A stretch of 64,000 nt of DNA, taken from the NCBI RefSeq assembly GCF_009193255.1, contig NZ_WACG01000001.1, positions 1,116,001 to 1,180,000 of the forward strand. The letters run 5' to 3'. The position numbers were made by a program, and so were the translations under genes. Below are positions 1 to 64,000 of this stretch, one piece after another. Source of the DNA: Arthrobacter koreensis (GTDB lineage: Bacteria > Actinomycetota > Actinomycetes > Actinomycetales > Micrococcaceae). The first letter of the stretch is position 1. Each line of letters starts with the position of its first letter. The notes beneath the pieces were generated by a model. The model did not search any database. It saw nothing but the letters and a program-made list of their open reading frames with translations, and was not told the DNA's origin.

Positions 1-748
1 ACCAGAAGGTGTCCGCCGAGTCGACTTCCGACTCGCGCTGGGCCTGGTAGCTGATCAGGTCCTGCTTGGTGACCTCGCCGCCGGCGCCGGTGGCAGGGAC
101 GTCGGCAAGGTTGATGCCGAGGTCCTTGGCCGCCTTACGGACCGGGGGTTTGGCCAGCACGCGCTGGATGAGCTGGTTGAAGCGGTCCTGTACCGCGGCA
201 CCGGCCGCGCCTGCAGCCGCTACGGCAGCTCCGCGGGGATCCGGCCGGCTGGCAGCGGCACGGGGCGCGTCGGCCGGCCGGGGGGCCTCAGCCGGCGCGT
301 CGGCCGGCCGGGGGGCCTCAGCCGGCGCTTCGGGGGCCGCCGGTACGGCCGTGGCCCGGCTGCGCCGCGGACGGCGGCGGACGGCGTCGGCCTTGGGTCC
401 GGTTCCGGTGAGCGACGACGACGGCGGGCCGTCGGCGACTGCCGGTTCGGTGTCGGCGGCTTCCTTCACCTTGCCGGATGCCTTGGCCGGGGTCTTCCCG
501 CCCGCCCCGGCTGGTGAGACCTGGAAGATGGGCGTGCCAACCTCCACCGTGGCGCCTTCTTCGACGAGGATCCCGCTGACCGTCCCGGCGAACGGCGAGG
601 GCAGTTCCACCAGTGACTTGGCGGTCTCGATCTCCACGATCACGTCATTGACGGCAACCGTGTCACCTTCCTTGACCCGCCACTGGACGATCTCTGCCTC
701 GGTGAGGCCTTCCCCGACGTCGGGCAGTTTGAATGTTTTTTCAGTCAT
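1..748 (-). CDS. Dihydrolipoamide acyltransferase E2 of branched-chain 2-oxoacid dehydrogenase (partial)
   Basis: This is the N-terminal part of the E2 core; the rest lies beyond the left edge. The product starts MTEKTFKLPDVGEGLTEAEI. A lipoyl domain occupies residues 1-80, with the lipoyl-lysine motif EIETAKSLVELPS. An Ala/Pro-rich linker follows, and then a peripheral-subunit-binding domain (AKPPVRKAAKDLGINLADVPATG). E2 takes the acyl group from E1 on its lipoyl arm and passes it to CoA. The gene lies 61 bp downstream of E1beta on the same strand, so it is the third gene of the operon. The linker contains an exact 30-bp tandem duplication. The split E1alpha/E1beta arrangement argues for the branched-chain complex rather than actinobacterial pyruvate dehydrogenase; this substrate call is an inference. 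Confidence 0.9.
   Translation of the reverse strand, partial: MTEKTFKLPDVGEGLTEAEIVQWRVKEGDTVAVNDVIVEIETAKSLVELPSPFAGTVSGILVEEGATVEVGTPIFQVSPAGAGGKTPAKASGKVKEAADTEPAVADGPPSSSLTGTGPKADAVRRRPRRSRATAVPAAPEAPAEAPRPADAPAEAPRPADAPRAAASRPDPRGAAVAAAGAAGAAVQDRFNQLIQRVLAKPPVRKAAKDLGINLADVPATGAGGEVTKQDLISYQAQRESEVDSADTFW
267..326. repeat. 30-bp tandem duplication in the E2 linker
   Basis: Two exact adjacent copies of a 30-bp unit (267-296 and 297-326) are present. They duplicate a ten-residue Ala/Pro/Asp/Glu linker segment (PADAPAEAPR type). The unit is in frame, so it changes only linker length. Such linkers between the lipoyl and binding domains are flexible and tolerate expansion. Confidence 0.9.
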
Positions 749-809
749 GGCATCTCGATCTGGCGTTGGCCGGCGGACCGGCGGCGGAAGGCGTAGGGCA
801 GGTGCTCTG

Positions 810-1784
810 TCAGTAGGAGAAGACGGTGTCCAGGGCATCCATGAGCCGGTCAATGTCCGGCAGGTAGTGCTCCTCTACGGCGGCAACGGGATAGGGCATG
901 TGGAATCCGCCCACCCGCAGGACAGGCGCTTCCAGGTGCAGGAAGGCACGCTCGGCCACCCGCGACGCGATTTCTCCGCCGATCCCGCCGAAGGTGGGCG
1001 CTTCGTGCGTGACGATCAGGCGGCCGGTGCGCTGCACCGACTCAGTGACCGTGTCGAAGTCGATCGGGGAGATGGAGCGCAGGTCGATAACCTCGATGCT
1101 GCGCCCGTCCTCCGCTGCGGCCTCGGCCGCCGCCAGCGCCACCGGAACCAGAGGGCCGTAGGCGACGATCGTGGCGTCGGTTCCGGCGCGCAGGATCTGC
1201 GCCTTGTAGGGATCTCCGGACGGCGCAGTGGTGTCCACTTCGCCCTTCAGCCAGTAGCGGCGCTTGGGCTCGAACACGATCACCGGGTCCTTGCCCTGCA
1301 TGGCCTGCTGGATCATCCAGTAGCCGTCCTGCGGGTTGGACGGTGCCAGGATGCGCAGGCCCGCGGTGTGGGCGAACAGCGCTTCCGGAGACTCCGAGTG
1401 GTGCTCGATCGAACCGATGCCGCCGCCGTACGGGATCCGGATGACAACCGGCGCGCTGAGCGCGCCTTCGCTGCGGGAGTGCATCTTGGCAAGCTGCGTG
1501 GTGATCTGGTTGAACCCCGGGAAGACAAAACCGTCGAACTGGATCTCGCAGACCGGCCGGTAGCCGCGCAGTGCCAGGCCGATCGCGGTGCCGATGATGC
1601 CGGACTCGGCCAACGGCGTGTCCATGACACGGTCGGTTCCGAATTCGGCCTGCAGGCCTTCAGTGATGCGGTAGACGCCGCCAAGCGCCCCAATGTCCTC
1701 GCCCATCAGCAGGGTCTTGGGATTGGCGGCCAGGCCGGCGCGGAGCCCGGCATTGATGGCCTTCGCCATGGTCATGGTGCTCAT
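810..1784 (-). CDS. 2-oxoisovalerate dehydrogenase E1 beta subunit
   Basis: The product has 324 residues, normal for E1 beta. It holds the pyrimidine-binding transketolase fold: the N-terminal LLMGEDIGALGGVYRITEGL, then the conserved AESGIIGTAIGLALRGYRPV and the glycine-rich PYGGGIGSIEHHSESPEA. With E1 alpha it decarboxylates branched-chain 2-oxo acids using thiamine diphosphate and acylates the E2 lipoyl group. The ATG overlaps the E1 alpha stop by four bases (ATGA), so translation is probably coupled. E2 follows 61 bp downstream. The assignment to branched-chain rather than pyruvate or acetoin substrates rests on family resemblance and on the neighbouring aminotransferase. Confidence 0.93.
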   Translation of the reverse strand: MSTMTMAKAINAGLRAGLAANPKTLLMGEDIGALGGVYRITEGLQAEFGTDRVMDTPLAESGIIGTAIGLALRGYRPVCEIQFDGFVFPGFNQITTQLAKMHSRSEGALSAPVVIRIPYGGGIGSIEHHSESPEALFAHTAGLRILAPSNPQDGYWMIQQAMQGKDPVIVFEPKRRYWLKGEVDTTAPSGDPYKAQILRAGTDATIVAYGPLVPVALAAAEAAAEDGRSIEVIDLRSISPIDFDTVTESVQRTGRLIVTHEAPTFGGIGGEIASRVAERAFLHLEAPVLRVGGFHMPYPVAAVEEHYLPDIDRLMDALDTVFSY

Positions 1785-2986
1785 GCGCCGACCTCTTCCT
1801 CGGTGTCGTTGCCGGACCCTGCGTCGGCGAATCCGTCCTCGTACGCCTTGTGGAACGCCAGTTCCTCGGCAATCAGGGGGTGCGGTTCGGCGTACACGTC
1901 CGTGAACGAGTCAGCGAACGACGGCGGTTCCATGGCCTGCACGTCCGAGCGCAGTTGGGCTGCCATGTCGTCCGCCTCTGCCGCAAGGGCTGCGAAGAAG
2001 GCGTCGTCGCCGGCACCGGAGGCACGCAGGTGCTTCTCGAGGCGGGTGAGCGGGTCCCGGCCGATCCACGCCTCTTCGTCTGCGGAGAGGCGGTATTTGG
2101 TGGGGTCATCCGCGGTGGTGTGCGCACTCATCCGGTACGTGAAGGCTTCGATGAGCACCGGGCCGTTGCCGCTGCGGGCGTGCTCAAGTGCCCACCGGGT
2201 CACGGCGTGGACAGCCAGCACGTCATTGCCGTCCACCCGGATGCCGGGGAATCCGTAGCCCTGGGCACGGTTGGCCAGCGGAATCCGGGACTGGACTTCA
2301 GTGGGGACGGAGATGGCCCAGTGGTTGTTCTGGCAGAAGAAGACCACGGGGGCGTCATAGGAGGCCGCGAAGACCATTGACTCGTGGACGTCGCCTTCGG
2401 AGCTTGCACCGTCGCCGAAGTAGGCGACCGTGGCGCCGGCCGGTGAGGACGCGTCGGCTGCGTTGTCCCGGGCCATGCCCATGGCGTAGCCCACTGCGTG
2501 GGGCACCTGGGCGGCCAGGACCAGGGTGTAGAGATGGAAGTTCGATTCGCGCGGGTCCCAGCCTCCGTGGGAAATTCCACGGAAACGCCGCAGGAGGTGG
2601 GAAAGCTGCAGGCCGCGGGTCAGCGCGACTCCGTGCTCGCGGTAAGTCGGGAAGACGTAGTCCTGCGGGGCAAGCGCCCGGCCGGAGCCGATCTGTGCGC
2701 CTTCCTGTCCGGTGAGGGGCACCCACATCACCAGTTCACCCTGGCGCTGCAGTGCAGTGGCCTCGGTGTCGAACCGGCGGATGAGGAACATGTCCCGGTA
2801 GAAGGAGCGCAGTGCCTCGCCGTCGACGTCGTCCGCGTACCGGCCGTACAGCTCGTGTCCGACGCGCTCCCCCTCGGGGGTCAGCAGCTGGACCATGCCG
2901 TCCGGTGAGCTGCCGGGGGCAGGCACCAACGTCTCATTCAGCGCCGTCGAATCGAATTCGGTGGCGGGCAAGTGCTCCAGGGCCAT
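1781..2986 (-). CDS. 2-oxoisovalerate dehydrogenase E1 alpha subunit
   Basis: The product has 401 residues. The thiamine-diphosphate motif is clear (YFGDGASSEGDVHE ... CQNNHWAIS), as is the conserved phosphorylation-loop region YRMSAHTTADDPTKYR. The first 40 or so residues form an extension ahead of the catalytic fold (RSFYRDMFLIRRFDTEATAL). E1 alpha binds the cofactor and carries out the decarboxylation of branched-chain 2-oxo acids from Val, Leu and Ile. In Gram-positive bacteria this step also supplies starters for branched fatty acids. A GAGGAG ribosome-binding site lies directly upstream of the ATG, and a good promoter lies at 3050-3078. It is the first gene of the E1alpha-E1beta-E2 operon. 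Confidence 0.94.
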   Translation of the reverse strand: MALEHLPATEFDSTALNETLVPAPGSSPDGMVQLLTPEGERVGHELYGRYADDVDGEALRSFYRDMFLIRRFDTEATALQRQGELVMWVPLTGQEGAQIGSGRALAPQDYVFPTYREHGVALTRGLQLSHLLRRFRGISHGGWDPRESNFHLYTLVLAAQVPHAVGYAMGMARDNAADASSPAGATVAYFGDGASSEGDVHESMVFAASYDAPVVFFCQNNHWAISVPTEVQSRIPLANRAQGYGFPGIRVDGNDVLAVHAVTRWALEHARSGNGPVLIEAFTYRMSAHTTADDPTKYRLSADEEAWIGRDPLTRLEKHLRASGAGDDAFFAALAAEADDMAAQLRSDVQAMEPPSFADSFTDVYAEPHPLIAEELAFHKAYEDGFADAGSGNDTEEEVGA

Positions 2987-3049
2987 ACCTCTCCTCGCCG
3001 GGGCGGACTTTCGGGTCCGGCCCCCGCTAGAAATATGCCGCTCAGGGAA

Positions 3050-3078
3050 TATGTACCCTTTGTGGCATATATGTGGAA
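3050..3078 (-). promoter_or_regulatory. Promoter of the branched-chain dehydrogenase operon
   Basis: Read on the minus strand, a TTCCAC box (-35) is separated by exactly 17 bp from TACATA (-10), about 65 bp upstream of the E1 alpha start. The intergenic stretch is markedly AT-richer than its surroundings and includes a CATATATG palindrome (3066-3073) inside the spacer, a possible regulator site. This is sequence inference only. Confidence 0.5.
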
Positions 3079-3131
3079 GTTACTTCCCACAGCCTAGCGA
3101 GGGCCGGGGCCCCAAAAGCACTCAGGACACG

Positions 3132-4271
3132 CTAGGAAACGCGGGGGCCTTTTGTATAGGTTGCACATAAAGCGAGGAATCGGCTGTTGGCTTCCTCCTC
3201 ACCAATGGTCACCCGCATGCCTTCGGTCCCGAAGGCACGTACCGCCAGCGCCTGCTGCTCCGCCAGCACTGCAAACTCGGGGGTATTCTCCCCCAGTTCC
3301 AGCCAGACGAAGTTGCCTTCAGCCTGCGGGATGGCCCAGCCCAGTGCCTTCAGCCCTTCAACCACGCGGGTCCTTTCGGCTACCAGCGCTTGTATTCTTT
3401 CCACAACTTCGTCGTGGTGCTGCAGGGAGGCAATCGCGGCCTGCTCGGCGATCTGGGAAACGGCGAACGGCACGGCGGTAACGCGGAGGTACTGCGTCAG
3501 GTGCGGATGGGAAATCGAATAGCCCACGCGCAGGCCGGCCAGCCCTGCGCCCTTGGAGAAGGTACGCAGCACAACGGCATTCTGGTGCCGGCGGTAGATC
3601 TCCACACCGTTGACGGCGTCCGGATCACGCACGAAGTCCTCATACGCTTCGTCGATCACGACGATCACGTCCGAGGGGACCTTCGCGAGGAATCCCTCTA
3701 CTTCTTCGGTACTGAGCACCGGGCCGGTGGGGTTGTTGGGAGTGCACAGCAGGACCATCCTTGTGCGCTCGGTGACAGCGGCAGCCATCGCCTCAAGGTC
3801 ATGGCGCCCGTCGGCAAGCAGCGGAACCTGCACGCTGCGGGCCCCGGAAAGACCGACTGAAATGGGGTAGGCCTCGAAGGAGCGCCACGGGTAGATCACC
3901 TCGTCCTGGGTGCCGTCTTCCCGCTGCCCGGCGAAAGTGGCCAGGAGCTGGTTCAGTGCGCCAAGGCTTCCACCGCCGGTGACGATGTCTTCGGCGGGCA
4001 CATCAAGGAAGGAGGCCAGTTCCGTCCGCAGCGCCGTTGCCAGCGGATCGGGGTAGCGGTTTACGTTCGGGTGGGCAGCAATAGCTTCCAGGACTGAAGG
4101 CAGCGGCGGAAAGGGGTTCTCGTTCGAGGAGAGCTTGTAGCTCTGCAGCCCTTCAATTGCCACGGGCGGCTTTCCGGCAGCGTAGCGCGGCAGGCGGTCA
4201 ACGACCGGGCGCGGGCTGATCGTGTGCGCCTCTCCTGCCACAGCACTGGTGTCATTCTCGGTAGTGGTCAT
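3132..4271 (-). CDS. Histidinol-phosphate/aromatic aminotransferase-type PLP enzyme
   Basis: The 379-residue protein is a fold-type I PLP aminotransferase of the HisC/Pat group. Visible motifs are SSNENPFPPLPSV near the N-terminus, CTPNNPTGP, VVIDEAYEDFVRD, and the PLP-lysine motif RTFSKGAGLAGLRVGY around residue 240. It moves amino groups between 2-oxoglutarate/glutamate and either imidazole-acetol phosphate or aromatic 2-oxo acids. The second role (phenylalanine/aromatic aminotransferase) fits better here, because no his genes are nearby and an oxo-acid dehydrogenase operon follows on the same strand after 145 bp. A TAGTCT hexamer sits only 6 nt before the ATG and no Shine-Dalgarno is seen, so the mRNA may be leaderless. 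Confidence 0.85.
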   Translation of the reverse strand: MTTTENDTSAVAGEAHTISPRPVVDRLPRYAAGKPPVAIEGLQSYKLSSNENPFPPLPSVLEAIAAHPNVNRYPDPLATALRTELASFLDVPAEDIVTGGGSLGALNQLLATFAGQREDGTQDEVIYPWRSFEAYPISVGLSGARSVQVPLLADGRHDLEAMAAAVTERTRMVLLCTPNNPTGPVLSTEEVEGFLAKVPSDVIVVIDEAYEDFVRDPDAVNGVEIYRRHQNAVVLRTFSKGAGLAGLRVGYSISHPHLTQYLRVTAVPFAVSQIAEQAAIASLQHHDEVVERIQALVAERTRVVEGLKALGWAIPQAEGNFVWLELGENTPEFAVLAEQQALAVRAFGTEGMRVTIGEEEANSRFLALCATYTKGPRVS

Positions 4272-4385
4272 GGCTTAAGACTAGTCCGGATTCACGGGTG
4301 CTCATGTGACGGAACGCACAGATGCTCTCCGGGCCGAATCGCTGCAGGGCTTTGGCCGCGCCGGCGGCTGTGCCAGCATTAGGGC

Positions 4386-4784
4386 ATGCGCCTAGTGCTG
4401 AGAGTCCTCATCAACGCCCTCGCCCTATGGGTTGCCGCGTGGGCACTGCCCGGGATCACCGTAGGGGAAGCCGGTGCACCGGCTACCGGCAACACCACCT
4501 TCGACATTGTGCTGGCATACCTCTTCATCGGCCTGGTGTTCGGAGTCGTGAACGCCCTGGTGCGTCCCATCGTCCGGCTGCTCGCCCTTCCGCTGACCAT
4601 CCTGACCCTTGGCCTGTTCACGGTGATCATCAATGCGGCCATGCTGATGCTCACTGCGTGGCTCACCAGCTTCACTCCGGTGCATTTCGAGATTGATTCA
4701 TTCTTCTGGACGGCAATCTTCGCCTCGATCATCATCTCCCTGGTCTCGCTGGTGGCCGGTTCACTGGCGGGCACCCGCCGCTAA
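4386..4784 (+). CDS. Phage-holin-family (DUF360-like) small membrane protein
   Basis: The product has 132 residues with about four hydrophobic segments. It shows the family pattern LYLFIGLVFGVVNALVRPI-type: here FIGLVFGVVNALVRPIVRLL followed by LPLTILTLGLFTVIINAAML. It resembles the Phage_holin_4_2 Pfam family, which is chromosomal and widespread in actinobacteria and cyanobacteria and has no proven holin function. It is divergent from the aminotransferase. Its TAA stop shares bases with the stop of the convergent esterase gene (CTAA at 4781-4784). Nothing here suggests a prophage. Confidence 0.82.
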   Translation: MRLVLRVLINALALWVAAWALPGITVGEAGAPATGNTTFDIVLAYLFIGLVFGVVNALVRPIVRLLALPLTILTLGLFTVIINAAMLMLTAWLTSFTPVHFEIDSFFWTAIFASIIISLVSLVAGSLAGTRR

Positions 4785-6127
4785 TCCCTGCCGGGAGGCA
4801 CCCTGCGGGGCGCCGCGGGACTGGGCTCCGGCGCTTTCGGCACTACCTGCAGGGCCGGCCGGCGTTCCCTGCGCCGGAAGCGGTAGAGCTCCCGGGACGC
4901 GGTGCTTCCCGCACCCACCACAGCGCCCGCGCCCGCCAGGGATGCGCGGAGCGATGGGTCTGCGCTGCCGTCCGCAACCTCGGCTCCCTCCAGATAGACG
5001 GGCAGTTTGTGGGCCGGGCCCAGTCCGCTGTCTCCAGCCACCGGGGCGTCGCCGGTGAGGGTCAGGGTCACGCGGTTAAATGCGTCGGGGTTGGACGTGC
5101 CGTCCGCTCCCGGCACCCAGTCCTGCGCATGTTCAAGGTGCAGGGCCTGGACCTCCCGCGGGATCGCGGCATCACCGGCCGGGGCACCCGCGGTCAGGAC
5201 GTAACGGACATCCAGCCCCTCCGTTTCCCGCAGGTAGCCGGCCGTGTTGGCAGCATGGATGCCGCCCTGGCTGTAGCCCACGAGGATCACGGAGTCTCCC
5301 GCTTCCGCTTTGGCCTGCCGCAGTGCCTCTGCCACGGCCGCAGCGACAAACCGGCTTTCTGCTGCCCGGCCCTCGGCGTTGCCGTAGTTGTCGAACGGGT
5401 TGTCCCCCGCGGCCCCTGAACCCGGCTGCGTTCCCGGGATTGTCACCACGAAAACCTGCCCCGGGCCTGCGCTTCCGTCCGTTGTTTCCAGGCGCAGCAC
5501 CTCCACCACACCGGGGTCATCCTCCCGCAGCAGCACGGCGCTCCGCTCCAGCAGTCCAGCTGCGGTTCCGGAAACCTGGACCGTTTCGGCCGTGCCGTCC
5601 GCCGCCCGGACCCGCTCCACCTCGATTTCCCGCAGGGCGCTCCGCCCGCCCAGCATCCCTGCCAGCGCCAGGAGTGCGGGAGTGTCCACGAGCCGCAGCG
5701 GCAGGGACTCCACCCAGCGCAGCTTCGGAAATCCGCCGGGGCCGGCATCCAGGAACGCGAGTCCCGCGGGCAGCAGCCCGGGCAGCCCGCCAAGGCGTTC
5801 GGCACGCCCCTCCGCATCCCGGTAGTTGGCTGCCGCAGTCCGCAGCCCGGAGGCCGCTTCCTCGGCTGCCTGAATGCACGCGCGCAGCAGGAAGACAGCA
5901 CGGTCAAGTTCCACCCTGGCTGTTTCGGCTGCGGAGGCAGGCTGCGTCCGGTTCCAGGCAGCCTCCTCCCCACAGACCCGCTGCAGGCCGGCGCCAATGT
6001 CCCGCAAGGTTCCGGCGATGGCCTCAAGGCGCCCGGCGCGGATCTCCAGCGCGTCGAACTCCACGAGGATGCTGTTCTGCCCGCCCCGGACCTGGTACGC
6101 CGGCGGCAGCGGACACGTGCCGCTCAT
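4781..6127 (-). CDS. WXG-associated alpha/beta-hydrolase (esterase-like)
   Basis: The product has about 448 residues. The first 120 or so are helical and Ala/Arg/Glu-rich, resembling WXG100-type coiled regions. The rest holds an alpha/beta-hydrolase fold with the nucleophile elbow VILVGYSQGGIHAAN near residue 280. Candidate acid and histidine residues lie in HAQDWVPGAD and GPAHKLPVY. No signal peptide is seen. The ATG at 6127 overlaps the upstream small gene by ATGA and was chosen over an in-frame GTG at 6136. The pairing with a small helical protein suggests a type VII secretion-like (ESX) cargo pair or a paired toxin-like enzyme. The substrate is unknown. Confidence 0.72.
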   Translation of the reverse strand: MSGTCPLPPAYQVRGGQNSILVEFDALEIRAGRLEAIAGTLRDIGAGLQRVCGEEAAWNRTQPASAAETARVELDRAVFLLRACIQAAEEAASGLRTAAANYRDAEGRAERLGGLPGLLPAGLAFLDAGPGGFPKLRWVESLPLRLVDTPALLALAGMLGGRSALREIEVERVRAADGTAETVQVSGTAAGLLERSAVLLREDDPGVVEVLRLETTDGSAGPGQVFVVTIPGTQPGSGAAGDNPFDNYGNAEGRAAESRFVAAAVAEALRQAKAEAGDSVILVGYSQGGIHAANTAGYLRETEGLDVRYVLTAGAPAGDAAIPREVQALHLEHAQDWVPGADGTSNPDAFNRVTLTLTGDAPVAGDSGLGPAHKLPVYLEGAEVADGSADPSLRASLAGAGAVVGAGSTASRELYRFRRRERRPALQVVPKAPEPSPAAPRRVPPGRD

Positions 6128-6399
6128 TCCAGCCACCCCTGTTCTTCGAACTGTTCAGCAGCGGAAACAGCACGCCGGGCAGATGCTGCCCGCTCCAGGG
6201 CCTCCAGGCAGACCCCCAATTCAAGGGCCAGCCGGTAAACCCGGTCACGGAATGCCGCGCCGGCCGCAGACCTCCACTGCTCCTCATCCCCGTTCCCCAA
6301 TTCACGCTGCAGGCGGCGCAGCTCCGCCGCATGCTGCTCGAGCAGCTCCGCCGTTTCCCCTGCCCTGAGCGCCTGGGCCGCTGCGTCCCCGCCTGTCAC
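6124..6399 (-). CDS. Small WXG100-like helical protein
   Basis: The product has about 91 residues beginning VTGGDAAAQALRAGETAELL (GTG start, with AGGA 6-8 nt upstream). It is almost all helix-forming. It has a central turn-like motif EEQWRSAAGAAFRDRVYRLA, which resembles the W-x-S-x-A-A-x-x-F variant of WXG100 proteins. Longer in-frame starts exist up to 6546, but that extension is Arg/Pro-rich and unlike the family. The gene overlaps the downstream esterase gene by four bases, so the two are co-translated. Function is unknown. The motif is suggestive, but the classical WxG is not exact. Confidence 0.6.
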   Translation of the reverse strand: MTGGDAAAQALRAGETAELLEQHAAELRRLQRELGNGDEEQWRSAAGAAFRDRVYRLALELGVCLEALERAASARRAVSAAEQFEEQGWLE

Positions 6400-6628
6400 G
6401 TGTTTTCCTGCCTGTCCTGCCGGCCGTTCATGCCGCCGCCGAATTGGTTCCGGGGCGGACCGGCGGTCCTGTTCCGCCGGGAAGCCAACTCTAGGCAGCC
6501 GCGGGCCTGCCGCCGTCGTCCGCTCCCCTGCCGGGGAAACCGGCACTCGTTCGGATCATTGTGGAGGGCAGCTGGAGCGCCCTGTCACGGAATCGGCTCC
6601 GGCGCGGGACCATGGAAGAATTGGCCCC

Positions 6629-8053
6629 ATGGCCGATTCTTCTTCCGCTCCCCGCGTGTCCCTTGCCGCCGTGACCCCCGCAATCGCACTGGGTCCCCTG
6701 GACGGCCGGTACCGCTCCGCCACCGCACCGCTGGTTGACTACCTCTCCGAAGCTGCGCTGAACCGCGACCGTACGCACGTTGAGGTCGAGTGGCTGATCC
6801 ACCTCACCTCCAACGCCGTGCTCCCGGGCACCTCGCCGCTGTCCGCCGAGCAGCAGGCACAGCTGCGCGAAATCGTCTCCGGATTCGACGGCAACTCCGT
6901 CAACGAGCTGGCGGAGATCGAGCAGGTCACCGTCCACGACGTGAAGGCCGTTGAGTACTACATTGGCCGCCGGCTGGCCGCGATAGGCATCGAGAACCTC
7001 ACCGCGCTGGTGCACTTCGGCTGCACCTCGGAAGACATCAACAACCTCTCCTACGCCCTGGGTGTCAAGGGTGCCGTGGAGAACGTCTGGCTGCCGGCGG
7101 CCCGGAAGATGGTGGCCCAGATCGCCGCCATGGCAGAGGCAACCCGTGCCGTTCCGATGCTCTCCCGCACGCACGGCCAGCCCGCCACTCCCACCACCCT
7201 GGGCAAGGAACTGGCCGTCACGGTGCACCGCCTGACCCGCCAGCTGAACCACGTTGCCGGCACCGAGTTCCTGGGCAAGATCAACGGCGCCACCGGCACC
7301 TACGCCGCGCACTACGCCTCCGTCCCGAACGCCGACTGGCAGCAGGTGGCAAAGTCCTTCGTCGAGGGTCTCGGCCTGACCTGGAACCCGCTCACCACCC
7401 AGATCGAGTCGCATGACTGGCAGGCGGAGCTCTACGCGGACATGGCCCGCTTCAACCGGATCCTGCACAACTTCTGCACGGATGTCTGGAGCTACATCTC
7501 CATCGGCTACTTCGCCCAGGTCCCCGTTGCCGGCGCCACCGGCTCCTCCACCATGCCGCACAAGGTGAACCCGATCCGCTTCGAGAACGCCGAAGCGAAC
7601 CTTGAAATCTCCAACGGCCTGCTGGACACCCTGGCCTCCACGCTGGTTACTTCCCGCTGGCAGCGCGACCTTACGGACTCCTCCTCGCAGCGGAACATCG
7701 GCGTCGCGTTCGGGCACTCGCTGCTGGCGATCTCCAACGTTGCCAAGGGCCTGGAGCGCCTGAACGTTGCCGAAGACGTGCTGGCCGCGGACCTGGACAC
7801 CAACTGGGAGGTCCTTGGCGAAGCGATCCAGATGGTCATGCGCGCCGAGGCCATCGCCGGAGCACCGGGCATGGAAAACCCGTACGAGCGGCTCAAGGAG
7901 CTCACCCGCGGACACCGCGTGGACGCCGAGCGCATGAAGGAGTTCGTCTCCGGCCTGGGCCTGCCGGCCGAAGCCGAAGCACGCCTGCTCGCCCTCACCC
8001 CGGCCAGGTACATCGGCATCGCCGAGGACCTGGTGGACCACCTGCAGAAGTAG
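6629..8053 (+). CDS. purB: Adenylosuccinate lyase
   Basis: The 474-residue enzyme of the fumarase/aspartase superfamily carries the signature GSSTMPHKVNPIRFENAEAN, plus TEFLGKINGATGTYAAHYAS and ALVHFGCTSEDINNLSYA. It performs two steps of purine synthesis, splitting SAICAR to AICAR and adenylosuccinate to AMP, each with release of fumarate. Length and motifs match the E. coli-type PurB subgroup. It stands alone between a divergent small gene and the convergent rlmN gene. A long perfect hairpin follows the stop and should end transcription. Confidence 0.97.
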   Translation: MADSSSAPRVSLAAVTPAIALGPLDGRYRSATAPLVDYLSEAALNRDRTHVEVEWLIHLTSNAVLPGTSPLSAEQQAQLREIVSGFDGNSVNELAEIEQVTVHDVKAVEYYIGRRLAAIGIENLTALVHFGCTSEDINNLSYALGVKGAVENVWLPAARKMVAQIAAMAEATRAVPMLSRTHGQPATPTTLGKELAVTVHRLTRQLNHVAGTEFLGKINGATGTYAAHYASVPNADWQQVAKSFVEGLGLTWNPLTTQIESHDWQAELYADMARFNRILHNFCTDVWSYISIGYFAQVPVAGATGSSTMPHKVNPIRFENAEANLEISNGLLDTLASTLVTSRWQRDLTDSSSQRNIGVAFGHSLLAISNVAKGLERLNVAEDVLAADLDTNWEVLGEAIQMVMRAEAIAGAPGMENPYERLKELTRGHRVDAERMKEFVSGLGLPAEAEARLLALTPARYIGIAEDLVDHLQK

Positions 8054-8069
8054 GACCCCACAGACAAAC

Positions 8070-8111
8070 GACGGCGGGAGGCCGGGTTCGCGAACCCGGC
8101 CTCCCGCCGTC
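8070..8111. terminator. Perfect 21-bp inverted repeat between purB and rlmN
   Basis: Positions 8070-8090 and 8091-8111 are exact reverse complements with no spacer, rich in G and C. The element sits 16 bp after the purB stop and 15 bp after the rlmN stop, so it can act for both converging transcripts. There is no long T run, so termination efficiency is not certain. Confidence 0.8.
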
Positions 8112-8126
8112 ATTGTTCAGGGGTTC

Positions 8127-9353
8127 TTAGTCCGCCGCAGCCAGCTGGCCGCAGGCGCCGTCGATTTCCTTGCCGCGGGTGTCGCGGACCGTGGTGGGAA
8201 CGCCGGCGTCGATCAGGGTGTCGATGAACTCCTGGATCACCTCGGGTTCCGGGGAGGTCCAGATGGAGCCCGGGGTGGGGTTCAGCGGAATAGGGTTCAC
8301 GTGGACCCAGCCGCGGCCGCGCGAGTTGAGCTTCTTCGCCAGCAGCGCCGCCCGCCACGGGTGGTCGTTCATGTCCTTGATCAGCGCGTACTCGATGGAG
8401 ACCCGGCGGCCGGTGGTGCGGTAGTAGTGGTAAGCGGCGTCGAGCGCCTCGTCCACCTTCCAGCGGCTGTTGACCGGAATCAGGTCATCACGCAGCTCGT
8501 CGTCCGGTGCGTGCAGGCTCAGCGCGAAAGTGACCGGAATGTTCTCCTCGGCCAGCTTCTTGATCGCCGGCACCAGGCCCACGGTGGAGACCGTGATGTT
8601 GCGGGCGCTCATGCCCAGGCCCTCGGGAGCCTCGGCCGCCATGCGGTGCACGGCGTTCATCACGCGCTTGTAGTTGGCCAGCGGTTCGCCCATGCCCATG
8701 AAGACAATGTTGGTGACGCGCTCGGCGTCGTGCCCGCCGTCGCGGCGCTTGCCGCCCAGGCCGCCCTCGGCGATGACCCGGTTCGCTTGGACAATCTGGT
8801 CCAGGATTTCCGCGGTGGACATGTTGCGGGTCAGCCCGGCCTGACCGGTGGCGCAGAACGGGCAGTTCATGCCGCAGCCGCACTGGCTGGACACACAGAG
8901 CGTGATCCGGCCCGGGTAGCGCATCAGCACCGACTCGACGAGCGAACCGTCGAATAGCCGCCACAGGAACTTGATGGTGTCACCGTTGTCCGTGGTGAGG
9001 CGCTTCACCTCGGTGAGCAGGGTAGGGAACATCTCCTTGACCAGCTCATCGCGGCGCTCCTTGGGGAGGTCGCTCATTTTCTCGGGATCGGTGGTGTAGT
9101 GCTGGAAGTAGTGCACCGAGAGCTGCTTGGCGCGGAATCCGGGCAGCCCCAGGGACTTGAGCTTCTCCTGCCGTTCGGCAAGCGTCAGGTCAGCGAGGTG
9201 CTCCGGGGGCTGGGAAACCCGCGGGGACTTGAACTGCAGCAGGGGCCGGCCGTCGGGCTCCTTGGCCTGCTCCCAGCCTTCGGTTGCGGGACGCACCTGC
9301 GGCTTGTCGCCGGGTACGCTCAGGGCAGCTGGGGAAGTTTTGGGGGAAGTCAT
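8127..9353 (-). CDS. rlmN: Dual-specificity 23S rRNA/tRNA (adenine C2) methyltransferase RlmN
   Basis: The product has about 408 residues. The radical-SAM CX3CX2C cluster motif is in SQCGCGMNCPFCATGQAGLT. The family also shows GMGEPLANYKRVM, SLHAPDDELRDDLIPVN and the C-terminal TVRDTRGKEIDGACGQLA, which holds the catalytic cysteine. RlmN methylates A2503 of 23S rRNA and A37 of certain tRNAs, which supports decoding accuracy. The start at 9353 is preferred for resemblance to relatives, but 9362 is also possible because GGAAGG lies very close to the 9353 ATG. It converges on purB and diverges from the GNAT gene. Confidence 0.95.
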   Translation of the reverse strand: MTSPKTSPAALSVPGDKPQVRPATEGWEQAKEPDGRPLLQFKSPRVSQPPEHLADLTLAERQEKLKSLGLPGFRAKQLSVHYFQHYTTDPEKMSDLPKERRDELVKEMFPTLLTEVKRLTTDNGDTIKFLWRLFDGSLVESVLMRYPGRITLCVSSQCGCGMNCPFCATGQAGLTRNMSTAEILDQIVQANRVIAEGGLGGKRRDGGHDAERVTNIVFMGMGEPLANYKRVMNAVHRMAAEAPEGLGMSARNITVSTVGLVPAIKKLAEENIPVTFALSLHAPDDELRDDLIPVNSRWKVDEALDAAYHYYRTTGRRVSIEYALIKDMNDHPWRAALLAKKLNSRGRGWVHVNPIPLNPTPGSIWTSPEPEVIQEFIDTLIDAGVPTTVRDTRGKEIDGACGQLAAAD

Positions 9354-9483
9354 CCCTTCCATTTTGACATGTATTGGAAAATCGTGTTTTTGGCTTAGCC
9401 CAGTTCTCACACAGCGGAAACACGGGCGAAATCCGGGCTTCGTAGATTGAGGTGAACCAGTTCCGCAGGCCCAGGAGGTTCAC

Positions 9484-10002
9484 GTGTTCCCGCTACCCCC
9501 GAACCTCTATATCCGGGAGGTGCCCTGGTCCAACCCGGTGGGCACTGACCTGCGGAGGGCGCAGCAGGCCGAGCTGGACTCCCGCTACGGAAGCCCGGAC
9601 CATGACCCGTCCCCGCCTACCGAAGCGGACACGGCGGTGTTCGTGATCGCCTACGAACGAAGTTCGGGGCAGCCGCTGGGGTGTGGGGGGCTCCGGCGGC
9701 TGGACTGTTCCACGGCCGAGGTGAAGCGGATCTACGTGCTGCCGTACGCCCGCGGGTCAGGCGTGGCGACGGCAATCCTCTCTTCCCTGGAGTTCCGTGC
9801 CCGCGCCGCCGGGTTCGGTGCCGTCACCGCGGAGGCAGGCTCGGCCCAGTCCGACGGGAAGCGGTTCTATGCCCAGGCCGGCTATGCCGAGGTGCCGAAC
9901 TTCGGCCCGTACAAGGACCTGCCGTATTCAACGTGCTTTGCCAAGGTGATTGAACCCGGGGTGCGTTCCACTGAGCTGAGCGCTTCCTTCAAGGTGTCCT
10001 AG
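9484..10002 (+). CDS. GNAT family N-acetyltransferase
   Basis: The product has 172 residues. The acetyl-CoA-binding motif A is VKRIYVLPYARGSGVATAIL. The family C-terminal part follows (FYAQAGYAEVPNFGPYKDLP). The GTG start has a good AGGAGG site six bases upstream. It likely acetylates a small amine or amino acid; the substrate cannot be read from sequence. Its TAG stop shares the palindromic CTAG with the stop codon of the convergent DUF1295 gene at 9999-10002. Confidence 0.88.
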   Translation: MFPLPPNLYIREVPWSNPVGTDLRRAQQAELDSRYGSPDHDPSPPTEADTAVFVIAYERSSGQPLGCGGLRRLDCSTAEVKRIYVLPYARGSGVATAILSSLEFRARAAGFGAVTAEAGSAQSDGKRFYAQAGYAEVPNFGPYKDLPYSTCFAKVIEPGVRSTELSASFKVS

Positions 10003-10814
10003 CCGGCTTCGAGGGGACGGGAGGAACCGCGCTGAGGCAGCGGAATGATGGGTGAGGTCCGCCGCTGGTACTCGGCGTAGGCAGGGTACCGGCTGGCCGA
10101 GATACTTTCCGTGAACACCGTGGAGCCGGCGAAAAGCAGGGTCAGCAGCACGGGTCCGGCCAGGGTCCAGTGCAGCCAGGAACCGGAGGCAGTGACGGCG
10201 AATCCGTAGAACAGCCACCATTGGGCCTGTTCAAAGAAGAAGTTTGGGTGGCGCGAATAGCGGAACAGCCCGGTCTGCACAAAGCCCTGCCCGGCTTCCC
10301 TTCCGGGAGCACGCTTTTTTAGCTGCTGGTAGCTCCACTGCTGCTGGTCCGCAGTGGCTTCCCCCGCCAGCGCTGCCACGAACAGGGCAGCGAGCGCCCA
10401 GTCCCAGGCTCCCAGCGGTCCCGGATTCTGGAACACCGTCAGCGCCGGAAGCGTGATCAGCCAGATGATTACGTTCTGGTAGATGCTGATGAATCCCAGG
10501 TTGAACAACTGGAACTGCCACGGCCGCAGCCTGCCGCGCAGGATCGCCCACCGGTAGTCTTCCCCACCGGGCGCGTAGCCTCCCTTGCGGGCGAAGTTGA
10601 AGGTCAGCCTCGCGCCCCACAGGGTCACCAGCACTGCCATGAGCACCAGCCGCGGTTCCATGTCCGACGCCGCTGCGAACACCCAGACGTACGCCACGGG
10701 GACGATCGACCAGATTCGGTCCGTCCACGAGTACTCCCGCGTGATCAGGGACAGGATCCACGTTGCGGCGGTGACCACAACGAAAATCCACAGACACACA
10801 AGAACCGGGTCCAT
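9999..10814 (-). CDS. DUF1295 membrane protein (steroid 5-alpha-reductase-like fold)
   Basis: The 271-residue integral membrane protein has about six to seven hydrophobic segments. The DUF1295/isoprenylcysteine-methyltransferase-like C-terminal signature is FRYSRHPNFFFEQAQWWLFY, and SASRYPAYAEYQRRTSPIIP lies near the end. Family members resemble NADPH-dependent steroid reductases, but bacterial substrates are largely unknown. No clear partner gene is present: upstream is a nucleoside deaminase on the same strand, 83 bp away. Confidence is high for the family and low for the reaction. Confidence 0.87.
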   Translation of the reverse strand: MDPVLVCLWIFVVVTAATWILSLITREYSWTDRIWSIVPVAYVWVFAAASDMEPRLVLMAVLVTLWGARLTFNFARKGGYAPGGEDYRWAILRGRLRPWQFQLFNLGFISIYQNVIIWLITLPALTVFQNPGPLGAWDWALAALFVAALAGEATADQQQWSYQQLKKRAPGREAGQGFVQTGLFRYSRHPNFFFEQAQWWLFYGFAVTASGSWLHWTLAGPVLLTLLFAGSTVFTESISASRYPAYAEYQRRTSPIIPLPQRGSSRPLEAG

Positions 10815-10897
10815 TCTTGGAGGATACGGCTCCTGCAGCCCGGGCGGGACCCCCGGACGGCCTGACGGACGCCGGAGGCCCTGACCCGGCGCCGGAC

Positions 10898-11368
10898 TTA
10901 GTAGTCGATGCGCGACGCCGCTGCGGTCCAGGCGTCAAACGGCGCGTTGCGGGTCTCCCCGGAGAGCTGGCTCACGGGCATTGACCGCTTTTCGACGGGA
11001 GTTTCGAAGTACTCGTAGAAGAGGGCGTCGTCGAAGCCCGCTGCGGCGGCGTCGTGCCGGTCCGCAGCGTAGACCACCCGGTCGATGCGCGCCCACAGCG
11101 CCGAGGCCAGGCACATGGGGCACGGCTCGCAGCTCGTGTAGAGCACGGCACCGCTGAGGTCGAAGGTTTTCAGGGCTGCGCACGCGTTGCGGATGGCCGT
11201 GACTTCCGCGTGCGCGGTGGGATCATTGTTGGCGGTAACCCGGTTGACGCCGTCGAACGCCTGTCCGTCCGCGGTAACGATGACGGCGCCGAACGGCCCT
11301 CCGCTGTCTGCAACGTTGGCTGTGGCCAGCTCGATGGCCCGGGAAAGATATGCGGCGTCTGAATTCAT
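10898..11368 (-). CDS. Nucleoside/nucleobase deaminase (CDA superfamily)
   Basis: The product has 156 residues. The zinc-binding and catalytic motifs are TAHAEVTAIRNACAAL (His and the proton-shuttling Glu) and SCEPCPMCLASALWARID (PCxxC). This layout fits guanine deaminase or the tRNA adenosine deaminase/cytosine deaminase group. The C-terminal residues (ETPVEKRSMPVSQL) look closer to guanine-deaminase-like proteins than to TadA. A purine-rich AGGGGGC ribosome-binding site is present. It likely functions in purine salvage or degradation. It sits divergent from the SMP-30 gene. Confidence 0.85.
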   Translation of the reverse strand: MNSDAAYLSRAIELATANVADSGGPFGAVIVTADGQAFDGVNRVTANNDPTAHAEVTAIRNACAALKTFDLSGAVLYTSCEPCPMCLASALWARIDRVVYAADRHDAAAAGFDDALFYEYFETPVEKRSMPVSQLSGETRNAPFDAWTAAASRIDY

Positions 11369-11543
11369 GGGAACTGCCCCCTGCGATCAAGGCCCCGGCG
11401 GTCTCTCCGGCCGGGAAATGCCAGGTAGTTAGCACCGGCCGGTGCCCGCCTTCGCAGAACTGAGATTAGCACCACGCCCGCCGGCCGGCGCAGGCGGGTC
11501 CGGTAGATTACTCCAACACGTGCAACTCCCCGGAAAGGCAGGC

Positions 11544-12359
11544 ATGGACCAGACGATGTGGACACCGGTCAGCACGCACGCACTTCAGCTCGGCGAAGGG
11601 CTGCGTCGCACGGCCGGCGGTGCCCGGTGGGTGGACCTCGTGAACGGGGAGCTTTATGCGTGGGAGCCGGGGAGTGACGTTCCCGTGCTCACCCACAGCC
11701 TTCCGCAGCCGTTGGGTTTTGCCGAGGAGGATGCAGCGGGGCGGCTGATCGGCGCTGCGGGCACCGGCATCGTCGAGCTGCTGCCCGACGGCACGGCGGT
11801 TCCGCTGGCGGACACGGACCTGGACCCGGCACGCTACCGCGTCAACGACGGCGCTTTTGCGCCGGACGGGTCCCTCTGGTTCGGCACCATGGTGCACGAC
11901 GGCTCGGAGCCCGACGGCGCCCTCTGGCGCTGGGACCCGGTGGGCGGCGGCGTCGTGCGCCTGCGCAGCGGCATCCCCATTCCCAACGGGCCGGTGTTTC
12001 TGCCGGACGGGCACGGCGTGCTGGTGTCCGATACCGATGATGGGGTCATCCTCCGGACAACGACGGCGGACCCCGGCGCTGCGGAGGTCTTCGCCCGGGT
12101 GCCCGAGGGGAACCCGGACGGGATGCATGTGGACCCTTACGGCCGGATCTGGAGTGCGGTATGGGGCGCGTCGCGACTGGACGTCTACTCCGGCGACGGC
12201 GAACGGCTCGCGTCCGTGCCCGTACCGGCCCGGCAGCCCACCAGCGTGCTGGTGCTCGGCGACCGGGTGCTGGTCACCAGCGCCGCCACGGGCCTCTCCG
12301 ATCCTGGTCCGCTGGACGGCTACACCCTCACGGCCTCCCTGTCCGAGCTGCTGGCCTAA
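11544..12359 (+). CDS. SMP-30/gluconolactonase/LRE family protein
   Basis: The product has about 271 residues and forms a six-bladed beta-propeller. Metal-binding and active-site motifs are VNDGAFAPDGSLWFGTMVHD, IPNGPVFLPDGHGVLVSDT and PDGMHVDPYGRIWSAVWG, corresponding to the Glu/Asn/Asp metal ligands of the family. It probably opens a sugar lactone such as gluconolactone. The ATG at 11544 is preceded by GGAAAGGCAGGC. Upstream in-frame codons from 11442 were rejected as a GC-rich extension unlike the family. It converges on an MFS gene with shared stop bases (CTAA). Confidence 0.88.
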   Translation: MDQTMWTPVSTHALQLGEGLRRTAGGARWVDLVNGELYAWEPGSDVPVLTHSLPQPLGFAEEDAAGRLIGAAGTGIVELLPDGTAVPLADTDLDPARYRVNDGAFAPDGSLWFGTMVHDGSEPDGALWRWDPVGGGVVRLRSGIPIPNGPVFLPDGHGVLVSDTDDGVILRTTTADPGAAEVFARVPEGNPDGMHVDPYGRIWSAVWGASRLDVYSGDGERLASVPVPARQPTSVLVLGDRVLVTSAATGLSDPGPLDGYTLTASLSELLA

Positions 12360-13594
12360 TCCCGGCGGGCACCGCCGACGAACCTGGCGCGTCCGGCCAG
12401 GAAGCCCATGCCCGCCGCCGCGGCTCCCACCAGCAGGAACATCACCGCTGCGGGTGTGAAGGAACCGGAGGCCGTGTGCAGGATGCCCACGAGCAGGGTT
12501 CCGGAGGAGCCCACACCGTACCCGACGCACTGCATCATGCCGGAGACGCGGGCCGCGGTGTCGGCGTCGTGGGTGCGCAGCACGATCATGGTCAGCGCCA
12601 GCGCGGTGAGGCTGCCCTGCCCGACGCCAAGCATCACCGCCCAGAGCCACACCAGCTCCAGGGGGCCAAGGATGGTGAGGGCGAAGCCGGCGCCCGTGAG
12701 AAGCGCGATGAAGGCATTGAGCCAGGCCTGGCTGCGCAGCCGCGCTGCCAGCGGAGGTGCGAGGAAGGAACCGAGGACCTGCACCACGATCGAGCCGGCC
12801 ACCACGTAGCCGGCGGCGGCTCCGTCGATGCCGCGTTCGCGCAGGATCGGGGCCAGCCACGCGAAGACACTGAAGGACGTCATGGCCTGCAGGGCCATAA
12901 AACCCGTGATCTGCCAGGCGAGGGCTGAGCGCCAGACCGAGGGACCGGCGTCGGCTGCGCTGTCCGCCGGGGTGCGGCCGCGCCGCAGGGCCAGCGGCGC
13001 GAACAGAACCACGACGAGCGCCGCCGGCAGGGTCCAGAACGCCAGTGCGTCCTGCCAGGAGCCGGTGGCCTGCAGCAGGGGCTGGGTGAATCCGGCGCCG
13101 AGCGCGGCGGCAGCGCAGATCGAGCCTGTGTACAGGCCGCTCATCAGGCCCAGCCGGTGCTGGAAATCGCGCTTGACCAGGGTCGGCAGCAGGACGTTGA
13201 CGACGCCGATGCCAGCACCGGCGGCGATGGTCCCGGCGGCCATGGCGGTGAAGTCGCCGGTGCCGCGGACGGCGAGTCCTGCGGTCAGGACCACCATCGC
13301 GGCGAGGATAGTGCGTTCGATGCCCACCTTACGGGCCAGCACGGGCGCCGCCGGGGCCGCCAGGCCCAGTAACAGCACCGGACCGGTGGTGAGCACGCTG
13401 ACCAGAGCCGCGGGCATGCCGGAGGCCGCGGTGAGCTCGGGCAGGATGGCGGAGAAGCTGGAGAAGACAGTGCGCAGGTTCAGGCCGATGAGCACAATGC
13501 AGACGGCCAGCAGGATGCCGGCGCGGCTCCGGGACGGGCCCTGCGGCGGGGCTGCCTGCTCCGGTGCCTGGACGGCTGTGACGGTATTGCCCAT
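12356..13594 (-). CDS. MFS transporter, CynX/NimT-like
   Basis: The product has about 412 residues with twelve predicted membrane segments. The early segment VCIVLIGLNLRTVFSSFSAI followed by LLGLAAPAAPVLARKVGIER is characteristic of the CynX/NimT (cyanate/2-nitroimidazole) branch of the major facilitator superfamily. It probably exports or imports a small organic compound. The start at 13594 has an excellent GGAGAGGACACC leader. The region just upstream holds a 56-bp palindromic repeat, so the promoter must lie within a short stretch or read through from the next MFS gene. Confidence 0.85.
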   Translation of the reverse strand: MGNTVTAVQAPEQAAPPQGPSRSRAGILLAVCIVLIGLNLRTVFSSFSAILPELTAASGMPAALVSVLTTGPVLLLGLAAPAAPVLARKVGIERTILAAMVVLTAGLAVRGTGDFTAMAAGTIAAGAGIGVVNVLLPTLVKRDFQHRLGLMSGLYTGSICAAAALGAGFTQPLLQATGSWQDALAFWTLPAALVVVLFAPLALRRGRTPADSAADAGPSVWRSALAWQITGFMALQAMTSFSVFAWLAPILRERGIDGAAAGYVVAGSIVVQVLGSFLAPPLAARLRSQAWLNAFIALLTGAGFALTILGPLELVWLWAVMLGVGQGSLTALALTMIVLRTHDADTAARVSGMMQCVGYGVGSSGTLLVGILHTASGSFTPAAVMFLLVGAAAAGMGFLAGRARFVGGARRD

Positions 13595-13677
13595 GGTGTC
13601 CTCTCCCCGAGGACCAGCCCCGTACGTTCGCAGGACTACGCTACGAGCAACCCTGTGGCCGGACCAAACCCTCCCCT

Positions 13678-13733
13678 CGAGAGGCCAGTTACGGCTCCTT
13701 TCAGCGCTGTAATGAGCCGTAACTGGCCTCTCG
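13678..13733. repeat. 56-bp palindromic repeat, copy 1
   Basis: Two perfect 20-bp arms (13678-13697 and 13714-13733; left arm CGAGAGGCCAGTTACGGCTC) flank a 16-nt loop. The same arms and the same loop length recur at 19722-19777 and 35399-35454. The loop contains the end of the MFS gene read on the minus strand, and the right arm encodes its last residues. A chromosomal intergenic palindrome family acting as terminators, REP-like elements or protein binding sites is likely. Confidence 0.9.
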
Positions 13734-14873
13734 GTGGGAAGCCGGGGACGCTTTCCCGCGGATCCAGGCGGGAAGGACGGCGAGGACCCCGACGGCGGCC
13801 GCCAGGCCGAACGCGGGCAGCGGCGCCTGCGGCTGGAGCAGTGCACCCAGGCCTACGGATCCGGCGGCCTGGCCAACGGCGAGCGCAATAAAGAGGAATA
13901 CGGTCCCCGCGGCGCCCTGTTCCGGAAGGGTCCGAACCGCCCACACGATCAGCACGCCGCTCAGGGCGATGTAGCTGGCGCCAAAGACCGCGGCCGACGC
14001 ATAGCCCGCCGCAGGGACTGCCGGACCCGCCGCCAGAAGGAGGGTAGCGCCGGACATCAGCAGCGCCGTCGTGGTCCACGCCGTCCGCAGGCTCCATGCC
14101 TGCACAATGCTCCCGGCTGCGGCACCCAGCACCCCGAACCCGCCCAGCACCATCCAGGCAGCAATCGAGTACAGCTCATCCTCGGTACCGGAGGCCAGGA
14201 CGGTGCGGCCGAACGTCCAGACCGCGGCGCTCGACGCTCCCGCCAGGCCCGCGGCGATCAACGGGCGGCGCAGCAGCGCCAGTTCACGCAGGCCAGGCAT
14301 CCGGGGCGCAGCAGATTCCCCCCGCTCCGGGAGTGCGCGCTTCCGGTCGGAGGCGAGCGTCGCAGCGGTCGCCAGGATGACGACGGCGCCAATCACCGCC
14401 CAGCCCAACCTCCATTGCCCTGCCACCAGGATGAGCAGCACCCCGGCCGCCACCAGACCGGCGCCCGTCCCCGAATTGACGATGGCCTGGGCGTTTTCCT
14501 GCCGCCGGGCCGCCACGTTGGATTCGATCAGGCTCACGAGCCCCGGGGTCGCAAAGCCCGCCCCGGCCCCGGCGAGGACCACCGCGCCTGCGAGGACTCC
14601 CGCATTCGGGGCAGCGGCCACTCCGGCGGACCCGAGCGCTGCAGTGATCCCGGCCAGCAGCACCACCACGCGGGTCCGTGTTCCCAGCCGGGCCGCGAGC
14701 AAGGCGGCTACGCAGTAGGAGAGGAAACTTCCGGCCTGGATCATCCCGGACAGACCGGGGCCCATCTCGAAATCCTCGGCGAAGCGCGGCAGGAACAGCC
14801 CGTACCCGAACCGGGCCAGCCCGTAGGTAGCCGCGATCAGGGTCAGGCCACTGAATACCAGCTTCCACTGCAC
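13701..14873 (-). CDS. MFS transporter, YbfB/YjiJ-like
   Basis: The product has 390 residues and about twelve membrane helices. It begins LTLIAATYGLARFGYGLFLP, which is typical of the YbfB/YjiJ family. The cytoplasmic loop RKRALPERGESAAP divides the two halves. It is divergent from a TetR gene; two tandem repeats in the shared 85-bp control region suggest direct repression, so this is probably an efflux pump induced by its substrate. The last eleven residues (HREASYGSLQR) are encoded by the arm of a genomic palindromic repeat, so the native C-terminus may have been replaced. Confidence 0.87.
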   Translation of the reverse strand: MQWKLVFSGLTLIAATYGLARFGYGLFLPRFAEDFEMGPGLSGMIQAGSFLSYCVAALLAARLGTRTRVVVLLAGITAALGSAGVAAAPNAGVLAGAVVLAGAGAGFATPGLVSLIESNVAARRQENAQAIVNSGTGAGLVAAGVLLILVAGQWRLGWAVIGAVVILATAATLASDRKRALPERGESAAPRMPGLRELALLRRPLIAAGLAGASSAAVWTFGRTVLASGTEDELYSIAAWMVLGGFGVLGAAAGSIVQAWSLRTAWTTTALLMSGATLLLAAGPAVPAAGYASAAVFGASYIALSGVLIVWAVRTLPEQGAAGTVFLFIALAVGQAAGSVGLGALLQPQAPLPAFGLAAAVGVLAVLPAWIRGKASPASHREASYGSLQR

Positions 14874-14895
14874 TGCGGGCTCCCGCCTTTCGAAT

Positions 14896-14931
14896 CAGAA
14901 CGATCGTTACAGTCAAACAGAACTATCGTTA
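14896..14931. promoter_or_regulatory. Tandem operator between MFS and TetR genes
   Basis: Two near-identical 14-bp sites are spaced 22 bp apart: CAGAACGATCGTTA (14896-14909) and CAGAACTATCGTTA (14918-14931). Each contains an AAC(G/T)ATCGTT palindrome. Two helical turns between centres put two dimers on the same DNA face, as in many TetR operators. The element lies in the 85-bp gap between the divergent starts, so it can control both genes. Confidence 0.7.
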
Positions 14932-14958
14932 TGGAACAAGGCTGGCTAGAGTTGGCGC

Positions 14959-15528
14959 ATGACCACCGGCCAGAAAGTCCCGGCCCGCGAGCGGCTGCTC
15001 GCGGCAGCGGAAGAAGTGTTCTTCGACCGAGGCATCCGTGCCACGGGCGTGGACGAGGTGCTCAGCACCGCCAAGGTGTCCGCCGCCAGCCTCTACACGC
15101 ATTTCGGCAGCAAGGACGGTCTCGTTGCGGAGGCCCTGCGCGTCCGGCTCGCCGAGTGGCAGTCCGTGTGGGACGAGTGCGCAGTGAGGGCCGGCAACGA
15201 CCTGGAACGGCTGCTGTCCGTCTTCGATGCACTGGCCGCCTTCCGTGCCCGGCAACCGGCGGCCCGGTGGTGCGCCTTCCTCTCCACTGCCACGGAGCTC
15301 CCGGACGCCGGGGATGAAATCGCCGCCGTCCTCGCCGCTGATACCGCTTTGCTGACCGAGAGGCTGCGGCACTTTGCCAAGCCGCTGGCCGGCGACCGTG
15401 CCGCGAACCTGGCGGACGACGTCGTACTGGCCTACAACGGGGCCCTGGCCGCGTACCTGCGCGGGTATCCGGCGGACCCGGTGGAGGCCGGCCGGCGGGT
15501 GGCGGCCGCCTCAGCGGCTGCCTACTAG
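14959..15528 (+). CDS. TetR family transcriptional regulator
   Basis: The product has 189 residues. The N-terminal helix-turn-helix is ATGVDEVLSTAKVSAASLYTHFGSKDGLVAEAL, ending with the family-typical YTHFGSKDGL. The C-terminal ligand domain is about 130 residues long, with no recognised ligand. It is transcribed away from the MFS gene with a shared tandem operator, the standard arrangement for a repressor of an efflux pump that also controls itself. A 60-bp palindrome separates its stop from the convergent GMC oxidoreductase gene. Confidence 0.9.
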   Translation: MTTGQKVPARERLLAAAEEVFFDRGIRATGVDEVLSTAKVSAASLYTHFGSKDGLVAEALRVRLAEWQSVWDECAVRAGNDLERLLSVFDALAAFRARQPAARWCAFLSTATELPDAGDEIAAVLAADTALLTERLRHFAKPLAGDRAANLADDVVLAYNGALAAYLRGYPADPVEAGRRVAAASAAAY

Positions 15529-15545
15529 CCCGCCCCGCCCAGCCC

Positions 15546-15605
15546 ATCGAGATGACAGAAACTGCCCGTATGAGCGCTCATACGGGCAGTTTCTGTGATC
15601 TCGAT
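15546..15605. terminator. 60-bp near-perfect palindrome between convergent genes
   Basis: Arms of 30 bp (15546-15575 and 15576-15605) match with a single mismatch and no loop. It starts 18 bp after the tetR stop and ends 9 bp before the GMC stop, so it can fold in both transcripts and probably ends both. Its sequence differs from the 56-bp repeat family, although both begin CGAGA and end TCTCG or ATCTCG. Confidence 0.7.
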
Positions 15606-15613
15606 TTGAAGGC

Positions 15614-17137
15614 TTACCCCAGGATCATCCCGGCGGCGCGCTCGGCGATCATCACCGTGGGGGCGTTGGTGTTGCCGGTGGGGACCATCGGCATGACTGA
15701 AGCGTCGGCGATCCGGATGCCGGCCAGCCCGCGCACGGTCAGATCCGAGGGGTCGACCACGGCCAGCTCATCAGTGCCCATCCGGCAGGTGCCCACCTGG
15801 TGGTGGTAGGTGACCACGGAGTCGCGGACGTACTGGGCCAGATCCTCGTCGCTGTCTGAGACGGCGGGGCCGGGGTGCAGTTCCTTGGGCTCCCAGTTGG
15901 CCAGCGCCTCGGACCGGCCGATCTCCCGGCACTGCCGCACCGACGCCACCAGCGCATCGACGTCGGCCTGCTCGGACAGCGCGCCCAGGTCGATCCGCAG
16001 CGGGTCCTCCGGAGACGGCCCGGTGAGCGTGATCTCGCCGCGGCTTTCCGGCCGGACCAGGCCGCCAAGCATGGAGAAGCCGTTTGCCGGGCCGGTCATC
16101 TCGCCGCCCGCATAGTCCTGCGAGTACATGGGCACGGAGAAGAAGATCGGCTGGGTGTCCGGCACGGGCAGCTCCGGGCGGGACTTGGCGAACAGATGCA
16201 CTTCCGCCGGGGCAACCTCGCCGTCCGGCACAGGGCGGGCACCGGCGGAGAAGATCACCGGGGCCAGCAGGTGGTCCTGCAGGTTCTTGCCTACTCCGGG
16301 AAGGTCCAGGACGGGTTCGACGCCGGCTGCCTCCAGTTCAGCCGCCGGGCCAACGCCGGAACGCAGCAGCAGTTCGGCGGAGTTGATCGCACCGGCGCAG
16401 AGGATGGTCTCCCCTGCCTGAACCGTGTGCAGTTCCCCGGCGAGTTCGTACTCGACACCGCGCACCACGCCGTCCTCGACCAGCAGCCGGCGCACGTGGG
16501 CACCGGTGACCAGGGTGAGGTTCGGGGAGTCCATGACCGGCTTCAAGTAGGCGTGCCAGGTGTTGAACCGCTTGCCGTCCCGGACGTTCAGCTGCATGCG
16601 GGAAACGCCTTCAACGCTGCCGGAGTTGTAGTCCGGGTTGAGTTCCAGGCCAATCTCCTGCGCGCCGGCCAGCATGTCTTCCTGCACAGGGTTGCGGGGG
16701 AAGTCCTGGACCACGTCCAGCAGTCCGCCGGTGCCGCGCGTTTCGGAAGCGCCGCCGTCGTAGCTTTCGATCTGCTTGAACACCGGAAGCACATCCTCCC
16801 AGGACCAGCCCTCGCAGCCGGCCGCGGCCCAGGAATCGTAGTCCCAGCGGTCTCCGCGCACCCAGATGGAGGCGTTCAGCGCGTGCGATCCGCCCATCAC
16901 CTTGCCGCGGGGCAGGTGGATGCGGCGCCCGGAGGCTCCGGCCTGCTCCGTGGTGTAGTAATTCCAGTCCTGCGGGCTGTGCCAGAGCGCGCCGAGGGTG
17001 TTCAGGTGGGCGATGTCCGGGTTGGTGTCCAGGTCCCCGGCTTCGAGGACGGTGACTTTCCTGCCGGCATCGAGCAGCCGGCGGGCGACGACGTTGCCGG
17101 CCGAGCCGGCACCAATGACAATGTATTCGGTTTCCAT
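15614..17137 (-). CDS. GMC family oxidoreductase (choline/alcohol dehydrogenase-like)
   Basis: The product has about 507 residues. The FAD-binding Rossmann motif is at the N-terminus (YIVIGAGSAGNVVARRLLDA). GMC signature 1 lies in LPRGKVMGGSHALNASIWVR and signature 2 in GAINSAELLLRSGVGP. The catalytic His is in YHHQVGTCRMGT and the partner Asn in VPTGNTNAPTVMIAE. It oxidises an alcohol to an aldehyde. Together with the aldehyde dehydrogenase just upstream it could make glycine betaine from choline or degrade another alcohol. The start at 17137 follows the family; the open frame continues to 17707 but overlaps the ALDH gene. Confidence 0.88.
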   Translation of the reverse strand: METEYIVIGAGSAGNVVARRLLDAGRKVTVLEAGDLDTNPDIAHLNTLGALWHSPQDWNYYTTEQAGASGRRIHLPRGKVMGGSHALNASIWVRGDRWDYDSWAAAGCEGWSWEDVLPVFKQIESYDGGASETRGTGGLLDVVQDFPRNPVQEDMLAGAQEIGLELNPDYNSGSVEGVSRMQLNVRDGKRFNTWHAYLKPVMDSPNLTLVTGAHVRRLLVEDGVVRGVEYELAGELHTVQAGETILCAGAINSAELLLRSGVGPAAELEAAGVEPVLDLPGVGKNLQDHLLAPVIFSAGARPVPDGEVAPAEVHLFAKSRPELPVPDTQPIFFSVPMYSQDYAGGEMTGPANGFSMLGGLVRPESRGEITLTGPSPEDPLRIDLGALSEQADVDALVASVRQCREIGRSEALANWEPKELHPGPAVSDSDEDLAQYVRDSVVTYHHQVGTCRMGTDELAVVDPSDLTVRGLAGIRIADASVMPMVPTGNTNAPTVMIAERAAGMILG

Positions 17138-17180
17138 GGAAGCTTCGTTGCTTTCGTTCGTTCGATCAAATGAGGATGGG

Positions 17181-18605
17181 TCAGTAGCTGAGGACCTGCG
17201 GCGCCCCGAGGGCCTTGAGGCCTTCGACGCCGAATTCGAGGCCGTAGCCGGACTGCTTGGCGCCGCCGAACGGCATCCGCGGGTCCACGGCGCCGTGTTT
17301 GTTGATCCACACGGTGCCGGCTTCGATCCGGGCAGCAACGGCGAGGGCCGCGTCCTTGTCCGAGGACCAGACGGAGGCGCCGAGACCGACGTCCAGGGCA
17401 TTGGCCATGGCAACGGCCTCATCCACGGTGGAGTAGCGGATGATCGGCAGGGCGGGGCCGAACTGTTCCTGCGCCACCAGCGGGTTGTCGTTCTCGATGT
17501 CCGCCACCAGCGTGGCGGGGTAGAAGTAGCCTGGCTGGCCCGAGGCCGGGTTGCCGCCGGTGACAATCCGGGCTCCGGCGTCCTTCGCTGCCTGGACCAG
17601 GTCCGCAACGATGTTGAACTGGGCCTGGTTCTGCAGCGGGCCCAGGACGTTGTTTTCATCCAGCCCCACACCCATGGGCATGGCGTTCGCGACGCCGGCC
17701 AGGGCATCGACGACGGCGTCGTAAATGTCCTCGTGCACGTACAGGCGCTTCAGCGCGGCGCAGGTCTGGCCGGTGTTGATGAAGGCACCCCAGAACAGGT
17801 CTTCGGCGATCGCGGCGGGATCGGCGTCGGGCAGCACAATGCCCGCGTCGTTGCCGCCGAGTTCCAGGGTCAGGCGCTTCACGGTGTCCGCCGAGGAGCG
17901 GATGATCGCCTTGCCGGTGGCGGTGGAGCCGGTGAACATGACCTTGTTGATGTCCGCGTGTCCGGCCAGGGCTTGGCCCACGTCCCGGCCGCCGGACACC
18001 ACGTGCAGCACGCCCGCAGGAAGGGCCTGGTTCAGGACGGCGGCCAGCGCCAGGACGGAGAGCGGGGTGTACTCGGAGGGTTTCATGACCACGGTGTTGC
18101 CCATCCGCAGGGCTGGGGCCAGCTGCCAGATGCTGATCATCATGGGCCAGTTCCACGGGCCGATCGCGCCCACCACGCCCAGCGGACGGTAATGCAGTTC
18201 GGCGCGGCCCCCGTCGTCGTCCACCAGCACCTCGGGTTCCAGCTCGAACGACGCCGTGGCCCGCAGCCAAGCGGCACAGGCACCGACTTCGAAGCGGGCG
18301 TTGGGGCCGTTCAGCGGCTTGCCCTGTTCGCGGGAGAGCAGTTCGGCGAGGCCTTCGGCCGCGGCTTCGACGGCGTCGGCGGCCCGCATCAGGTACGCGG
18401 AGCGTTCGGTGTGGCCGAGGGCGGCCCATTCCGGCTGGGCCAGGCGGGCGGAGGCTACGGCAGCCTCAAGGTCGGCCAGGGTGTGGACGGGAGCGGCCGC
18501 AACCACCTCCCCGGTCGCGGGATCCAGGATGTCCCGGGTTTTCGGGGCTGCCGGGATGGCACCGAGCAGGTCCGAGAAGCTGGTGAGGGATTCGGTGGTG
18601 TGCAT
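17181..18605 (-). CDS. NAD(P)-dependent aldehyde dehydrogenase
   Basis: The product has 474 residues. It shows the cofactor motif MFTGSTATGKAIIRSSADT, the catalytic glutamate in TLELGGNDAGIVLPDAD and the nucleophilic cysteine in INTGQTCAALKRLYV. The C-terminal part has PFGGAKQSGYGLEFGVEG. It oxidises an aldehyde to the acid, most plausibly the product of the GMC enzyme encoded 43 bp downstream on the same strand. An AraC-type regulator precedes it. The substrate could be betaine aldehyde or another alcohol-derived aldehyde, and sequence alone does not decide. Confidence 0.92.
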   Translation of the reverse strand: MHTTESLTSFSDLLGAIPAAPKTRDILDPATGEVVAAAPVHTLADLEAAVASARLAQPEWAALGHTERSAYLMRAADAVEAAAEGLAELLSREQGKPLNGPNARFEVGACAAWLRATASFELEPEVLVDDDGGRAELHYRPLGVVGAIGPWNWPMMISIWQLAPALRMGNTVVMKPSEYTPLSVLALAAVLNQALPAGVLHVVSGGRDVGQALAGHADINKVMFTGSTATGKAIIRSSADTVKRLTLELGGNDAGIVLPDADPAAIAEDLFWGAFINTGQTCAALKRLYVHEDIYDAVVDALAGVANAMPMGVGLDENNVLGPLQNQAQFNIVADLVQAAKDAGARIVTGGNPASGQPGYFYPATLVADIENDNPLVAQEQFGPALPIIRYSTVDEAVAMANALDVGLGASVWSSDKDAALAVAARIEAGTVWINKHGAVDPRMPFGGAKQSGYGLEFGVEGLKALGAPQVLSY

Positions 18606-18715
18606 GATTGCTCCTTTGCAAGCGGCGGGACGGATCGCTTATCCCACTGTGTGCCAGGTCACGCTTTATTGCTTGGCTTTGCGCGTGCGCCAGTTGACTA
18701 ACCGTGCACGGCTTT

Positions 18716-19672
18716 TCAGCGGCCAGCGCGGTACGCCGACGGCGACTGCCCGTACGCGGCACGGAAGACCCGGCTGAAGTGCGCCGGATCCGGCAGCCCC
18801 CACCGCGCTCCGATCGCCCCCACCGGAACGTCTGCCTGCAGCGGATCCGCGAGGTCCCGGCGGGCACCGTCCAGGCGCCGGGCACGGATCCAGGCTGCGG
18901 CTGTGGTGCCGGAGTCCTCGAAAAGCTTGTGCAGACTGCGGACGGAGATGAAGTGGGCGGCCGCAATGTAACCGGGAGAGAGGTCCGGGTTGGCCAGTTG
19001 CCCGTCAATGAAGTGCTGAACCCGGCGCAGCAGGCGTTCCTGGCCACCGGCGTCTGCATCCGGAAGGGCGTGCGCCTCGTCGGCGAGCAGGGTGGAGAGC
19101 AGGTCTACGGTGTTCATGGCCAGCCGGTGGCCGATCGGGCCGTCCAGCTCCGGCAGCATCCGGCCGATTTGGGTCAGGAAGGGCACGACGGCGCGGCCCA
19201 GGCGGTGCCCCCGGCCCAGCCGGACGGCGGTCATCTCCGCCATGTCTTCAGGTGCCAGCCCGAGCAGCTGCTTCGGGAACATCAGGACGAGGGTGGTGAA
19301 CTGCTCGTGGAACGTCAGGGTGTAGGGCGCGCCGGTGTCATAGATGGCCAGGTCTCCGGGCTCGAGCACGGCTTCCCGGCCGTCCTGGACCAGGATTCCG
19401 GTTCCGGAGAGCTGCAGGCTGAGTTTGTAGAACCCGCCGTCCGCCCCGTTGATCAGCTCCGGTGTCCGCTCGACGCAGTGCGGCATGGCGTCCACCTGGA
19501 CTATGGCCAGCTCGCGCAGCCGGCGTCCGGTCAGGCGCCCGGAGAACGCGGCGGGGCCGGGCTGCACCGGGGTGGCTTCGAGGGGAACGAACGATTCGGA
19601 GACGAGTCTCTTCCACTCGGGAAAATTCGATGCGTGGGCTACGTCCGGTGCCGCATCCGCTGGTTTGACCAT
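18716..19672 (-). CDS. AraC family transcriptional regulator
   Basis: The product has about 318 residues. The N-terminal sensing domain is of the AraC-binding-like type (around residues 30-190; contains DRIGRMLPELDGPIGHRLAM-like text). The C-terminal double helix-turn-helix is at about 215-315 (ISVRSLHKLFEDSGTTAAAW and IGARWGLPDPAHFSRVFRAAYG). GGAGGACAGGC precedes the ATG at 19672; the ATG at 19687 is less well placed. It lies 110 bp upstream of the aldehyde dehydrogenase on the same strand and probably activates the ALDH/GMC genes when their substrate is present. Confidence 0.88.
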   Translation of the reverse strand: MVKPADAAPDVAHASNFPEWKRLVSESFVPLEATPVQPGPAAFSGRLTGRRLRELAIVQVDAMPHCVERTPELINGADGGFYKLSLQLSGTGILVQDGREAVLEPGDLAIYDTGAPYTLTFHEQFTTLVLMFPKQLLGLAPEDMAEMTAVRLGRGHRLGRAVVPFLTQIGRMLPELDGPIGHRLAMNTVDLLSTLLADEAHALPDADAGGQERLLRRVQHFIDGQLANPDLSPGYIAAAHFISVRSLHKLFEDSGTTAAAWIRARRLDGARRDLADPLQADVPVGAIGARWGLPDPAHFSRVFRAAYGQSPSAYRAGR

Positions 19673-19721
19673 GCCTGTCCTCCGCACTGAGCCGGCCTGT
19701 TTCAGCTGAACCTATCACCCT

Positions 19722-19777
19722 CGAGAGGCCAGTTACGGCTCGTTTCAGCGCCCATAAGAGCCGTAACTGGCCTCTCG
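19722..19777. repeat. 56-bp palindromic repeat, copy 2
   Basis: The 20-bp arms are identical to copy 1 (19722-19741 and 19758-19777). The 16-nt loop shares its start (TTTCAGCGC) but differs in the second half. It lies between the start of the AraC gene and the end of the downstream-facing alcohol dehydrogenase gene, 22 bp from the latter's stop codon. It could serve as that operon's terminator. Confidence 0.9.
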
Positions 19778-19798
19778 GCGGGGAAGGAACGGAAACTT

Positions 19799-20824
19799 TT
19801 ACGGCGTGACGACGGCCTTCAGCGCACCCTCCCGGGCACCGGCAACCAGTGCCGCTTCGACGTCGTCCAGCCCGTGCCGGGACGTGACCAGCCCGTCCAG
19901 GTCCACCAGCCCCTGCCCGGCCAGGGAAACCGCGAGCGGCCAGGTGTTGGCGTAGCGGAAGGTGCCGGTGATGCGCAGTTCCCGGCCCTGGACCAGCGGA
20001 ACCGGCAGGGCGATGGTGTCCGCTCCCATGCCCACCAGGACGCAGCGGCCGCGCGGCGCCAGGCGCTGCATACCGGCGAGGACGGCAGGTTCGGCCCCGG
20101 TGGCGTCAATGAACACCTGGTATTCCGGTGCCGGTTCGGGCGCCTCCGCGGCCGTGAAGGTGTGGGCGGCACCGTACCGCCCGGCCACCTCCAGCCGTTC
20201 GGCGCGGACGTCAGTCACAGTGACCTCGGCACCGGCCAGCGAGCACACGGCGGAGACCAGCAGGCCGATCGGTCCGGCGCCCGCCACGAGGACCCTGTCC
20301 CCCAGCTGCACTTCTCCGGCAGCGCGGGCGGCCAGTGCCACGCTCAGCGGTTCAAGCAGGGCTGCCGAGTCATCGGACAAGCTGTCCGGGACCCGATGCG
20401 CGAAGGCGGCCGGATGTACCACGTACTCGGCGAAGGCCCCGTCAACGGGCGGGGTGGCGAAGAACCGCACGTCCGGGTCCAGGTTGTAGTGCCCGGCGAG
20501 GGTTTGTTTCGAATAGGGCTGCGGAATGCCGGGTTCAAGCGACACCCGCTGCCCCACCAGGGAGGGGTCGACGCCGTTGCCCGCCGCTTCGATCCGGCCG
20601 GAGGCTTCGTGGCCCAGGACCAGCGGCGCCTCAACGACGAAGCTGCCGATCCGGCCCTCGTGGAAATAGTGCGTGTCAGAACCGCAGACACCCACCGAGG
20701 CAATCCGAACCAGGACTTCCCCGGGCCCGGGTACCGGCACCGGCCGGTCCTCCTGCCGGAGTTTGCCGGGACCGTCCAGCACGGAAACGGACATCGATGC
20801 CGGCACGGAACCGCTGCTGCTCAC
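19799..20824 (-). CDS. Zinc-dependent polyol (sorbitol/xylitol-type) dehydrogenase
   Basis: The 341-residue medium-chain dehydrogenase has catalytic zinc ligands in SVGVCGSDTHYFHEGRIG and VLGHEASGRIEAAGNGV, and the NAD-binding glycine motif VLVAGAGPIGLLVSAVCSLA. The GSDTHYFHEGRIG segment matches the sorbitol/xylitol dehydrogenase group. The usual four-cysteine structural-zinc loop is missing: the corresponding part reads LEPGIPQPYSKQTLAGHYNL. It presumably oxidises the polyol brought in by the ABC importer. Its GTG overlaps the stop of the upstream permease gene (GTGA), making it the last gene of that operon. Confidence 0.88.
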   Translation of the reverse strand: MSSSGSVPASMSVSVLDGPGKLRQEDRPVPVPGPGEVLVRIASVGVCGSDTHYFHEGRIGSFVVEAPLVLGHEASGRIEAAGNGVDPSLVGQRVSLEPGIPQPYSKQTLAGHYNLDPDVRFFATPPVDGAFAEYVVHPAAFAHRVPDSLSDDSAALLEPLSVALAARAAGEVQLGDRVLVAGAGPIGLLVSAVCSLAGAEVTVTDVRAERLEVAGRYGAAHTFTAAEAPEPAPEYQVFIDATGAEPAVLAGMQRLAPRGRCVLVGMGADTIALPVPLVQGRELRITGTFRYANTWPLAVSLAGQGLVDLDGLVTSRHGLDDVEAALVAGAREGALKAVVTP

Positions 20825-21714
20825 TTGACTGCTCCCATCGACAGGCCCCGGACCAGCTGCTTCTGCGCCACCCAGCCGGCCAGGACCACCGGCAGGGATG
20901 CGAGCACTGAGGCAGCGGAAAGCTGCGCCAGGTAGAGTCCCTCACTGGTCATTTGGGACACCAGGAACACCGGCACCGTGGCGGATTTCGCCGCCGTCAG
21001 GTTCAGCGCGAAGAAGAACTCGTTCCAGGCGAAGATGACGCAGATCAGGGCGGTGGCGGCGAGGCCGGGGGCCACCATGGGCATGAGTACCCGCCACAGG
21101 GTCTTCAGAAGGCCCGCGCCGTCCATCTGCGCGGCTTCCAGCACCTCGGAGGGCACTTCCTGGAAGAAGGAGCGCATCATCCACACAGCGATGGGAAGGT
21201 TCATGGAGGTGTAGAGCACCACCAGCGTCCACACGTTGTCCAGGACCTTCAGCTGTCCGGCAATGACGTAGATCGGCATGATCACGGCCACCACGGGCAG
21301 CATCTTCGTGGAGATGAAGAAGAACAGCACATCCTGGGTCCGCTTCACCGGCCGGATGCTCAGCGCGTAGGACGCGGGGACCGCCAGGATGACCACCAGG
21401 AGGGTGGAGACGCCGGTGGCGATGACCGAGTTGAGGAAGTACGTCCCGGCGCCGGCGTCCAGCACCGCCCGGTACTGGTCCAGGGTGGGGGTGAAGAAGA
21501 ACGACGGCGGGTTGGAGGCTGCCGCCGATTCCTGCTTGAAGGAGGTCAGCACCATCCAGAGCACCGGGGAGAAGAACCCGATGGCGATGATCCAGGTGAA
21601 GACAGTCAGCAGGGATGCCCCGGCGCGCGGTTTGGGCTTGCGGTTGATGCGCTGCCCGGAGGTGCGTGCAGCGGGGGTGCGTTCGGCCGGAGCCGGCTGT
21701 GTCTGGGTGGCCAC
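20821..21714 (-). CDS. ABC transporter permease, MalG-type
   Basis: The product has 297 residues and six membrane helices. The EAA loop of binding-protein-dependent permeases is VPSEVLEAAQMDGAGLLKTLWRVLMPMVAPG. The N-terminal GQRINRKPKPRAG tail is cytoplasmic. It is one of two permease subunits for sugar or sugar-alcohol uptake. The gene starts 2 bp after the stop of the partner permease, and its own stop overlaps the dehydrogenase start. No ATPase gene is present in the operon, so a shared MsiK-like ATPase encoded elsewhere is probably used. Confidence 0.92.
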   Translation of the reverse strand: MATQTQPAPAERTPAARTSGQRINRKPKPRAGASLLTVFTWIIAIGFFSPVLWMVLTSFKQESAAASNPPSFFFTPTLDQYRAVLDAGAGTYFLNSVIATGVSTLLVVILAVPASYALSIRPVKRTQDVLFFFISTKMLPVVAVIMPIYVIAGQLKVLDNVWTLVVLYTSMNLPIAVWMMRSFFQEVPSEVLEAAQMDGAGLLKTLWRVLMPMVAPGLAATALICVIFAWNEFFFALNLTAAKSATVPVFLVSQMTSEGLYLAQLSAASVLASLPVVLAGWVAQKQLVRGLSMGAVK

Positions 21715-21716
21715 GG

Positions 21717-22661
21717 CTAGTCCTTAGTGTCGAAGCTGCGGAAGATCAGGCGGAGGGCGAAGGTTGCCACGATGATGGTGGCGATCACCACCACCACGCC
21801 CATGGCGGCGGCCTGCCCAATGTCGAAGCCGAGGAAGGCCCGCTGGTAGATGTAGAAGGGCAGGTTGGCACTGGCAGTGCCGGGTCCTCCTGCCGTCATC
21901 AGGTAAATCTGGTCGAACGTGTTCACCACGTAAATCGCGCCGAGCAGCACGCCCAGCTCAATGTAGCGGCGCAGCTGCGGCAGCGTGACGGAGAAGAACG
22001 TGCGCCACCAGCCGGCGCCGTCCACCTGCGCGGCTTCCAGGACGTCCTTGGGCTGCGCCTGGAGTCCGGCCAGGACCAGCAGCATCATGAACGGCGTCCA
22101 CTGCCACACCAGGGACATCAGGATCGAGGCGATCGGATGGGCGGAGGTCCAGTCCACCGGGGAGATGCCCACCAGCCCGATCAGCCAGTTGAGCAGGCCG
22201 TAGCTGGGGTTGAGGATTGAAACGGACCAGAGCAGCGAGCCGGCCACCGGCATGATGAGGAACGGCGTGATCAGCAGGGTCCGCACGATTCCGCGGCCGG
22301 CGAAGGAACGGTCCAGCAGCAGGGCGAAGATGATGCCCAGGATCATCGCGAAGAACACACAGCCGAGGGTGAAGATGACGCTGTTCAGGGCGGCCTGGCG
22401 GAAGGTCGAGTCGGCGAAGATCTCCACGTAGTTGGAGAACCACACAAACCGGTCGCCGTCGGGGTTAAGCAGGTTCCAGTTCTGCAGCGAATACCAGATG
22501 GTGAACAGGAACGGGACCTGGGTGACGATGATCGTGAAGATCAGCGCCGGCAGCAGCGGCCCCCTTCGCCGCCAGCCCTCAGCCCGGGACATCCCCCCGG
22601 ACTGGCGCTTTTCGACGTCGCGGTGCGCCTTCGCGTTATGCCGCTCTACCAGTGTGGTCAT
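21717..22661 (-). CDS. ABC transporter permease, MalF-type
   Basis: The product has 314 residues with six membrane helices. The EAA loop is QPKDVLEAAQVDGAGWWRTFFSVTLPQLRR, preceded by LVWQWTPFMMLLVLAGL. The cytoplasmic N-terminus is basic (HRDVEKRQSGGMSRAEGWRR). It forms the other half of the membrane channel with the MalG-type subunit. The ATG overlaps the TGA of the solute-binding gene by one base. The pathway context (two polyol dehydrogenases and a SorC regulator) suggests mannitol, sorbitol or arabitol as the transported compound. Confidence 0.92.
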   Translation of the reverse strand: MTTLVERHNAKAHRDVEKRQSGGMSRAEGWRRRGPLLPALIFTIIVTQVPFLFTIWYSLQNWNLLNPDGDRFVWFSNYVEIFADSTFRQAALNSVIFTLGCVFFAMILGIIFALLLDRSFAGRGIVRTLLITPFLIMPVAGSLLWSVSILNPSYGLLNWLIGLVGISPVDWTSAHPIASILMSLVWQWTPFMMLLVLAGLQAQPKDVLEAAQVDGAGWWRTFFSVTLPQLRRYIELGVLLGAIYVVNTFDQIYLMTAGGPGTASANLPFYIYQRAFLGFDIGQAAAMGVVVVIATIIVATFALRLIFRSFDTKD

Positions 22662-24040
22662 CAGTGCTCTCCTGACTGGTAGCTCTCGGCGACGGTTTCT
22701 GCGTAGCGCTGGGACTGCTCCAGCGCTTCCTCGACGGTTTTCTGGCCCGCGATGGCAGCGGAGACCTGCTGGGCGACCCGGGTGCCGAGGTCCTGGAACT
22801 CGGGGATGCCTACAAATTGGAGGCCGGGATAGGGCACGCTGCCCGTCATGGACGTTTCCTGCGATGCCCCGGCCATTGCCGAGAGCGTGGGCTCGGCGTA
22901 GGCCTGTGCCACTTCGGCGTATTCGGGAATTTCATAGGTGGAGAGCCGGCTTCCCGGAGGAACGCGTTCCCAGCTGATTTCCTCCCCGACCAGTTCAATG
23001 AAGTCCTTGTCCGTCATCCAGGAAATGAAATCCCAGGCGGCGTCCTTTTCTTCACTGGTGGAGGGAATGGCCAGGGACCAGGAGTACAGCCAGCCGGCCG
23101 AATCGGTTTCCTCCACCGGGGCGGGAGCGTAGGCGGTCTTGCCGACCACCAGCGAGGAGTCCGGATCCTCCACCGTTGAAACCATCGCGGTGGCGTCGAA
23201 CCACATGGCTGCGTTGCCCTGGCTGTAGCGGGTCAGGCAGTCGCCGTAGCCGCTGGTCGCCGCGCCGGGCTGGCCGGAATTGCGGATCAGGTCCACGTAG
23301 TCGGTGACTGCGGCTTTCACTTCAGGGCTGTCCAGGGTGGCGTTCCAGTCCTCGTCGAACCAGCTGCCGCCGTAGGTGTTGATCATGGTGGTCAGCGGGG
23401 CCATAACCTCGCCCCAGCCGGCGAGCCCGCGCAGGCAGATGCCGGAGAAGCCTTCGTCCGGGTTGTGCAGGGCCTCGGCGAACCCTGCGATGTCAGCCCA
23501 GGTTGGCTGTTCGGGCATGGTCAGCCCTGCGTCCTCAAAGAGGTCCTGGCGGTAGGCCAGGAAAGCCGATTCGCCGTAGAACGGGACGGAGTACAGGTCA
23601 TCCTCGTAGCTGAGCGCCTCGCGGATGTTTGGAATGAAGTCATCCGGGTCATAGCCCTGGGTGTTGTCCGCGTAGTCCTGCAGGTTGGTCAGCCAGCCGT
23701 TCTCCGCCCACATGGGTGTTTCGTAGTTGGAGACCATCACGACGTCGAACTCGCCGCCGCCGGTGGCAACCGAGGCGGTGATCTTGGCACGCGCCTCGTT
23801 CTCCGGCAGGGACACGAAGCGGACGTCGACGTTGGGGTGCTCTTCCTTGAACCGGTCCTGCAGGGAGATGGCGTCCGTCATCTGCGGGTTGGAGACGATG
23901 GCGACGACGATCTCCTGCCGCCCGTCCGCATTGGCGCTGCTGCAGCCGGTCAGCACCATTGCTGCTGCCGCCGCGGCCGCTGCGAACCGCTTCACTCTGC
24001 GTCCGCGCCGCTCCTGCGGCTGGCTGCGTTCTGATCTCAT
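22661..24040 (-). CDS. ABC transporter solute-binding lipoprotein (sugar/polyol)
   Basis: The product has 459 residues. A basic N-terminus (RSERSQPQERRGRRVKRF) precedes a hydrophobic stretch and the lipobox VLTGCSS, so the mature protein is lipid-anchored outside the membrane. The remainder fits cluster B/MalE-type binding proteins (for example DVVMVSNYETPMWAENGWLT and AAWDFISWMTDKDF). It captures the substrate for the two permeases that follow. The start is preceded by AAGGGTGACGT. One operator copy lies only about 10 nt upstream of that Shine-Dalgarno region, so repression of this first gene is likely. Confidence 0.92.
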   Translation of the reverse strand: MRSERSQPQERRGRRVKRFAAAAAAAAMVLTGCSSANADGRQEIVVAIVSNPQMTDAISLQDRFKEEHPNVDVRFVSLPENEARAKITASVATGGGEFDVVMVSNYETPMWAENGWLTNLQDYADNTQGYDPDDFIPNIREALSYEDDLYSVPFYGESAFLAYRQDLFEDAGLTMPEQPTWADIAGFAEALHNPDEGFSGICLRGLAGWGEVMAPLTTMINTYGGSWFDEDWNATLDSPEVKAAVTDYVDLIRNSGQPGAATSGYGDCLTRYSQGNAAMWFDATAMVSTVEDPDSSLVVGKTAYAPAPVEETDSAGWLYSWSLAIPSTSEEKDAAWDFISWMTDKDFIELVGEEISWERVPPGSRLSTYEIPEYAEVAQAYAEPTLSAMAGASQETSMTGSVPYPGLQFVGIPEFQDLGTRVAQQVSAAIAGQKTVEEALEQSQRYAETVAESYQSGEH

Positions 24041-24051
24041 ACGTCACCCTT

Positions 24052-24139
24052 GCTCATTTGAGATATTTCCTTGCGCTCATTTGGTCAGGAACTCTAGTCA
24101 TATACACTCAAATGAGCAACAAAGTAACGCTCATTCGGG
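24052..24139. promoter_or_regulatory. Operator cluster of the polyol ABC operon
   Basis: Four copies of a GCTCATTTGAG-type site lie between the divergent transporter and regulator genes: 24052-24062 (GCTCATTTGAG), 24075-24085 (one half conserved), 24107-24117 (CTCAAATGAGC, perfect palindrome) and 24129-24139 (half conserved). Spacings between centres are about 22-32 bp. The same perfect palindrome reappears at 28343-28353 ahead of mannitol dehydrogenase. They probably bind the SorC-type regulator encoded next door. Confidence 0.75.
24063..24091 (-). promoter_or_regulatory. Promoter of the polyol ABC operon
   Basis: On the minus strand TTCCTG (-35, 24086-24091) and AAATAT (-10, 24063-24068) are separated by 17 bp. 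One operator copy fills the spacer and another lies just downstream, a layout expected for repression by occlusion. Confidence 0.5.
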
Positions 24140-24235
24140 AACAGGCAGGGCGGAATCATTACCGGAACAGGTTCGTCCCATGAGGAACTCCTGGCCAGAA
24201 TTGGCCGGGATTATTACCTGAGCAACCATTCGAAA
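24112..24235 (+). other. Upstream coding segment of the SorC-type regulator, out of frame
   Basis: An ATG at 24112 opens a frame reading MSNKVTLIREQAG, which stops at 24183. In the next frame the sequence from about 24149 to 24235 encodes GIITGTGSSHEELLARIG and then DYYLSNHSK. That text is clearly the first helix of the regulator and runs straight into the downstream frame. The downstream frame has no ATG, GTG or TTG before 24236. Removing one base of the GGG at 24148-24150 would join both parts into a normal N-terminus. It is either a real frameshift, an assembly error or a non-standard start (ATT at 24158). Confidence 0.65.
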
Positions 24236-25093
24236 GTGGACATTGCCCGCAATTACGGCATTTCCCGTTTTCAGGTGGCACGCCTGCTGGATGAAGCGCG
24301 CGCCCTGGGCATAGTGCGCATTGATGTCCGCTTTCCGGAAGCGGCCGCTGACCTTGCCCCGGCACGCCTGGCGGAATCCCTCGGCGTCGAACGGGTCCGC
24401 ATCAGCCCCACGGGAGCGGACGACCGCACCACGCGCGAAAGCATGGCCCAGCAGGCCGCGGCGGAGATCATGGCGGCGGCCGCTCCGGGAGCGAGCATCG
24501 GGGTTTCCTGGTCCCGCACCCTGGACATGGCAGCCCGGCATGTGACCAACCTGCCCCCGTGCAACATCGTGCAGCTGGCCGGCGCGCTGCCGGTTCCCGG
24601 AAGCGGAAACTCCCTGGAGCTGATCCAGAACCTGGGCCGGCACGACGGCGTTGCCACCTGGCCGCTGTGGGCTCCGCTCGTCGTCGAAAACGCGCTGACC
24701 GCGCAGAGCCTGCGCCGCCAGCCGGAGATCGGGGACACCCTCGCCAAGGCCAGCTCGCTCGACGCCGCCGTCGTCGCCGTCGGCGCCTGGCTCCCGGGAC
24801 TCTCCACCGTGTGGAACCGGGTGGACAACCACTTGAAGCTCGAAGCGGCGCAGGCCGGCGCGGTGGCCGAATGCAGCGGGCGGCTGATCGATGCCGGGGG
24901 ACGGCCGGTCCGCTCAGAGCTGGATGGGCGGGTGCTCGCGGTCAGCCTGGACCAGCTCCGGAGCACGCCCCAGGTGGTGGCGGTGGCACAGGGAGCCGCA
25001 CGCGCCGATGCCGTGCGGGCCGTCCTCGCCGCCGGCTTCGTCACTACCCTGCTCATTGACGAGGACCTCGCCGTCGCGCTCTCCGGGAAGTGA
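24236..25093 (+). CDS. SorC/DeoR-type sugar-binding transcriptional regulator
   Basis: The canonical-start part has 285 residues from a GTG. It contains the recognition helix (VDIARNYGISRFQVARLLDEARALGIVRID) and the SorC sugar-binding domain (SIGVSWSRTLDMAARHV, NIVQLAGALPVPGSGNS, AVVAVGAWLPGLSTVWNR). The first helix of the DNA-binding domain is encoded upstream of this start and is separated from the only upstream ATG by a frame break. It is divergent from the polyol ABC operon, with four operator-like palindromes between, so it most likely represses that operon and is released by a phosphorylated or free sugar alcohol. If the frame break is genuine, the operon may be deregulated. Confidence 0.85.
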   Translation: MDIARNYGISRFQVARLLDEARALGIVRIDVRFPEAAADLAPARLAESLGVERVRISPTGADDRTTRESMAQQAAAEIMAAAAPGASIGVSWSRTLDMAARHVTNLPPCNIVQLAGALPVPGSGNSLELIQNLGRHDGVATWPLWAPLVVENALTAQSLRRQPEIGDTLAKASSLDAAVVAVGAWLPGLSTVWNRVDNHLKLEAAQAGAVAECSGRLIDAGGRPVRSELDGRVLAVSLDQLRSTPQVVAVAQGAARADAVRAVLAAGFVTTLLIDEDLAVALSGK

Positions 25094-25148
25094 CCCGGAC
25101 CACGCGATTAGTCCCTCCGGCACGCGTACGGTAGAGTTCTAAGCACGC

Positions 25149-25225
25149 CGCGGGGTGGAGCAGTTCGGTAGCTCGCTGGGCTCATAACCCAGAGGTCGCA
25201 AGTTCAAATCTTGCCCCCGCAACCA
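25149..25225 (+). tRNA. Initiator tRNA-Met (CAT)
   Basis: The 77-nt cloverleaf has its CCA encoded. The acceptor begins with C1 opposite A72, unpaired, as in bacterial initiator tRNA. The anticodon stem ends in three G-C pairs (GGG/CCC), also an initiator hallmark. The anticodon CAT is at 25183-25185 in the loop CTCATAA, and the T-loop is TTCAAAT. A TAGAGT box at 25132-25137, about 11 bp upstream, is a good -10. A strong terminator follows directly. Confidence 0.97.
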
Positions 25226-25229
25226 TAGT

Positions 25230-25269
25230 AAAAAGGTCCTGATCCGGTTCGCCGGACCAGGACCTTTTT
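25230..25269 (+). terminator. Intrinsic terminator after tRNA-fMet
   Basis: An 18-bp hairpin with one mismatch (AAAAAGGTCCTGATCCGG paired to CCGGACCAGGACCTTTTT) has a TTCG tetraloop and ends in five T residues, starting five bases after the CCA. Confidence 0.93.
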
Positions 25270-25386
25270 GTTTACCCGGCTCCCGGCCCCGTGTGTGACA
25301 CGCTGTGAAGGGCTGAAACCGGCGGTTTTACTAAAATCGGCTCTGTGCTGGCTGGAGATAAACCGGCCACAGAGCGAAGGAACCCG

Positions 25387-26784
25387 TTGAAAACCACTCT
25401 CACCCGCCGGCTAGGCGTGCCCGGAATCGTCCTGATGGTCGTCGCGGCCGCGGCCCCCATCACCGTCGTCGCGGCAAACTTCCCCCTCATCCTCGCTGTC
25501 TCCGAATCAGTGGGAATGCCGCTGATGGTGCTGGCAGCCACGGCCATCCTGCTGCTGTTCTCGGTCGGCTACGCCTGGATGACCCCGCACGTACCTGATG
25601 CCGGCGCGTTCTACTCCTATGTGGACCGCGGGCTCGGCCGCCGGGCCGGACTGGGCACCGCGGGGCTGGCACTCTTCGCCTACGTCCTGCTCACCGTCTC
25701 GATGACCTGCTACCTGGGCGTCCAGGCAGGAAACCTGATTGAGCTCTGGTCCGGTGTGCAGGTTCCCTGGTGGGCCATCTCGGCGGCCATGATCGCCGTC
25801 GTCGGTTTCCTTGGCTACCGGGACATCAACCTGTCGGCGAAGGTGCTGGGCACCGTCCTCGTCCTGGAGGTCGCCGCCGTGCTGGCCATCGACCTGGGCG
25901 TCCTCTTCTCCGGCCGTGAACTCACCTCCCTTCCGTTCAGCCCCGCCGAAGCAATGTCCGGCGCTCCGGGCCTGGGCCTGCTGTTCGCCTTCCTCGGCTT
26001 CTTCGGCTTCGAGGCGACGGCGGTGTTCCGCAATGAGGCCAAGGATCCGGAGCGCACCGTTCCGCGCGCCACCTACATCGCCGTGCTCTCCATCGGCGCG
26101 CTGTATATCCTCTCCTCCTGGCTGATCATCAGCGGCCTCGGGGCCGGCAACGCCGTTGCCCTGGCCACGGACAGCCCGGACAGCGTGGTGGTGGGCTTCG
26201 CCGGGGAGATCCTCGCTCCGATCATGACGGACATTGTCCAGGTGCTGGTGGTGACGAGCATGTTCGCCTGCATGCTGGCCTTCCACAACATCGTCTCCCG
26301 CTATCTCTTCACCCTGGGCCAGCGCGGCGTGCTGCCGGCCGGCCTGGCCGCCGTCCATCCCGCCCACGGCGCGCCCTCGCGTGCTTCTTTCTGGGTGACC
26401 GGTGTGACCGCCGCAGTCGTACTGGTTTCCGCTGCCGTCCAGCTGGATCCGGTCCTGGAGATCTACACCTGGTATTCCGGCGCAGGGGCCATCGGCGTGA
26501 TCGTGATGATGACCCTGACCAGCTTCGCAATCGTCAGCTTCGGCACGCGCGGCTCATCCGCGCCCGGCGGAGTGCGGGCCGCGGCTGTGGCCGGCGGGAT
26601 CGGCCTGCTCGGCGTGCTGGCGCTCTCCCTCTGGAACTTCCCGTTCCTCGTGGGCGGCAACCTCGCCGCGGTCATCTGGGGCGCGGCCTTGGTCCTCGTG
26701 TTTGCGGTGGCTGCTGCGCTGCCGGCCAGCACCCGGCCGGCGCCGGCTGATACACCGGAGCCGGCGGACGCTTCCCGCCGTTAG
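25387..26784 (+). CDS. APC family amino acid permease
   Basis: The product has about 465 residues and twelve membrane helices. The first helix is LGVPGIVLMVVAAAAPITVV. FLGFFGFEATAVFRNEAKDP carries the conserved helix-6 substrate region of the family. It imports or exchanges an amino acid or amine; specificity is not readable. The TTG at 25387 is preferred because AAGGA lies six bases upstream; a GTG at 25345 would add 14 residues. It converges on the mannitol dehydrogenase gene with shared stop bases (TTAG at 26781-26784). Confidence 0.88.
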   Translation: MKTTLTRRLGVPGIVLMVVAAAAPITVVAANFPLILAVSESVGMPLMVLAATAILLLFSVGYAWMTPHVPDAGAFYSYVDRGLGRRAGLGTAGLALFAYVLLTVSMTCYLGVQAGNLIELWSGVQVPWWAISAAMIAVVGFLGYRDINLSAKVLGTVLVLEVAAVLAIDLGVLFSGRELTSLPFSPAEAMSGAPGLGLLFAFLGFFGFEATAVFRNEAKDPERTVPRATYIAVLSIGALYILSSWLIISGLGAGNAVALATDSPDSVVVGFAGEILAPIMTDIVQVLVVTSMFACMLAFHNIVSRYLFTLGQRGVLPAGLAAVHPAHGAPSRASFWVTGVTAAVVLVSAAVQLDPVLEIYTWYSGAGAIGVIVMMTLTSFAIVSFGTRGSSAPGGVRAAAVAGGIGLLGVLALSLWNFPFLVGGNLAAVIWGAALVLVFAVAAALPASTRPAPADTPEPADASRR

Positions 26785-28277
26785 CCGGCTTCCGGGCTCC
26801 CGTGCCCGCGGACGAGGTTTTCAACCGTGGCACGGGCGCCGGCGTCATGCAGAACGCCCAGCGCCTGCGTATAGGCCTTAACAAAGCGCTCGTTGGAGGC
26901 CAGGTCGCCGAAGAGCTCAGGCTGGGAAATGAAGGCCAGCGGGTCTTCACGGTTGCGCGCCGCAGCGGCCATCAGCGGTTCCCGCAGCCGGTCGACGACG
27001 TCGATCTCCGCACCCTGCTCATCAGTGCCCTCGGCGTACCGGGCCCAGCTGGCTACGATGGCCGCCGAGCGGTGGATCTCCCCGCCGGCGTCGAGGTTTT
27101 CGCGGATGACGGGCAGCAGCCACTTGGGAATCCGGTCTGAACTCTCGGCGCAGAGCCGGGCCAGGGTGTCCCGTACATGTTCGTTGGAGAAGCGTTCGAT
27201 CAGCTTGTGCCGGTACGCATCGAGGTCCACGCCGGGCAGCGGCTTGAGCGTGGGCGTGGCCTCGCGTTCCATGTAGTCCAGCAGGAAGGTGGAGAAGAGC
27301 GGATCCTGGCAGACCTCGTGGGCGTACCGGTAGCCGGCAAGGTAGCCGAAGTAGCACTGGCCCTGGTGGCTGGCATTGAGCAGGCGCAGCTTCATGAGTT
27401 CGTAGGGCTCGACGTCGTCCACCACCTGCACGCCGGCGTCCTCGAACGGCGGGCGGCCCTGCGGGAAGTGGTCCTCCAGGACCCACTGCTCAAAGTCTTC
27501 GCTGACCACCGGCCAGGCATCCTCGATGCCCAAGTCCTCCGCCACCATGTCCCTGTCGGCATCCGTGGTGACCGGGGTAATGCGGTCCACCATTGAATTG
27601 GGGAAGGCCACGTTGGCGCGCATCCACTCCCCCAGTTCCGGATCCCGCAGGTCCGCGAACGCAGTGAACATGCGGCGGGCAACATCGCCGTTGCCCTGGA
27701 TGTTGTCGCAGGACATCACGGTGAACGGCGCGGTGCCGGCCTCCCGGCGCCGGGCGAGGGCCTCGGTGACCAGCCCAAAGACCGTGGCAGGGACAGCACC
27801 GGGAACCAGGTCCGCCTGCACTGCCGGATTGCCGGCGTCGAACTCCCCGGTGACGTGGTGGAAGTTGTACCCGCCCTCGGTAATGGTCAGGGACACGATC
27901 CGCGTCTGCGGCGAGGCCATCTTGGCAATAACGGCTTCGGGGTCCTCCGGAGCCAGCAGGTACTCGGTGATGGAGCCGATCACCCGGCCCTCCCGCGTTC
28001 CGTCCGGATTCTTGAGCACCAGGGTATAGAGGCAGTCCTGAGCATCCATGACGGATTTCATCGCGGCGTCCTGCGGCAGCACGCCTACTCCGCAGATGCC
28101 CCAGTCCAGGGCCTTACCGTCATTCATCAGCCGGTCCAGGTACATGGCCTGGTGCGCCCGGTGGAATCCGCCCACCCCGAAGTGGACAATGCCGGTGCTC
28201 ACAGCGGAGCGGTCGTAGGTCGGAACAGCCAGGGCTCCGGGGAGGCCGGCCAGGGATTCGGTCTGCAGCTTGCTCAT
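26781..28277 (-). CDS. Mannitol 2-dehydrogenase (long-chain polyol dehydrogenase)
   Basis: The product has 498 residues, the usual length of the family. The N-terminal NAD-binding part shows IVHFGVGGFHRAHQAMYLDR. The catalytic lysine/asparagine/histidine motif is MKLRLLNASHQGQCYFGYLA. FTVMSCDNIQGNGDVARRMF is also typical. It oxidises D-mannitol (or a related polyol) to fructose. The start has AGGTG six bases upstream. Its promoter carries the same palindrome as the polyol ABC operon 4 kb away, placing both under one regulator. A tRNA and an amino acid permease lie between. Confidence 0.93.
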   Translation of the reverse strand: MSKLQTESLAGLPGALAVPTYDRSAVSTGIVHFGVGGFHRAHQAMYLDRLMNDGKALDWGICGVGVLPQDAAMKSVMDAQDCLYTLVLKNPDGTREGRVIGSITEYLLAPEDPEAVIAKMASPQTRIVSLTITEGGYNFHHVTGEFDAGNPAVQADLVPGAVPATVFGLVTEALARRREAGTAPFTVMSCDNIQGNGDVARRMFTAFADLRDPELGEWMRANVAFPNSMVDRITPVTTDADRDMVAEDLGIEDAWPVVSEDFEQWVLEDHFPQGRPPFEDAGVQVVDDVEPYELMKLRLLNASHQGQCYFGYLAGYRYAHEVCQDPLFSTFLLDYMEREATPTLKPLPGVDLDAYRHKLIERFSNEHVRDTLARLCAESSDRIPKWLLPVIRENLDAGGEIHRSAAIVASWARYAEGTDEQGAEIDVVDRLREPLMAAAARNREDPLAFISQPELFGDLASNERFVKAYTQALGVLHDAGARATVENLVRGHGSPEAG

Positions 28278-28317
28278 GGGTCACACCTGTGGGACGAGCG
28301 GATAAGTGCAGCTCAAT

Positions 28318-28347
28318 TTATCATGTGAGCATCACACGTCCACTCAA
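28318..28347 (-). promoter_or_regulatory. Promoter of mannitol 2-dehydrogenase
   Basis: On the minus strand TTGAGT (-35, 28342-28347) and TGATAA (-10, 28318-28323) are separated by 18 bp. The -35 box is part of the operator palindrome at 28343-28353. A second, weaker copy (TCATGTGAGC, 28321-28330) overlaps the -10 region. Binding at either would block the polymerase. Confidence 0.6.
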
Positions 28348-28353
28348 ATGAGC
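28343..28353. promoter_or_regulatory. Operator palindrome CTCAAATGAGC
   Basis: This is an exact 11-bp match to the perfect site at 24107-24117 in front of the polyol regulator and transporter. It lies 66 bp upstream of the mannitol dehydrogenase start. It is the main evidence for a shared polyol regulon. Confidence 0.75.
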
Positions 28354-28374
28354 ATGCTGAGCGGGGTGGCTGTC

Positions 28375-28575
28375 CTAATCGACCAGCTCGGACTGGGTTT
28401 CAATGAAGTCCCAGTCCCGGATATCGAGGATGGGATCAATGACGGGGCCTCCTGCCTCGGCAATCCGGTCCTGGACCTTAGGCGGAATTCCGTCCTGCCG
28501 GAGGTTCTCGCGCAGCCACTGCTTGGCAGTGGTGTCGAGATACGGCCACCATCTTTCGATCCTGATGGGCTGCAT
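28375..28575 (-). CDS. Small hypothetical protein
   Basis: The product has 66 residues and begins MQPIRIERWWPYLDTTAKQW. It is soluble and fairly charged, with a predicted helix (LRENLRQDGIPPKVQDRIAE), and ends in an acidic IRDWDFIETQSELVD stretch. I recognise no family. A good AGGGGGCAGGGA ribosome-binding site precedes the ATG, and the composition is that of a coding gene. It lies between the PstS-like gene and the mannitol dehydrogenase promoter on the same strand. There is no functional clue beyond that. Confidence 0.6.
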   Translation of the reverse strand: MQPIRIERWWPYLDTTAKQWLRENLRQDGIPPKVQDRIAEAGGPVIDPILDIRDWDFIETQSELVD

Positions 28576-28742
28576 TCCCTGCCCCCTTTCCGTCGCGGTA
28601 GGTCCACGGTGCCACCGGCCTCCAAGGGGCGCAAGGGGTCCAGAGAAGACCGCTTCGGAAGGCAGGCAGGGAATATCCGCGTGCAGGACAAGGGCCCTGC
28701 CCAGGGGCAGGATTCAGCTGCGTCGGGGAGCGCGGGCAGGAG

Positions 28743-29858
28743 CTACGGGCGCGTGGTGATGCTCTCGATCGCTGTCCGGGCATCCTCCGCCAGGCTCTCC
28801 GGAATCGGAGCGGACTTGGCGGCGTCGGCAGATGCTTCCTGGCCTTCGGGGCTGATGACGTACTGTCCGAAAGCCTTCACGAGCTCCACCGTGCCGGCGT
28901 CCTCGTAGGAGCTGCAGAAGATCTGGTAGGAAATCAGCACCAGCGGGTACGCGCCGGGAGCCGTAGTGGTGCGGTCCAGGTGCAGGGCAATGTCATTGGC
29001 GCTGCGTCCGGGAACCCGGGAGGACTGCTCGACGGCGATCGACGCGGCATCGGCGCTGATCGGCACGTACTCCTCGCCCACCTTGAGGTTCACAGTGCCC
29101 AGTGAGTCATCCACCACCGAGTCATCCGAGTACGCAACTGATCCTTCGGTGCGGGTGACGGTGCTGATGACGCCGGCACTGCCCTGCGCGTTCTCGCCGC
29201 CGAGCCCGCCGGGCCAGGAGCCCGAGGGATCATTCGGCCAGGCCTGGGGAGCGGCTTCGTGCAGGTACTCCGTGAAGTTCTCGGTTGTGCCGGAATCATC
29301 GGCGCGGCTGACGGGCGTGATCCGGGTCTCCGGCAGCTCCACGCCGGGGTTCTGGGCCGCGATCGCCGGATCGTTCCAGTAGTCGATTTCGCCGCGGAAG
29401 ATCTTTGCGATCGTGGCCGCGTCCATGTTCAGCGACTCGATTCCGGGCAGGTTGAAGGCGACGGCGATCGGGGAAATGTAGGCCGGGATGTCGAGGGCGC
29501 CGTCGGGTCCGCAGACCTCGCGCGCTTCACCCAGTTCCTCATCCTGCAGGAAGGCGTCCGACCCGGCGAACTGCACCGCTCCGGCCAGCAGGGCGTTGCG
29601 GCCGGCCCCGGAGCCGTCCGGGGAATACTGGACCTGCACCTTGGGATGCAGCACCCGGAACCCGCCAATCCAGGCGTCCATGGCCGGTCCCTGGGCGGTC
29701 GACCCGGAACCGGAGATGATGCCGGAGAGCGTGGAGGTGCTGTTCTCGGCTGCTTCGCGCTGTTCGTCCCCCAGGGGGTAGTCGGAGCCGCAGGCGGTTA
29801 GCGCCAGCGCTGCGGCGGCGGTGACTGCCAGGGCGCGAAGTGGACGGGAAGTGCGCAC
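28743..29858 (-). CDS. PstS-like phosphate-binding lipoprotein
   Basis: The 371-residue protein has a signal peptide and the lipobox LTACGSD. The periplasmic-binding fold of PstS is evident in SGIISGSGSTAQGPAMDAWI, SPDGSGAGRNALLAG and the phosphate-loop motif SRADDSGTTENFTEYLHEAA. It captures inorganic phosphate at the cell surface. No pstC, pstA or pstB gene lies on either side within this window, so the copy is separate from its transporter: the next gene downstream is a small hypothetical, and upstream about 260 bp carry no gene. Confidence 0.9.
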   Translation of the reverse strand: MRTSRPLRALAVTAAAALALTACGSDYPLGDEQREAAENSTSTLSGIISGSGSTAQGPAMDAWIGGFRVLHPKVQVQYSPDGSGAGRNALLAGAVQFAGSDAFLQDEELGEAREVCGPDGALDIPAYISPIAVAFNLPGIESLNMDAATIAKIFRGEIDYWNDPAIAAQNPGVELPETRITPVSRADDSGTTENFTEYLHEAAPQAWPNDPSGSWPGGLGGENAQGSAGVISTVTRTEGSVAYSDDSVVDDSLGTVNLKVGEEYVPISADAASIAVEQSSRVPGRSANDIALHLDRTTTAPGAYPLVLISYQIFCSSYEDAGTVELVKAFGQYVISPEGQEASADAAKSAPIPESLAEDARTAIESITTRP

Positions 29859-30119
29859 GAAGGTGCTCCTTTAGGGGCTGTTCTTTGGGCCAACCGGCGT
29901 TAACGGCGTTTGGCGGGCAGTTCGGCGTGCCCACGGGGCACAGCGGCGCTGCCGCCAGTTCAAGGCTAGCCGCCGATTAGTCTCCACCGCCAACTGGGAG
30001 CGCCTCCCACCCTTGGCGGCCATGGCCCGGGATGCAAGGATTGGCCGGACCGCGGACCGCTGCGAACCCGTTTGCCGAACAGGCACCCGGCAGCGCGGTC
30101 CCTGCCCCGAGGGGGTTCC

Positions 30120-30503
30120 GTGCTGGTCGCTGCCGCAATTTTCACCTTGGTTTCCGCCGCCGTCCACTTCTACTTCTTTGTGCTGGAGTCCCTCCGCTGG
30201 AACGTCCCGGAAACCATGGGCGTGTACGGAATCACATCCTCCGTTGACGCGGAGACCACCCAGCCGCTGGCCTACACGCAGGGTTTCTACAATCTGTTCC
30301 TTGGCGTGGGGGCGGTACTGGGAGTGCTGCTGCTGGGGGTGAGCAGTCCCGTAGCCGGCATGACCCTGATCAGCTTCTCCACGGCCTGCATGGTGCTGGC
30401 CTCGGTGGTGCTGCTGGCCAGCAGGTGGCCGCTTGCCCGGATCGCGCTCATCCGGGGCATTCCGGCGCTGCTCGCCCTGGTGCTGGCCCTTATGGGTTCC
30501 TGA
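30120..30503 (+). CDS. DUF1304-like small membrane protein
   Basis: The product has about 127 residues and four membrane helices. It shows the family segments LVSAAVHFYFFVLESLRW and QGFYNLFLGVGAVLGVLLLG. The GTG at 30120 follows GAGGGGG at five bases; an ATG at 30072 would add a hydrophilic 16-residue extension and is less likely. Function is unknown. Its end overlaps the 3' end of the convergent alkA gene by 14 bases. The 260 bp upstream (29859-30119) show no other gene, only a short GGGAG/CTCCC hairpin at 29996-30008. Confidence 0.8.
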   Translation: MLVAAAIFTLVSAAVHFYFFVLESLRWNVPETMGVYGITSSVDAETTQPLAYTQGFYNLFLGVGAVLGVLLLGVSSPVAGMTLISFSTACMVLASVVLLASRWPLARIALIRGIPALLALVLALMGS

Positions 30504-31446
30504 CCTTTGCCGATGGTCCGCTGGACGGCCGTGATGCGGGGGCGTCATACGCCGCGGCGGTCCAGAGATGGAACAGGGCGTAGGCACGCCACGGCCGCCA
30601 CGGTTCCGCCAGGGCCTCGGCTTCCCTCGGAGAGTCGACACCGAGCGCCCGGCGCAGCACCAGGTCCCCGGGCACGAACGCATCCCGGTCCCCCGCGGCG
30701 CGCACCGCCAGGTAATCCACCGTCCAGGGGCCGATTCCGGGCAGGGCGAGGAGTTCGGCACGGGTGCCGGCGCCGGCGCCTGCCAGATCCAGCCCGCCGG
30801 CCGCTGCTTCTGCCAGCGCCTGGATGGTCCGTGCCCGGGAACCGGTGATCCTCACGGCAGCCTGCAGCTCGTCCGCGCTGGCCCCGGCCAGGCGCTGCGG
30901 CGACGGAAAGAGCCAGAAACCGCCGGGCTCCCGGGTGCCGAATTCAGCGACGAGCCGGGACCCGAAGGTCCGTGCCGCGGCCAGCGAAACCTGCTGTCCC
31001 AGCACGGTCAGCACGGCGGTTTCCCACGGGTCAACGCTGCCGGGGATGCGAAGTCCCGGCCGGGCCCCGACCAGCGGAGCCAGGAGCGGGAACCCTGAGA
31101 GGAAATGGTCGACGGCGGCGGCCGGGGCATCCAGGTCCAACCAGGTGCGCAGCCGGGCGAGCACTGCGGTGTCGTCCGCCGGGGTCCCTCCGGCTAACCG
31201 GACCGCCACGCTGCCCGGAGCCCCGAAGCGGACCTCGGCCAGCACCGCGCTTTGCGGTGCCGGACTTCCAGGCGAAGGACCCACGGGTGCCTGCAGCAAC
31301 CGGGTGACCGTCGCGGCCGCGCCGTCGAACTGCACGGATTCAAGGCCGGGCACGGCGTGGGCGGCGAGGCTTCGGACCAGCGGAATCCAGGGGAACGGCT
31401 CCGCTACCGGGATGCGGTGGGTCCTCTCCCCGGGCAGGCCGGTCAC
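30490..31446 (-). CDS. alkA: AlkA-type DNA-3-methyladenine glycosylase II
   Basis: The product has about 318 residues. An N-terminal AlkA_N-like domain (FPWIPLVRSLAAHAVPGLES) is followed by the helix-hairpin-helix glycosylase domain: PWETAVLTVLGQQVSLAAAR, then the hairpin LLALPGIGPWTVDYLAVRAA and the catalytic aspartate region DAFVPGDLVLRRALG. It removes alkylated purines such as 3-methyladenine from DNA. The GTG at 31446 overlaps the alkB stop (GTGA). The much longer upstream open frame is antisense-like text overlapping alkB and was discarded. It is the fourth gene of the alkylation-repair operon. Confidence 0.9.
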   Translation of the reverse strand: MTGLPGERTHRIPVAEPFPWIPLVRSLAAHAVPGLESVQFDGAAATVTRLLQAPVGPSPGSPAPQSAVLAEVRFGAPGSVAVRLAGGTPADDTAVLARLRTWLDLDAPAAAVDHFLSGFPLLAPLVGARPGLRIPGSVDPWETAVLTVLGQQVSLAAARTFGSRLVAEFGTREPGGFWLFPSPQRLAGASADELQAAVRITGSRARTIQALAEAAAGGLDLAGAGAGTRAELLALPGIGPWTVDYLAVRAAGDRDAFVPGDLVLRRALGVDSPREAEALAEPWRPWRAYALFHLWTAAAYDAPASRPSSGPSAKVRNP

Positions 31447-32129
31447 TCGAGCCCGGTCATGCGCAGGGTGATGTTGATCCGCCCGGAGTCGAGTCCGGTC
31501 TCCGGGTCGGCGGTGCCGGGCAGGGTCTTGGGCACCCCGTGGTAGGCGAAACGGGAAGGTCCGCCGAAGACGAACAGGTCCCCGGAGACCAGTTCCACGT
31601 CGGTGTAGGGCTTGGTGCGGGTCTGTGTATTCCCGAACCGGAATATGCACGTGTCTCCGATGCTGATGGAGACCACGGGTGCGCTGGACCGCTCATCCTT
31701 GTCCTGATGCATCCCCATGTGTGCGCCGTGCGCGTAGAAGTTGATCAGCGCCGTGTCCGGGGTGTAATCCTCCGGCGCCATGATGTCCGGTGCGTAGCCA
31801 GCCTCCCCCTCGGAGAAATACGCGGCGCGCAGGGCGTCGCGGCCCAGTTCAACCAACCAGCCGGGGACCTCGGCAACCCGTCCGCCACCGGCGTCGTCGG
31901 CTGTCCGCGTGTACTTGTACGGCTGCCAATGCCAGCCGAGGCAGACGGTCTGCACGGACATCCGGTGCCCGCCGGGCAGCACAGCGGAGCGCATGGGGAC
32001 AGGCCCCACTGCCCAGGCCCGGCAGGCTTCGACAAGTTCGCGCTGGCGGGAGGGTTCCAGCCAGCCGGGCACGTGGACGGCCCCCGCCGAGGGTGTGGAG
32101 CGTTCGCGGGGGAACAGCTGGCCGGTCAT
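31443..32129 (-). CDS. alkB: AlkB-type alpha-ketoglutarate-dependent DNA dealkylase
   Basis: The product has about 228 residues. Iron ligands are visible as the HxD in HMGMHQDKDERSSAPVVSIS and the distal His in RFAYHGVPK. The 2-oxoglutarate-binding arginine region is GRINITLRMTG. The metal-proximal SIGDTCIFRFGNTQTRTKPY is typical of E. coli AlkB relatives. It oxidatively removes methyl groups from 1-methyladenine and 3-methylcytosine. The ATG overlaps the ogt stop by ATGA and the TGA overlaps the alkA start, so it is embedded in the coupled operon. Confidence 0.93.
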   Translation of the reverse strand: MTGQLFPRERSTPSAGAVHVPGWLEPSRQRELVEACRAWAVGPVPMRSAVLPGGHRMSVQTVCLGWHWQPYKYTRTADDAGGGRVAEVPGWLVELGRDALRAAYFSEGEAGYAPDIMAPEDYTPDTALINFYAHGAHMGMHQDKDERSSAPVVSISIGDTCIFRFGNTQTRTKPYTDVELVSGDLFVFGGPSRFAYHGVPKTLPGTADPETGLDSGRINITLRMTGLE

Positions 32130-32725
32130 GCTGCAGCCTCCATTGCCAGGAGGGCGGTTTTGGCTTCGGTGCCGCCCAGGTAGTTGCCGATCTTGCCATC
32201 GGAGCGCACCACACGGTGGCACGGAACCACCACCGGCAGCGGATTCCGGGCGCAGGCGGTGCCCGCCGCGCGGACGGCCCCGGGGTTTCCCGCGAGGGCA
32301 GCGAGTGCGGCATAGCTGGCAGTCGAGCCGTAGCCAATCTCCGGCAGGTGTTCGACGACGATGCGCCGGAACCCGGTGGCCAGGCGGAAGTCGAGCGGCA
32401 GGTTGAACTCCCTGCGGGTCCCGGCGAAATACTCCTCCAGCTGGCGGACCGGCTCGGCAAGGCGCTCCGGAGCTTCCAGGATCCGTGGACTGACGCGGAG
32501 CGCCAGCTGCGCCAGCACGGCGTCGTGCCCTTCGATGCCGAAACCGACCCGCACCAGCCCGGCAGGAGTGGCGGCGAGGAGCAGCTCCCCCACGGGTGAG
32601 GGCATCACGGTGTAGGCGACGTCGAGCAGGTCCTGCTCCTGCGCCGCGCTGGACAGCCTCGCGTGCAGGCGGGCCAGCGTGACATCTTCACCGGCGCTGA
32701 GCATGTCCAGGGTGTCCGGGGTCAT
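32126..32725 (-). CDS. ogt: Methylated-DNA--protein-cysteine S-methyltransferase
   Basis: The product has 199 residues. The acceptor-cysteine motif is PLPVVVPCHRVVRSDG followed by KIGNYLGGTEAKTALL. It transfers the methyl group from O6-methylguanine onto its own cysteine and is used up in the process. The Ada regulatory N-terminus (zinc cysteines and AraC helices) is absent. Instead there is a roughly 36-residue leader (DTLDMLSAGEDVTLARLHAR and following) ahead of the transferase domain, which could contact the co-encoded sigma factor. The gene overlaps both neighbours by four bases. Confidence 0.94.
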   Translation of the reverse strand: MTPDTLDMLSAGEDVTLARLHARLSSAAQEQDLLDVAYTVMPSPVGELLLAATPAGLVRVGFGIEGHDAVLAQLALRVSPRILEAPERLAEPVRQLEEYFAGTRREFNLPLDFRLATGFRRIVVEHLPEIGYGSTASYAALAALAGNPGAVRAAGTACARNPLPVVVPCHRVVRSDGKIGNYLGGTEAKTALLAMEAAA

Positions 32726-33201
32726 CGCAGATCCTCCGCTTCCAGTGTTCGCAGTTTCTTCATGCCGTCCGCCGCTGACCGCCGGCAGGCGGCCTCCGTG
32801 CTGCCGAGAAGAACGGCAACCTCCGCGAAGGGCAGCCCGGCGAGGTGGTGGTAGGCCAGGGTTTCGCGCTGGCGCCGCGGGAGGTTCCGGAGCGCCGCCC
32901 AGAGGCCGTCATGTTCGCCGGGGCGTGCAGTCTCCGGTCCGGGCCGCTCCGGCAGCTCGGGGATCGGGACCGGACGGCGCGCAGCTGCCCGGGTCACGTC
33001 AATCGCCTTGCGTTTGGCGATCGTCACCAGCCAGGCCTGCACATTCGCACCGGGTGCCAGGGCTGGGTAGGCCCGCAGCGCCGCGAGGAACGTCTCCGAC
33101 CACGCGTCCTCGGCCTCGTCCGGCCCCAGGACAGCGCGGCAGACGCGCAGCACCACGGCTCCGTGTTCCCTGACGATCGCTTCGAACGGTTTCACTTCCA
33201 C
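32722..33201 (-). CDS. ECF-type RNA polymerase sigma factor (alkylation operon)
   Basis: The product has 159 residues. Region 2 spans about residues 8-80 (FEAIVREHGAVVLRVCRAVL; WSETFLAALRAY; VQAWLVTIAKRKAIDVTRAA). Region 4 is at about 100-150 (LPRRQRETLAYHHLAGLPFA with the EVAVLLGSTEAACRRSAADG helix-turn-helix). No region 3 or accessory domain is present. The GTG at 33201 lies immediately after an ECF-like -10, so translation is probably leaderless. It heads the ogt-alkB-alkA genes and most likely directs their transcription. No anti-sigma gene is adjacent. Confidence 0.88.
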   Translation of the reverse strand: MEVKPFEAIVREHGAVVLRVCRAVLGPDEAEDAWSETFLAALRAYPALAPGANVQAWLVTIAKRKAIDVTRAAARRPVPIPELPERPGPETARPGEHDGLWAALRNLPRRQRETLAYHHLAGLPFAEVAVLLGSTEAACRRSAADGMKKLRTLEAEDLR

Positions 33202-33209
33202 ATACTGTA

Positions 33210-33235
33210 GACGCGCGGCGGGCCAGGTTTGTGAG
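33210..33235 (-). promoter_or_regulatory. Predicted ECF-type autopromoter of the alkylation operon
   Basis: On the minus strand CTCACA (33230-33235) and CGTC (33210-33213) are separated by 16 bp. This resembles the TGTCACA/CGTC-type promoters of some ECF sigma groups. The predicted start falls at about 33201-33203, on the GTG itself, consistent with a leaderless mRNA. It fits autoregulation, but is only a pattern match. Confidence 0.4.
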
Positions 33236-33253
33236 GTGCTGCCTCAGGGCTTG

Positions 33254-34429
33254 TCAGCGGAAGGCGCCCACACCCGCGATGGAGCGGCCCAGGATCAGGG
33301 CGTTGATGTCGTGGGTGCCCTCGTAGGAGTAGACGGCCTCCGCATCGGCGTGGAAACGCGCGACGCCGGTGTCCAGTGTGATGCCGTTGCCGCCCACCAC
33401 TTCGCGGGCCAGGGCAACGGTCTCCCGCAGCGACGTGCAGGTGAACATCTTGGCCATGGCCGAGTCCTCGTCTCGGAAGATGCCTTCCTCCTGCCGCTGG
33501 GTCAGCCGCACCACCATGCCCAGGGACGCGGTGAGGTTGGCCAGCATGGTGGCCAGTTTCTGCTGCGTGAGCTGGAAGGAGGCCAGCGGTTTGCCGAACT
33601 GTTCCCGCTCCAGGGTGTACCGGACGGCCGCCTCGTAAGCGCCGGCCTGCATCCCGGTGGCGATCCAGGCGACGTCGGAGCGCAGCCGGCGCATCAGGGC
33701 AGCCACGTCCTTGAACGAGTTGATGTTTGCCAGCCGGGCCGAGTCCGGGACCCGGACGCCGCGGAAATCAATATCGAAGTTCTGCATCATCCGCAGGGAG
33801 GTCTTGCGCAGGATCTTGGTGAGCGTGACACCCTCCTCTTTCCGCGGCACCAGGAACGCCTTGACCTGCCCGTCGGCCTCATCCCGCGCGAAGACCGCCA
33901 GCACATCGGCAGTTCCGGCCCCGCCGATCCAGCGCTTGGCGCCGTTGATGACCCAGCCGTCTCCGTCGCGGCGGGCGGAGGTAGCCAGTCCGCCGGCGAT
34001 GTCCGATCCGTGCTCCGGTTCGGTGAGCGCAAAGACGCCGGTGTACTCGAAGGACCGGATCTTAGGGTCCAGCTCGGCGGCCTGTTCGGCACTGCCGCCG
34101 TGCAGGACGGTGGAGCGGAACAGGCCGGACTGGGCGTTGTAATACGTGGCCACCGAAGCGTCCGTGCGGGCCAGCTCAAAGTTCCGGAACCCGCCGTAAA
34201 GTCCGGAGGTGCGGTCCTGGCTGTTGGTGGCGCCGTCGGGGGCCATCAGATTCAGGTCCACCAGGGGCTGGCGGATCTGCTCCGGGAACTCGCCGGCCTC
34301 CCAGTAGTCAGCCAGCAGCGGCGCAACCTGCTCGTCCAGGACGGCACGCAGTTTGGTCAGGGCCTCCTGTTCGGGGCCGCTCAGCAGCTCCGAGTACCCG
34401 TACCGGTCTGCCGGGTAGAGCCCGCTCAT
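33254..34429 (-). CDS. Acyl-CoA dehydrogenase (glutaryl-CoA-dehydrogenase-like)
   Basis: The 391-residue flavoprotein shows the FAD/substrate motif GVFALTEPEHGSDIAGGLAT, WVINGAKRWIGGAGTADVLA, the helical C-terminal part and the catalytic glutamate in AVYSYEGTHDINALILGRSI. It introduces a double bond, or oxidatively decarboxylates, in an acyl-CoA using FAD with an electron-transfer flavoprotein. It is co-transcribed with the amidohydrolase (ATGA overlap at 34426-34429), which hints at a shared catabolic route. The exact acyl-CoA cannot be read from sequence. Confidence 0.92.
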   Translation of the reverse strand: MSGLYPADRYGYSELLSGPEQEALTKLRAVLDEQVAPLLADYWEAGEFPEQIRQPLVDLNLMAPDGATNSQDRTSGLYGGFRNFELARTDASVATYYNAQSGLFRSTVLHGGSAEQAAELDPKIRSFEYTGVFALTEPEHGSDIAGGLATSARRDGDGWVINGAKRWIGGAGTADVLAVFARDEADGQVKAFLVPRKEEGVTLTKILRKTSLRMMQNFDIDFRGVRVPDSARLANINSFKDVAALMRRLRSDVAWIATGMQAGAYEAAVRYTLEREQFGKPLASFQLTQQKLATMLANLTASLGMVVRLTQRQEEGIFRDEDSAMAKMFTCTSLRETVALAREVVGGNGITLDTGVARFHADAEAVYSYEGTHDINALILGRSIAGVGAFR

Positions 34430-35310
34430 GATCCCAGCCCGAGCAGCCGGACGGCGTTCTCCTTCAGGATCTTGGGCCGGACTTCGTCCTTCATCTCCAG
34501 GGCTTCGAAGTCACGCCGCCACCTGTCGGGGGTGATCAGCGGGTAGTCCGATCCGAACAGGACCTTGTCCTGCAGCAGCGAGTTGGCGTGCCGCACCAGG
34601 TTCGTCGGGAAGTACTTGGGAGACCAGCCGGAGAGGTCAATCCACACGTTGGCCTTGTGCGTGGCCACCGCGATGGCTTCGTCCTGCCAGGGGACGGAGG
34701 GATGGGCCATGATGATCTGCAGGTCCGGGAAGTCCGCGGCAACGGCGTCGAGCAGCATCGGGTTGGACAGGCCCAGTTTGAGGCCGAATCCGCCCGGGAG
34801 CCCGGAGCCAATGCCGGTCTGGCCGGTGTGGAACAGCGCGGGCACACCCAGGTCCTGGATCAGGGACCAGAGCGGGTAGAACGTGCGGTCGCTGGGGTCG
34901 AAGTTCTGCACGGTGGGATGGAACTTGAATCCACGCACCCCGTAGTCGCCGGCCAGGACCTTAGCGCGGGCCAGTGCGTCCGCGCCGGACGTGGGGTCCA
35001 CCGAGCCGAAGGGAATCAGGACGTCGTTGTTGCGGGCCGCACCTTCGGCGATGTCCTCGCTGGAGTTCGGCGGGTGGCCCAGGGCCTTGGAAGCGTCGAC
35101 GGTGAAGACGACGGCCGCGGTTTTCCGCTCACGGTAGTACGCGGCGATCTCGTCCAGGCCGGGGCGGGGCCCGTCGGTCTTGAAGTGCTTGGAAGCCGCG
35201 TCCACCAGCGGCTGCGGCAGTGCGTTGTGCCCGTGATCATCCACTTCAATGTGGACGTGGGTGTCAATGGCATCCAGGGCCGCGACGTCGAGGCCGAGTG
35301 TGTAAACCAT
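34426..35310 (-). CDS. Amidohydrolase (ACMSD-like, Amidohydro_2 family)
   Basis: The product has 294 residues. Metal-binding motifs of the amidohydrolase barrel are IDTHVHIEVDD near the N-terminus, GFKFHPTVQNF, VPALFHTGQTGIGS, QIIMAHPSVPW and VLFGSDYPLITPDRW at the end. Family members decarboxylate or hydrolyse carboxylated aromatic or lactone compounds with a divalent metal. It is the first gene of a two-gene operon with the acyl-CoA dehydrogenase, reading from a TTGACT promoter. The reaction remains open: hydrolase or decarboxylase. Confidence 0.9.
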   Translation of the reverse strand: MVYTLGLDVAALDAIDTHVHIEVDDHGHNALPQPLVDAASKHFKTDGPRPGLDEIAAYYRERKTAAVVFTVDASKALGHPPNSSEDIAEGAARNNDVLIPFGSVDPTSGADALARAKVLAGDYGVRGFKFHPTVQNFDPSDRTFYPLWSLIQDLGVPALFHTGQTGIGSGLPGGFGLKLGLSNPMLLDAVAADFPDLQIIMAHPSVPWQDEAIAVATHKANVWIDLSGWSPKYFPTNLVRHANSLLQDKVLFGSDYPLITPDRWRRDFEALEMKDEVRPKILKENAVRLLGLGS

Positions 35311-35353
35311 GGGTGGGGTACTTCCTGTTGTAGCTGACCAGCGGAGTTACCTC

Positions 35354-35382
35354 ATCCTGTCGAGGATAGTTGAGAAAGTCAA
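35354..35382 (-). promoter_or_regulatory. Promoter of the amidohydrolase/acyl-CoA dehydrogenase operon
   Basis: On the minus strand TTGACT (35377-35382) and CAGGAT (35354-35359) are separated by 17 bp, 44 bp before the start codon. An ATCCT-CGAC-AGGAT inverted repeat covers the -10 and could be an operator. Confidence 0.6.
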
Positions 35383-35398
35383 CGGTTTTCTTTCCCGC

Positions 35399-35454
35399 CG
35401 AGGGGCCAGTTACGGCTCCTTTGAAGGTTCAGAAGAGCCGTAACTGGCCTCTCG
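35399..35454. repeat. 56-bp palindromic repeat, copy 3
   Basis: The 20-bp arms (35399-35418 and 35435-35454) are as in copies 1 and 2, with a single change in the left arm (CGAGGGG instead of CGAGAGG). The loop is again 16 nt but has a different sequence. It lies upstream of the amidohydrolase promoter and 18 bp past the stop of the SulP gene, where it can act as a terminator. Confidence 0.88.
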
Positions 35455-35471
35455 ATGGGTGCGGGCACCGG

Positions 35472-36977
35472 CTACGGCAGGTTCCCCGTCAGCTTCTCCC
35501 GGATGGACGCCGATGCCTGGTTCAGTCCGGTGATCTGCACGGTTTTCCCGCGGGACCGGTACTTCTCGGTAATCGAATCCAGCGCCGCCACCGTCGAAGC
35601 ATCCCAGACGTGCGAGCCGCCCAGGTCGATCACCACGCTCGAGGGATCCGCGGCGTACTCGAACTGCGTATAGAGGTCATTGGAGGAGGCGAAGAACAGC
35701 TCGCCGTGCACCAGGTAGGTGACCGCGCCGCCGTCGTCCGCCAGAGTGCGCTGCACGGTCACGAAGTGGGCCACCCGCCGGGCGAAGAGCACCATGGCTG
35801 CCAGCACTCCGGCCCCGACGCCGATCGCCAGGTTGTGCGTGATGACCGTTGCCAGCACGGTGATCAGCATGACGGCGGTCTCCGATTTAGGCATCCGGCG
35901 CAGCGTGGACGGGCGGATGCTGTGCCAGTCGAAGGCGGCGTACGCGACGAAGATCATCACGGCCACCAGTGCGGCCATGGGGATCAGCGCCACAACGTCG
36001 CCCAGCACCACCACCAGGATCAGCAGGAAGACCCCGGCCAGGAACGTGGAGATCCGGGTGCGCGCCCCGGAGGCCTTGACGTTCATCATGGTCTGGCCCA
36101 CTACGGCGCAGCCGCCCATGCCGCCGAAGAACCCGGTGACTATGTTGGCGATGCCCTGCCCGGCGGCTTCGCGGGGTTTGGAAGAACGGGTGTCGGTGAT
36201 GTCATCCACCAGTTTGGCGGTCAGCAGGGATTCGAGCAGCCCCACAAAGGCCATCGCCACGGCGTAGGGAAGGATCCGTTCGAGGGTTTCAAGGTTCAGC
36301 GGCACGTCCGGGAAAAGCAGCGATGGCAGGCTGTCCGGCAGCGCACCCTTGTCCCCCACCGTGGGGATGTCCCAGCCTGCGGCCACCGCCGCGATAGTCA
36401 GGAGCACAATTGCCACGAGCGGAGCGGGCACCGCCGTCGTTAGCCGCGGAAGCAGGAACACAATGAGGAGGCCGACGGCGACAACCGGGTACACCAGCCA
36501 CGGCACGCCAAGGAGTTCCGGCAGCTGGGAGGAAAACACCAGGATGGCCAGCGCGTTCACAAATCCGACCATCACCGAACGCGGAATGAAGCGCATCAGC
36601 TTCGCCACGCCTGCCAAGGCCAACAGGATCTGCAGGACCCCGGCCAGGATCACCGTTGGCAGCAGGTAGTCGACGCCGTACTTCGCCACCACGGGCGCAA
36701 TCACCAGGGCGACGGCGCCGGTCGCCGCGGAGATCATGGCCGGCCGGCCGCCGACGAAGGCAATGGTGACAGCCATAGTGAAGGACGCGAACAAGCCCAT
36801 CCGCGGATCGACCCCGGCGATCACCGAGAAGGCGATCGCCTCCGGGATGAGTGCCAGTGCGACGACGAGACCCGCCAGCACTTCGGTCTTCAGCAGGCGC
36901 GGCGAGCGCAGGGTGCCCAGCACGGTCTGCCGTGCGGCGGGGGCGTCCGGTACGGAAACCGGGGCAGGAAGGGACAA
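35472..36977 (-). CDS. SulP family inorganic anion transporter with STAS domain
   Basis: The product has 501 residues. About the first 375 form the membrane part, with GLVVALALIPEAIAFSVIAGVDPRMGLFAS (helix 1-2 region) and GGMGGCAVVGQTMMNVKASG. A cytosolic STAS domain closes the protein (VVIDLGGSHVWDASTVAALD). Family members take up sulfate or bicarbonate, or other anions; no carbonic anhydrase gene is adjacent to point to bicarbonate. A palindromic repeat follows its stop. The 123 bp upstream carry no further gene. Confidence 0.92.
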   Translation of the reverse strand: MSLPAPVSVPDAPAARQTVLGTLRSPRLLKTEVLAGLVVALALIPEAIAFSVIAGVDPRMGLFASFTMAVTIAFVGGRPAMISAATGAVALVIAPVVAKYGVDYLLPTVILAGVLQILLALAGVAKLMRFIPRSVMVGFVNALAILVFSSQLPELLGVPWLVYPVVAVGLLIVFLLPRLTTAVPAPLVAIVLLTIAAVAAGWDIPTVGDKGALPDSLPSLLFPDVPLNLETLERILPYAVAMAFVGLLESLLTAKLVDDITDTRSSKPREAAGQGIANIVTGFFGGMGGCAVVGQTMMNVKASGARTRISTFLAGVFLLILVVVLGDVVALIPMAALVAVMIFVAYAAFDWHSIRPSTLRRMPKSETAVMLITVLATVITHNLAIGVGAGVLAAMVLFARRVAHFVTVQRTLADDGGAVTYLVHGELFFASSNDLYTQFEYAADPSSVVIDLGGSHVWDASTVAALDSITEKYRSRGKTVQITGLNQASASIREKLTGNLP

Positions 36978-37100
36978 GGCGGTTCCATTTCGGGTACGGG
37001 GAAATCCGGCGGCCGGGGCGGATTGCCGGGGCCGTGCATCGGATCCGGTTCAAGGTTACCGCCGTGCCGGATGGTCCCGCAGCAGTGCGGGTCTCCGACC

Positions 37101-38168
37101 TCAGCCCGCTTCCAGCAGGGACGTGATCTCCCGGAGCGGCCCCCACACCCCGTCTTCGGAGTTGGACAGCAGGGCCAGGGTCACGTCCGGACCGGGGTAA
37201 TAGCCCAGGAACGCACTGGCCCCGGCATTGATCCCGTCCTTGTACAGCGAGCGCACCTCGCCCGTGGGGCCGAGCCGGAACTCAAGCCCCAGGCCGTAGT
37301 GCAGCTCACCGGAGTCCAGGTCCGAGTGCTTGACCTGCGGCGTGAGGAACGCTGCCGTGGATCCGGTGGACAGCAGTTTTCCGTCCCGGACGGCGTCCAG
37401 GAACCGGATCAGGTCCCCCGCGGTCGCGTGGGCACCGCCATCCGGCGAGCCGACCGGCGGGTAGCTGAAGATGTTCTGCCGCCAGGAGACCACCGTCCCG
37501 GCCTCATCGCGGACCGCGTCCCAGCCCTCCGCGACATTCGGGACGGCGTCGCGCATGGAGAAGAACCCTGAATTCTCCATGTCCGCCGCGGCGAACACGT
37601 GTTCCCGCACGTAGTCCCGATAACTCCGGCCGCTCACTGCTTCCAGCGCCAGCCCGGCGAGGATGTAGCCGCAGTTGCAGTAGCGGCAGCCGGTGCCGGG
37701 GGCGAAGTTTGGTTCCTTGTGCACGAACTGCGGCAGGAAATCCGCTGTCCGGATGACCGAATAGGTGGGCTTGTCGGTCCACAGGTCCTCATAGGATTCG
37801 CCGGCTTCCTCGTCGGCGTCGTCCCCGATGCCGGAGGTGTGGGTCAGGAGCTGGCCGATGGTGATCCCCGGGTCTATCCGGGTGCCCTCCAGCTCAACGA
37901 ACCCGCCAATGCCCGCATCGAGCGCCAGGGTGCCGGCGTCCACCTGCTGCAGCACGGCGACGGAGGTGAAGAGCTTGGTGATGGAAGCGACGTCGAACCG
38001 GGTGTCCAGCGCGGCCGGCACGTTCCAGCGCCGGGAAGCCACGCCGTAGGCCCCCTCGTGGAGGATCCTGCCACTGCGGGATAGCTGGATGGTTCCGGAG
38101 AAGTCCTGGCGGGAGGCGGCGTCGGAAAGGATCCGGTCCACGGATTCGGCGTCGATGTCTGCGAACAT
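37101..38168 (-). CDS. Serine hydrolase, class C beta-lactamase family
   Basis: The product has 355 residues. The active-site SxxK tetrad is SITK at residues 62-65 in FDVASITKLFTSVAVLQQVD. The YxN motif is Y-C-N in GTGCRYCNCGYILAGLALEA. The C-terminal FLGYYPGPDVTLALLSNSED takes the place of KTG. No signal peptide is seen, so it is cytosolic or the start is misassigned. It could be an esterase, D-aminopeptidase or peptidase-like enzyme rather than an antibiotic-degrading lactamase. It is divergent from the DapA-like gene. Confidence 0.88.
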   Translation of the reverse strand: MFADIDAESVDRILSDAASRQDFSGTIQLSRSGRILHEGAYGVASRRWNVPAALDTRFDVASITKLFTSVAVLQQVDAGTLALDAGIGGFVELEGTRIDPGITIGQLLTHTSGIGDDADEEAGESYEDLWTDKPTYSVIRTADFLPQFVHKEPNFAPGTGCRYCNCGYILAGLALEAVSGRSYRDYVREHVFAAADMENSGFFSMRDAVPNVAEGWDAVRDEAGTVVSWRQNIFSYPPVGSPDGGAHATAGDLIRFLDAVRDGKLLSTGSTAAFLTPQVKHSDLDSGELHYGLGLEFRLGPTGEVRSLYKDGINAGASAFLGYYPGPDVTLALLSNSEDGVWGPLREITSLLEAG

Positions 38169-38230
38169 AACCGAATACTAATGCGCAGCGGAACGCCGCA
38201 CCGCTGCCGGCACCGGAAGGAATACGTATT

Positions 38231-39115
38231 TTGTTTACCGGCCTGAGCGCTTTTCCCCTGACTCCGCTGCGGAATGACGCCGTAGATGAGGCGTCCTTCT
38301 CCGCTCTCGTGAACCGGCTGGCGGAGTCGGAGGTCGATTCAATCGCGGTACTGGGATCCACCGGCTCCTACGCCTACCTGAGCCCGGACGAGCGACGGCG
38401 CGTGGTGCGGCTGGCTGCCGCCAACGCCGGCTCGAAACCGCTGATTGTGGGGGTGGGCGCACTGCGGACCTCAGATGTGCTGGCGAATGTCCGTTGTGCG
38501 GAAGACGCCGGCGCGGCCGGCATCCTGCTCGCTCCGGTGAGCTATCAGGCACTGACCGACGACGACGTGTTCGGCCTGTTCAGTAATGTCACCGGCGCAA
38601 CGGATGTGCCCGTCATCGTGTACGACAACCCGGGCACGACGCATTTCACGTTCAGCACGGAACTCTTCGGACGCATCGCCGAGCTGCCGGGCATAGCATC
38701 CATCAAGATTCCTCCGGTTTCCGCGGCGGCGGCCCGCGCCCGGGTCGACGAAGTCCGGGCCGTGATCCCGGAGAGCGTGACTCTTGGGATTTCCGGCGAC
38801 GCCGCAGCGGCGCACGGGCTGAGTGCGGGATGCGATGCCTGGTATTCCGCGGTGGCCGGCACGCTGCCGGAGCCCGCCGTCCGGATCACGCGCGCTGTTG
38901 CCGAGAACCGCCCAAACGACGCCGCAGCGGAGTCAACCCGCCTCTCACCGCTCTGGGAGCTCTTCGCCGAGCACGGCAGCGTACGGGTTATCGCCGCCGT
39001 TGCCGAGCACCTGGGTTTGGTGCCGCAGTCCTGTCTTCCGCTGCCTGTCCGGGGCCTGGACGCCGTGGACCGGCGGCGGGTTGCCGGCGTCGTCGAGGAG
39101 CTCGCCCTGGCGTAG
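38231..39115 (+). CDS. Dihydrodipicolinate synthase family protein (DapA-like lyase)
   Basis: The product has 294 residues with a TIM-barrel fold. The Schiff-base lysine is in IASIKIPPVSAAAARAR, the proton-relay tyrosine in VPVIVYDNPGTTHFTF and the substrate-loop motif in LGSTGSYAYLSPDERR. The TTG start is preceded by GGAAGGA. It carries out an aldol-type condensation or cleavage; the real substrate may be 4-hydroxy-oxo acids or a deoxy sugar acid rather than lysine synthesis, since no lysine genes are nearby. Confidence 0.85.
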   Translation: MFTGLSAFPLTPLRNDAVDEASFSALVNRLAESEVDSIAVLGSTGSYAYLSPDERRRVVRLAAANAGSKPLIVGVGALRTSDVLANVRCAEDAGAAGILLAPVSYQALTDDDVFGLFSNVTGATDVPVIVYDNPGTTHFTFSTELFGRIAELPGIASIKIPPVSAAAARARVDEVRAVIPESVTLGISGDAAAAHGLSAGCDAWYSAVAGTLPEPAVRITRAVAENRPNDAAAESTRLSPLWELFAEHGSVRVIAAVAEHLGLVPQSCLPLPVRGLDAVDRRRVAGVVEELALA

Positions 39116-39131
39116 TCCTCCCGATGCGACA

Positions 39132-39174
39132 GGGAAGCGGGTTAATCAGTAAGCTGATAATCCGCTTAATTCCC
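39132..39174. promoter_or_regulatory. Imperfect inverted repeat ahead of the recQ-like gene
   Basis: AAGCGG-TTAATCAG and CTGATAATCCGCTT face each other around TAAG, within a longer GGGAAGCGG/CCGCTTAATTCCC frame. It lies between the DapA-like stop and the helicase Shine-Dalgarno. The right arm contains GATAAT, a good -10, so a repressor could bind here. It does not match the actinobacterial LexA box. Confidence 0.3.
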
Positions 39175-39187
39175 AGGAGGAATGCCC

Positions 39188-40837
39188 ATGTCACCGTCCC
39201 GCGCCGACCTGCAGCGCACCGCCTTGGAGGTCTTTGGCTGGGAGGACTTCCGGCCCGGCCAGCTCGAGGCGATGGAAGCAGCCGTCAACGGAGGGGACGT
39301 CATCTGCGTGATGCCCACCGGGGCCGGAAAGTCAGCCGTTTACCAGGTGCCCGCAATGGCCCTGGAGGGCACCGCCGTCGTCATCTCTCCCCTGATTGCG
39401 CTGCAGCGCGACCAGGCGGACGGGATCAATGAGGCTACCGGAGCAACCCGCGCCTACGTGCTCAACTCAGCCCAGCCGCAGGGTTACTGGGACGAGGCAT
39501 GGGCCGCGGCCTCCCGCGCTGAGGGCCCGGAGAAGGCGAAGTTCCTGTTCCTGGGGCCGGAGCAGGTGGCACGGGAGGAAGTACTGGATCAGCTGCGGGG
39601 CCTCAAGGTGTCCCTGGTGGTGATCGATGAGGCGCACTGCGTTTCCGCCTGGGGACATGACTTCCGGCCGGATTACCTGCAGCTGGACCAGCTGGTGCGC
39701 GCACTCGGGAAGCCGGTGGTTGCCCTGACTGCCACGGCAGCACCGCCGGTGCGGGCGGAGATCGGCGAACAGCTGGGCATGAGCAGCCCGCAGGAAATCT
39801 CGCTGGGGTTCGACAGGCCTAATCTGCACTTGGCCGCCGCGCGCTACGAGGATGCCGAAGACAAGCGCCGTGCCGTGCTGGAGCAGGCCGGGACGCTGGA
39901 GTTCCCGGGACTCGTGTACGTGGCCACCCGCAAGGAGACCGAGGAATACGCCGAGGCACTCCAGGAGGCGGGGCTGAGGGCCGACGCGTACCACGCGGGC
40001 CGCAGCCACGAGGACCGGCACCGCATCCACGAGCAGTTCCTGTCGGATGAACTGGACATCGTGGTGGCAACCACCGCGTTCGGCATGGGCATCGACAAGC
40101 CCAACGTGCGGTTCGTCGTACATGCGGACATACCCGATTCAATCGACAGCTACTACCAGGAGATAGGCCGCGGGGGACGCGACGGCGAACCCACCGAGAT
40201 CTTCCTGCACTACCGTGCCGAAGACCTGGGCATCCGCCGGTTCTTTGCAGCGAAGGCACCGGATGAAGAAGCCCTCGCGAGGCTGTTTCGGGCGGTCAAG
40301 AAACGCAGCGAGCCGGTGTCCGCGGCAGAGCTGCGCGACGAGCTGGACCTGAATCCGCGCCGCTTCGCGTCACTGCTGGGGCTACTCGAACAGTCAGGTT
40401 CAGTCACCGTCTCCGAGGACGGCTACCTGGCACGGGACGGGGTCGGCGCCAAGACCGCGGTCAAGTCTGCCGTGGAGTTCTCCGAACAGCGCCAGAACAT
40501 CGAGGAATCCCGGCTGGAGATGATGCGGCAGTACGCCGAAACCAGCGAATGCCGCCGTCGGCTCCTGCTTAACTACTTCGGTGAAGACGCCCCGGACATG
40601 TGCGGTTACTGCGACAACTGCGAGCGCGCGGAAGCCGACGGCGAAGAGCTGGGGCCCGGGGAATCCGAGACACCGCAGCCATTCCCCCTGCAGTCCGGCG
40701 TCGTCCACGCTGAGTGGGGACCGGGAACGGTCATGAGCTATGAGGATGAGACTGTGACCGTGCTCTTCGAGTCCGAGGGCTACAAGACTCTCTCCGTGGA
40801 GCTGGTGCTGGAGAAAGGGCTGCTGGAGCCGGCCTAG
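39188..40837 (+). CDS. RecQ family ATP-dependent DNA helicase
   Basis: The product has about 549 residues. The SF2 helicase motifs are all present: motif I VMPTGAGKSAVYQVP, Ia SPLIALQRDQADGI, II VVIDEAHCVSAWGHDFRPDY, III VALTATAAPPV, V TTAFGMGIDKPNVRFVVH, VI YYQEIGRGGRDGEPTE. The RecQ zinc-binding cysteines are near the end (MCGYCDNCERAE). There is no HRDC domain, so this is a short RecQ, as in many actinobacteria. The start at 39188 gives AGGAGG seven-base spacing; the ATG at 39182 abuts it. It likely serves DNA recombination and repair. Confidence 0.92.
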   Translation: MSPSRADLQRTALEVFGWEDFRPGQLEAMEAAVNGGDVICVMPTGAGKSAVYQVPAMALEGTAVVISPLIALQRDQADGINEATGATRAYVLNSAQPQGYWDEAWAAASRAEGPEKAKFLFLGPEQVAREEVLDQLRGLKVSLVVIDEAHCVSAWGHDFRPDYLQLDQLVRALGKPVVALTATAAPPVRAEIGEQLGMSSPQEISLGFDRPNLHLAAARYEDAEDKRRAVLEQAGTLEFPGLVYVATRKETEEYAEALQEAGLRADAYHAGRSHEDRHRIHEQFLSDELDIVVATTAFGMGIDKPNVRFVVHADIPDSIDSYYQEIGRGGRDGEPTEIFLHYRAEDLGIRRFFAAKAPDEEALARLFRAVKKRSEPVSAAELRDELDLNPRRFASLLGLLEQSGSVTVSEDGYLARDGVGAKTAVKSAVEFSEQRQNIEESRLEMMRQYAETSECRRRLLLNYFGEDAPDMCGYCDNCERAEADGEELGPGESETPQPFPLQSGVVHAEWGPGTVMSYEDETVTVLFESEGYKTLSVELVLEKGLLEPA

Positions 40838-40889
40838 GCGGCCGGCCGGGCGGCAGCGGAGGCCGGGCTGCCCCACCCGGCGGCTGCGG

Positions 40890-41369
40890 TCAGGCCTTCT
40901 GCGCCAGCTCGTACAGCTTCCGCAGCGCCGCAGCCTCTGTTTTCTCCAGGACTTCCGCCGGCTCACCGTCGAATGAGTACTGGGCCGAGCCTGCTTCCCC
41001 GAACAGGCTCCAGCCAATGAATACGGTTCCCGCCGGCTGGCCCTCCAGCGGGCCGGGGCCGCCGGCACCCGTGGTGGAAATCGCCAGGTCTGAGTTGAAG
41101 AGCTCGGCGGCTCCCGCGGCCATCTCCTCGGCGCAACGCGCACTCACCACGGGCCCCTCGCCGACCCCCAGCACGGCCTGCTTGATTTCCGTCTGGTAGG
41201 CAACGATTCCCCCGCTGAGCCATTCGCCGCTGTTGCCGCCCTTCCCCAAGGCTCCGGTGAGGTTTCCGCAGGTCAGGGACTCAGCGAGCCCCACGGTGAT
41301 GCCGGCACGTTCAACTTCGTCCGCAATACGGTGCGGCAGTTCCTCCAGAGCGTCTTTCACTGCATCCAT
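40890..41369 (-). CDS. CinA-like nicotinamide-nucleotide amidohydrolase
   Basis: The product has 159 residues corresponding to the CinA C-terminal (PncC) domain. It has the family motifs TVGLAESLTCGNLTGALGKG, GGIVAYQTEIKQAVLGVG and AISTTGAGGPGPLEGQPAGT. It hydrolyses the amide of nicotinamide mononucleotide and recycles NAD precursors. The CinA N-terminal half is missing, which is normal for stand-alone PncC proteins. It converges on the recQ-like gene and diverges from the glycosyltransferase cassette; 126 bp separate the divergent starts. Confidence 0.92.
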   Translation of the reverse strand: MDAVKDALEELPHRIADEVERAGITVGLAESLTCGNLTGALGKGGNSGEWLSGGIVAYQTEIKQAVLGVGEGPVVSARCAEEMAAGAAELFNSDLAISTTGAGGPGPLEGQPAGTVFIGWSLFGEAGSAQYSFDGEPAEVLEKTEAAALRKLYELAQKA

Positions 41370-41495
41370 TTGGGGTCCTTGCCACCTTTCAGCGTTCTTG
41401 TGCTATTGATTACTAACGGTACTTACTATTTAAACCACTCGCACGGCAGCGCCCCCATCCACGGGCGTCCGCCATAACCAAAAAGGGGTCCCAGG

Positions 41496-42611
41496 TTGCT
41501 GCCACCAAACCGTATTCGGGTCGCCAGTGTTCCGGCAGGACACGTCTACATCCACCATCTTGGTCCGGTGCAGGGAAGCCTCCCCGGGCTGCCGGACGTC
41601 CACCGCCTGCCTGATCCGGACCCCGACTCCCCGGACAACCCCGCGACTGGCAAGTGGTGGCCCCCGGTCATGCTGAACTCCGGCTGGATCGATGCGAACC
41701 ACGACTCATTCGACGTGTTCCACATCCACTTCGGTTTTGATGCGCAGGAACCGTCCTCGCTGCAGGAAGCCGTCACCGCCCTTCGCCGGCACGGCAAGCC
41801 GCTGATCTACACCGTCCACGACCTGCGCAATCCCCACCATGAGTCCCCCGCGGCGCACAACGCACACCTGGATGTGCTCATCCCCGGCGCAGACGCCCTG
41901 ATCACCCTCACAGAGGGCGCGGCAGCCGAAATCGAGCGCCGCTGGGACCGGAAGGCCGAAGTCATCCCCCACCCCCACGTCGTCGAGCTGGACACCATGG
42001 CGGACTATGCCCGCCGGCCGCGGACCCATGGAGGTCCCTACCGGGTTGGTGTCCACGTCAAGAGCCTCCGCGCCAGCATGGAACCGCTGCCTGTTATCCG
42101 GACGCTTCTCGACGTGGCGCGGGAGGACGGCAACATGGTGGTCCAGGTCAACGGACACTGCGACGTGCTCCAGCCCGGCGGCGCACGGTACGACGCCGGA
42201 TTGGCAGCGTTCCTCGACGAGGAGGCAGCAGCCGGGGGCCTGGACCTGCGCGTTCATGACTTCCTGCCGGATGACCAGCTGTGGGAATACCTGGCCGGCC
42301 TTGACCTCTCTGTCCTGCCTTACCGCTTCGGCACCCATTCGGGCTGGCTGGAGGCCTGCCGGGATCTGGGCACGGCCGTCGCCGCACCGGACTGCGGCTT
42401 CTATGCGGACCAGGGTCCGGTGTTCGGCTACACCCACAACGAAGCCGGCCTGGATGCCGAATCCCTGAAGGCCGCGGTCCGCGCGGCCCGCAGTGCAGGG
42501 CCGCCTGCACCCCTTGCTCCGGCAGACCGGGCCGGCCAGCGCGATGACGTCGCTGCAGCGCATGCAAGGATCTACTCCCGGCTCCTGGAACGCACCGGAG
42601 TGCTCCAATGA
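41496..42611 (+). CDS. GT4-type glycosyltransferase (cassette gene 1)
   Basis: The product has 371 residues and a GT-B fold. The acceptor-side part holds VFHIHFGFDAQEPSSLQEAV and LIYTVHDLRNPHH. The donor-side part includes VHDFLPDDQLWEYLAGLDLS followed by VLPYRFGTHSGWLEACRDLG. A TTG start follows AAGGGG. It adds a sugar to an unknown lipid, protein or secondary metabolite. It is the first of four glycosyltransferase genes, all joined by ATGA overlaps. The promoter presumably lies in the AT-rich 41400-41440 area between it and cinA. Confidence 0.85.
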   Translation: MLPPNRIRVASVPAGHVYIHHLGPVQGSLPGLPDVHRLPDPDPDSPDNPATGKWWPPVMLNSGWIDANHDSFDVFHIHFGFDAQEPSSLQEAVTALRRHGKPLIYTVHDLRNPHHESPAAHNAHLDVLIPGADALITLTEGAAAEIERRWDRKAEVIPHPHVVELDTMADYARRPRTHGGPYRVGVHVKSLRASMEPLPVIRTLLDVAREDGNMVVQVNGHCDVLQPGGARYDAGLAAFLDEEAAAGGLDLRVHDFLPDDQLWEYLAGLDLSVLPYRFGTHSGWLEACRDLGTAVAAPDCGFYADQGPVFGYTHNEAGLDAESLKAAVRAARSAGPPAPLAPADRAGQRDDVAAAHARIYSRLLERTGVLQ

Positions 42612-43675
42612 GGCTCTGCATCATTGGCCCCTCACGGTTCCCCATCGCCGAACCCTTCGCCGGTGGGCTGGAAGCCCACACCCATGCCCTGGTCTCCGCC
42701 CTCACCGCCCGCGGCCACCAGATCACGCTCTTCGCGGCCGAAGGATCGGACCCCAACCTGGGCGTCGAGTTCCTGGACGTGCCCGTGTTCGAGTCGAGCG
42801 AAGCGGCAAGGAACGACGTCGGTGCCCTCCCCGAGCAGTGGATGGGCGAACACCATGCCTACCTTTCCCTGATGCTGGACCTCGCCGAACACGGGGACCG
42901 GAAATACGACGCCGTCCTGAACACCAGCATCCACCACCTGCCCGTGGCCATGTCCCGGATGCTGCGGATTCCCCTCATCACCACCCTGCACACTCCCCCG
43001 GTGGGCTGGCTCGAGTCTGCCATTCAGGTGCGGGGAGAGCTCACGCGGTTCATTGCCGTCAGCGCACATACCCGGGACGCCTGGGCACCCCTGGTTCAGA
43101 GCACTGCTATCCGCAACGGCGTGGATACCGGATCCTGGCAGCCCGGACCGGGCGGCGGGCCGGCCATCTGGTTTGGCCGGATCGTGCCGGAGAAGGGCAC
43201 TCACCTGGCGATCCGCGCGGCCCGCGCCGCGGGAATCCCGCTGGACCTTGCCGGCCCCATCTATGACCGCGCGTACTTCCGGACCGAAATCGAACCACTG
43301 CTCACTGAGGACATCCGTTATCTGGGGCACCTGGACCACGCGCGGCTGCGCGCCGCCGTCGGGCACGCGCGTGCCGCGCTGGTCACGCCCCGCTGGGATG
43401 AACCCTACGGACTGGTGGCCGCCGAGGCCCTGGCCTCCGGCACGCCGGTTGCCGCCTTCCGCCGCGGCGCCCTTCCGGAAATCCTCACCGAACGCTGCGG
43501 GCGGCTGGCGGAGCCCGACGACGTCACCGGCCTGGCCGGTGCCCTCCAGGCGGCCTGCCTGCTGGACCGCAGCGAAGCCCGCGTCCGGGCAGAGGCTTTC
43601 TGTTCGCACGAACGGATGGTGGCTGAGTACGAAACCCTGCTACAGGAGGCCAGCACCCTAAAGGCCGCCGCATGA
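42608..43675 (+). CDS. GT4 family glycosyltransferase (cassette gene 2)
   Basis: The product has 355 residues. The N-terminal loop has AEPFAGGLEAHTHALVSALT, which binds the acceptor and donor. The C-terminal domain holds the nucleotide-sugar binding region IWFGRIVPEKGTHLAIRAAR and TPRWDEPYGLVAAEALASGT, with the conserved E-x7-E-like glutamates. The start overlaps cassette gene 1 (ATGA). It is a retaining transferase with a probable UDP- or GDP-activated sugar donor. It works on the same glycan as its neighbours, but the glycan itself is unknown. Confidence 0.9.
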   Translation: MRLCIIGPSRFPIAEPFAGGLEAHTHALVSALTARGHQITLFAAEGSDPNLGVEFLDVPVFESSEAARNDVGALPEQWMGEHHAYLSLMLDLAEHGDRKYDAVLNTSIHHLPVAMSRMLRIPLITTLHTPPVGWLESAIQVRGELTRFIAVSAHTRDAWAPLVQSTAIRNGVDTGSWQPGPGGGPAIWFGRIVPEKGTHLAIRAARAAGIPLDLAGPIYDRAYFRTEIEPLLTEDIRYLGHLDHARLRAAVGHARAALVTPRWDEPYGLVAAEALASGTPVAAFRRGALPEILTERCGRLAEPDDVTGLAGALQAACLLDRSEARVRAEAFCSHERMVAEYETLLQEASTLKAAA

Positions 43676-44727
43676 TCGGGTATTACATCCATCACCACGG
43701 CATGGGCCACCTCCGCCGGGCCCAGGCGATTGCCGCGTTCCTGCCAGAGGGCAACGTTACCGGGCTGTCCACGCTCCCCCGGCCCGCAGGCTGGCAGGGC
43801 GGATGGGTACAGCTGGAGCCGGATGACACCTCCGCGGCACCGCGCAGCGTTGATGCCAACGGTTTCCTCCACTGGGTCCCTGCCCGGGATCCCGGCATGC
43901 GGGCGCGAATGGCACAGCTTTCCGCCTGGATCCAGGACACCGATCCGGCCGTGATCGTGGCTGACGTGTCCGTGGAAGCGGCACTCCTGGCACGGCTGCA
44001 CGGCGTTCCGGTAGTCACCGTCGCCCTTCCGGGGGTACGGACTGACCGCCCGCACACCATCGGCTTCGGCGTCTCCGATGCGCTGATTGCCGCCTGGCCG
44101 CCCGAAGCACCGAAGATGCTGCACACGGACGAGGATGTGCCGGTCCAGGCGGTGGGGGCGATTTCGGGAATCCCGGTCCGCGAAGGACGGGCTCCGGGTC
44201 CGGTTTCCCGAGTCCTGGTGCTCGGCGGCTCAGGAGGTGGCGGAATGGACGACGCCGCACTGAACGATGCCCGGAGCCAGACGCCCGGCGTGGAATGGCT
44301 GCCGCTCGGCACGACGGCGGGGAACCGCACGGCTGATCCGCGGCCATACCTGGCCGCGGCGGACCTCGTGGTTACCCATGCCGGCCAGGGTGCCCTGGCG
44401 GATGTTGCCGCCGTCGGAGTTCCGGCGGTAGTAGTACCGCAGGACCGCCCCTACCGGGAGCAGGCCACCACCGCCGAGGCGCTGGCGGGAATAGACGTTC
44501 CGGTGATTGTTTCCTCCGGGTTCGCCCGCCAGGACTGGGCCGCCGTACTGGAAGCCGCCGCCCGGCTCGACGGACGGAAGTGGACTGTGTGGAACGACGG
44601 CGAAGGTGCTGAACGGGCCGCCCGGGTCATCGCCCAAACAGCTGGGATAACCGCGCTTCCCGCTGGCCGCGGGCTTCGCGGAGGCTTACCGTCCGCCGCA
44701 GCCGCACGGTCCGGAGCCGGGGCATGA
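43672..44727 (+). CDS. GT28/MGT-like glycosyltransferase (cassette gene 3)
   Basis: The product has 351 residues. It starts MIGYYIHHHGMGHLRRAQAI, typical of the GT-B nucleotide loop of MurG- and macrolide-transferase-like enzymes. The C-terminal signature is DLVVTHAGQGALADVAAVGV followed by PAVVVPQDRPYREQATTAEA. Only inverting GT28/GT1 enzymes have this. It overlaps both neighbours by four bases and is part of the coupled cassette. The aglycone may be a lipid carrier or a small molecule. Confidence 0.88.
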   Translation: MIGYYIHHHGMGHLRRAQAIAAFLPEGNVTGLSTLPRPAGWQGGWVQLEPDDTSAAPRSVDANGFLHWVPARDPGMRARMAQLSAWIQDTDPAVIVADVSVEAALLARLHGVPVVTVALPGVRTDRPHTIGFGVSDALIAAWPPEAPKMLHTDEDVPVQAVGAISGIPVREGRAPGPVSRVLVLGGSGGGGMDDAALNDARSQTPGVEWLPLGTTAGNRTADPRPYLAAADLVVTHAGQGALADVAAVGVPAVVVPQDRPYREQATTAEALAGIDVPVIVSSGFARQDWAAVLEAAARLDGRKWTVWNDGEGAERAARVIAQTAGITALPAGRGLRGGLPSAAAARSGAGA

Positions 44728-45587
44728 AAACCGCCGTCATAACGCTGGCGCACGACCGGCATGCGCACCTTGCCGGCCAGCAGCAGGCCCTGCGTGATTC
44801 AACCCTCCGGCCTGGAGACTATGTGGTGGTAGCGATGGATGATCCGGCGATTGCCGCGCCGCATCCGGATGTGTCCGGAACTGTCCTTCGCGTGGATTCG
44901 GCCGGTGGAAACCTGCCTCTGGCGCGGGCCCGGAACCTGGGGGCCGAAACCGCCCTGGCCCGCGGGGCAGAACTGCTGGTCTTCCTGGACGTGGACTGCC
45001 TGCCGGCTCCGGATCTCCTCTCCGGCTACGAGCAGGCGGCAAGGGACCCTGCGGGAGCCGGCCGGCTGCTCTGCGGGCCGGTGACCTACCTGGATCCTCC
45101 GGGAACGGGCGGATATGACCTCTCCGGACTGGCCCGGCTGGACAACCCCCATCCGGCCCGGCCAGCACCGGAACCGGGAAAGGTGGTTCCGGATGAAAAC
45201 CCGGACCTGTTCTGGTCCCTGTCCTTCGCCGTGACTGCTGCTACCTGGCAGCGGATCGGCGGCTTCTGCGAGGACTACACCGGCTACGGCGGGGAGGACA
45301 CCGACTTTGCCCGCCTCGCCCGCCGCAGCGGCGTCGGCCTCGCCTGGGTGGGTGCCGCACGCGCCTACCACCAGTGGCATCCCACGGAAGATCCGCCGGT
45401 GCAGCATGTGGCAGACATTGTCCGCAACGCCAACCTCTTCTACGAACGGTGGGGAGCCTGGCCCATGGGCGGCTGGCTGACAGCGTTTCGGGAGCGCGGA
45501 CTTATCCGCGGCGGGACGGGCGCCGAACGCTGCGAGCTGGCCGACGGTATCACCGGGCCCCGGGAACCGTCCGCCGCAGTTCCCTGA
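44724..45587 (+). CDS. GT2-type glycosyltransferase with galactosyltransferase-like C-terminus (cassette gene 4)
   Basis: The product has 287 residues and a GT-A fold. It has an aspartate-rich metal motif LLVFLDVDCLPAPDLLSG, a putative donor pocket in LARARNLGAETALARGAELL, and the C-terminal family segment GFCEDYTGYGGEDTDFARLA that resembles galactosyltransferases (Glyco_transf_7C). It is an inverting enzyme adding a sugar from a nucleotide donor with a divalent metal. It ends the run of four coupled transferase genes; a small downstream ORF and a terminator follow. Confidence 0.9.
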   Translation: MKTAVITLAHDRHAHLAGQQQALRDSTLRPGDYVVVAMDDPAIAAPHPDVSGTVLRVDSAGGNLPLARARNLGAETALARGAELLVFLDVDCLPAPDLLSGYEQAARDPAGAGRLLCGPVTYLDPPGTGGYDLSGLARLDNPHPARPAPEPGKVVPDENPDLFWSLSFAVTAATWQRIGGFCEDYTGYGGEDTDFARLARRSGVGLAWVGAARAYHQWHPTEDPPVQHVADIVRNANLFYERWGAWPMGGWLTAFRERGLIRGGTGAERCELADGITGPREPSAAVP

Positions 45588-45591
45588 GTGA

Positions 45592-45849
45592 ATGGCCGGC
45601 TTTGCTGATCCGTGTGCCCGCATAGGGAACTCCACCGGTCAGGCGGTGCCACAGGGCGGCCCAAACAGTAACGGAACGCTCCCGCAGCCAGATGGGAGCC
45701 CACACGGCGGACGACGCCGGGAACACTTCCGTGCCGCGTCTGCGCCTCCGCCCACCCACCCGGATTCGCGGTACTACGGGACTACTGAACTGCCGAACAC
45801 GGTGGAGAAGATCGCCGGCTCCGTGCAGGACAAACTGAAGAAAGAGTAA
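45592..45849 (+). CDS. Small hypothetical protein at the end of the glycosyltransferase cassette
   Basis: The product has 85 residues. The first half is polar, Gly/Pro-rich and disordered. The end (SRYYGTTELPNTVEKIAGSV with a basic QDKLKKE tail) looks like a structured or helical region. It begins five bases after the GT2 stop and ends 20 bases before an intrinsic terminator, which supports it as the last gene of the operon. I recognise no family, and the start is uncertain. It could be a small accessory protein of the glycan pathway or a spurious ORF. Confidence 0.45.
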   Translation: MAGFADPCARIGNSTGQAVPQGGPNSNGTLPQPDGSPHGGRRREHFRAASAPPPTHPDSRYYGTTELPNTVEKIAGSVQDKLKKE

Positions 45850-45869
45850 GCTCCGCAGCGGACGGGACG

Positions 45870-45899
45870 AAGGCAGGCAGCTTCGGCGCCTGCCTTTTT
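45870..45899 (+). terminator. Intrinsic terminator of the glycosyltransferase operon
   Basis: A 9-bp stem AAGGCAGGC / GCCTGCCTT around AGCTTCGGC is followed immediately by a run of Ts. It is 20 bp after the small ORF stop, showing that transcription of the cassette is meant to end here, before the separately promoted TetR gene. Confidence 0.85.
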
Positions 45900-45901
45900 C
45901 C

Positions 45902-45944
45902 TTGCCATTCTGCACATGGCATGGTTATGTACATTTGTACATAA
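45902..45944 (+). promoter_or_regulatory. Promoter with TetR operator
   Basis: TTGCCA (45902-45907) and TATGTA (45926-45931) are separated by 18 bp. A perfect palindrome TTATGTACA-TT-TGTACATAA (45925-45944) covers the -10 box, so the TetR protein encoded just downstream could repress its own operon by blocking the polymerase. Confidence 0.7.
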
Positions 45945-45990
45945 AGGCGGCCCGATGGCCTGCACTTTCAGTTCATGCAGAGGACGGCCC

Positions 45991-46566
45991 ATGACGCACA
46001 GCGACGGCAGCATCACAACGGGAACCGCCACCCGCCGATTCGATCCGGATCGCAGGGACCGTCTGATCGACACCACACTGGACGTTATTGCCCGGCACGG
46101 CGTTGCCGGAACCACCCACCGGAAGATCGCCGCAGCAGCGGACGTGCCCGTCGGCTCAGTGACCTACCACTTCGCGTCGCTGGATGACCTGCTGGCAGCA
46201 GCCTTCACCCGGCTCGCCGAACGGACGGCGGCGCAGTACGCACAGGACCTCGGTGCCGCCGCCTCCCCCGACGAGGCTCTGGATGTTATCAGCGGCTACA
46301 TCCTCGGCATGCTCGGCAGCCCCGGAACGCTGTTCCCGTCCTATGAGCTCTACCTCATGGCAGCCCGGCGCCCGGAACTGCGCCGGATCACCGACCGCTG
46401 GATGGCACGCAGCCGTGCCGCCCTCGGGCGGCATTTCGACGAGCAAACCACGGTCATGCTCGACGCCATGATTGAAGGGCTTTCCATGCACAGCGCCCTG
46501 TCACTCGAGCCCCTGCCCCGAAACCTTATCCGTGAAGCACTTCAGAGAGTCGTGACACCTCAGTGA
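45991..46566 (+). CDS. TetR family transcriptional regulator (efflux operon)
   Basis: The product has about 191 residues. The helix-turn-helix is VAGTTHRKIAAAADVPVGSV followed by TYHFASLDDLLAAAF. The ligand part begins around residue 85. The start at 45991 has GAGGACGG upstream; an earlier GTG/ATG (45916) would overlap the operator. It is encoded in one operon with an MFS transporter through a GTGA overlap, and a perfect operator sits in its promoter. It is therefore probably a self-repressed sensor of a compound that the pump exports. Confidence 0.9.
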   Translation: MTHSDGSITTGTATRRFDPDRRDRLIDTTLDVIARHGVAGTTHRKIAAAADVPVGSVTYHFASLDDLLAAAFTRLAERTAAQYAQDLGAAASPDEALDVISGYILGMLGSPGTLFPSYELYLMAARRPELRRITDRWMARSRAALGRHFDEQTTVMLDAMIEGLSMHSALSLEPLPRNLIREALQRVVTPQ

Positions 46567-47783
46567 ATACCCTCGCACCCTCGAAGGTGACCCCTACCGT
46601 CCAGGCCCGGCGGGCCCGGGCCGCCGTGGCGGTCCTCTTCCTGACCAACGGTGCTGTCTTTGCAAACCTGGTACCCCGCTACCCCGCAATCGTGGACCAT
46701 CTGGGTCTGGCCAACACCCAGTTCGGTCTGGCCGTGGCAGCCTTCCCGCTCGGCGCGCTGCTGGCCGGGCTCACGGCCGGCGTGCTGATCCGCCGATTCA
46801 GGTCCTCACGGGTGGCAGTCGCAGGCATGGTCCTGACCAGTGCCGGGATCTTTCTCGCGGGAACTTCCCCGTCCTGGGGGCTGCTCGCGGCGGGACTGTT
46901 TACGGCGGGCGCCATGGACGCCATAACCGACGTTGCGCAGAACTCCCATGGACTGCGGGTACAGCGGCTTTACAGGCGGTCGATCATCAATTCGTTCCAT
47001 GCCGTCTGGAGCATTGGAGCGGTGCTGGGCGGGCTAATGGGAACCGCCGCGGCCGCCTGGAACGTCCCCCTGGCCGTCCATCTGGCGGTATCAGGGACCC
47101 TTTTCTCCGTCCTGGCAGGAGCCTGCTACCCGTTCCTGTTGCCCGGGCCCGAGCCGGAAGAGGCCGGCCCCGGCGCCGCCGCAACCACCACCGGTCAGCC
47201 CGCTGCCTTCAGGCCGCACCTGTTGCGCTACGGCATCCTGGCCGCACTGGTGCTCATTGCCATGGCCGGCACGCTGGTAGAGGATGCCGGCAGTTCCTGG
47301 GCTGCCCTCTACCTGGTCAACGGACTTGAGGCATCGACCACCGTTGCCGGACTCGGCTTCGTCGCCCTGGTGGGCGCCCAGTTTGCCGGACGGCTCATGG
47401 GCGACCGGCTGGTGGACCGTTTCGGCCAGCGCGCGGTAGCCCAGGCAGGCGGCGCCGTCGCCGCAGTAGGGATGGGACTCGCCCTGGCCTTTCCTTCCGT
47501 GCCGGGTACCATCATCGGCTTCGCGGCTGCAGGGCTGGGGGTTGCCACCCTGGTTCCCGCGGCCATGCAAAGCGCAGACAACCTTCCCGGGCTGCGTCCC
47601 GGCACCGGCCTGACGGTGGTGAGCTGGCTGATGCGGCTCGGATTCCTGATTTCCCCGCCCGTCGTGGGTGCAGTGGCGGACACCGCAGGGCTTCGCGCGG
47701 GACTGCTTGTTATTCCGCTTGCGGGACTCGCGGTGCTCGCTGCTTCACCGGTGCTCGCCAAGCGGGCGGGGGCCTCCTCCTAG
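46563..47783 (+). CDS. MFS transporter (efflux, TetR-controlled)
   Basis: The product has 406 residues and twelve membrane helices. An early motif is HLGLANTQFGLAVAAFPLGA followed by LLAGLTAGVLIRRFRSSRVA (motif A region of the superfamily). A central loop has EPEEAGPGAAATT. It probably exports a toxic or signalling compound. It shares an operon and operator with the TetR gene. The region after its stop (47784-48035) contains no gene and a weak hairpin at 47809-47836. Confidence 0.9.
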   Translation: MNTLAPSKVTPTVQARRARAAVAVLFLTNGAVFANLVPRYPAIVDHLGLANTQFGLAVAAFPLGALLAGLTAGVLIRRFRSSRVAVAGMVLTSAGIFLAGTSPSWGLLAAGLFTAGAMDAITDVAQNSHGLRVQRLYRRSIINSFHAVWSIGAVLGGLMGTAAAAWNVPLAVHLAVSGTLFSVLAGACYPFLLPGPEPEEAGPGAAATTTGQPAAFRPHLLRYGILAALVLIAMAGTLVEDAGSSWAALYLVNGLEASTTVAGLGFVALVGAQFAGRLMGDRLVDRFGQRAVAQAGGAVAAVGMGLALAFPSVPGTIIGFAAAGLGVATLVPAAMQSADNLPGLRPGTGLTVVSWLMRLGFLISPPVVGAVADTAGLRAGLLVIPLAGLAVLAASPVLAKRAGASS

Positions 47784-47808
47784 GCTCCATGCCTGGAGAC
47801 AGCACAGG

Positions 47809-47836
47809 CGGGTGGCGGCACAAGCCTCCACCCGCC
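47809..47836. terminator. Weak hairpin after the MFS gene
   Basis: GCGGGTGG and CCACCCGC form an 8-bp stem around a 12-nt loop. No T-run follows. It is the only structure of note in the 250-bp gap 47784-48035, so it is the best candidate for ending the TetR/MFS transcript. Confidence 0.35.
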
Positions 47837-48035
47837 CTCCCCTACTGCGAAACCAGGGAGCCGGTACTCATCCCGCCCTCATCCGCCACACCGCTGCGTC
47901 CACACAGCGGGGCCGGTCAAGGCAGGCAAAGGCCCCCGGTTATTCTCCCAGTACCCCCCCACAGCCCAGAGCCTAAATGCTCAGCGCGATTAAAACAAGA
48001 CGGTTGACCGGTTTTTGACGTCCGGGCCGTTACAC

Positions 48036-48743
48036 CTACGAATCCGGCAGCTGCTGGCCACCCTCCGGGGTATACCGGGCAAGCTCACCAATCCTGCCAG
48101 CGAGGGCCGGAACCACGACGCCGGGGAGCATCAGTGTCCACATTTGCTCCACCCGCTCCAACAGGTCCGAACGGGCCGTCAGCACCGCGGATGTAATCTG
48201 CACGCCAACCAGCGCGGACACGACCAGGCGGCCAAAGGCCGGGGCGTCCACTTCCGCGCGGATCTGGCCCTGCTCCTGCGCCTGGCACGCAAGGCGCGCC
48301 ATCACCTCAATCCAGTCGTCGTATGGCTGGCGGACATCCTCATGGAAAATCGAGGCTTCGAGGGTCAGCCGGGTTCCGGCCCTGACGATAGGTGCCTGGA
48401 GCAGGTTCTCGGCAAACCTCCGGCACAGCACAACCATCGATTCAAGGGGTGGCAACCCCAGCTGCAGCACGGCGGAGTTGTCCGCTGAAACGTACCCGTG
48501 CTGTTCGGCGATGACGGCCCTGGCCAGGTCCTCCTTGGACGGGAAGTGGAAGTAGAGGGCACCTTTGGTGACCCCGGCCCGTTCCGCCACTTGGCTGAGG
48601 GAGGCCCGGCCATAGCCCAGCTCTTCGAAAACCGATGCTGCTCCGGCCAAGATGGCATCACGTGTGGCTTTCGCCCTGTCCTGCAGTTCTTTGATGGTTA
48701 GGTCCTTCGCTCGGCACTGCCCCCACCTCCAAGTTAGATGCAA
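48036..48743 (-). CDS. ScbR-like (autoregulator-receptor) TetR family regulator
   Basis: The product has up to 235 residues. The DNA-binding half reads KATRDAILAGAASVFEELGY, GRASLSQVAERAGVTKGALY and FHFPSKEDLARAVIAEQHGY, a close match to gamma-butyrolactone receptor proteins of actinobacteria. No butanolide synthase (AfsA-type) gene is present here. The annotated start is a TTG at 48743 with no Shine-Dalgarno. An internal ATC at 48693 sits seven bases after GAAGGA and would give the typical short N-terminus. It is divergent from an acyl-CoA synthetase and could control it. Confidence 0.8.
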   Translation of the reverse strand: MHLTWRWGQCRAKDLTIKELQDRAKATRDAILAGAASVFEELGYGRASLSQVAERAGVTKGALYFHFPSKEDLARAVIAEQHGYVSADNSAVLQLGLPPLESMVVLCRRFAENLLQAPIVRAGTRLTLEASIFHEDVRQPYDDWIEVMARLACQAQEQGQIRAEVDAPAFGRLVVSALVGVQITSAVLTARSDLLERVEQMWTLMLPGVVVPALAGRIGELARYTPEGGQQLPDS

Positions 48744-48933
48744 ATTAATCGAGATGGAAAAGGGTTACGGTGGTTCGCCGGCCCCGGTTGAGCATACTGC
48801 GGGCCAGGACCCCCCTCGGGAGTGCCGCCGTCCTGCCGCGCGCTTCCGGGCTTGGGCATTCCCCCGGCGCCGGCAGATTGGTAGCCTCGCAGCACTACGG
48901 CTCGCCCCCGGGCCCGATCAAAGGAGATCGTCC

Positions 48934-50478
48934 ATGCCCAACCTCGCCGGAATTCTGACCGAAACCGCTGGACGGATGCCCGACCGCCCCGCCCTGCGGA
49001 TCAATGACACGGTCATCAGCTACTCGATGCTGAATGCGATGAGCGCCCAAGTCGCGGGACTGCTCCGCGCCCGCGGCGTGCAGCGGGGGGACCGCGTGGC
49101 ACTCATGATGCCGAATATTCCACCCATGGCTTCCGTGTACTACGGGGTGCTGCGGTATGGGGCAGTGGTGGTGCCCATGAACCCGCTGCTGAAAGGCCGC
49201 GAGGTGGCCCACACCCTTAAGGATTCGGGCGCCGGACTGCTGTTTGCGTTCGAACTGATGCTTCCGGAAGCCACGGCCGGCGCCCAGGAAGCCGGCGGCG
49301 TCGACGTCATTCCCGTCAACACCGGCAGTTTCCGGCAGCTGCTTGCGGACAGCGAGGCGGATGATTCGGTTGCGGAAGTGGACGGGGACGACGTCGCCGT
49401 CATCCTTTACACCTCCGGAACCACCGGCCGGCCCAAGGGCGCCGCGCTCACCCATGACAACCTCCGCAGCAACGCCGAGGTGGCACGGAACCTCCTGGAT
49501 ACGAACGAGAATGACGTGATCTTTGGCGGCCTGCCGTTCTTCCACGTCTTCGGACAGACTTCGGCGCTGAATGCAGCGGTGCTGACCGGCGCCATGATCA
49601 GCCTGCTGGCCAGGTTTGACCCTGGTGAAGCACTGGCGATTATTGAACGGGACGGAGTGACGATCTTCCAGGGCGTTCCGGCCATGTACATCGCCATGCT
49701 GCGCCACCCGAAGCTCGCGGAGACAGACACCTCCTCGCTGCGCGGTGCGATCACCGGCGGAGCACCCATGCCATTGGAAGTCCTGCGGGAGTTCGAGGAG
49801 GTTTTCGGCATCGACCTCCTCGAAGGCTACGGCCTGTCCGAAACCTCCCCGATCGTGTCCTTCAATCTGCCCGGCGGAGGCCGGAGACCCGGCTCGATCG
49901 GCAAGCCCGTCTCCGGCATGGAGGTACGGATGCTCGACGGCGAGGGCCGCGACGTGCCGACAGGTGAGATCGGGGAGCTGTCAGTTCGCGGACTAGGGGT
50001 GATGAAGGGGTACTGGAACAACCCGGAGGCGACCGAAGCAGCCATCCCGGACGGCTGGTTCCGTACCGGAGACCTGGCCCGCTTCGACGACGAGGGAAAC
50101 ATCTACATCGTGGACCGCAAGAAGGACATGATCCTGCGCGGCGGCTACAACGTGTACCCGCGGGAGGTCGAAGAAGTGCTGTACGAACACCCGGCTGTTT
50201 CGGAGGCTGCCGTTATCGGTGTACCGGATGAGCTCAACGGCGAGGAAGTTGCCGCCGTCATCGGCCTGAAACCCGACGCCGCACCCGCCGGGAATGAGCA
50301 GCGGCAGGCCCTGGCCGAGGAGATCCAACAGTTCGCCAAGGACCGGCTCGCCGCCTACAAGTATCCGCGCCGGGTGATCTTTACCGACGAGCTGCCCAAG
50401 GGGCCCACCGGCAAGATCCTCAAGCGCCAGATCCGCGATGAGCAGTCCGGCGTTCCGGTCACGGCCGCAGAGGCCTAG
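48934..50478 (+). CDS. Long-chain fatty-acid--CoA ligase / AMP-dependent synthetase
   Basis: The product has 514 residues. The AMP-binding motif is VILYTSGTTGRPKGAALTHD. Further motifs are LLEGYGLSETSPIVSFNLPG, GWFRTGDLARFDDEGNIYIV and the C-terminal acyl-transfer lysine region in LPKGPTGKILKRQIRDE. It activates a fatty or other carboxylic acid to its CoA thioester using ATP. The ATG is preceded by AAGGAGATCG. It is divergent from an ScbR-like regulator across 190 bp and has no fatty-acid genes next to it, so the acid substrate is open. Confidence 0.93.
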   Translation: MPNLAGILTETAGRMPDRPALRINDTVISYSMLNAMSAQVAGLLRARGVQRGDRVALMMPNIPPMASVYYGVLRYGAVVVPMNPLLKGREVAHTLKDSGAGLLFAFELMLPEATAGAQEAGGVDVIPVNTGSFRQLLADSEADDSVAEVDGDDVAVILYTSGTTGRPKGAALTHDNLRSNAEVARNLLDTNENDVIFGGLPFFHVFGQTSALNAAVLTGAMISLLARFDPGEALAIIERDGVTIFQGVPAMYIAMLRHPKLAETDTSSLRGAITGGAPMPLEVLREFEEVFGIDLLEGYGLSETSPIVSFNLPGGGRRPGSIGKPVSGMEVRMLDGEGRDVPTGEIGELSVRGLGVMKGYWNNPEATEAAIPDGWFRTGDLARFDDEGNIYIVDRKKDMILRGGYNVYPREVEEVLYEHPAVSEAAVIGVPDELNGEEVAAVIGLKPDAAPAGNEQRQALAEEIQQFAKDRLAAYKYPRRVIFTDELPKGPTGKILKRQIRDEQSGVPVTAAEA

Positions 50479-50500
50479 CCCGCCCGGCCGGCAGGGCTCC

Positions 50501-51430
50501 CTACCGGGACACCTTGCCGGTCAGGGCGGCGACCGGCCGCAGGAACAGCGGGCGGGCGGCAACCCACGCTGCCACCATCACCGCCAACGACGCCGCGAAG
50601 AACCAGAATCCAGTCCAGCCTGTGCCGTCCGAGGCAGCGTACATATGGTTCAGGTTTCGCAGCGCGCCGGTGGCCAGGACCAGGGTCACGTGGACGACGA
50701 TGAACAGCACGAAGTAGACCATCACCGGGAAGTGGAGTGCCCTGGCTGCTTGGATCGGGAACGCCTTGTTGAGGCGCTTCGCCTGGGCGGGCCATGATGG
50801 GGACATCCGCAGGCCCGTGAGGATGGCCAGCGGAGCAGCGATGAAGACGATGGAGAAGTAGGAGAGGACCTGCAGGCTGTTGTAGTTCACCCAGCCGTTT
50901 TCAGTGGGCCAGTCCAGCGAAGCATACTGCAGGGCCGTGGAGGCGGCGTTCGGGAAAACGCCCCAGCTGGTGGGAACCAGCCGCATCCACTGTCCGGTTG
51001 CGAAAAGCAGGATGTAGAAGACCAGGCCGTTGAGCACCCAGAGTACGTCCAGGCTCAGGTGGAACCACAGGTCCAGGCTGATCCTCTTGGGCTGGTTCTT
51101 GGTGCGGATGAACCCTTTATTGTTGCGGGTCCACGACCCCACCGGCCGCTGCCGGGTACGGATCATCCACCCGGACCGGACAATCAGCAGCAGGAGCAGC
51201 GAGTTCAGGAAGTGCTGCCATCCCACCCAGGCGGGCAGGCCGACCGGAGCGCCCTCCGGCAGGTCCGTATGCCCGGGGTACATGTTGAGGAACTCCTGGC
51301 CGCCGGAGGTTTCGCGCAGCCACCGGGCGGCCAGCACCACCAGGGCAAGTGCGGCGATCGACGCCGGAATCAGCCAGATCAGCCGCGTCCAGCGGGAGCG
51401 CGCCGTCGGTTTGACGGCTGTGGGGCTCAT
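50501..51430 (-). CDS. Cytochrome b/b6-domain membrane protein
   Basis: The product has 309 residues with about five to six membrane helices. Conserved histidines lie in AWVGWQHFLNSLLLLLIVRS, ISLDLWFHLSLDVLWVLNGL, RALHFPVMVYFVLFIVVHVT and others, as in formate-dehydrogenase-gamma/di-haem cytochrome b subunits. It would pass electrons between quinone and a partner oxidoreductase. In related genomes the partner is a molybdopterin oxidoreductase; none is adjacent here. It is transcribed toward the fatty-acyl ligase gene and stands alone. Confidence 0.85.
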   Translation of the reverse strand: MSPTAVKPTARSRWTRLIWLIPASIAALALVVLAARWLRETSGGQEFLNMYPGHTDLPEGAPVGLPAWVGWQHFLNSLLLLLIVRSGWMIRTRQRPVGSWTRNNKGFIRTKNQPKRISLDLWFHLSLDVLWVLNGLVFYILLFATGQWMRLVPTSWGVFPNAASTALQYASLDWPTENGWVNYNSLQVLSYFSIVFIAAPLAILTGLRMSPSWPAQAKRLNKAFPIQAARALHFPVMVYFVLFIVVHVTLVLATGALRNLNHMYAASDGTGWTGFWFFAASLAVMVAAWVAARPLFLRPVAALTGKVSR

Positions 51431-51527
51431 GCCCCTGCCCCCGCGGCCGCACTGCGGCCGGCCAGGCAGGATCTTCCGCGAAGATGCGAAGTGGAAGGGT
51501 ACATCGTTGTGGCGCTCCCGTTTGGTC

Positions 51528-52589
51528 CTAGTGCCTGTCTCTGCCGGTGAGCCTACCCTGATTCAGCGGCTGGTCGTGCCGCATGGCGTCAACCGGTTCA
51601 GGGTCCTCGGCCGGAACCGCCTCACCGGACACGTCCGGCAGGTCGGTTTTCCGGTCCAGGCGCACCAGCACAAGGCCTGTGACAATCAGGGCACCGCCTG
51701 CCAGCTGTACGGTGCGGGGCAGTTCCGCGAGCAGGAGCCAGGCCCAGAGCACGGCGAACAGGACCTCGGTCAGGGAAATAAAGGATGCCACCCGCGGGCC
51801 GAGCGCCCGTGCGGCGATGATGCCGGTGACATAGGCCAGGACGGTGGAGAGGAGCACCAGGCCCACCAGCGGCACCCACCACCGCGTGACCCAGCCGGCC
51901 AGTTCGACGTCGCTGGTGCTGAAGCCGACGGGCAGGAGGCCGGTGAGGCCCAGCAGGGCCATGGTCGCCGCACCAACCAGCAGCCCGCCGGTGGTGAGCA
52001 CGAGCGGAGGAAGGGTGTCATTCTGCTTGGCGGTGATGAAGAAGTACATGGCGAGGCACACGGCCGCGGCCAGGCCCCACATGATGCCGAGAGGATCCAC
52101 GCGCAGGTCGCCGCCGAGGTCCAGCACCAGGACCAGGCCGACGACCGCGGCAGCGGCACCGGCAATGGTGGCCGCGCCCGGGCGGCGGCGGGTCCGCAGC
52201 CAGATCCACAGCACCATCAGCACCGGTGCCAGGAACTCCAGCAGCAGGGCCACGCCCACGGAGAGCCGTTCCACGGCGTTGAAGTAGAAGAACTGGCAGC
52301 CGGCCACACCCACCAGCCCGAAGAGCCCGATGGTTTTCCAGTTCTGCCTCACCTGGAACCAGCGCCCGTGCAGCGCGATCAGGGCGGGAATAAGCAGTAC
52401 TGCCGCCGCTCCGCCCATCCGGACGGCCACGGCCGTTGCGGGCGTCCAGCCCTGTTCCATGAGGGATTTGGCGAAGGAACCCGAGAGGCCGAAGACCGAA
52501 GATGAGAGCAGTGCGATCAGCAGACCCGAAGCACCGGCGCTACGCACGTGCGCAGTCCCGGAAGCCCGCAGGGAGATGGGTTTTGCCAT
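51528..52589 (-). CDS. EamA family (drug/metabolite) transporter
   Basis: The product has 353 residues and ten membrane helices as two EamA repeats. The first is around residues 25-150 (GLLIALLSSSVFGLSGSFAK). The second is around 165-300 (LGIMWGLAAAVCLAMYFFIT). A roughly 50-residue polar tail follows. It probably exports a metabolite or amino acid. It shares a 100-bp control region with the divergent CGNR-type regulator gene, including an 11-bp palindrome. Confidence 0.9.
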   Translation of the reverse strand: MAKPISLRASGTAHVRSAGASGLLIALLSSSVFGLSGSFAKSLMEQGWTPATAVAVRMGGAAAVLLIPALIALHGRWFQVRQNWKTIGLFGLVGVAGCQFFYFNAVERLSVGVALLLEFLAPVLMVLWIWLRTRRRPGAATIAGAAAAVVGLVLVLDLGGDLRVDPLGIMWGLAAAVCLAMYFFITAKQNDTLPPLVLTTGGLLVGAATMALLGLTGLLPVGFSTSDVELAGWVTRWWVPLVGLVLLSTVLAYVTGIIAARALGPRVASFISLTEVLFAVLWAWLLLAELPRTVQLAGGALIVTGLVLVRLDRKTDLPDVSGEAVPAEDPEPVDAMRHDQPLNQGRLTGRDRH

Positions 52590-52654
52590 GGAGGACCTTT
52601 CCAGGGGATGGGCCCGCTCCCGGCTGGCATGTCACGAGCTATAAGGGCCTATGC

Positions 52655-52665
52655 TAGTGACACTA
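52655..52665. promoter_or_regulatory. Palindromic operator between EamA and CGNR genes
   Basis: TAGTGACACTA is an 11-bp perfect odd palindrome. TGTCAC at 52630-52635 and GTGACA at 52657-52662 form a second, wider inverted pair. Both lie between the divergent starts. The CGNR protein, whose family has a DNA-binding-type zinc ribbon, is the natural candidate to bind them. Confidence 0.5.
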
Positions 52666-52689
52666 AAGTCGCGCATGTCAGGAGTCAAG

Positions 52690-53250
52690 ATGGTTTTCAC
52701 TTATGACACGGAAATGGCGCTGTCCACTGCTGCGGCACTGGTCAACACCGGCTCCCAGGACCCTGATCCGCTGGCAGACGACGCCGGGCTGACCCGTTTC
52801 CTGGCACAGGAACGGTTCTCCGGATCCCGCACCCACACGCCCCCGGAGCTGGAAGCGGTTCTCCGGCTGAGGGCCGAACTCACCGAGTTGTGGACCGCCG
52901 GCGAGGAAGACCTGGTGGATGGAATCAACCGCCTCCTCTTCACGGCGAGCGCGCTCCCCCAGCTGGTCCGGCATGACGGCTGGGACTGGCACCTGCATTG
53001 CACTCCACCGGAGGCCGAGCTGGCTGACCGGATGGCTACTGAGGCGGCAATGGCACTGGCCGACGTCGTCCGGGCCGGTGAACTGGCCCGGCTGCGGACC
53101 TGCGCGGCACCGGACTGCAGCAACGCCGTCGTCGATCTGTCCCGCAACCGGTCACGCCGCTACTGCGACACCGGAAACTGCGGCAACCGGCAGCACGTGC
53201 GGGCGTACCGGCGCCGTCTCGCATCGTCGGCGCAGGTACTTGGAGAGTAA
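52690..53250 (+). CDS. CGNR zinc-finger (ABATE-domain) putative regulator
   Basis: The product has about 186 residues. An N-terminal ABATE domain spans residues 1-130 (MALSTAAALVNTG, HTPPELEAVLRLRAELTELW). A C-terminal zinc finger has LRTCAAPDCSNAVVDLSRN and YCDTGNCGNRQHVRAYRRR, carrying the CGNR motif. The family is thought to be stress-related transcription factors. The start at 52690 has AGGAG five bases upstream. It diverges from an EamA transporter, a pairing found in many actinobacteria, so it may regulate that exporter. Confidence 0.88.
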   Translation: MVFTYDTEMALSTAAALVNTGSQDPDPLADDAGLTRFLAQERFSGSRTHTPPELEAVLRLRAELTELWTAGEEDLVDGINRLLFTASALPQLVRHDGWDWHLHCTPPEAELADRMATEAAMALADVVRAGELARLRTCAAPDCSNAVVDLSRNRSRRYCDTGNCGNRQHVRAYRRRLASSAQVLGE

Positions 53251-53268
53251 AACAAGTAGCCTTTCGAA

Positions 53269-53505
53269 TTGTCCGTCCAGGAGCTCGACGGCGTGGGCTC
53301 GGCCCCTGCCTCCGCCACCTTCGCGGTGACGGCGCTCCAGGCCGCGGCTGTTACCAGGACTCCGGGCGGACTGGCCGCTACCGGTGCTGACGGAGGATCG
53401 CTGACGGCATTGCTTTCCGCCGCCGGAGTCCTCCTGGCCGGCGGCGCCGCAGGCATTGGCCTCAGCCGCCGGCGCACCCGCGGGGCGGCAGTGGCTGCCC
53501 GGTAG
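53269..53505 (+). pseudogene. 3' remnant of an LAATG-anchored surface protein
   Basis: A 78-codon open frame begins at a TTG with a stop only ten bases upstream. It has no signal peptide. Its end has a complete cell-wall sorting tail: LAATG, then a hydrophobic segment LTALLSAAGVLLAGGAAGIG, then the positively charged SRRRTRGAA. LAxTG is the pattern recognised by class E sortases of actinobacteria. The rest of the protein is missing; upstream sequence belongs to the CGNR gene. A strong hairpin directly after the stop shows that this was the real end of a transcript. Confidence 0.65.
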
Positions 53506-53516
53506 GTAGTGCCTTC

Positions 53517-53544
53517 GGGGGACTGCACATCGGTGCAGTCCCCC
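53517..53544 (+). terminator. Hairpin terminator after the LAATG remnant
   Basis: The 11-bp arms GGGGGACTGCA and TGCAGTCCCCC surround a 6-nt loop, starting 12 bp past the stop codon. It lacks a T-run but is very stable. Confidence 0.75.
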
Positions 53545-53695
53545 CGGAGCACCCGATCTTCGTCTGGGCAGGACCGGTCAAAAGATTGGCTTCAGACACG
53601 GCGCTTTTGGGCCGGAGGGGGTCCGGCGGGCCGCGGTGGAAAACTAGACTTGCCGGGTCGAGCAGTACGGCACCCCCAGCTTCCAGGAGCCACTG

Positions 53696-54103
53696 ATGGA
53701 GCAAAAGCTGCTTTCTGCCCTGCCCGCCCGGACTGCATGGAGCGTCCTGGGAATCTGTGCATTTTTCTGGCTTCTCTCAGCCCTTGGCCTGCTGCAGCTG
53801 CCCTCGTCAGTACCTCCGGTACTGATGTTCCTGTGGCTGTACCTTAACGCCCTGGCAGCCCTGGCCAGTGTGGTGGCAGCGGCCGCGGCCGTTGGGGCCC
53901 TGCTGCTGCACCGCCGCGCAAGCCGTCACCCGGAAGAGCCGGAAGGGGTACAGGCGCCTGCCTCCCTGCTGGACACGGCGGAGGAGGCTGGCCTTGACCA
54001 GCTGCTGGACGGACCGGCATCCCCGCCGGCCGGTCAGGTGGCGGGGGCCGGCGCTGGCGCGATGGCTAAGAGAAACCAGCCGGGGAAGGGCCGGAAACGC
54101 TGA
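53696..54103 (+). CDS. Small hypothetical two-helix membrane protein
   Basis: The product has 135 residues. Two hydrophobic segments lie at about 15-35 (WSVLGICAFFWLLSALGLLQ) and 45-75 (LMFLWLYLNALAALASVVAA). A cytoplasmic, charged tail ends in basic KRNQPGKGRKR. A good AGGAG sits seven bases before the ATG. No family is recognised. It converges on another small membrane protein. Likely function is membrane-associated, but nothing more can be said. Confidence 0.7.
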   Translation: MEQKLLSALPARTAWSVLGICAFFWLLSALGLLQLPSSVPPVLMFLWLYLNALAALASVVAAAAAVGALLLHRRASRHPEEPEGVQAPASLLDTAEEAGLDQLLDGPASPPAGQVAGAGAGAMAKRNQPGKGRKR

Positions 54104-54122
54104 TGCGCAAGCGCGGGCCGGC

Positions 54123-54515
54123 CTAGTGGCCGCTCTCGTCCTGGGTGTCGTTCGGATCCGACCCTGCGGGACCGCCGTTTTCAGCCGAGGCCTTCCCACT
54201 GCGCGGGGCCGGCGCCCCGACGCTGCCCGCTCCACCGGGGATCTTGGCCGAGCTGCGGTTAACCCCGGACCCTTCACTAAGGTGGTCCGGATTCGGCTTT
54301 TCGGTCATCAGGAGCAGCGAGGAAATCAGCAGGGAGGCGATGAAGGCGATCCCGGCGGCCGTGAGGCCGAGGTCGAAGCGCAGGTCCTTGGTGGCTCCGC
54401 CGGTGGCGAAGATCATGGTGAAAATACCGGCGATGACGGCCAGGACTGCGGAGAAAACCAGCGGGGCCTTCACGGAGTTCCGTTTCTGCGTCCCGCCGGG
54501 CTGGCTCTTCGCCAC
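54123..54515 (-). CDS. Small hypothetical membrane protein
   Basis: The product has 130 residues. Two hydrophobic stretches are VKAPLVFSAVLAVIAGIFTM and GLTAAGIAFIASLLISSLLL. A low-complexity Pro/Ser/Gly tail ends in DPNDTQDESGH. The N-terminus MAKSQPGGTQKRNS is basic, as in related actinobacterial inner-membrane proteins of unknown role. It converges on the neighbouring small membrane gene 20 bp away. Confidence 0.75.
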   Translation of the reverse strand: MAKSQPGGTQKRNSVKAPLVFSAVLAVIAGIFTMIFATGGATKDLRFDLGLTAAGIAFIASLLISSLLLMTEKPNPDHLSEGSGVNRSSAKIPGGAGSVGAPAPRSGKASAENGGPAGSDPNDTQDESGH

Positions 54516-54579
54516 TATGTGTCCTCCTGCGTTGTCGGCTGGGCGGTCTTCTACCTTCGGTAGAAAGCCGCGGATGGTA

Positions 54580-55170
54580 CTAGTTTACGGCCTTCGACGG
54601 TTCGTCGCTTTCCGGTGCCAGGCTTGCGTCATGGCGCAGGCCCAGCCCGGAGATAGCCAGGACCACGGCGATGATGACGGCGGAGCCTCCGCTGACGCCG
54701 AGCAGCGCGCGGACATGGCTGCTTTCCGCCAGGGCCAGGAACGCCGGCATCAGCGCAGCAGCACCGATCGCGGCGGCACCGGTGATCAGCCAGTCACGTG
54801 CCGGCGTGAAATCCTTGCGGACCCGGAACCAGAAGGCGAACTCGATCAGGCCGCCCACCAGCAGGGCCGCACCGCCAACATAGGCGAAGACGGTGGTGGA
54901 CTGGGTCAGCGCTACAACAACACCGGCCACTGCGTAGAGCGCCGCGGCTACCAGCAGCGCCCCCGGGACCTGCGGGACGCGGCAGGAACGAGCCAGCGCG
55001 GACATGCGCCACAGGCTCAGGCCCGTGAGGACGAAGTACAGTCCGCCCGCAATGGCGAGCACGGAAAGTGTGGGTTCCTGCCAGAAGATGGTCAGTCCGC
55101 CGTAGACCGCGGCGATCGCGGAACGGAGAAGAATCGGAACCCAGGGTGCTTTGGGGTGGGGTGCGCCCAC
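54580..55170 (-). CDS. DUF308/HdeD-like membrane protein
   Basis: The product has 196 residues and about six membrane helices. Pairs of helices are visible in ILLRSAIAAVYGGLTIFWQE, LAIAGGLYFVLTGLSLWRMS and YVGGAALLVGGLIEFAFWFR. The architecture matches HdeD-type (DUF308) proteins. These are associated with acid resistance in enterobacteria but are uncharacterised in actinobacteria. It lies between a small hypothetical and the MATE operon, on the same strand as both. A separate promoter is likely because 52 bp separate it from the MATE gene. Confidence 0.72.
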   Translation of the reverse strand: MGAPHPKAPWVPILLRSAIAAVYGGLTIFWQEPTLSVLAIAGGLYFVLTGLSLWRMSALARSCRVPQVPGALLVAAALYAVAGVVVALTQSTTVFAYVGGAALLVGGLIEFAFWFRVRKDFTPARDWLITGAAAIGAAALMPAFLALAESSHVRALLGVSGGSAVIIAVVLAISGLGLRHDASLAPESDEPSKAVN

Positions 55171-55222
55171 GGCGAGCCTCCGCTTTCAGGTTGCTTGACG
55201 GCCGGTCCGGCCGGTTCTTAGC

Positions 55223-56581
55223 TTAGTCGTTCATAGTGCCGGTTGCCGCACCGGTTACCATCCAGGCGTCGGAGCGGGCCCGCCAGGAAAGTGTCACGGC
55301 GCGTGCCGTCATATAGCCGAGCCCGAAGGCTGCCCACAGCCAGGCGATTCCAGAGCCGCCCTCCAGGCCCGAGGCATGGACCCACCAGAGCAGCGGAAGG
55401 TAGGCCACCAGGTTGAGCACACCGGTCAGGGCCAGGTATTTGGCGTCCCCGGCACCGATCAGCACCCCGTCCAGGACAAAGACCAGGCCGCAGACAGGCT
55501 GCGCCGCGGCCAGAACCCACAGTCCTGGCGCAAGGGCGGTGACCACCGAGGGGTCAGTAGTGAAGATCCAGCCGGCGAACGGCGCCGCGGCTGCCAGCAG
55601 CACCCCGGTGAGGACGCCGAAACCCACTCCCCAGACTGACATCTTCCGGGTCAGCTCCCTCGCCATCGCCCGGTTTCCGGCTCCCAGTTCCTTGCCGATC
55701 ATGGCCTGGGCAGCAATCGCCAGGGCATCCAGCGCAAAGGCAAGGAAAGTGAAGAACGTCATGACCAGCTGGTGCGCTGCGAGGGAAACCGGCCCCTGGG
55801 CCGTGGCAACAACGACGGCGGCGAGTACCGCAATACGCAGGCTCGCCGTGCGCAGCATCAGCCAGGACCCCACCTGCACACCTGCGGTGATGCCGGCAAC
55901 CGTGGGCCTCAGCGAGACCCCGTGCCTCCGGGCCATGCGCGCCACCATTACCAGGTAGGCCGCTGCCATGCCCCACTGGCTGATGCTGGTGCCCATGGCA
56001 GCGCCGGTGACGGACAGGCCAAAGCCGTAGACCAGCAGGAAATTCAGTGCAATGTTCAGACTGAAGCCGGCAACCGCAACAACCAGCGGCGTCCTGGTGT
56101 CCTGCAGGCCGCGCAGCACGCCGGTGGCTGCCAGTACCACCAGCATCGCCGTCAGTCCTGGCATGGACCAGCGCAGGTAGTCCACCGCGAACTGCTGCAC
56201 TTCCCCCTCCGCCCCGAGGGCACCGGTGAGCCAGGGAGCAAGCAGGATTCCCGCCGTGGAGAGCGCCGCACCCAGCAGGACTGCCAGGGCAATGCCGTCC
56301 CGGCCGGAGGCTATCGCCTCAGGGATCCGGTTTCCGCCGAGGAAGCGGGCCACCGTTCCGGTGGTTGAATACGCCAGGAAGACCATCAGTCCCACGGCGG
56401 TCTGGAGCACGGTGGAGGCCAGCCCGACGCCGGCCAGCTGGTTCACGCCCAGGTGGCCGACGATGGCGGCATCGGCGAGCAGGAACATCGGCTCGGCGAT
56501 CAGCGCCCCCAGCGCCGGGAGCGCCAGGGCGAGGATCTGCCGTCCGAGCGTCCGGTTCGGTGCGGGGCTCCGGGTTTTCAC
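55223..56581 (-). CDS. MATE family efflux transporter
   Basis: The product has 452 residues with twelve membrane helices in two MatE repeats. The first is around residues 15-180 (PALGALIAEPMFLLADAAIV), with a second similar repeat starting around residue 240. It exports small organic compounds in exchange for sodium or protons. The GTG start overlaps the stop of the upstream MFS gene (GTGA), so both are expressed together with the DUF4031-HD protein. Confidence 0.92.
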   Translation of the reverse strand: MKTRSPAPNRTLGRQILALALPALGALIAEPMFLLADAAIVGHLGVNQLAGVGLASTVLQTAVGLMVFLAYSTTGTVARFLGGNRIPEAIASGRDGIALAVLLGAALSTAGILLAPWLTGALGAEGEVQQFAVDYLRWSMPGLTAMLVVLAATGVLRGLQDTRTPLVVAVAGFSLNIALNFLLVYGFGLSVTGAAMGTSISQWGMAAAYLVMVARMARRHGVSLRPTVAGITAGVQVGSWLMLRTASLRIAVLAAVVVATAQGPVSLAAHQLVMTFFTFLAFALDALAIAAQAMIGKELGAGNRAMARELTRKMSVWGVGFGVLTGVLLAAAAPFAGWIFTTDPSVVTALAPGLWVLAAAQPVCGLVFVLDGVLIGAGDAKYLALTGVLNLVAYLPLLWWVHASGLEGGSGIAWLWAAFGLGYMTARAVTLSWRARSDAWMVTGAATGTMND

Positions 56582-57837
56582 GCTTCCAGCCTACGTCCGG
56601 CGGCAGTGCCGGCAGTTTGTTTCAGCCGGCCGGGCAGGGTGGCTGCCAGGGCCGCGGCAATGCCCATGAGACAGAGCACGAATCCGGCCAGTCCGTTCCA
56701 GCCCGCGCTTTGGAAGAAGAGTCCCGCTGCCCAGCCCACCAGACTGGACCCGGTGTAATAGGCGAGGTTGTAGAGGGACGAGGCCTGGGCCCGGCCGGCC
56801 GGGGCCAGGACCGGCACCCAGCCCGAGGCAACCGCATGCGCTCCGAAGAAGCCGGCGGTGAAAATCACCAGGCCGGCTATGACGGCGGGAAGGGACTGCA
56901 GCAGGGTCAGGGCCAGCCCGCCGGCCATGACCGCGGTGCACGCCAGCAGCACGGTGCGGCGGCCGCCGCGCGCCCATCCTGAGGCCTTGCCTGCGAAGCG
57001 CGAGGACCAGGTGCCCGCCAGGTAGGCAAGAAACAGCGAGCTGGCGAGCGACTGGGGCAGATTGAACGGGGCGAGCTCAAGCCGGAATCCAAGATAGTTG
57101 TAGACGGCCACGAACCCGCCCATGAGCAGGAATGCCTGGGCATACAGCACCAGCTGGCGTCCCGAGCGGAGATTCACGGTGAGGCGGACGGCCAGTGTGG
57201 CTCCGCCGTCGGCCCTGCGCTGTGGAACGTGGCCGCGCTGCCGCGGCGCGGCGAGCATGAACACGACGGCGGCCGCGGCGGCGAGCAGGCTCACTGCCGC
57301 CACACCTATGCGCCAGGAGGAATATTCACCGACCGGCGCTGCCAGGATGCGTCCGGCAAGGCCGCCGACTGTGGTTCCGGAAACGTAGGTCCCGGCGGCG
57401 ACGGCTGCATGGACCGGACTCACCTCCTCGCTCAGGTAGGCCAGGGCGACGGCGGGAATCCCGCCCAGGGCCGCCCCCTCCGCGAACCGCAGGGCCAGCA
57501 GGACGGAGAAGTCAGGTGACAGCGGCACCACAAGCCCCAGGATGACGGCGGTGATGATCGCTGTGCGCATGGCGGGCAGGCGGCCAAAACGGTCTGCTGC
57601 CGCAGACCAGGGGATCACGGCGACGGCAAGGCCCAGTGTTGCCGCCGAGACGCTGAGCGCAGCGGTGGCCGCGCTCACGTTAAAGTCTGCGGCGAGCTGG
57701 GGCAGCAGGCCCTGAACCGAATAGAGCTGCGCGAAGGTCGCCACCCCTGCGGCCGCCAGGCCCACCAGTACCCTGCGGTAACCGGAGCTGCCCCGGAGAT
57801 GTCCGGCGAAGCCGGCCGTTTCAGCCACGGCCCGCAC
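56578..57837 (-). CDS. MFS transporter (arabinose-efflux/YnfM-like)
   Basis: The product has about 419 residues and twelve helices. It shows the family text GVATFAQLYSVQGLLPQLAA, AVIPWSAAADRFGRLPAMRT and LRFAEGAALGGIPAVALAYL, a good match to the sugar-efflux/YnfM-type group. The start is probably GTG at 57837 (GTG at 57828 is also possible); a longer open frame to 58284 is antisense to the HD-domain gene and was discarded. It overlaps the gene ahead of it and the MATE gene after it by a few bases. Confidence 0.87.
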   Translation of the reverse strand: MRAVAETAGFAGHLRGSSGYRRVLVGLAAAGVATFAQLYSVQGLLPQLAADFNVSAATAALSVSAATLGLAVAVIPWSAAADRFGRLPAMRTAIITAVILGLVVPLSPDFSVLLALRFAEGAALGGIPAVALAYLSEEVSPVHAAVAAGTYVSGTTVGGLAGRILAAPVGEYSSWRIGVAAVSLLAAAAAVVFMLAAPRQRGHVPQRRADGGATLAVRLTVNLRSGRQLVLYAQAFLLMGGFVAVYNYLGFRLELAPFNLPQSLASSLFLAYLAGTWSSRFAGKASGWARGGRRTVLLACTAVMAGGLALTLLQSLPAVIAGLVIFTAGFFGAHAVASGWVPVLAPAGRAQASSLYNLAYYTGSSLVGWAAGLFFQSAGWNGLAGFVLCLMGIAAALAATLPGRLKQTAGTAAGRRLEA

Positions 57838-58741
57838 CGGATCCGCTGCCGCTCCCGGCCGGGTAGCTGCCCGGCGCGAGCGAAGCCAGCTCACGGGCAA
57901 GGTTTGACCGTGCCGCTGAGCCCCACAGCTCTTCGCCGCGCTGCGTCCGGTACAGGTCCACACCGCGCGCAAGCAGCGTTTCAAGTACTCTCCGGCGGCC
58001 TTCGGCAAAGGCGGAATCCCCAACATGCCGGTATTCGCGCCGGACATCGGCCGCGTAGCGGTCATAATCCGCCGGGGCCCTGCCCAGCACTGCCAGGTCC
58101 GCGTCGCAGAGCAGCCGTCCGCGTTCGTCATCGGCTGCCGGGTCGTGGGCCGCTGTGAGGCGGACCAGCCGAGCGGCCTCGGCGGTTTCGGCTGCCGGGA
58201 TTCCGGCAGGCGGCAGCAGTTCCTCGGCCAGCCCCGCCGAGGCTTCCTCATCCGCACCCGCCACGCCGTCATACACAGCGTCATGGAACCACGCGGCCAG
58301 GAGCACCGGACGGTCGGAACAGCCGAGCCGGTGCAGCGCCTCTAGCACCTGCAGAAGGTGCCGCCTGTCATGGTAGTGCCGGTGCGGCTCACCCCAGCGG
58401 TTCAGCAGTTCGGCGCCCAGCTCCTCTGCGCCGGGGACGAGCGCGTCCCAGCGGCGGCGCAGCGGATGCACCAGTGATGCCGCCCGCTCGCGGGCCGGGA
58501 TACGCAGTCCGCCGGCAATCAGCGCACGGACCAGGGTGGCGCCGTCAACCGGCGCGGCACCGGCGGCCACCAGATCCGCATGGCGGTGCTGCGGCACATC
58601 GTAATGGTCACGGTCGAAGGCCCGGCGCGGGATGCCCGCTGCGGCGGCGAAGGCGTGGAGCTCTTCCAGGGAGGAGTCGGAGACGAGGTGGGAGAAGTAC
58701 GTTCCGTGGGCCGGCCAGAGGGGCGGATCAATGTAGATCAA
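57821..58741 (-). CDS. DUF4031-HD domain fusion protein
   Basis: The product has 306 residues. Residues 1-85 are a DUF4031 domain (IDPPLWPAHGTYFSHLVSDS followed by RAFDRDHYDVPQHRHADLVA). From about 95 to 275 a HD-type metal-phosphohydrolase follows, with HRHYHDRRHLLQVLEALHRL, AAWFHDAVYDGVAGADEEAS and CDADLAVLGRAPADYDRYAA. A TTG start gives the expected DUF4031 N-terminus. The function is unknown; the HD part suggests nucleotide or phosphate-ester hydrolysis. The gene heads a coupled operon with an MFS and a MATE transporter. Confidence 0.85.
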   Translation of the reverse strand: MIYIDPPLWPAHGTYFSHLVSDSSLEELHAFAAAAGIPRRAFDRDHYDVPQHRHADLVAAGAAPVDGATLVRALIAGGLRIPARERAASLVHPLRRRWDALVPGAEELGAELLNRWGEPHRHYHDRRHLLQVLEALHRLGCSDRPVLLAAWFHDAVYDGVAGADEEASAGLAEELLPPAGIPAAETAEAARLVRLTAAHDPAADDERGRLLCDADLAVLGRAPADYDRYAADVRREYRHVGDSAFAEGRRRVLETLLARGVDLYRTQRGEELWGSAARSNLARELASLAPGSYPAGSGSGSGAGRG

Positions 58742-58886
58742 GCGCGCACGTCCGGGAAATGAGCAGCAACCATTCCTCCATCCTTAGCCCACCGGCCCCG
58801 TATTTTCCATCCGGCCCCTGACAGGCACGCCATCCGGCTTCGGAACTCCCTTGTCCCGCCGCCCGCCGGGTGGTCCAATATCTGCC

Positions 58887-59990
58887 ATGACACAGACCGG
58901 GGACACCCTCCTTGCCATCGGCACCCGCAAGGGCCTGTGGCTGGCACAGAGCAGCGACCGCACGGGCTGGAAGCTCAGCGGTCCCCATTTCCTGATGAAC
59001 GAGGTAGCCAGCGTCGCCCTGGACACCCGGCACTCTCCCCCGCGTATCCTCGCCGGGCTGCTTTCCCCGCACTGGGGTCCCACGGTTGTGATCTCCGGAG
59101 ACCTCGGGGAAACCTGGACCGAACCGGAGGCGGGAGCCATCACTTTTCCGCCCGAAACAGGCGAGGCACTGGGCCGGATCTGGCAGCTGCAGCCGGACTC
59201 GGCTGACCGCCCCGAAGTCATCTGGGCCGGCTGCGAGCCGATCTCCGTCTGGAAATCCACCGACGGCGGCACCAGCTTCGAACTGAACGAGGCACTGTGG
59301 AACCATCCCCACCGCCCGGACTGGGGCGAGGGGTACGGCGGAGCGGCAGCGCACACGGTCCTTCCGAGCCCGGCAGACGAGAGTGTGCACGTGGCGATCA
59401 GTTCCGGCGGGGTGTACCGTTCCGACGACGGCGGGCAGTCCTGGGCTGCGCGAAACCACGGGATCTCCGCCTACTTCCTGCCGGACCCGAATCCCGAATT
59501 CGGCCAGTGCGTGCATAAGGTGGCGCGGGACGCCGCGGATCCTGCCCGCCTGTACGCCCAGAACCACCACGGGGTGTACCGCAGTGACGACGCCGGGGAC
59601 ACCTGGATATCGATTGCCGACGGACTGCCCGCGGATTTCGGATTCGTCATGCTGGCTCATCCGCATACCGGCGGCACGCTCTGGACCATTCCATTGGTTG
59701 CCGACGGCGAGCGCATTCCCCCCGGAGGCGAGCTGGCCGTCTACCGGAGCACGGATGCCGGGGAATCATGGACCCGGCAGGACACCGGGCTGCCCTCAGC
59801 CGAATACAACGCAGTCCTGCGCGATGCCGCTGCGGTCGATACGGCCGAGCCGGCTGGCGTCTACTTTGGGACCCGAGCGGGCGATGTGTATGCCAGTGCC
59901 GATGAGGGCGGAACGTTTTCCCTCGTGGCGTCCAACCTTCCGGACGTACTCTGCGTCCGGGCCGCCGCCGTCGGAACTCCGGAACCGTGA
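58887..59990 (+). CDS. BNR/Asp-box beta-propeller protein (sialidase-like, non-catalytic)
   Basis: The product has about 367 residues. Repeated Asp-box motifs (SxDxGxTW) are seen as SGDLGETWTE, STDGGTSFEL, SDDGGQSWAA, SDDAGDTWIS, STDAGESWTR and SADEGGTFSL. It forms a beta-propeller that resembles sialidase and photosystem-assembly proteins; no sialidase catalytic arginine triad is apparent. No signal peptide is present. It overlaps the small MoaD/ThiS gene by four bases, so both are translated together. A role as a scaffold or in sulfur transfer is possible but not shown. Confidence 0.85.
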   Translation: MTQTGDTLLAIGTRKGLWLAQSSDRTGWKLSGPHFLMNEVASVALDTRHSPPRILAGLLSPHWGPTVVISGDLGETWTEPEAGAITFPPETGEALGRIWQLQPDSADRPEVIWAGCEPISVWKSTDGGTSFELNEALWNHPHRPDWGEGYGGAAAHTVLPSPADESVHVAISSGGVYRSDDGGQSWAARNHGISAYFLPDPNPEFGQCVHKVARDAADPARLYAQNHHGVYRSDDAGDTWISIADGLPADFGFVMLAHPHTGGTLWTIPLVADGERIPPGGELAVYRSTDAGESWTRQDTGLPSAEYNAVLRDAAAVDTAEPAGVYFGTRAGDVYASADEGGTFSLVASNLPDVLCVRAAAVGTPEP

Positions 59991-60280
59991 CCGGCACCGA
60001 GGTTCGGATCGTCCTGCCGGAGGTTCTCGCAGCTGCCGCAGGAGGAACCCGGGAACTCAGCGTTCCGGGAGAGGCCGGGCTGACCGTAGGTTCCCTGCTG
60101 GACGGACTGGGCTCCCGCTTCCCTGTCCTGGAACGGCGTATCCGCGATGAGCAGGGAACTGTCCGCCGTTTCGTCAATATATATGTGGACGGCGAGGACA
60201 TCCGCGGCCTGGACCGCCAGCACAGTGAGGTCAGCCCTGGTGCCGAAGTGCTGATCCTGCAGTCAATCGCCGGCGGCTGA
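59987..60280 (+). CDS. MoaD/ThiS family ubiquitin-like sulfur carrier
   Basis: The product has 97 residues and a beta-grasp fold. It ends in ILQSIAGG, the Gly-Gly tail needed for adenylation and thiocarboxylate formation. It starts MTGTEVRIVLPEVLAAAAGG and has the typical GLTVGSLLDGLGSRFPVL and FVNIYVDGEDIRGLDRQHSE. It overlaps the BNR-repeat gene by ATGA. No MoaE, ThiG, E1-like or other cofactor-biosynthesis gene is adjacent, so this is a stand-alone sulfur carrier with the propeller protein as its only visible partner. Confidence 0.9.
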   Translation: MTGTEVRIVLPEVLAAAAGGTRELSVPGEAGLTVGSLLDGLGSRFPVLERRIRDEQGTVRRFVNIYVDGEDIRGLDRQHSEVSPGAEVLILQSIAGG

Positions 60281-60327
60281 AGGCCTTCCTGCCGCCACTG
60301 CGGGGTGGACCCCCGGTTAAACAGAAG

Positions 60328-60365
60328 AACGGCCGGACACCCTTGAGGGGTGTCCGGCCGTTTTC
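60328..60365. terminator. Bidirectional terminator between MoaD/ThiS and Rpf-like genes
   Basis: Arms of 15 bp, AACGGCCGGACACCC and its complement, flank a 5-nt loop, with TTTT after the right arm and an A-rich stretch before the left arm. It lies between convergent genes and suits both. Confidence 0.9.
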
Positions 60366-60379
60366 GCTGCAGGTACCGG

Positions 60380-61093
60380 TTAGGCCGGGAGCTGCAGGGC
60401 CTGTCCGGTGAGGATCAGGTCGGGGTGGATTACGGTGCCGGTGTTGGCTGCGTACAGAGCCTGCCAGCCGCCTTCGATGCCGAGCTTCTCGGCGATGGTG
60501 GACAGGGTGTCGCCAGCCTGGACGGTGTAGGACTCGCCGCTGACCGCGGGAGCCGGAACCGCAGCGGCAACGCCCTGCGAGGTGGCCGGAACCTCTACCG
60601 GTGCAACGGCTTCAGGCTGAACCGGAGCGGTGTAGGTCTCGACCGGTGCAGCCGGAGCCTCTACCGGTACCGAGTAGGTCTGAACGGGGGCTTCGGCAAC
60701 AGGTGCCTGCTGCACCGGAGCCGCAGCCTGCGGGTTGGCAGTAGCGCCGGTCATGCCCAGCTTGGCAGTGCAGGCAGGCCAGGCGCCGGGGCCCTGCTCG
60801 GCCAGTACACGCTCGGCAACAGCGATCTGCTGCTCACGGCTTGCGTTGGAGGGGTCGCCGGTGCCGCCGAATGCCGCCCAGGTGCTGGGCGTGAACTGCA
60901 GGCCGCCGGAGAATCCGTTACCGGTGCTGATGCCCCAGTTACCGCCGCTTTCGCACTGTGCGAGGGCATCCCAGTCCATTGAGGCTGCGTTGGCCGGAGC
61001 GGCCATGCCGGCGAGTCCGGCAGCGCCGGCACCAGTGATGGCAGCGGCAGCAAGTCCACGACGGACGTAACGGGTGATCTTCGAGTTCTTCAT
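60380..61093 (-). CDS. Resuscitation-promoting-factor-like protein with LysM domain
   Basis: The product has about 237 residues. A signal peptide of roughly 35 residues (MKNSKITRYVRRGLAAAAIT then AAPANA) precedes the transglycosylase-like domain. The Rpf motif DALAQCESGGNWGISTGNGF followed by SGGLQFTPSTWAAFGG carries the catalytic glutamate in CESGGNW. A Pro/Ala/Val-rich linker follows, then a LysM peptidoglycan-binding domain (YTVQAGDTLSTIAEKLGIEG). It hydrolyses peptidoglycan and may wake dormant cells. A roughly 230-nt structured leader precedes it, a riboswitch candidate. Confidence 0.93.
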   Translation of the reverse strand: MKNSKITRYVRRGLAAAAITGAGAAGLAGMAAPANAASMDWDALAQCESGGNWGISTGNGFSGGLQFTPSTWAAFGGTGDPSNASREQQIAVAERVLAEQGPGAWPACTAKLGMTGATANPQAAAPVQQAPVAEAPVQTYSVPVEAPAAPVETYTAPVQPEAVAPVEVPATSQGVAAAVPAPAVSGESYTVQAGDTLSTIAEKLGIEGGWQALYAANTGTVIHPDLILTGQALQLPA

Positions 61094-61321
61094 TAGCTGT
61101 ATCTGCTCCTGAGGCCCACCTGCGCTCCGCCCGTCCCCGGGCTTCATTACGCCGTCGCCTGCCCCCGACTGTTAGAGGTCTTGTTCAGTGCTCCCACAGC
61201 GGCGACGCGCGGTGGCGTGGGGCACGATGCAATTTGTCTCGGCTGCACCGTCTGATGGGGTGCTGCCGGCCGGATCAGGTTCAGCTTTTCGGGACCCGGC
61301 TACCGCCCGTGTTTCGGGCAC
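61094..61321 (-). ncRNA. Structured leader RNA of the Rpf-like gene (possible c-di-AMP riboswitch)
   Basis: The predicted 5' UTR is about 228 nt and highly structured. On the minus strand, hairpins are GCCCG/CGGGC (61305-61319), GCCGGGTC/GATCCGGC (61293-61300 with 61269-61276) and a near-symmetric CGGCAGCACC/GGTGCAGCCG (61240-61268). Unpaired parts are A-rich. Near the start codon a GCCCG/CGGGC stem could hide or free the translation signals. Actinobacterial rpf genes often have ydaO-type c-di-AMP riboswitches, which is why I suggest one. I cannot confirm the aptamer core by eye. Confidence 0.45.
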
Positions 61322-61327
61322 TCATCT

Positions 61328-61356
61328 AAGGTAGGGAAGACACAAATCGATATCAA
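61328..61356 (-). promoter_or_regulatory. Promoter of the Rpf-like gene leader
   Basis: On the minus strand TTGATA (61351-61356) and TACCTT (61328-61333) are separated by exactly 17 bp. The predicted start at about 61321 lies just before the first hairpin of the leader, which supports the long structured 5' UTR. Confidence 0.7.
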
Positions 61357-61508
61357 ACCGAGACCTTCTCCGGAGTGTCGTTGCCAACCGTGCGATCCGC
61401 GTGCTCATGCCGATCGGGCGGCGCAATGTGCACTTTGCCACAGAGCGCGGAAAAGCGGGTTTCCGACTGTCTGGACTTGGTCCTGCAACCGGTCTAGGGT
61501 TTGTCCTC

Positions 61509-63539
61509 GTGCTCACATTCTTCAATGCGCTCAAGCGCATTCTGGTGGGGCGTCCGTACGGCAACGAGCAGCTCTCCCGCACACTGCTGCGCAAGCGCGT
61601 GGCCCTGCCGGTATATGCCTCGGACGCGCTGTCATCCGCCGCCTACGCCCCGGATGAAATCCTCCTGACGCTCGCCCTGGCCGGGGTGGCCGCGGTAACG
61701 CTTTCCCCCTGGGTGGGACTGGCAGTCATCGTGGTTCTGCTAACGGTCGTTGCGTCCTACCGCCAGAACGTCCATGCGTATCCGTCCGGCGGCGGCGACT
61801 ACGAAATCGCCAGTGAAAACCTCGGCCGCAAAGCCGGCCTGACCGTCGGATCCGCCCTGCTGGTGGACTACGTACTCACCGTCGCGGTGTCGATGTCCTC
61901 GGCGGCCCAGTACCTCGTCACCGCCGTGCCGGCGCTGCACGGGCGGCAGGGGCTGCTCGCCGCAGCCGGCGTGGTGATCCTCATGCTCATCAACCTGCGC
62001 GGCGTGAAGGAAGCGGGCTCCGTGTTCGCGGTGCCAACCTACCTCTTCCTCGCTTCAGTGCTGGGCATGTGCGCCATCGGCCTGTTCCAGGCGGCCACGG
62101 GCACCCTGGAGCAGGCACCTTCCGCAGGGTTCGACCTGCTTCCCGAGGCGGGACTCGACGCCGGACTCACCGGTCTGGCCGGTGCCTTCCTCCTGCTCCG
62201 GGCGTTCTCCTCCGGCGCTGCCGCGCTCACCGGCGTGGAAGCCATCAGCAACGGCGTTCCGACGTTCCGCAAGCCCAAGAGCCGCAATGCCGCCACTACC
62301 CTGCTGCTGCTGGGCGGGCTGGCAGCAGCCATGCTTGCCGGCATCCTCGCCCTGGCGACCCTCACCAAGGTCCATTTTGTGCAGGACCCTGCCACCCAGC
62401 TGCTGCAGAACGGGTTGCCGGTCCAGGACTACATCCAGCACCCGGTCATCAGCCAGCTGGCAGAGACCGTCTTCGGAGACGGCTCACTGTTCTTCTACGT
62501 TGTGGTCGCCTCGACCGGACTGATCCTGGTGTTCGCATCCAACACGGCCTTCAACGGTTTCCCCATCCTGGCGTCCGTGCTGGCGAAGGACGGCTACCTG
62601 CCCCGGCAGATGCGCACCCGCGGGGACCGGCTGGCCTTCAGCAACGGCATCATCGTCCTCGGGCTGGCGGCACTAGCCCTGATCCTCATTTTCAACGCGG
62701 ATGTGACACGGCTGATCCAGCTTTACATCGTTGGCGTCTTTGTCTCCTTCACGGCAAGCCAGCTGGGCATGATCCGGCACTGGACCGCCAAGCTCCGCAC
62801 CGAACGCAAACCTGAAAACCGGCGCCGGATGGTCCGTTCCAGGCTGATCAACTCCTGTGGTTTCGGCATGACGGCCCTGGTGCTGGTGATCGTGGTGGTC
62901 ACCAAGTTTGAGCACGGAGCCTGGATTGCCCTGTTAGCCATGGCATTCCTGTACGTGGTGATGGACAGCATCCGCCGGCACTACGAGGCGGTTGCCGAAG
63001 AACTGCGGGTCGAGGAAGATCCCTCGGTCCTGGCGCTTCCCAGCCGGGTCAACGCGGTGATCCTGGTCTCCAAGGTGCACAAGCCCGTCCTGCGGGCCCT
63101 GGCCTACGCACGGGCCTCACGCCCCTCGAGCCTGAACGCCATCATTGTGGACCTGGATGCGGATGAAACGGAGAGGACCGTCCGTGAATGGGAGCGGCTG
63201 CGCATCCCCGTGCCCCTGACAGTTCTTTCCTCCCCCTACCGGGAAACCGTCTCACCGGTCCTGGCGTACCTGCGTGAAGCCCGCCGTGCCTCTCCGCGGG
63301 AACTGTTCGTGGTCTACATTCCCGAGTACGTCGTCGGGCGCTGGTGGGAGCAGCTCGTGCACAACCAGACCGCCCTGCGGATCAAGGCACGGCTCCACTT
63401 TGAACCGGGCATCATGGTTGCCAGTGTTCCGTGGCAGCTGGCCTCCAGCCGTGACGCCGCCGCAGCGTCACGCGAAGCGGGCGAGGATGTCCGTCCGAGT
63501 TCGGTTGCGCAGCCGAACCCGGACGCCAAGACCCTCTGA
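61509..63539 (+). CDS. APC family permease with long cytoplasmic C-terminal domain
   Basis: The product has about 676 residues. Twelve membrane helices occupy about residues 30-500. Family text includes VALPVYASDALSSAAYAPDE, AYPSGGGDYEIASENLGRKA and GVEAISNGVPTFRKPKSRNA. A soluble C-terminal part (about 510-676) holds VNAVILVSKVHKPVLRALAY, resembling universal-stress-protein-like folds. It may import an amino acid or, as in some actinobacterial relatives, potassium or a polyamine. The GTG at 61509 follows a TAGGGT -10-like box, so it could be leaderless; a GTG at 61401 would extend the protein by 36 unlikely residues. Confidence 0.85.
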   Translation: MLTFFNALKRILVGRPYGNEQLSRTLLRKRVALPVYASDALSSAAYAPDEILLTLALAGVAAVTLSPWVGLAVIVVLLTVVASYRQNVHAYPSGGGDYEIASENLGRKAGLTVGSALLVDYVLTVAVSMSSAAQYLVTAVPALHGRQGLLAAAGVVILMLINLRGVKEAGSVFAVPTYLFLASVLGMCAIGLFQAATGTLEQAPSAGFDLLPEAGLDAGLTGLAGAFLLLRAFSSGAAALTGVEAISNGVPTFRKPKSRNAATTLLLLGGLAAAMLAGILALATLTKVHFVQDPATQLLQNGLPVQDYIQHPVISQLAETVFGDGSLFFYVVVASTGLILVFASNTAFNGFPILASVLAKDGYLPRQMRTRGDRLAFSNGIIVLGLAALALILIFNADVTRLIQLYIVGVFVSFTASQLGMIRHWTAKLRTERKPENRRRMVRSRLINSCGFGMTALVLVIVVVTKFEHGAWIALLAMAFLYVVMDSIRRHYEAVAEELRVEEDPSVLALPSRVNAVILVSKVHKPVLRALAYARASRPSSLNAIIVDLDADETERTVREWERLRIPVPLTVLSSPYRETVSPVLAYLREARRASPRELFVVYIPEYVVGRWWEQLVHNQTALRIKARLHFEPGIMVASVPWQLASSRDAAAASREAGEDVRPSSVAQPNPDAKTL

Positions 63540-63541
63540 CC

Positions 63542-64000
63542 CTAGCGCAGCAGCGGGCCGGCTTCCGCGCCGAAAGCCTCGTCCTGCAGCCCTTCCCGGC
63601 GGGCCGCAGCAACGGCGGCGGCCGTGTCCTCGGCGATCAGCTCGGCGTTAATCGCTGCGGCCGTGGCGAGCCCGGCGGCGGCGGCCCCGATGACCTGCGT
63701 CATGGGGGACGTCAAGTTGCCTGTGGCATACACCCCTGGGACGGAGGTCGCACCGCTGGGCTCCGCGGGTACGGCAGTTCCAATGGCAAGGTCCCCAAAG
63801 TACTGATCCTCCGCGGCCAGCCCCACGCCGGCAAGGTAACCGTCCCGGGCACGCAGCTTCGACATCACAACGAGGGCCTGGCGGGGCACAAACTCCCCCG
63901 ACGCCAGCCGCACCCCGGCCAGGCCGGCGCCGTCGCCCTCCACCGCAGTTACCGGGCCGTCCACGATCCGAATTCCGCGGGCGGCGAGCTGCCCTTCCTG
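63542..64000 (-). CDS. NAD(P)/FAD-dependent oxidoreductase, C-terminal part (thioredoxin-reductase-like)
   Basis: The gene runs off the right edge; only the last 150 or so codons are present. The visible part begins QEGQLAARGIRIVDGPVTAV. It ends with the second FAD-binding motif VPGVYATGNLTSPMTQVIGA followed by AAAGLATAAAINAELIAEDT, which is typical of thioredoxin-reductase-fold enzymes. A redox-active cysteine pair is not visible in this part; the family also has members without it. The stop lies 2 bp beyond the convergent APC permease stop. Confidence 0.8.
   Translation of the reverse strand, partial: QEGQLAARGIRIVDGPVTAVEGDGAGLAGVRLASGEFVPRQALVVMSKLRARDGYLAGVGLAAEDQYFGDLAIGTAVPAEPSGATSVPGVYATGNLTSPMTQVIGAAAAGLATAAAINAELIAEDTAAAVAAARREGLQDEAFGAEAGPLLR

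Follow-up and report, generated by a model that had tools for sequence, protein, structure and literature searches.

Textbook accounts of the adaptive response to DNA alkylation center on the Ada protein, and how a bacterium without Ada might sense such damage is the question raised by a compact operon of the actinobacterium Arthrobacter koreensis. It lies on the minus strand of the window, i.e., the 64,000 nt of contig NZ_WACG01000001.1 that were analyzed and to which all coordinates below refer. Its first gene encodes an ECF sigma factor resembling group ECF122 (33201-32722, GTG start; assigned with Pfam, NCBIfam, and a 40-row alignment), a protein of 159 aa that by Pfam consists of regions 2 and 4 (Sigma70_r2 and Sigma70_r4_2) with no extra domain. 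This gene is followed by ogt for an O6-alkylguanine-DNA alkyltransferase with an N-terminal extension (32725-32126, ATG start; Methyltransf_1N and DNA_binding_1), alkB for a 2OG-Fe(II) oxidative DNA demethylase (32129-31443, ATG start; PF13532, 2OG-FeII_Oxy_2, 4.6e-48), and alkA for a 3-methyladenine DNA glycosylase II (31446-30490, GTG start; PF06029, AlkA_N, and PF00730, HhH-GPD). Consecutive genes overlap by 4 bp each, with ATGA at the sigma/ogt and ogt/alkB junctions and GTGA between alkB and alkA. An acyl-CoA dehydrogenase gene on the same strand ends ca. 50 bp before the sigma gene, and a DUF1304 gene lies downstream, convergent with alkA.

The first-pass annotation had proposed a four-gene operon with 4-base overlaps that has neither an anti-sigma gene nor an Ada N-terminus, and all of this was borne out, including the coordinates and domains of the genes. 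The Pfam-annotated neighbors of the operon (acyl-CoA dehydrogenase, amidohydrolase, and DUF1304) include no anti-sigma gene, and Pfam finds only the alkyltransferase domains and no known anti-sigma domain in Ogt itself. The Ada_Zn_binding domain (PF02805) was not found anywhere in the 100%-complete A. koreensis genome, though the E. coli and B. subtilis controls were positive.

The association of such a sigma factor with Ogt is not new because a 2022 review that follows the Casas-Pastor 2021 classification already lists group ECF122 with 6-O-methylguanine DNA methyltransferases as conserved neighbors, no anti-sigma factor, and a mechanism given as unknown, using Cellulomonas sp. Root930 as its example (PMC8999054; group representative WP_057211282.1). 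Our literature search found no experimental description of this group. As far as can be tested, the A. koreensis pair belongs to ECF122 as that group is described in PMC8999054. Shared features are a sigma factor of regions 2 and 4 only, an adjoining methyltransferase, the lack of a recognized anti-sigma gene, and an actinobacterial host, and the sigma factors of two Cellulomonas relatives (L109 and L110) are 61% identical to the A. koreensis protein. The promoter, the leaderless start, the specificity of an N-terminal Ogt helix, the exclusion of Ada, and the operon with alkB and alkA described here are additions to the group as listed. The different wiring of the adaptive response suggested earlier is accordingly not without record, since the pairing as such had already been cataloged (PMC8999054).

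Homologs of the sigma factor are widespread among Actinomycetota. Within the order, at least 107 of 297 genomes encode one at E <= 1e-12 and at least 98 at E <= 1e-16; both counts are lower bounds, as scoring was confined to the top candidates of each genome. Homologs were also found in 52 of 395 genomes of the class and 78 of 397 genomes of the phylum. The 80 named loci include Streptomyces, Mycobacterium, Rhodococcus, Nocardia, Amycolatopsis, and Cellulomonas. We compiled 234 non-redundant loci, retrieved via Ogt (L001-L020) or via the sigma factor (all others), and in 230 of them Ogt is encoded by the next gene after sigma, so that the sigma-ogt order of A. koreensis recurs throughout; three of the remaining four loci reach a contig edge. 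Among these 230 loci, 190 show the same overlap of exactly 4 nt between ogt start and sigma stop as A. koreensis, and no natural sigma-Ogt fusion gene was seen among the 234.

Directly upstream of the A. koreensis operon, we find the ECF-like promoter noted previously from the sequence (33235-33207, minus strand), which comprises a -35 element CTCACA (33235-33230), a 16-nt spacer, and a -10 element CGTCTAC (33213-33207). A scan of the 120 bp next to the sigma start for CTCAC[AG]-N15-18-CGT[CT] showed that this promoter is conserved among relatives: 184 of 234 loci have a site ahead of sigma, against 0.9 expected from Markov shuffles, and in 183 of these 184 the spacer measures 16 nt, which gives CTCAC[AG]-N16-CGT[CT] as the consensus. 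Most loci that have no site directly before sigma carry a second, canonical ogt ahead of it, and where this gene abuts sigma the site is usually located before or just inside the beginning of its open frame; in some others it lies slightly further upstream. Given this conserved promoter before sigma or the adjoining canonical ogt, autoregulation of the operon is well supported by comparative evidence, and strong support extends to the earlier proposal that the sigma factor would direct the repair genes and itself.

The position of the promoter also speaks to the transcription start. Exactly 12 nt separate the C of CGTC (33213) from the sigma GTG downstream at 33201, and the same arrangement, i.e., an in-frame GTG exactly 12 nt below CGT, is present in 127 of 183 aligned loci; 173 of the 183 have some in-frame start codon at a distance of 9-15 nt from this C. 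As the start codon sits exactly 12 nt below the promoter in most loci, the mRNA of the operon is probably leaderless with its 5' end at 33201 on the minus strand, and the comparative spacing supports the previous prediction that transcription starts on the sigma GTG itself. The in-frame GTG at 33195, where the conserved MKPFE begins, may instead be the true sigma start, though the 12-nt spacing to the promoter speaks for 33201.

How far this promoter reaches beyond the operon bears on the nature of the signal. Strict motif matches in the A. koreensis genome number 15 compared to 14 for a control pattern, and among these 15 only the operon site has a credible gene start at a distance of 12 nt; no other strict site in this genome has a plausible target gene that would indicate a wider regulon. 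In the loci of named relatives, sites are found mainly before sigma and ogt, and in two Amycolatopsis loci one precedes a gene for a PF09859 "damaged DNA" oxygenase. A few sites lie before non-repair genes, namely a SnoaL-like gene (L093/L111) and a short-chain dehydrogenase (L092), as would be expected if the system responded to some broader stress with DNA repair as just one of its outputs. We consider this very improbable given that nearly all sites other than those of sigma precede ogt, that another clear target is the DNA-damage oxygenase, and that A. koreensis lacks any further site with a plausible target.

If the signal is alkylation, the sigma factor might functionally replace Ada. 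In the order, Ada has a strong match in 115 of 297 genomes and the sigma factor is present in 98 (E <= 1e-16), yet both occur together in only 15 genomes compared to 37.9 expected (odds ratio 0.18; Fisher 3e-9, an optimistic P value since it ignores the relatedness of genomes). The direction of this deficit fits functional replacement. The outputs of the E. coli Ada response (ada-alkB, alkA, and aidB) are indeed shared with regard to the O6-methylguanine transferase, AlkB, and AlkA, and both systems have in common positive autoregulation and a suicide transferase as the probable sensor. In contrast to Ada, the A. koreensis protein has no N-terminal zinc/phosphotriester domain, and the transcriptional output is provided by an alternative sigma factor that has a promoter of its own.

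The catalytic cysteine of the P-C-H-R active site of Ogt (Cys169; 32213-32224, minus strand) is kept in 227 of 227 sigma-linked Ogts, and hardly any variation is seen at the other active-site residues. The linked Ogt is thus expected to have remained an active suicide alkyltransferase. What sets it apart is its N-terminus. The first-pass annotation had pointed to an extension of roughly 36 residues as the possible missing regulator of the sigma factor, and we confirmed that residues 1-36 (32618-32725, minus strand) form a variable leader followed by a conserved amphipathic helix, which we regard as a candidate sigma-binding element. The helix follows a pattern of L17, L20, R23, L24, and A28 before a GLLDVAY junction, with L17, L20, L24, and A28 on one face, and conservation among linked Ogts reaches 93% for L24, 94% for A28, and 96% for D35. 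Linked Ogts have 28-81 residues ahead of the first-strand motif S/T-P-x-G (median 46; 42 in A. koreensis), and AlphaFold predicts a helix at residues 20-36 of the Ogt of locus L053.

Alignment of these extensions revealed that the helix is conserved in sigma-linked Ogts and nearly exclusive to them. It is missing from the canonical Ogts of these loci, many of which share the promoter; their start lies mostly ca. 8 residues before the motif, though it is ambiguous for some of them. The closest Ogts from sigma-less genomes, including one that is 63% identical to the A. koreensis protein (L268), are likewise devoid of helix, sigma factor, and promoter. Only two exceptions (L255 and L256) have kept an extended Ogt with no sigma gene nearby. 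Its absence from canonical and nearly all unlinked Ogts means that the helix tracks linkage to sigma and not enzyme function or the promoter. The helix could instead serve the stability of Ogt itself or its search along DNA.

We looked for coevolution of the two proteins across 227 sigma-Ogt pairs (185 of them in the core clade; effective number ca. 141), numbering sigma residues from the second GTG (33195). As mutual information mainly reflected phylogeny, it was replaced by direct-coupling methods. The top inter-protein pair is sigma A13 with Ogt L17, i.e., the first helix of sigma region 2 and the N-terminal helix of Ogt, with z scores of 8.3 and 8.1 by mean-field and pseudo-likelihood analysis, respectively, a coupling that matches the best intra-protein pairs in strength. 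A weaker inter-protein signal of the same kind links E5 and H21. When Ogts were re-paired within 30 clades, the A13-L17 coupling averaged only 0.008 (maximum 0.129) instead of the observed 0.298, though some other pair reached 0.298 in one of 40 re-pairings, which sets the family-wise p at ca. 0.05. We therefore regard coevolution of the Ogt helix with sigma region 2 as suggestive.

Structure models speak neither for nor against binding of the two proteins. We modeled the natural in-frame sigma-ogt pair of L053 as a single chain with its TGA read as a residue, using 54 shallow, unpaired alignment rows. AlphaFold folded the domains well (pLDDT 88) but did not produce a confident complex from this alignment (pTM 0.53), and the Ogt helix reached a pLDDT of ca. 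75-80 in the sigma-Ogt chain compared to 87 in Ogt alone. Structure searches matched the C-terminal part of Ada, Mycobacterium tuberculosis Ogt, and ECF sigma factors. As a candidate for the missing regulator, the Ogt extension has gained from its near-exclusive occurrence in linked Ogts, from the top coupling, and from the depletion of Ada, while no confident AlphaFold complex backs it.

The failure to obtain such a complex would also suit purely transcriptional control of a self-amplifying loop, set off by some other regulator or by transcription that is basal or reads through from the acyl-CoA dehydrogenase gene, with Ogt as mere repair cargo and its helix serving some unrelated role. The short distance of ca. 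50 bp between the upstream gene and sigma and the autoregulated promoter would both suit this scenario. A loop without a brake would stay on, though, and the helix follows sigma linkage instead of Ogt function or promoter, so we judge purely transcriptional control to be rather unlikely.

Most of those ECF sigma factors that have a dedicated, co-translated partner are restrained by an anti-sigma factor. This precedent weighs against the reverse possibility that alkylated Ogt binds sigma via its helix as a positive partner that activates or stabilizes it. A positive partner would explain the same comparative pattern and coupling and could draw on the precedent of E. coli Ada, a methylated repair protein that activates transcription with RNA polymerase (PMC4437013). 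Alkylated alkyltransferases (AGTs) are generally unstable, being destabilized and degraded in vivo, which suits release of a bound factor more than activation (PMC4605297), and altogether we find a positive role of alkylated Ogt unlikely.

Our preferred reading, which we hold at about an even chance, is that Ogt is the methylation-sensing partner of the sigma factor, probably as its anti-sigma factor, and that self-inactivation of Ogt frees sigma for a self-amplifying adaptive response; binding of the two proteins, the anti-sigma sign, and release by alkylation are what we infer here. An ECF122-like sigma factor would accordingly stand in place of Ada and drive the alkylation response by transcribing its own operon, leaderless, from CTCAC[AG]-N16-CGTC, and in relatives it would also serve a canonical ogt and, in some cases, further genes for alkylation repair. 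The sensor would be the co-translated Ogt: in its unmodified form, its N-terminal helix would sit on sigma region 2 and keep sigma inactive until irreversible alkylation of Cys169 during repair alters or destabilizes the protein, which could release the helix-bound sigma factor given the degradation of alkylated AGTs (PMC4605297). As the same mRNA keeps supplying new, unmodified Ogt, this would eventually outnumber the damage and switch sigma off again.

Such a switch would resemble known pairs of ECF sigma factors with soluble anti-sigma factors (RsrA/ChrR, NepR, or cytoplasmic MucA) in the order of sigma followed by its partner, in translational coupling, and in a short helical element as the probable binding part, but it would differ in that the partner is an active DNA-repair enzyme and contains no ZAS or other known anti-sigma domain. 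Mycobacterial PafBC (PMC9380542) is likewise an SOS-independent damage response of Actinomycetota, though it is a DNA-binding activator complex, unlike the sigma/Ogt pair, and we found no relation between the two.

Many actinobacteria lack Ada, and a switch composed of sigma factor and Ogt would, if true, explain how they sense alkylation. It would also assign a signal to the uncharacterized group ECF122 and provide a new orthogonal pair of sigma factor and promoter for engineering. Beyond this, Ogt would be one of few DNA-repair enzymes to serve as an anti-sigma factor, and the switch would be a new way to run the adaptive response. Taken to its full extent, a view to which we give slightly less than an even chance, a suicide repair enzyme would double as an anti-sigma factor such that one sigma-blocker is lost for each O6-alkylguanine repaired, a stoichiometric count of lesions, and this sigma-based response would replace Ada across much of the Actinomycetota.

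At its 3' end, the alkA gene of the window operon (31446-30490, minus strand) is overlapped over 14 bp (window 30490-30503) by a convergent gene for a DUF1304 membrane protein that lies on the plus strand at 30072-30503.

Among the relatives, sites of the ECF122 type (CTCAC[AG]-N16-CGT[CT]) also precede other genes. At two Amycolatopsis loci, a PF09859 "damaged DNA" oxygenase is encoded under an ECF122-type promoter (L082:7244-7954 and L094:6761-7471), and further downstream of it both loci encode a canonical Ogt, i.e., one without the N-terminal helix, that carries ACHR instead of PCHR as its active-site motif. Another such site lies upstream of a SnoaL-like gene in two unrelated actinobacteria (loci L093 and L111). 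One Leucobacter locus (L128) has an ECF122-type site near 4884 on the opposite strand, where it serves a canonical ogt transcribed divergently from the sigma gene.

The linked ogt of Arthrobacter sp. Hiyo8 (L064:5513-6081) is matched in two pieces with no intact PCHR in its frame, as if it were frameshifted, which may reflect either a sequencing error or a pseudogene. In six genomes (G083, G125, G139, G153, G195, and G219; loci L201-L203), the match to the sigma factor is likewise in two pieces, broken between regions 2 and 4, which suggests a long linker insert within one large-genome genus. Two further loci, L255 (G052) and L256 (G280), retain the extended Ogt with neither an ECF122 sigma factor nor an ECF122-type promoter close by and are candidates for recent loss of the sigma gene.

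An extended Ogt is also encoded on a plasmid of Tsukamurella tyrosinosolvens (NZ_LR134464.1:105540-106097) with a sigma-70 factor annotated alongside, and the module can thus be plasmid-borne.
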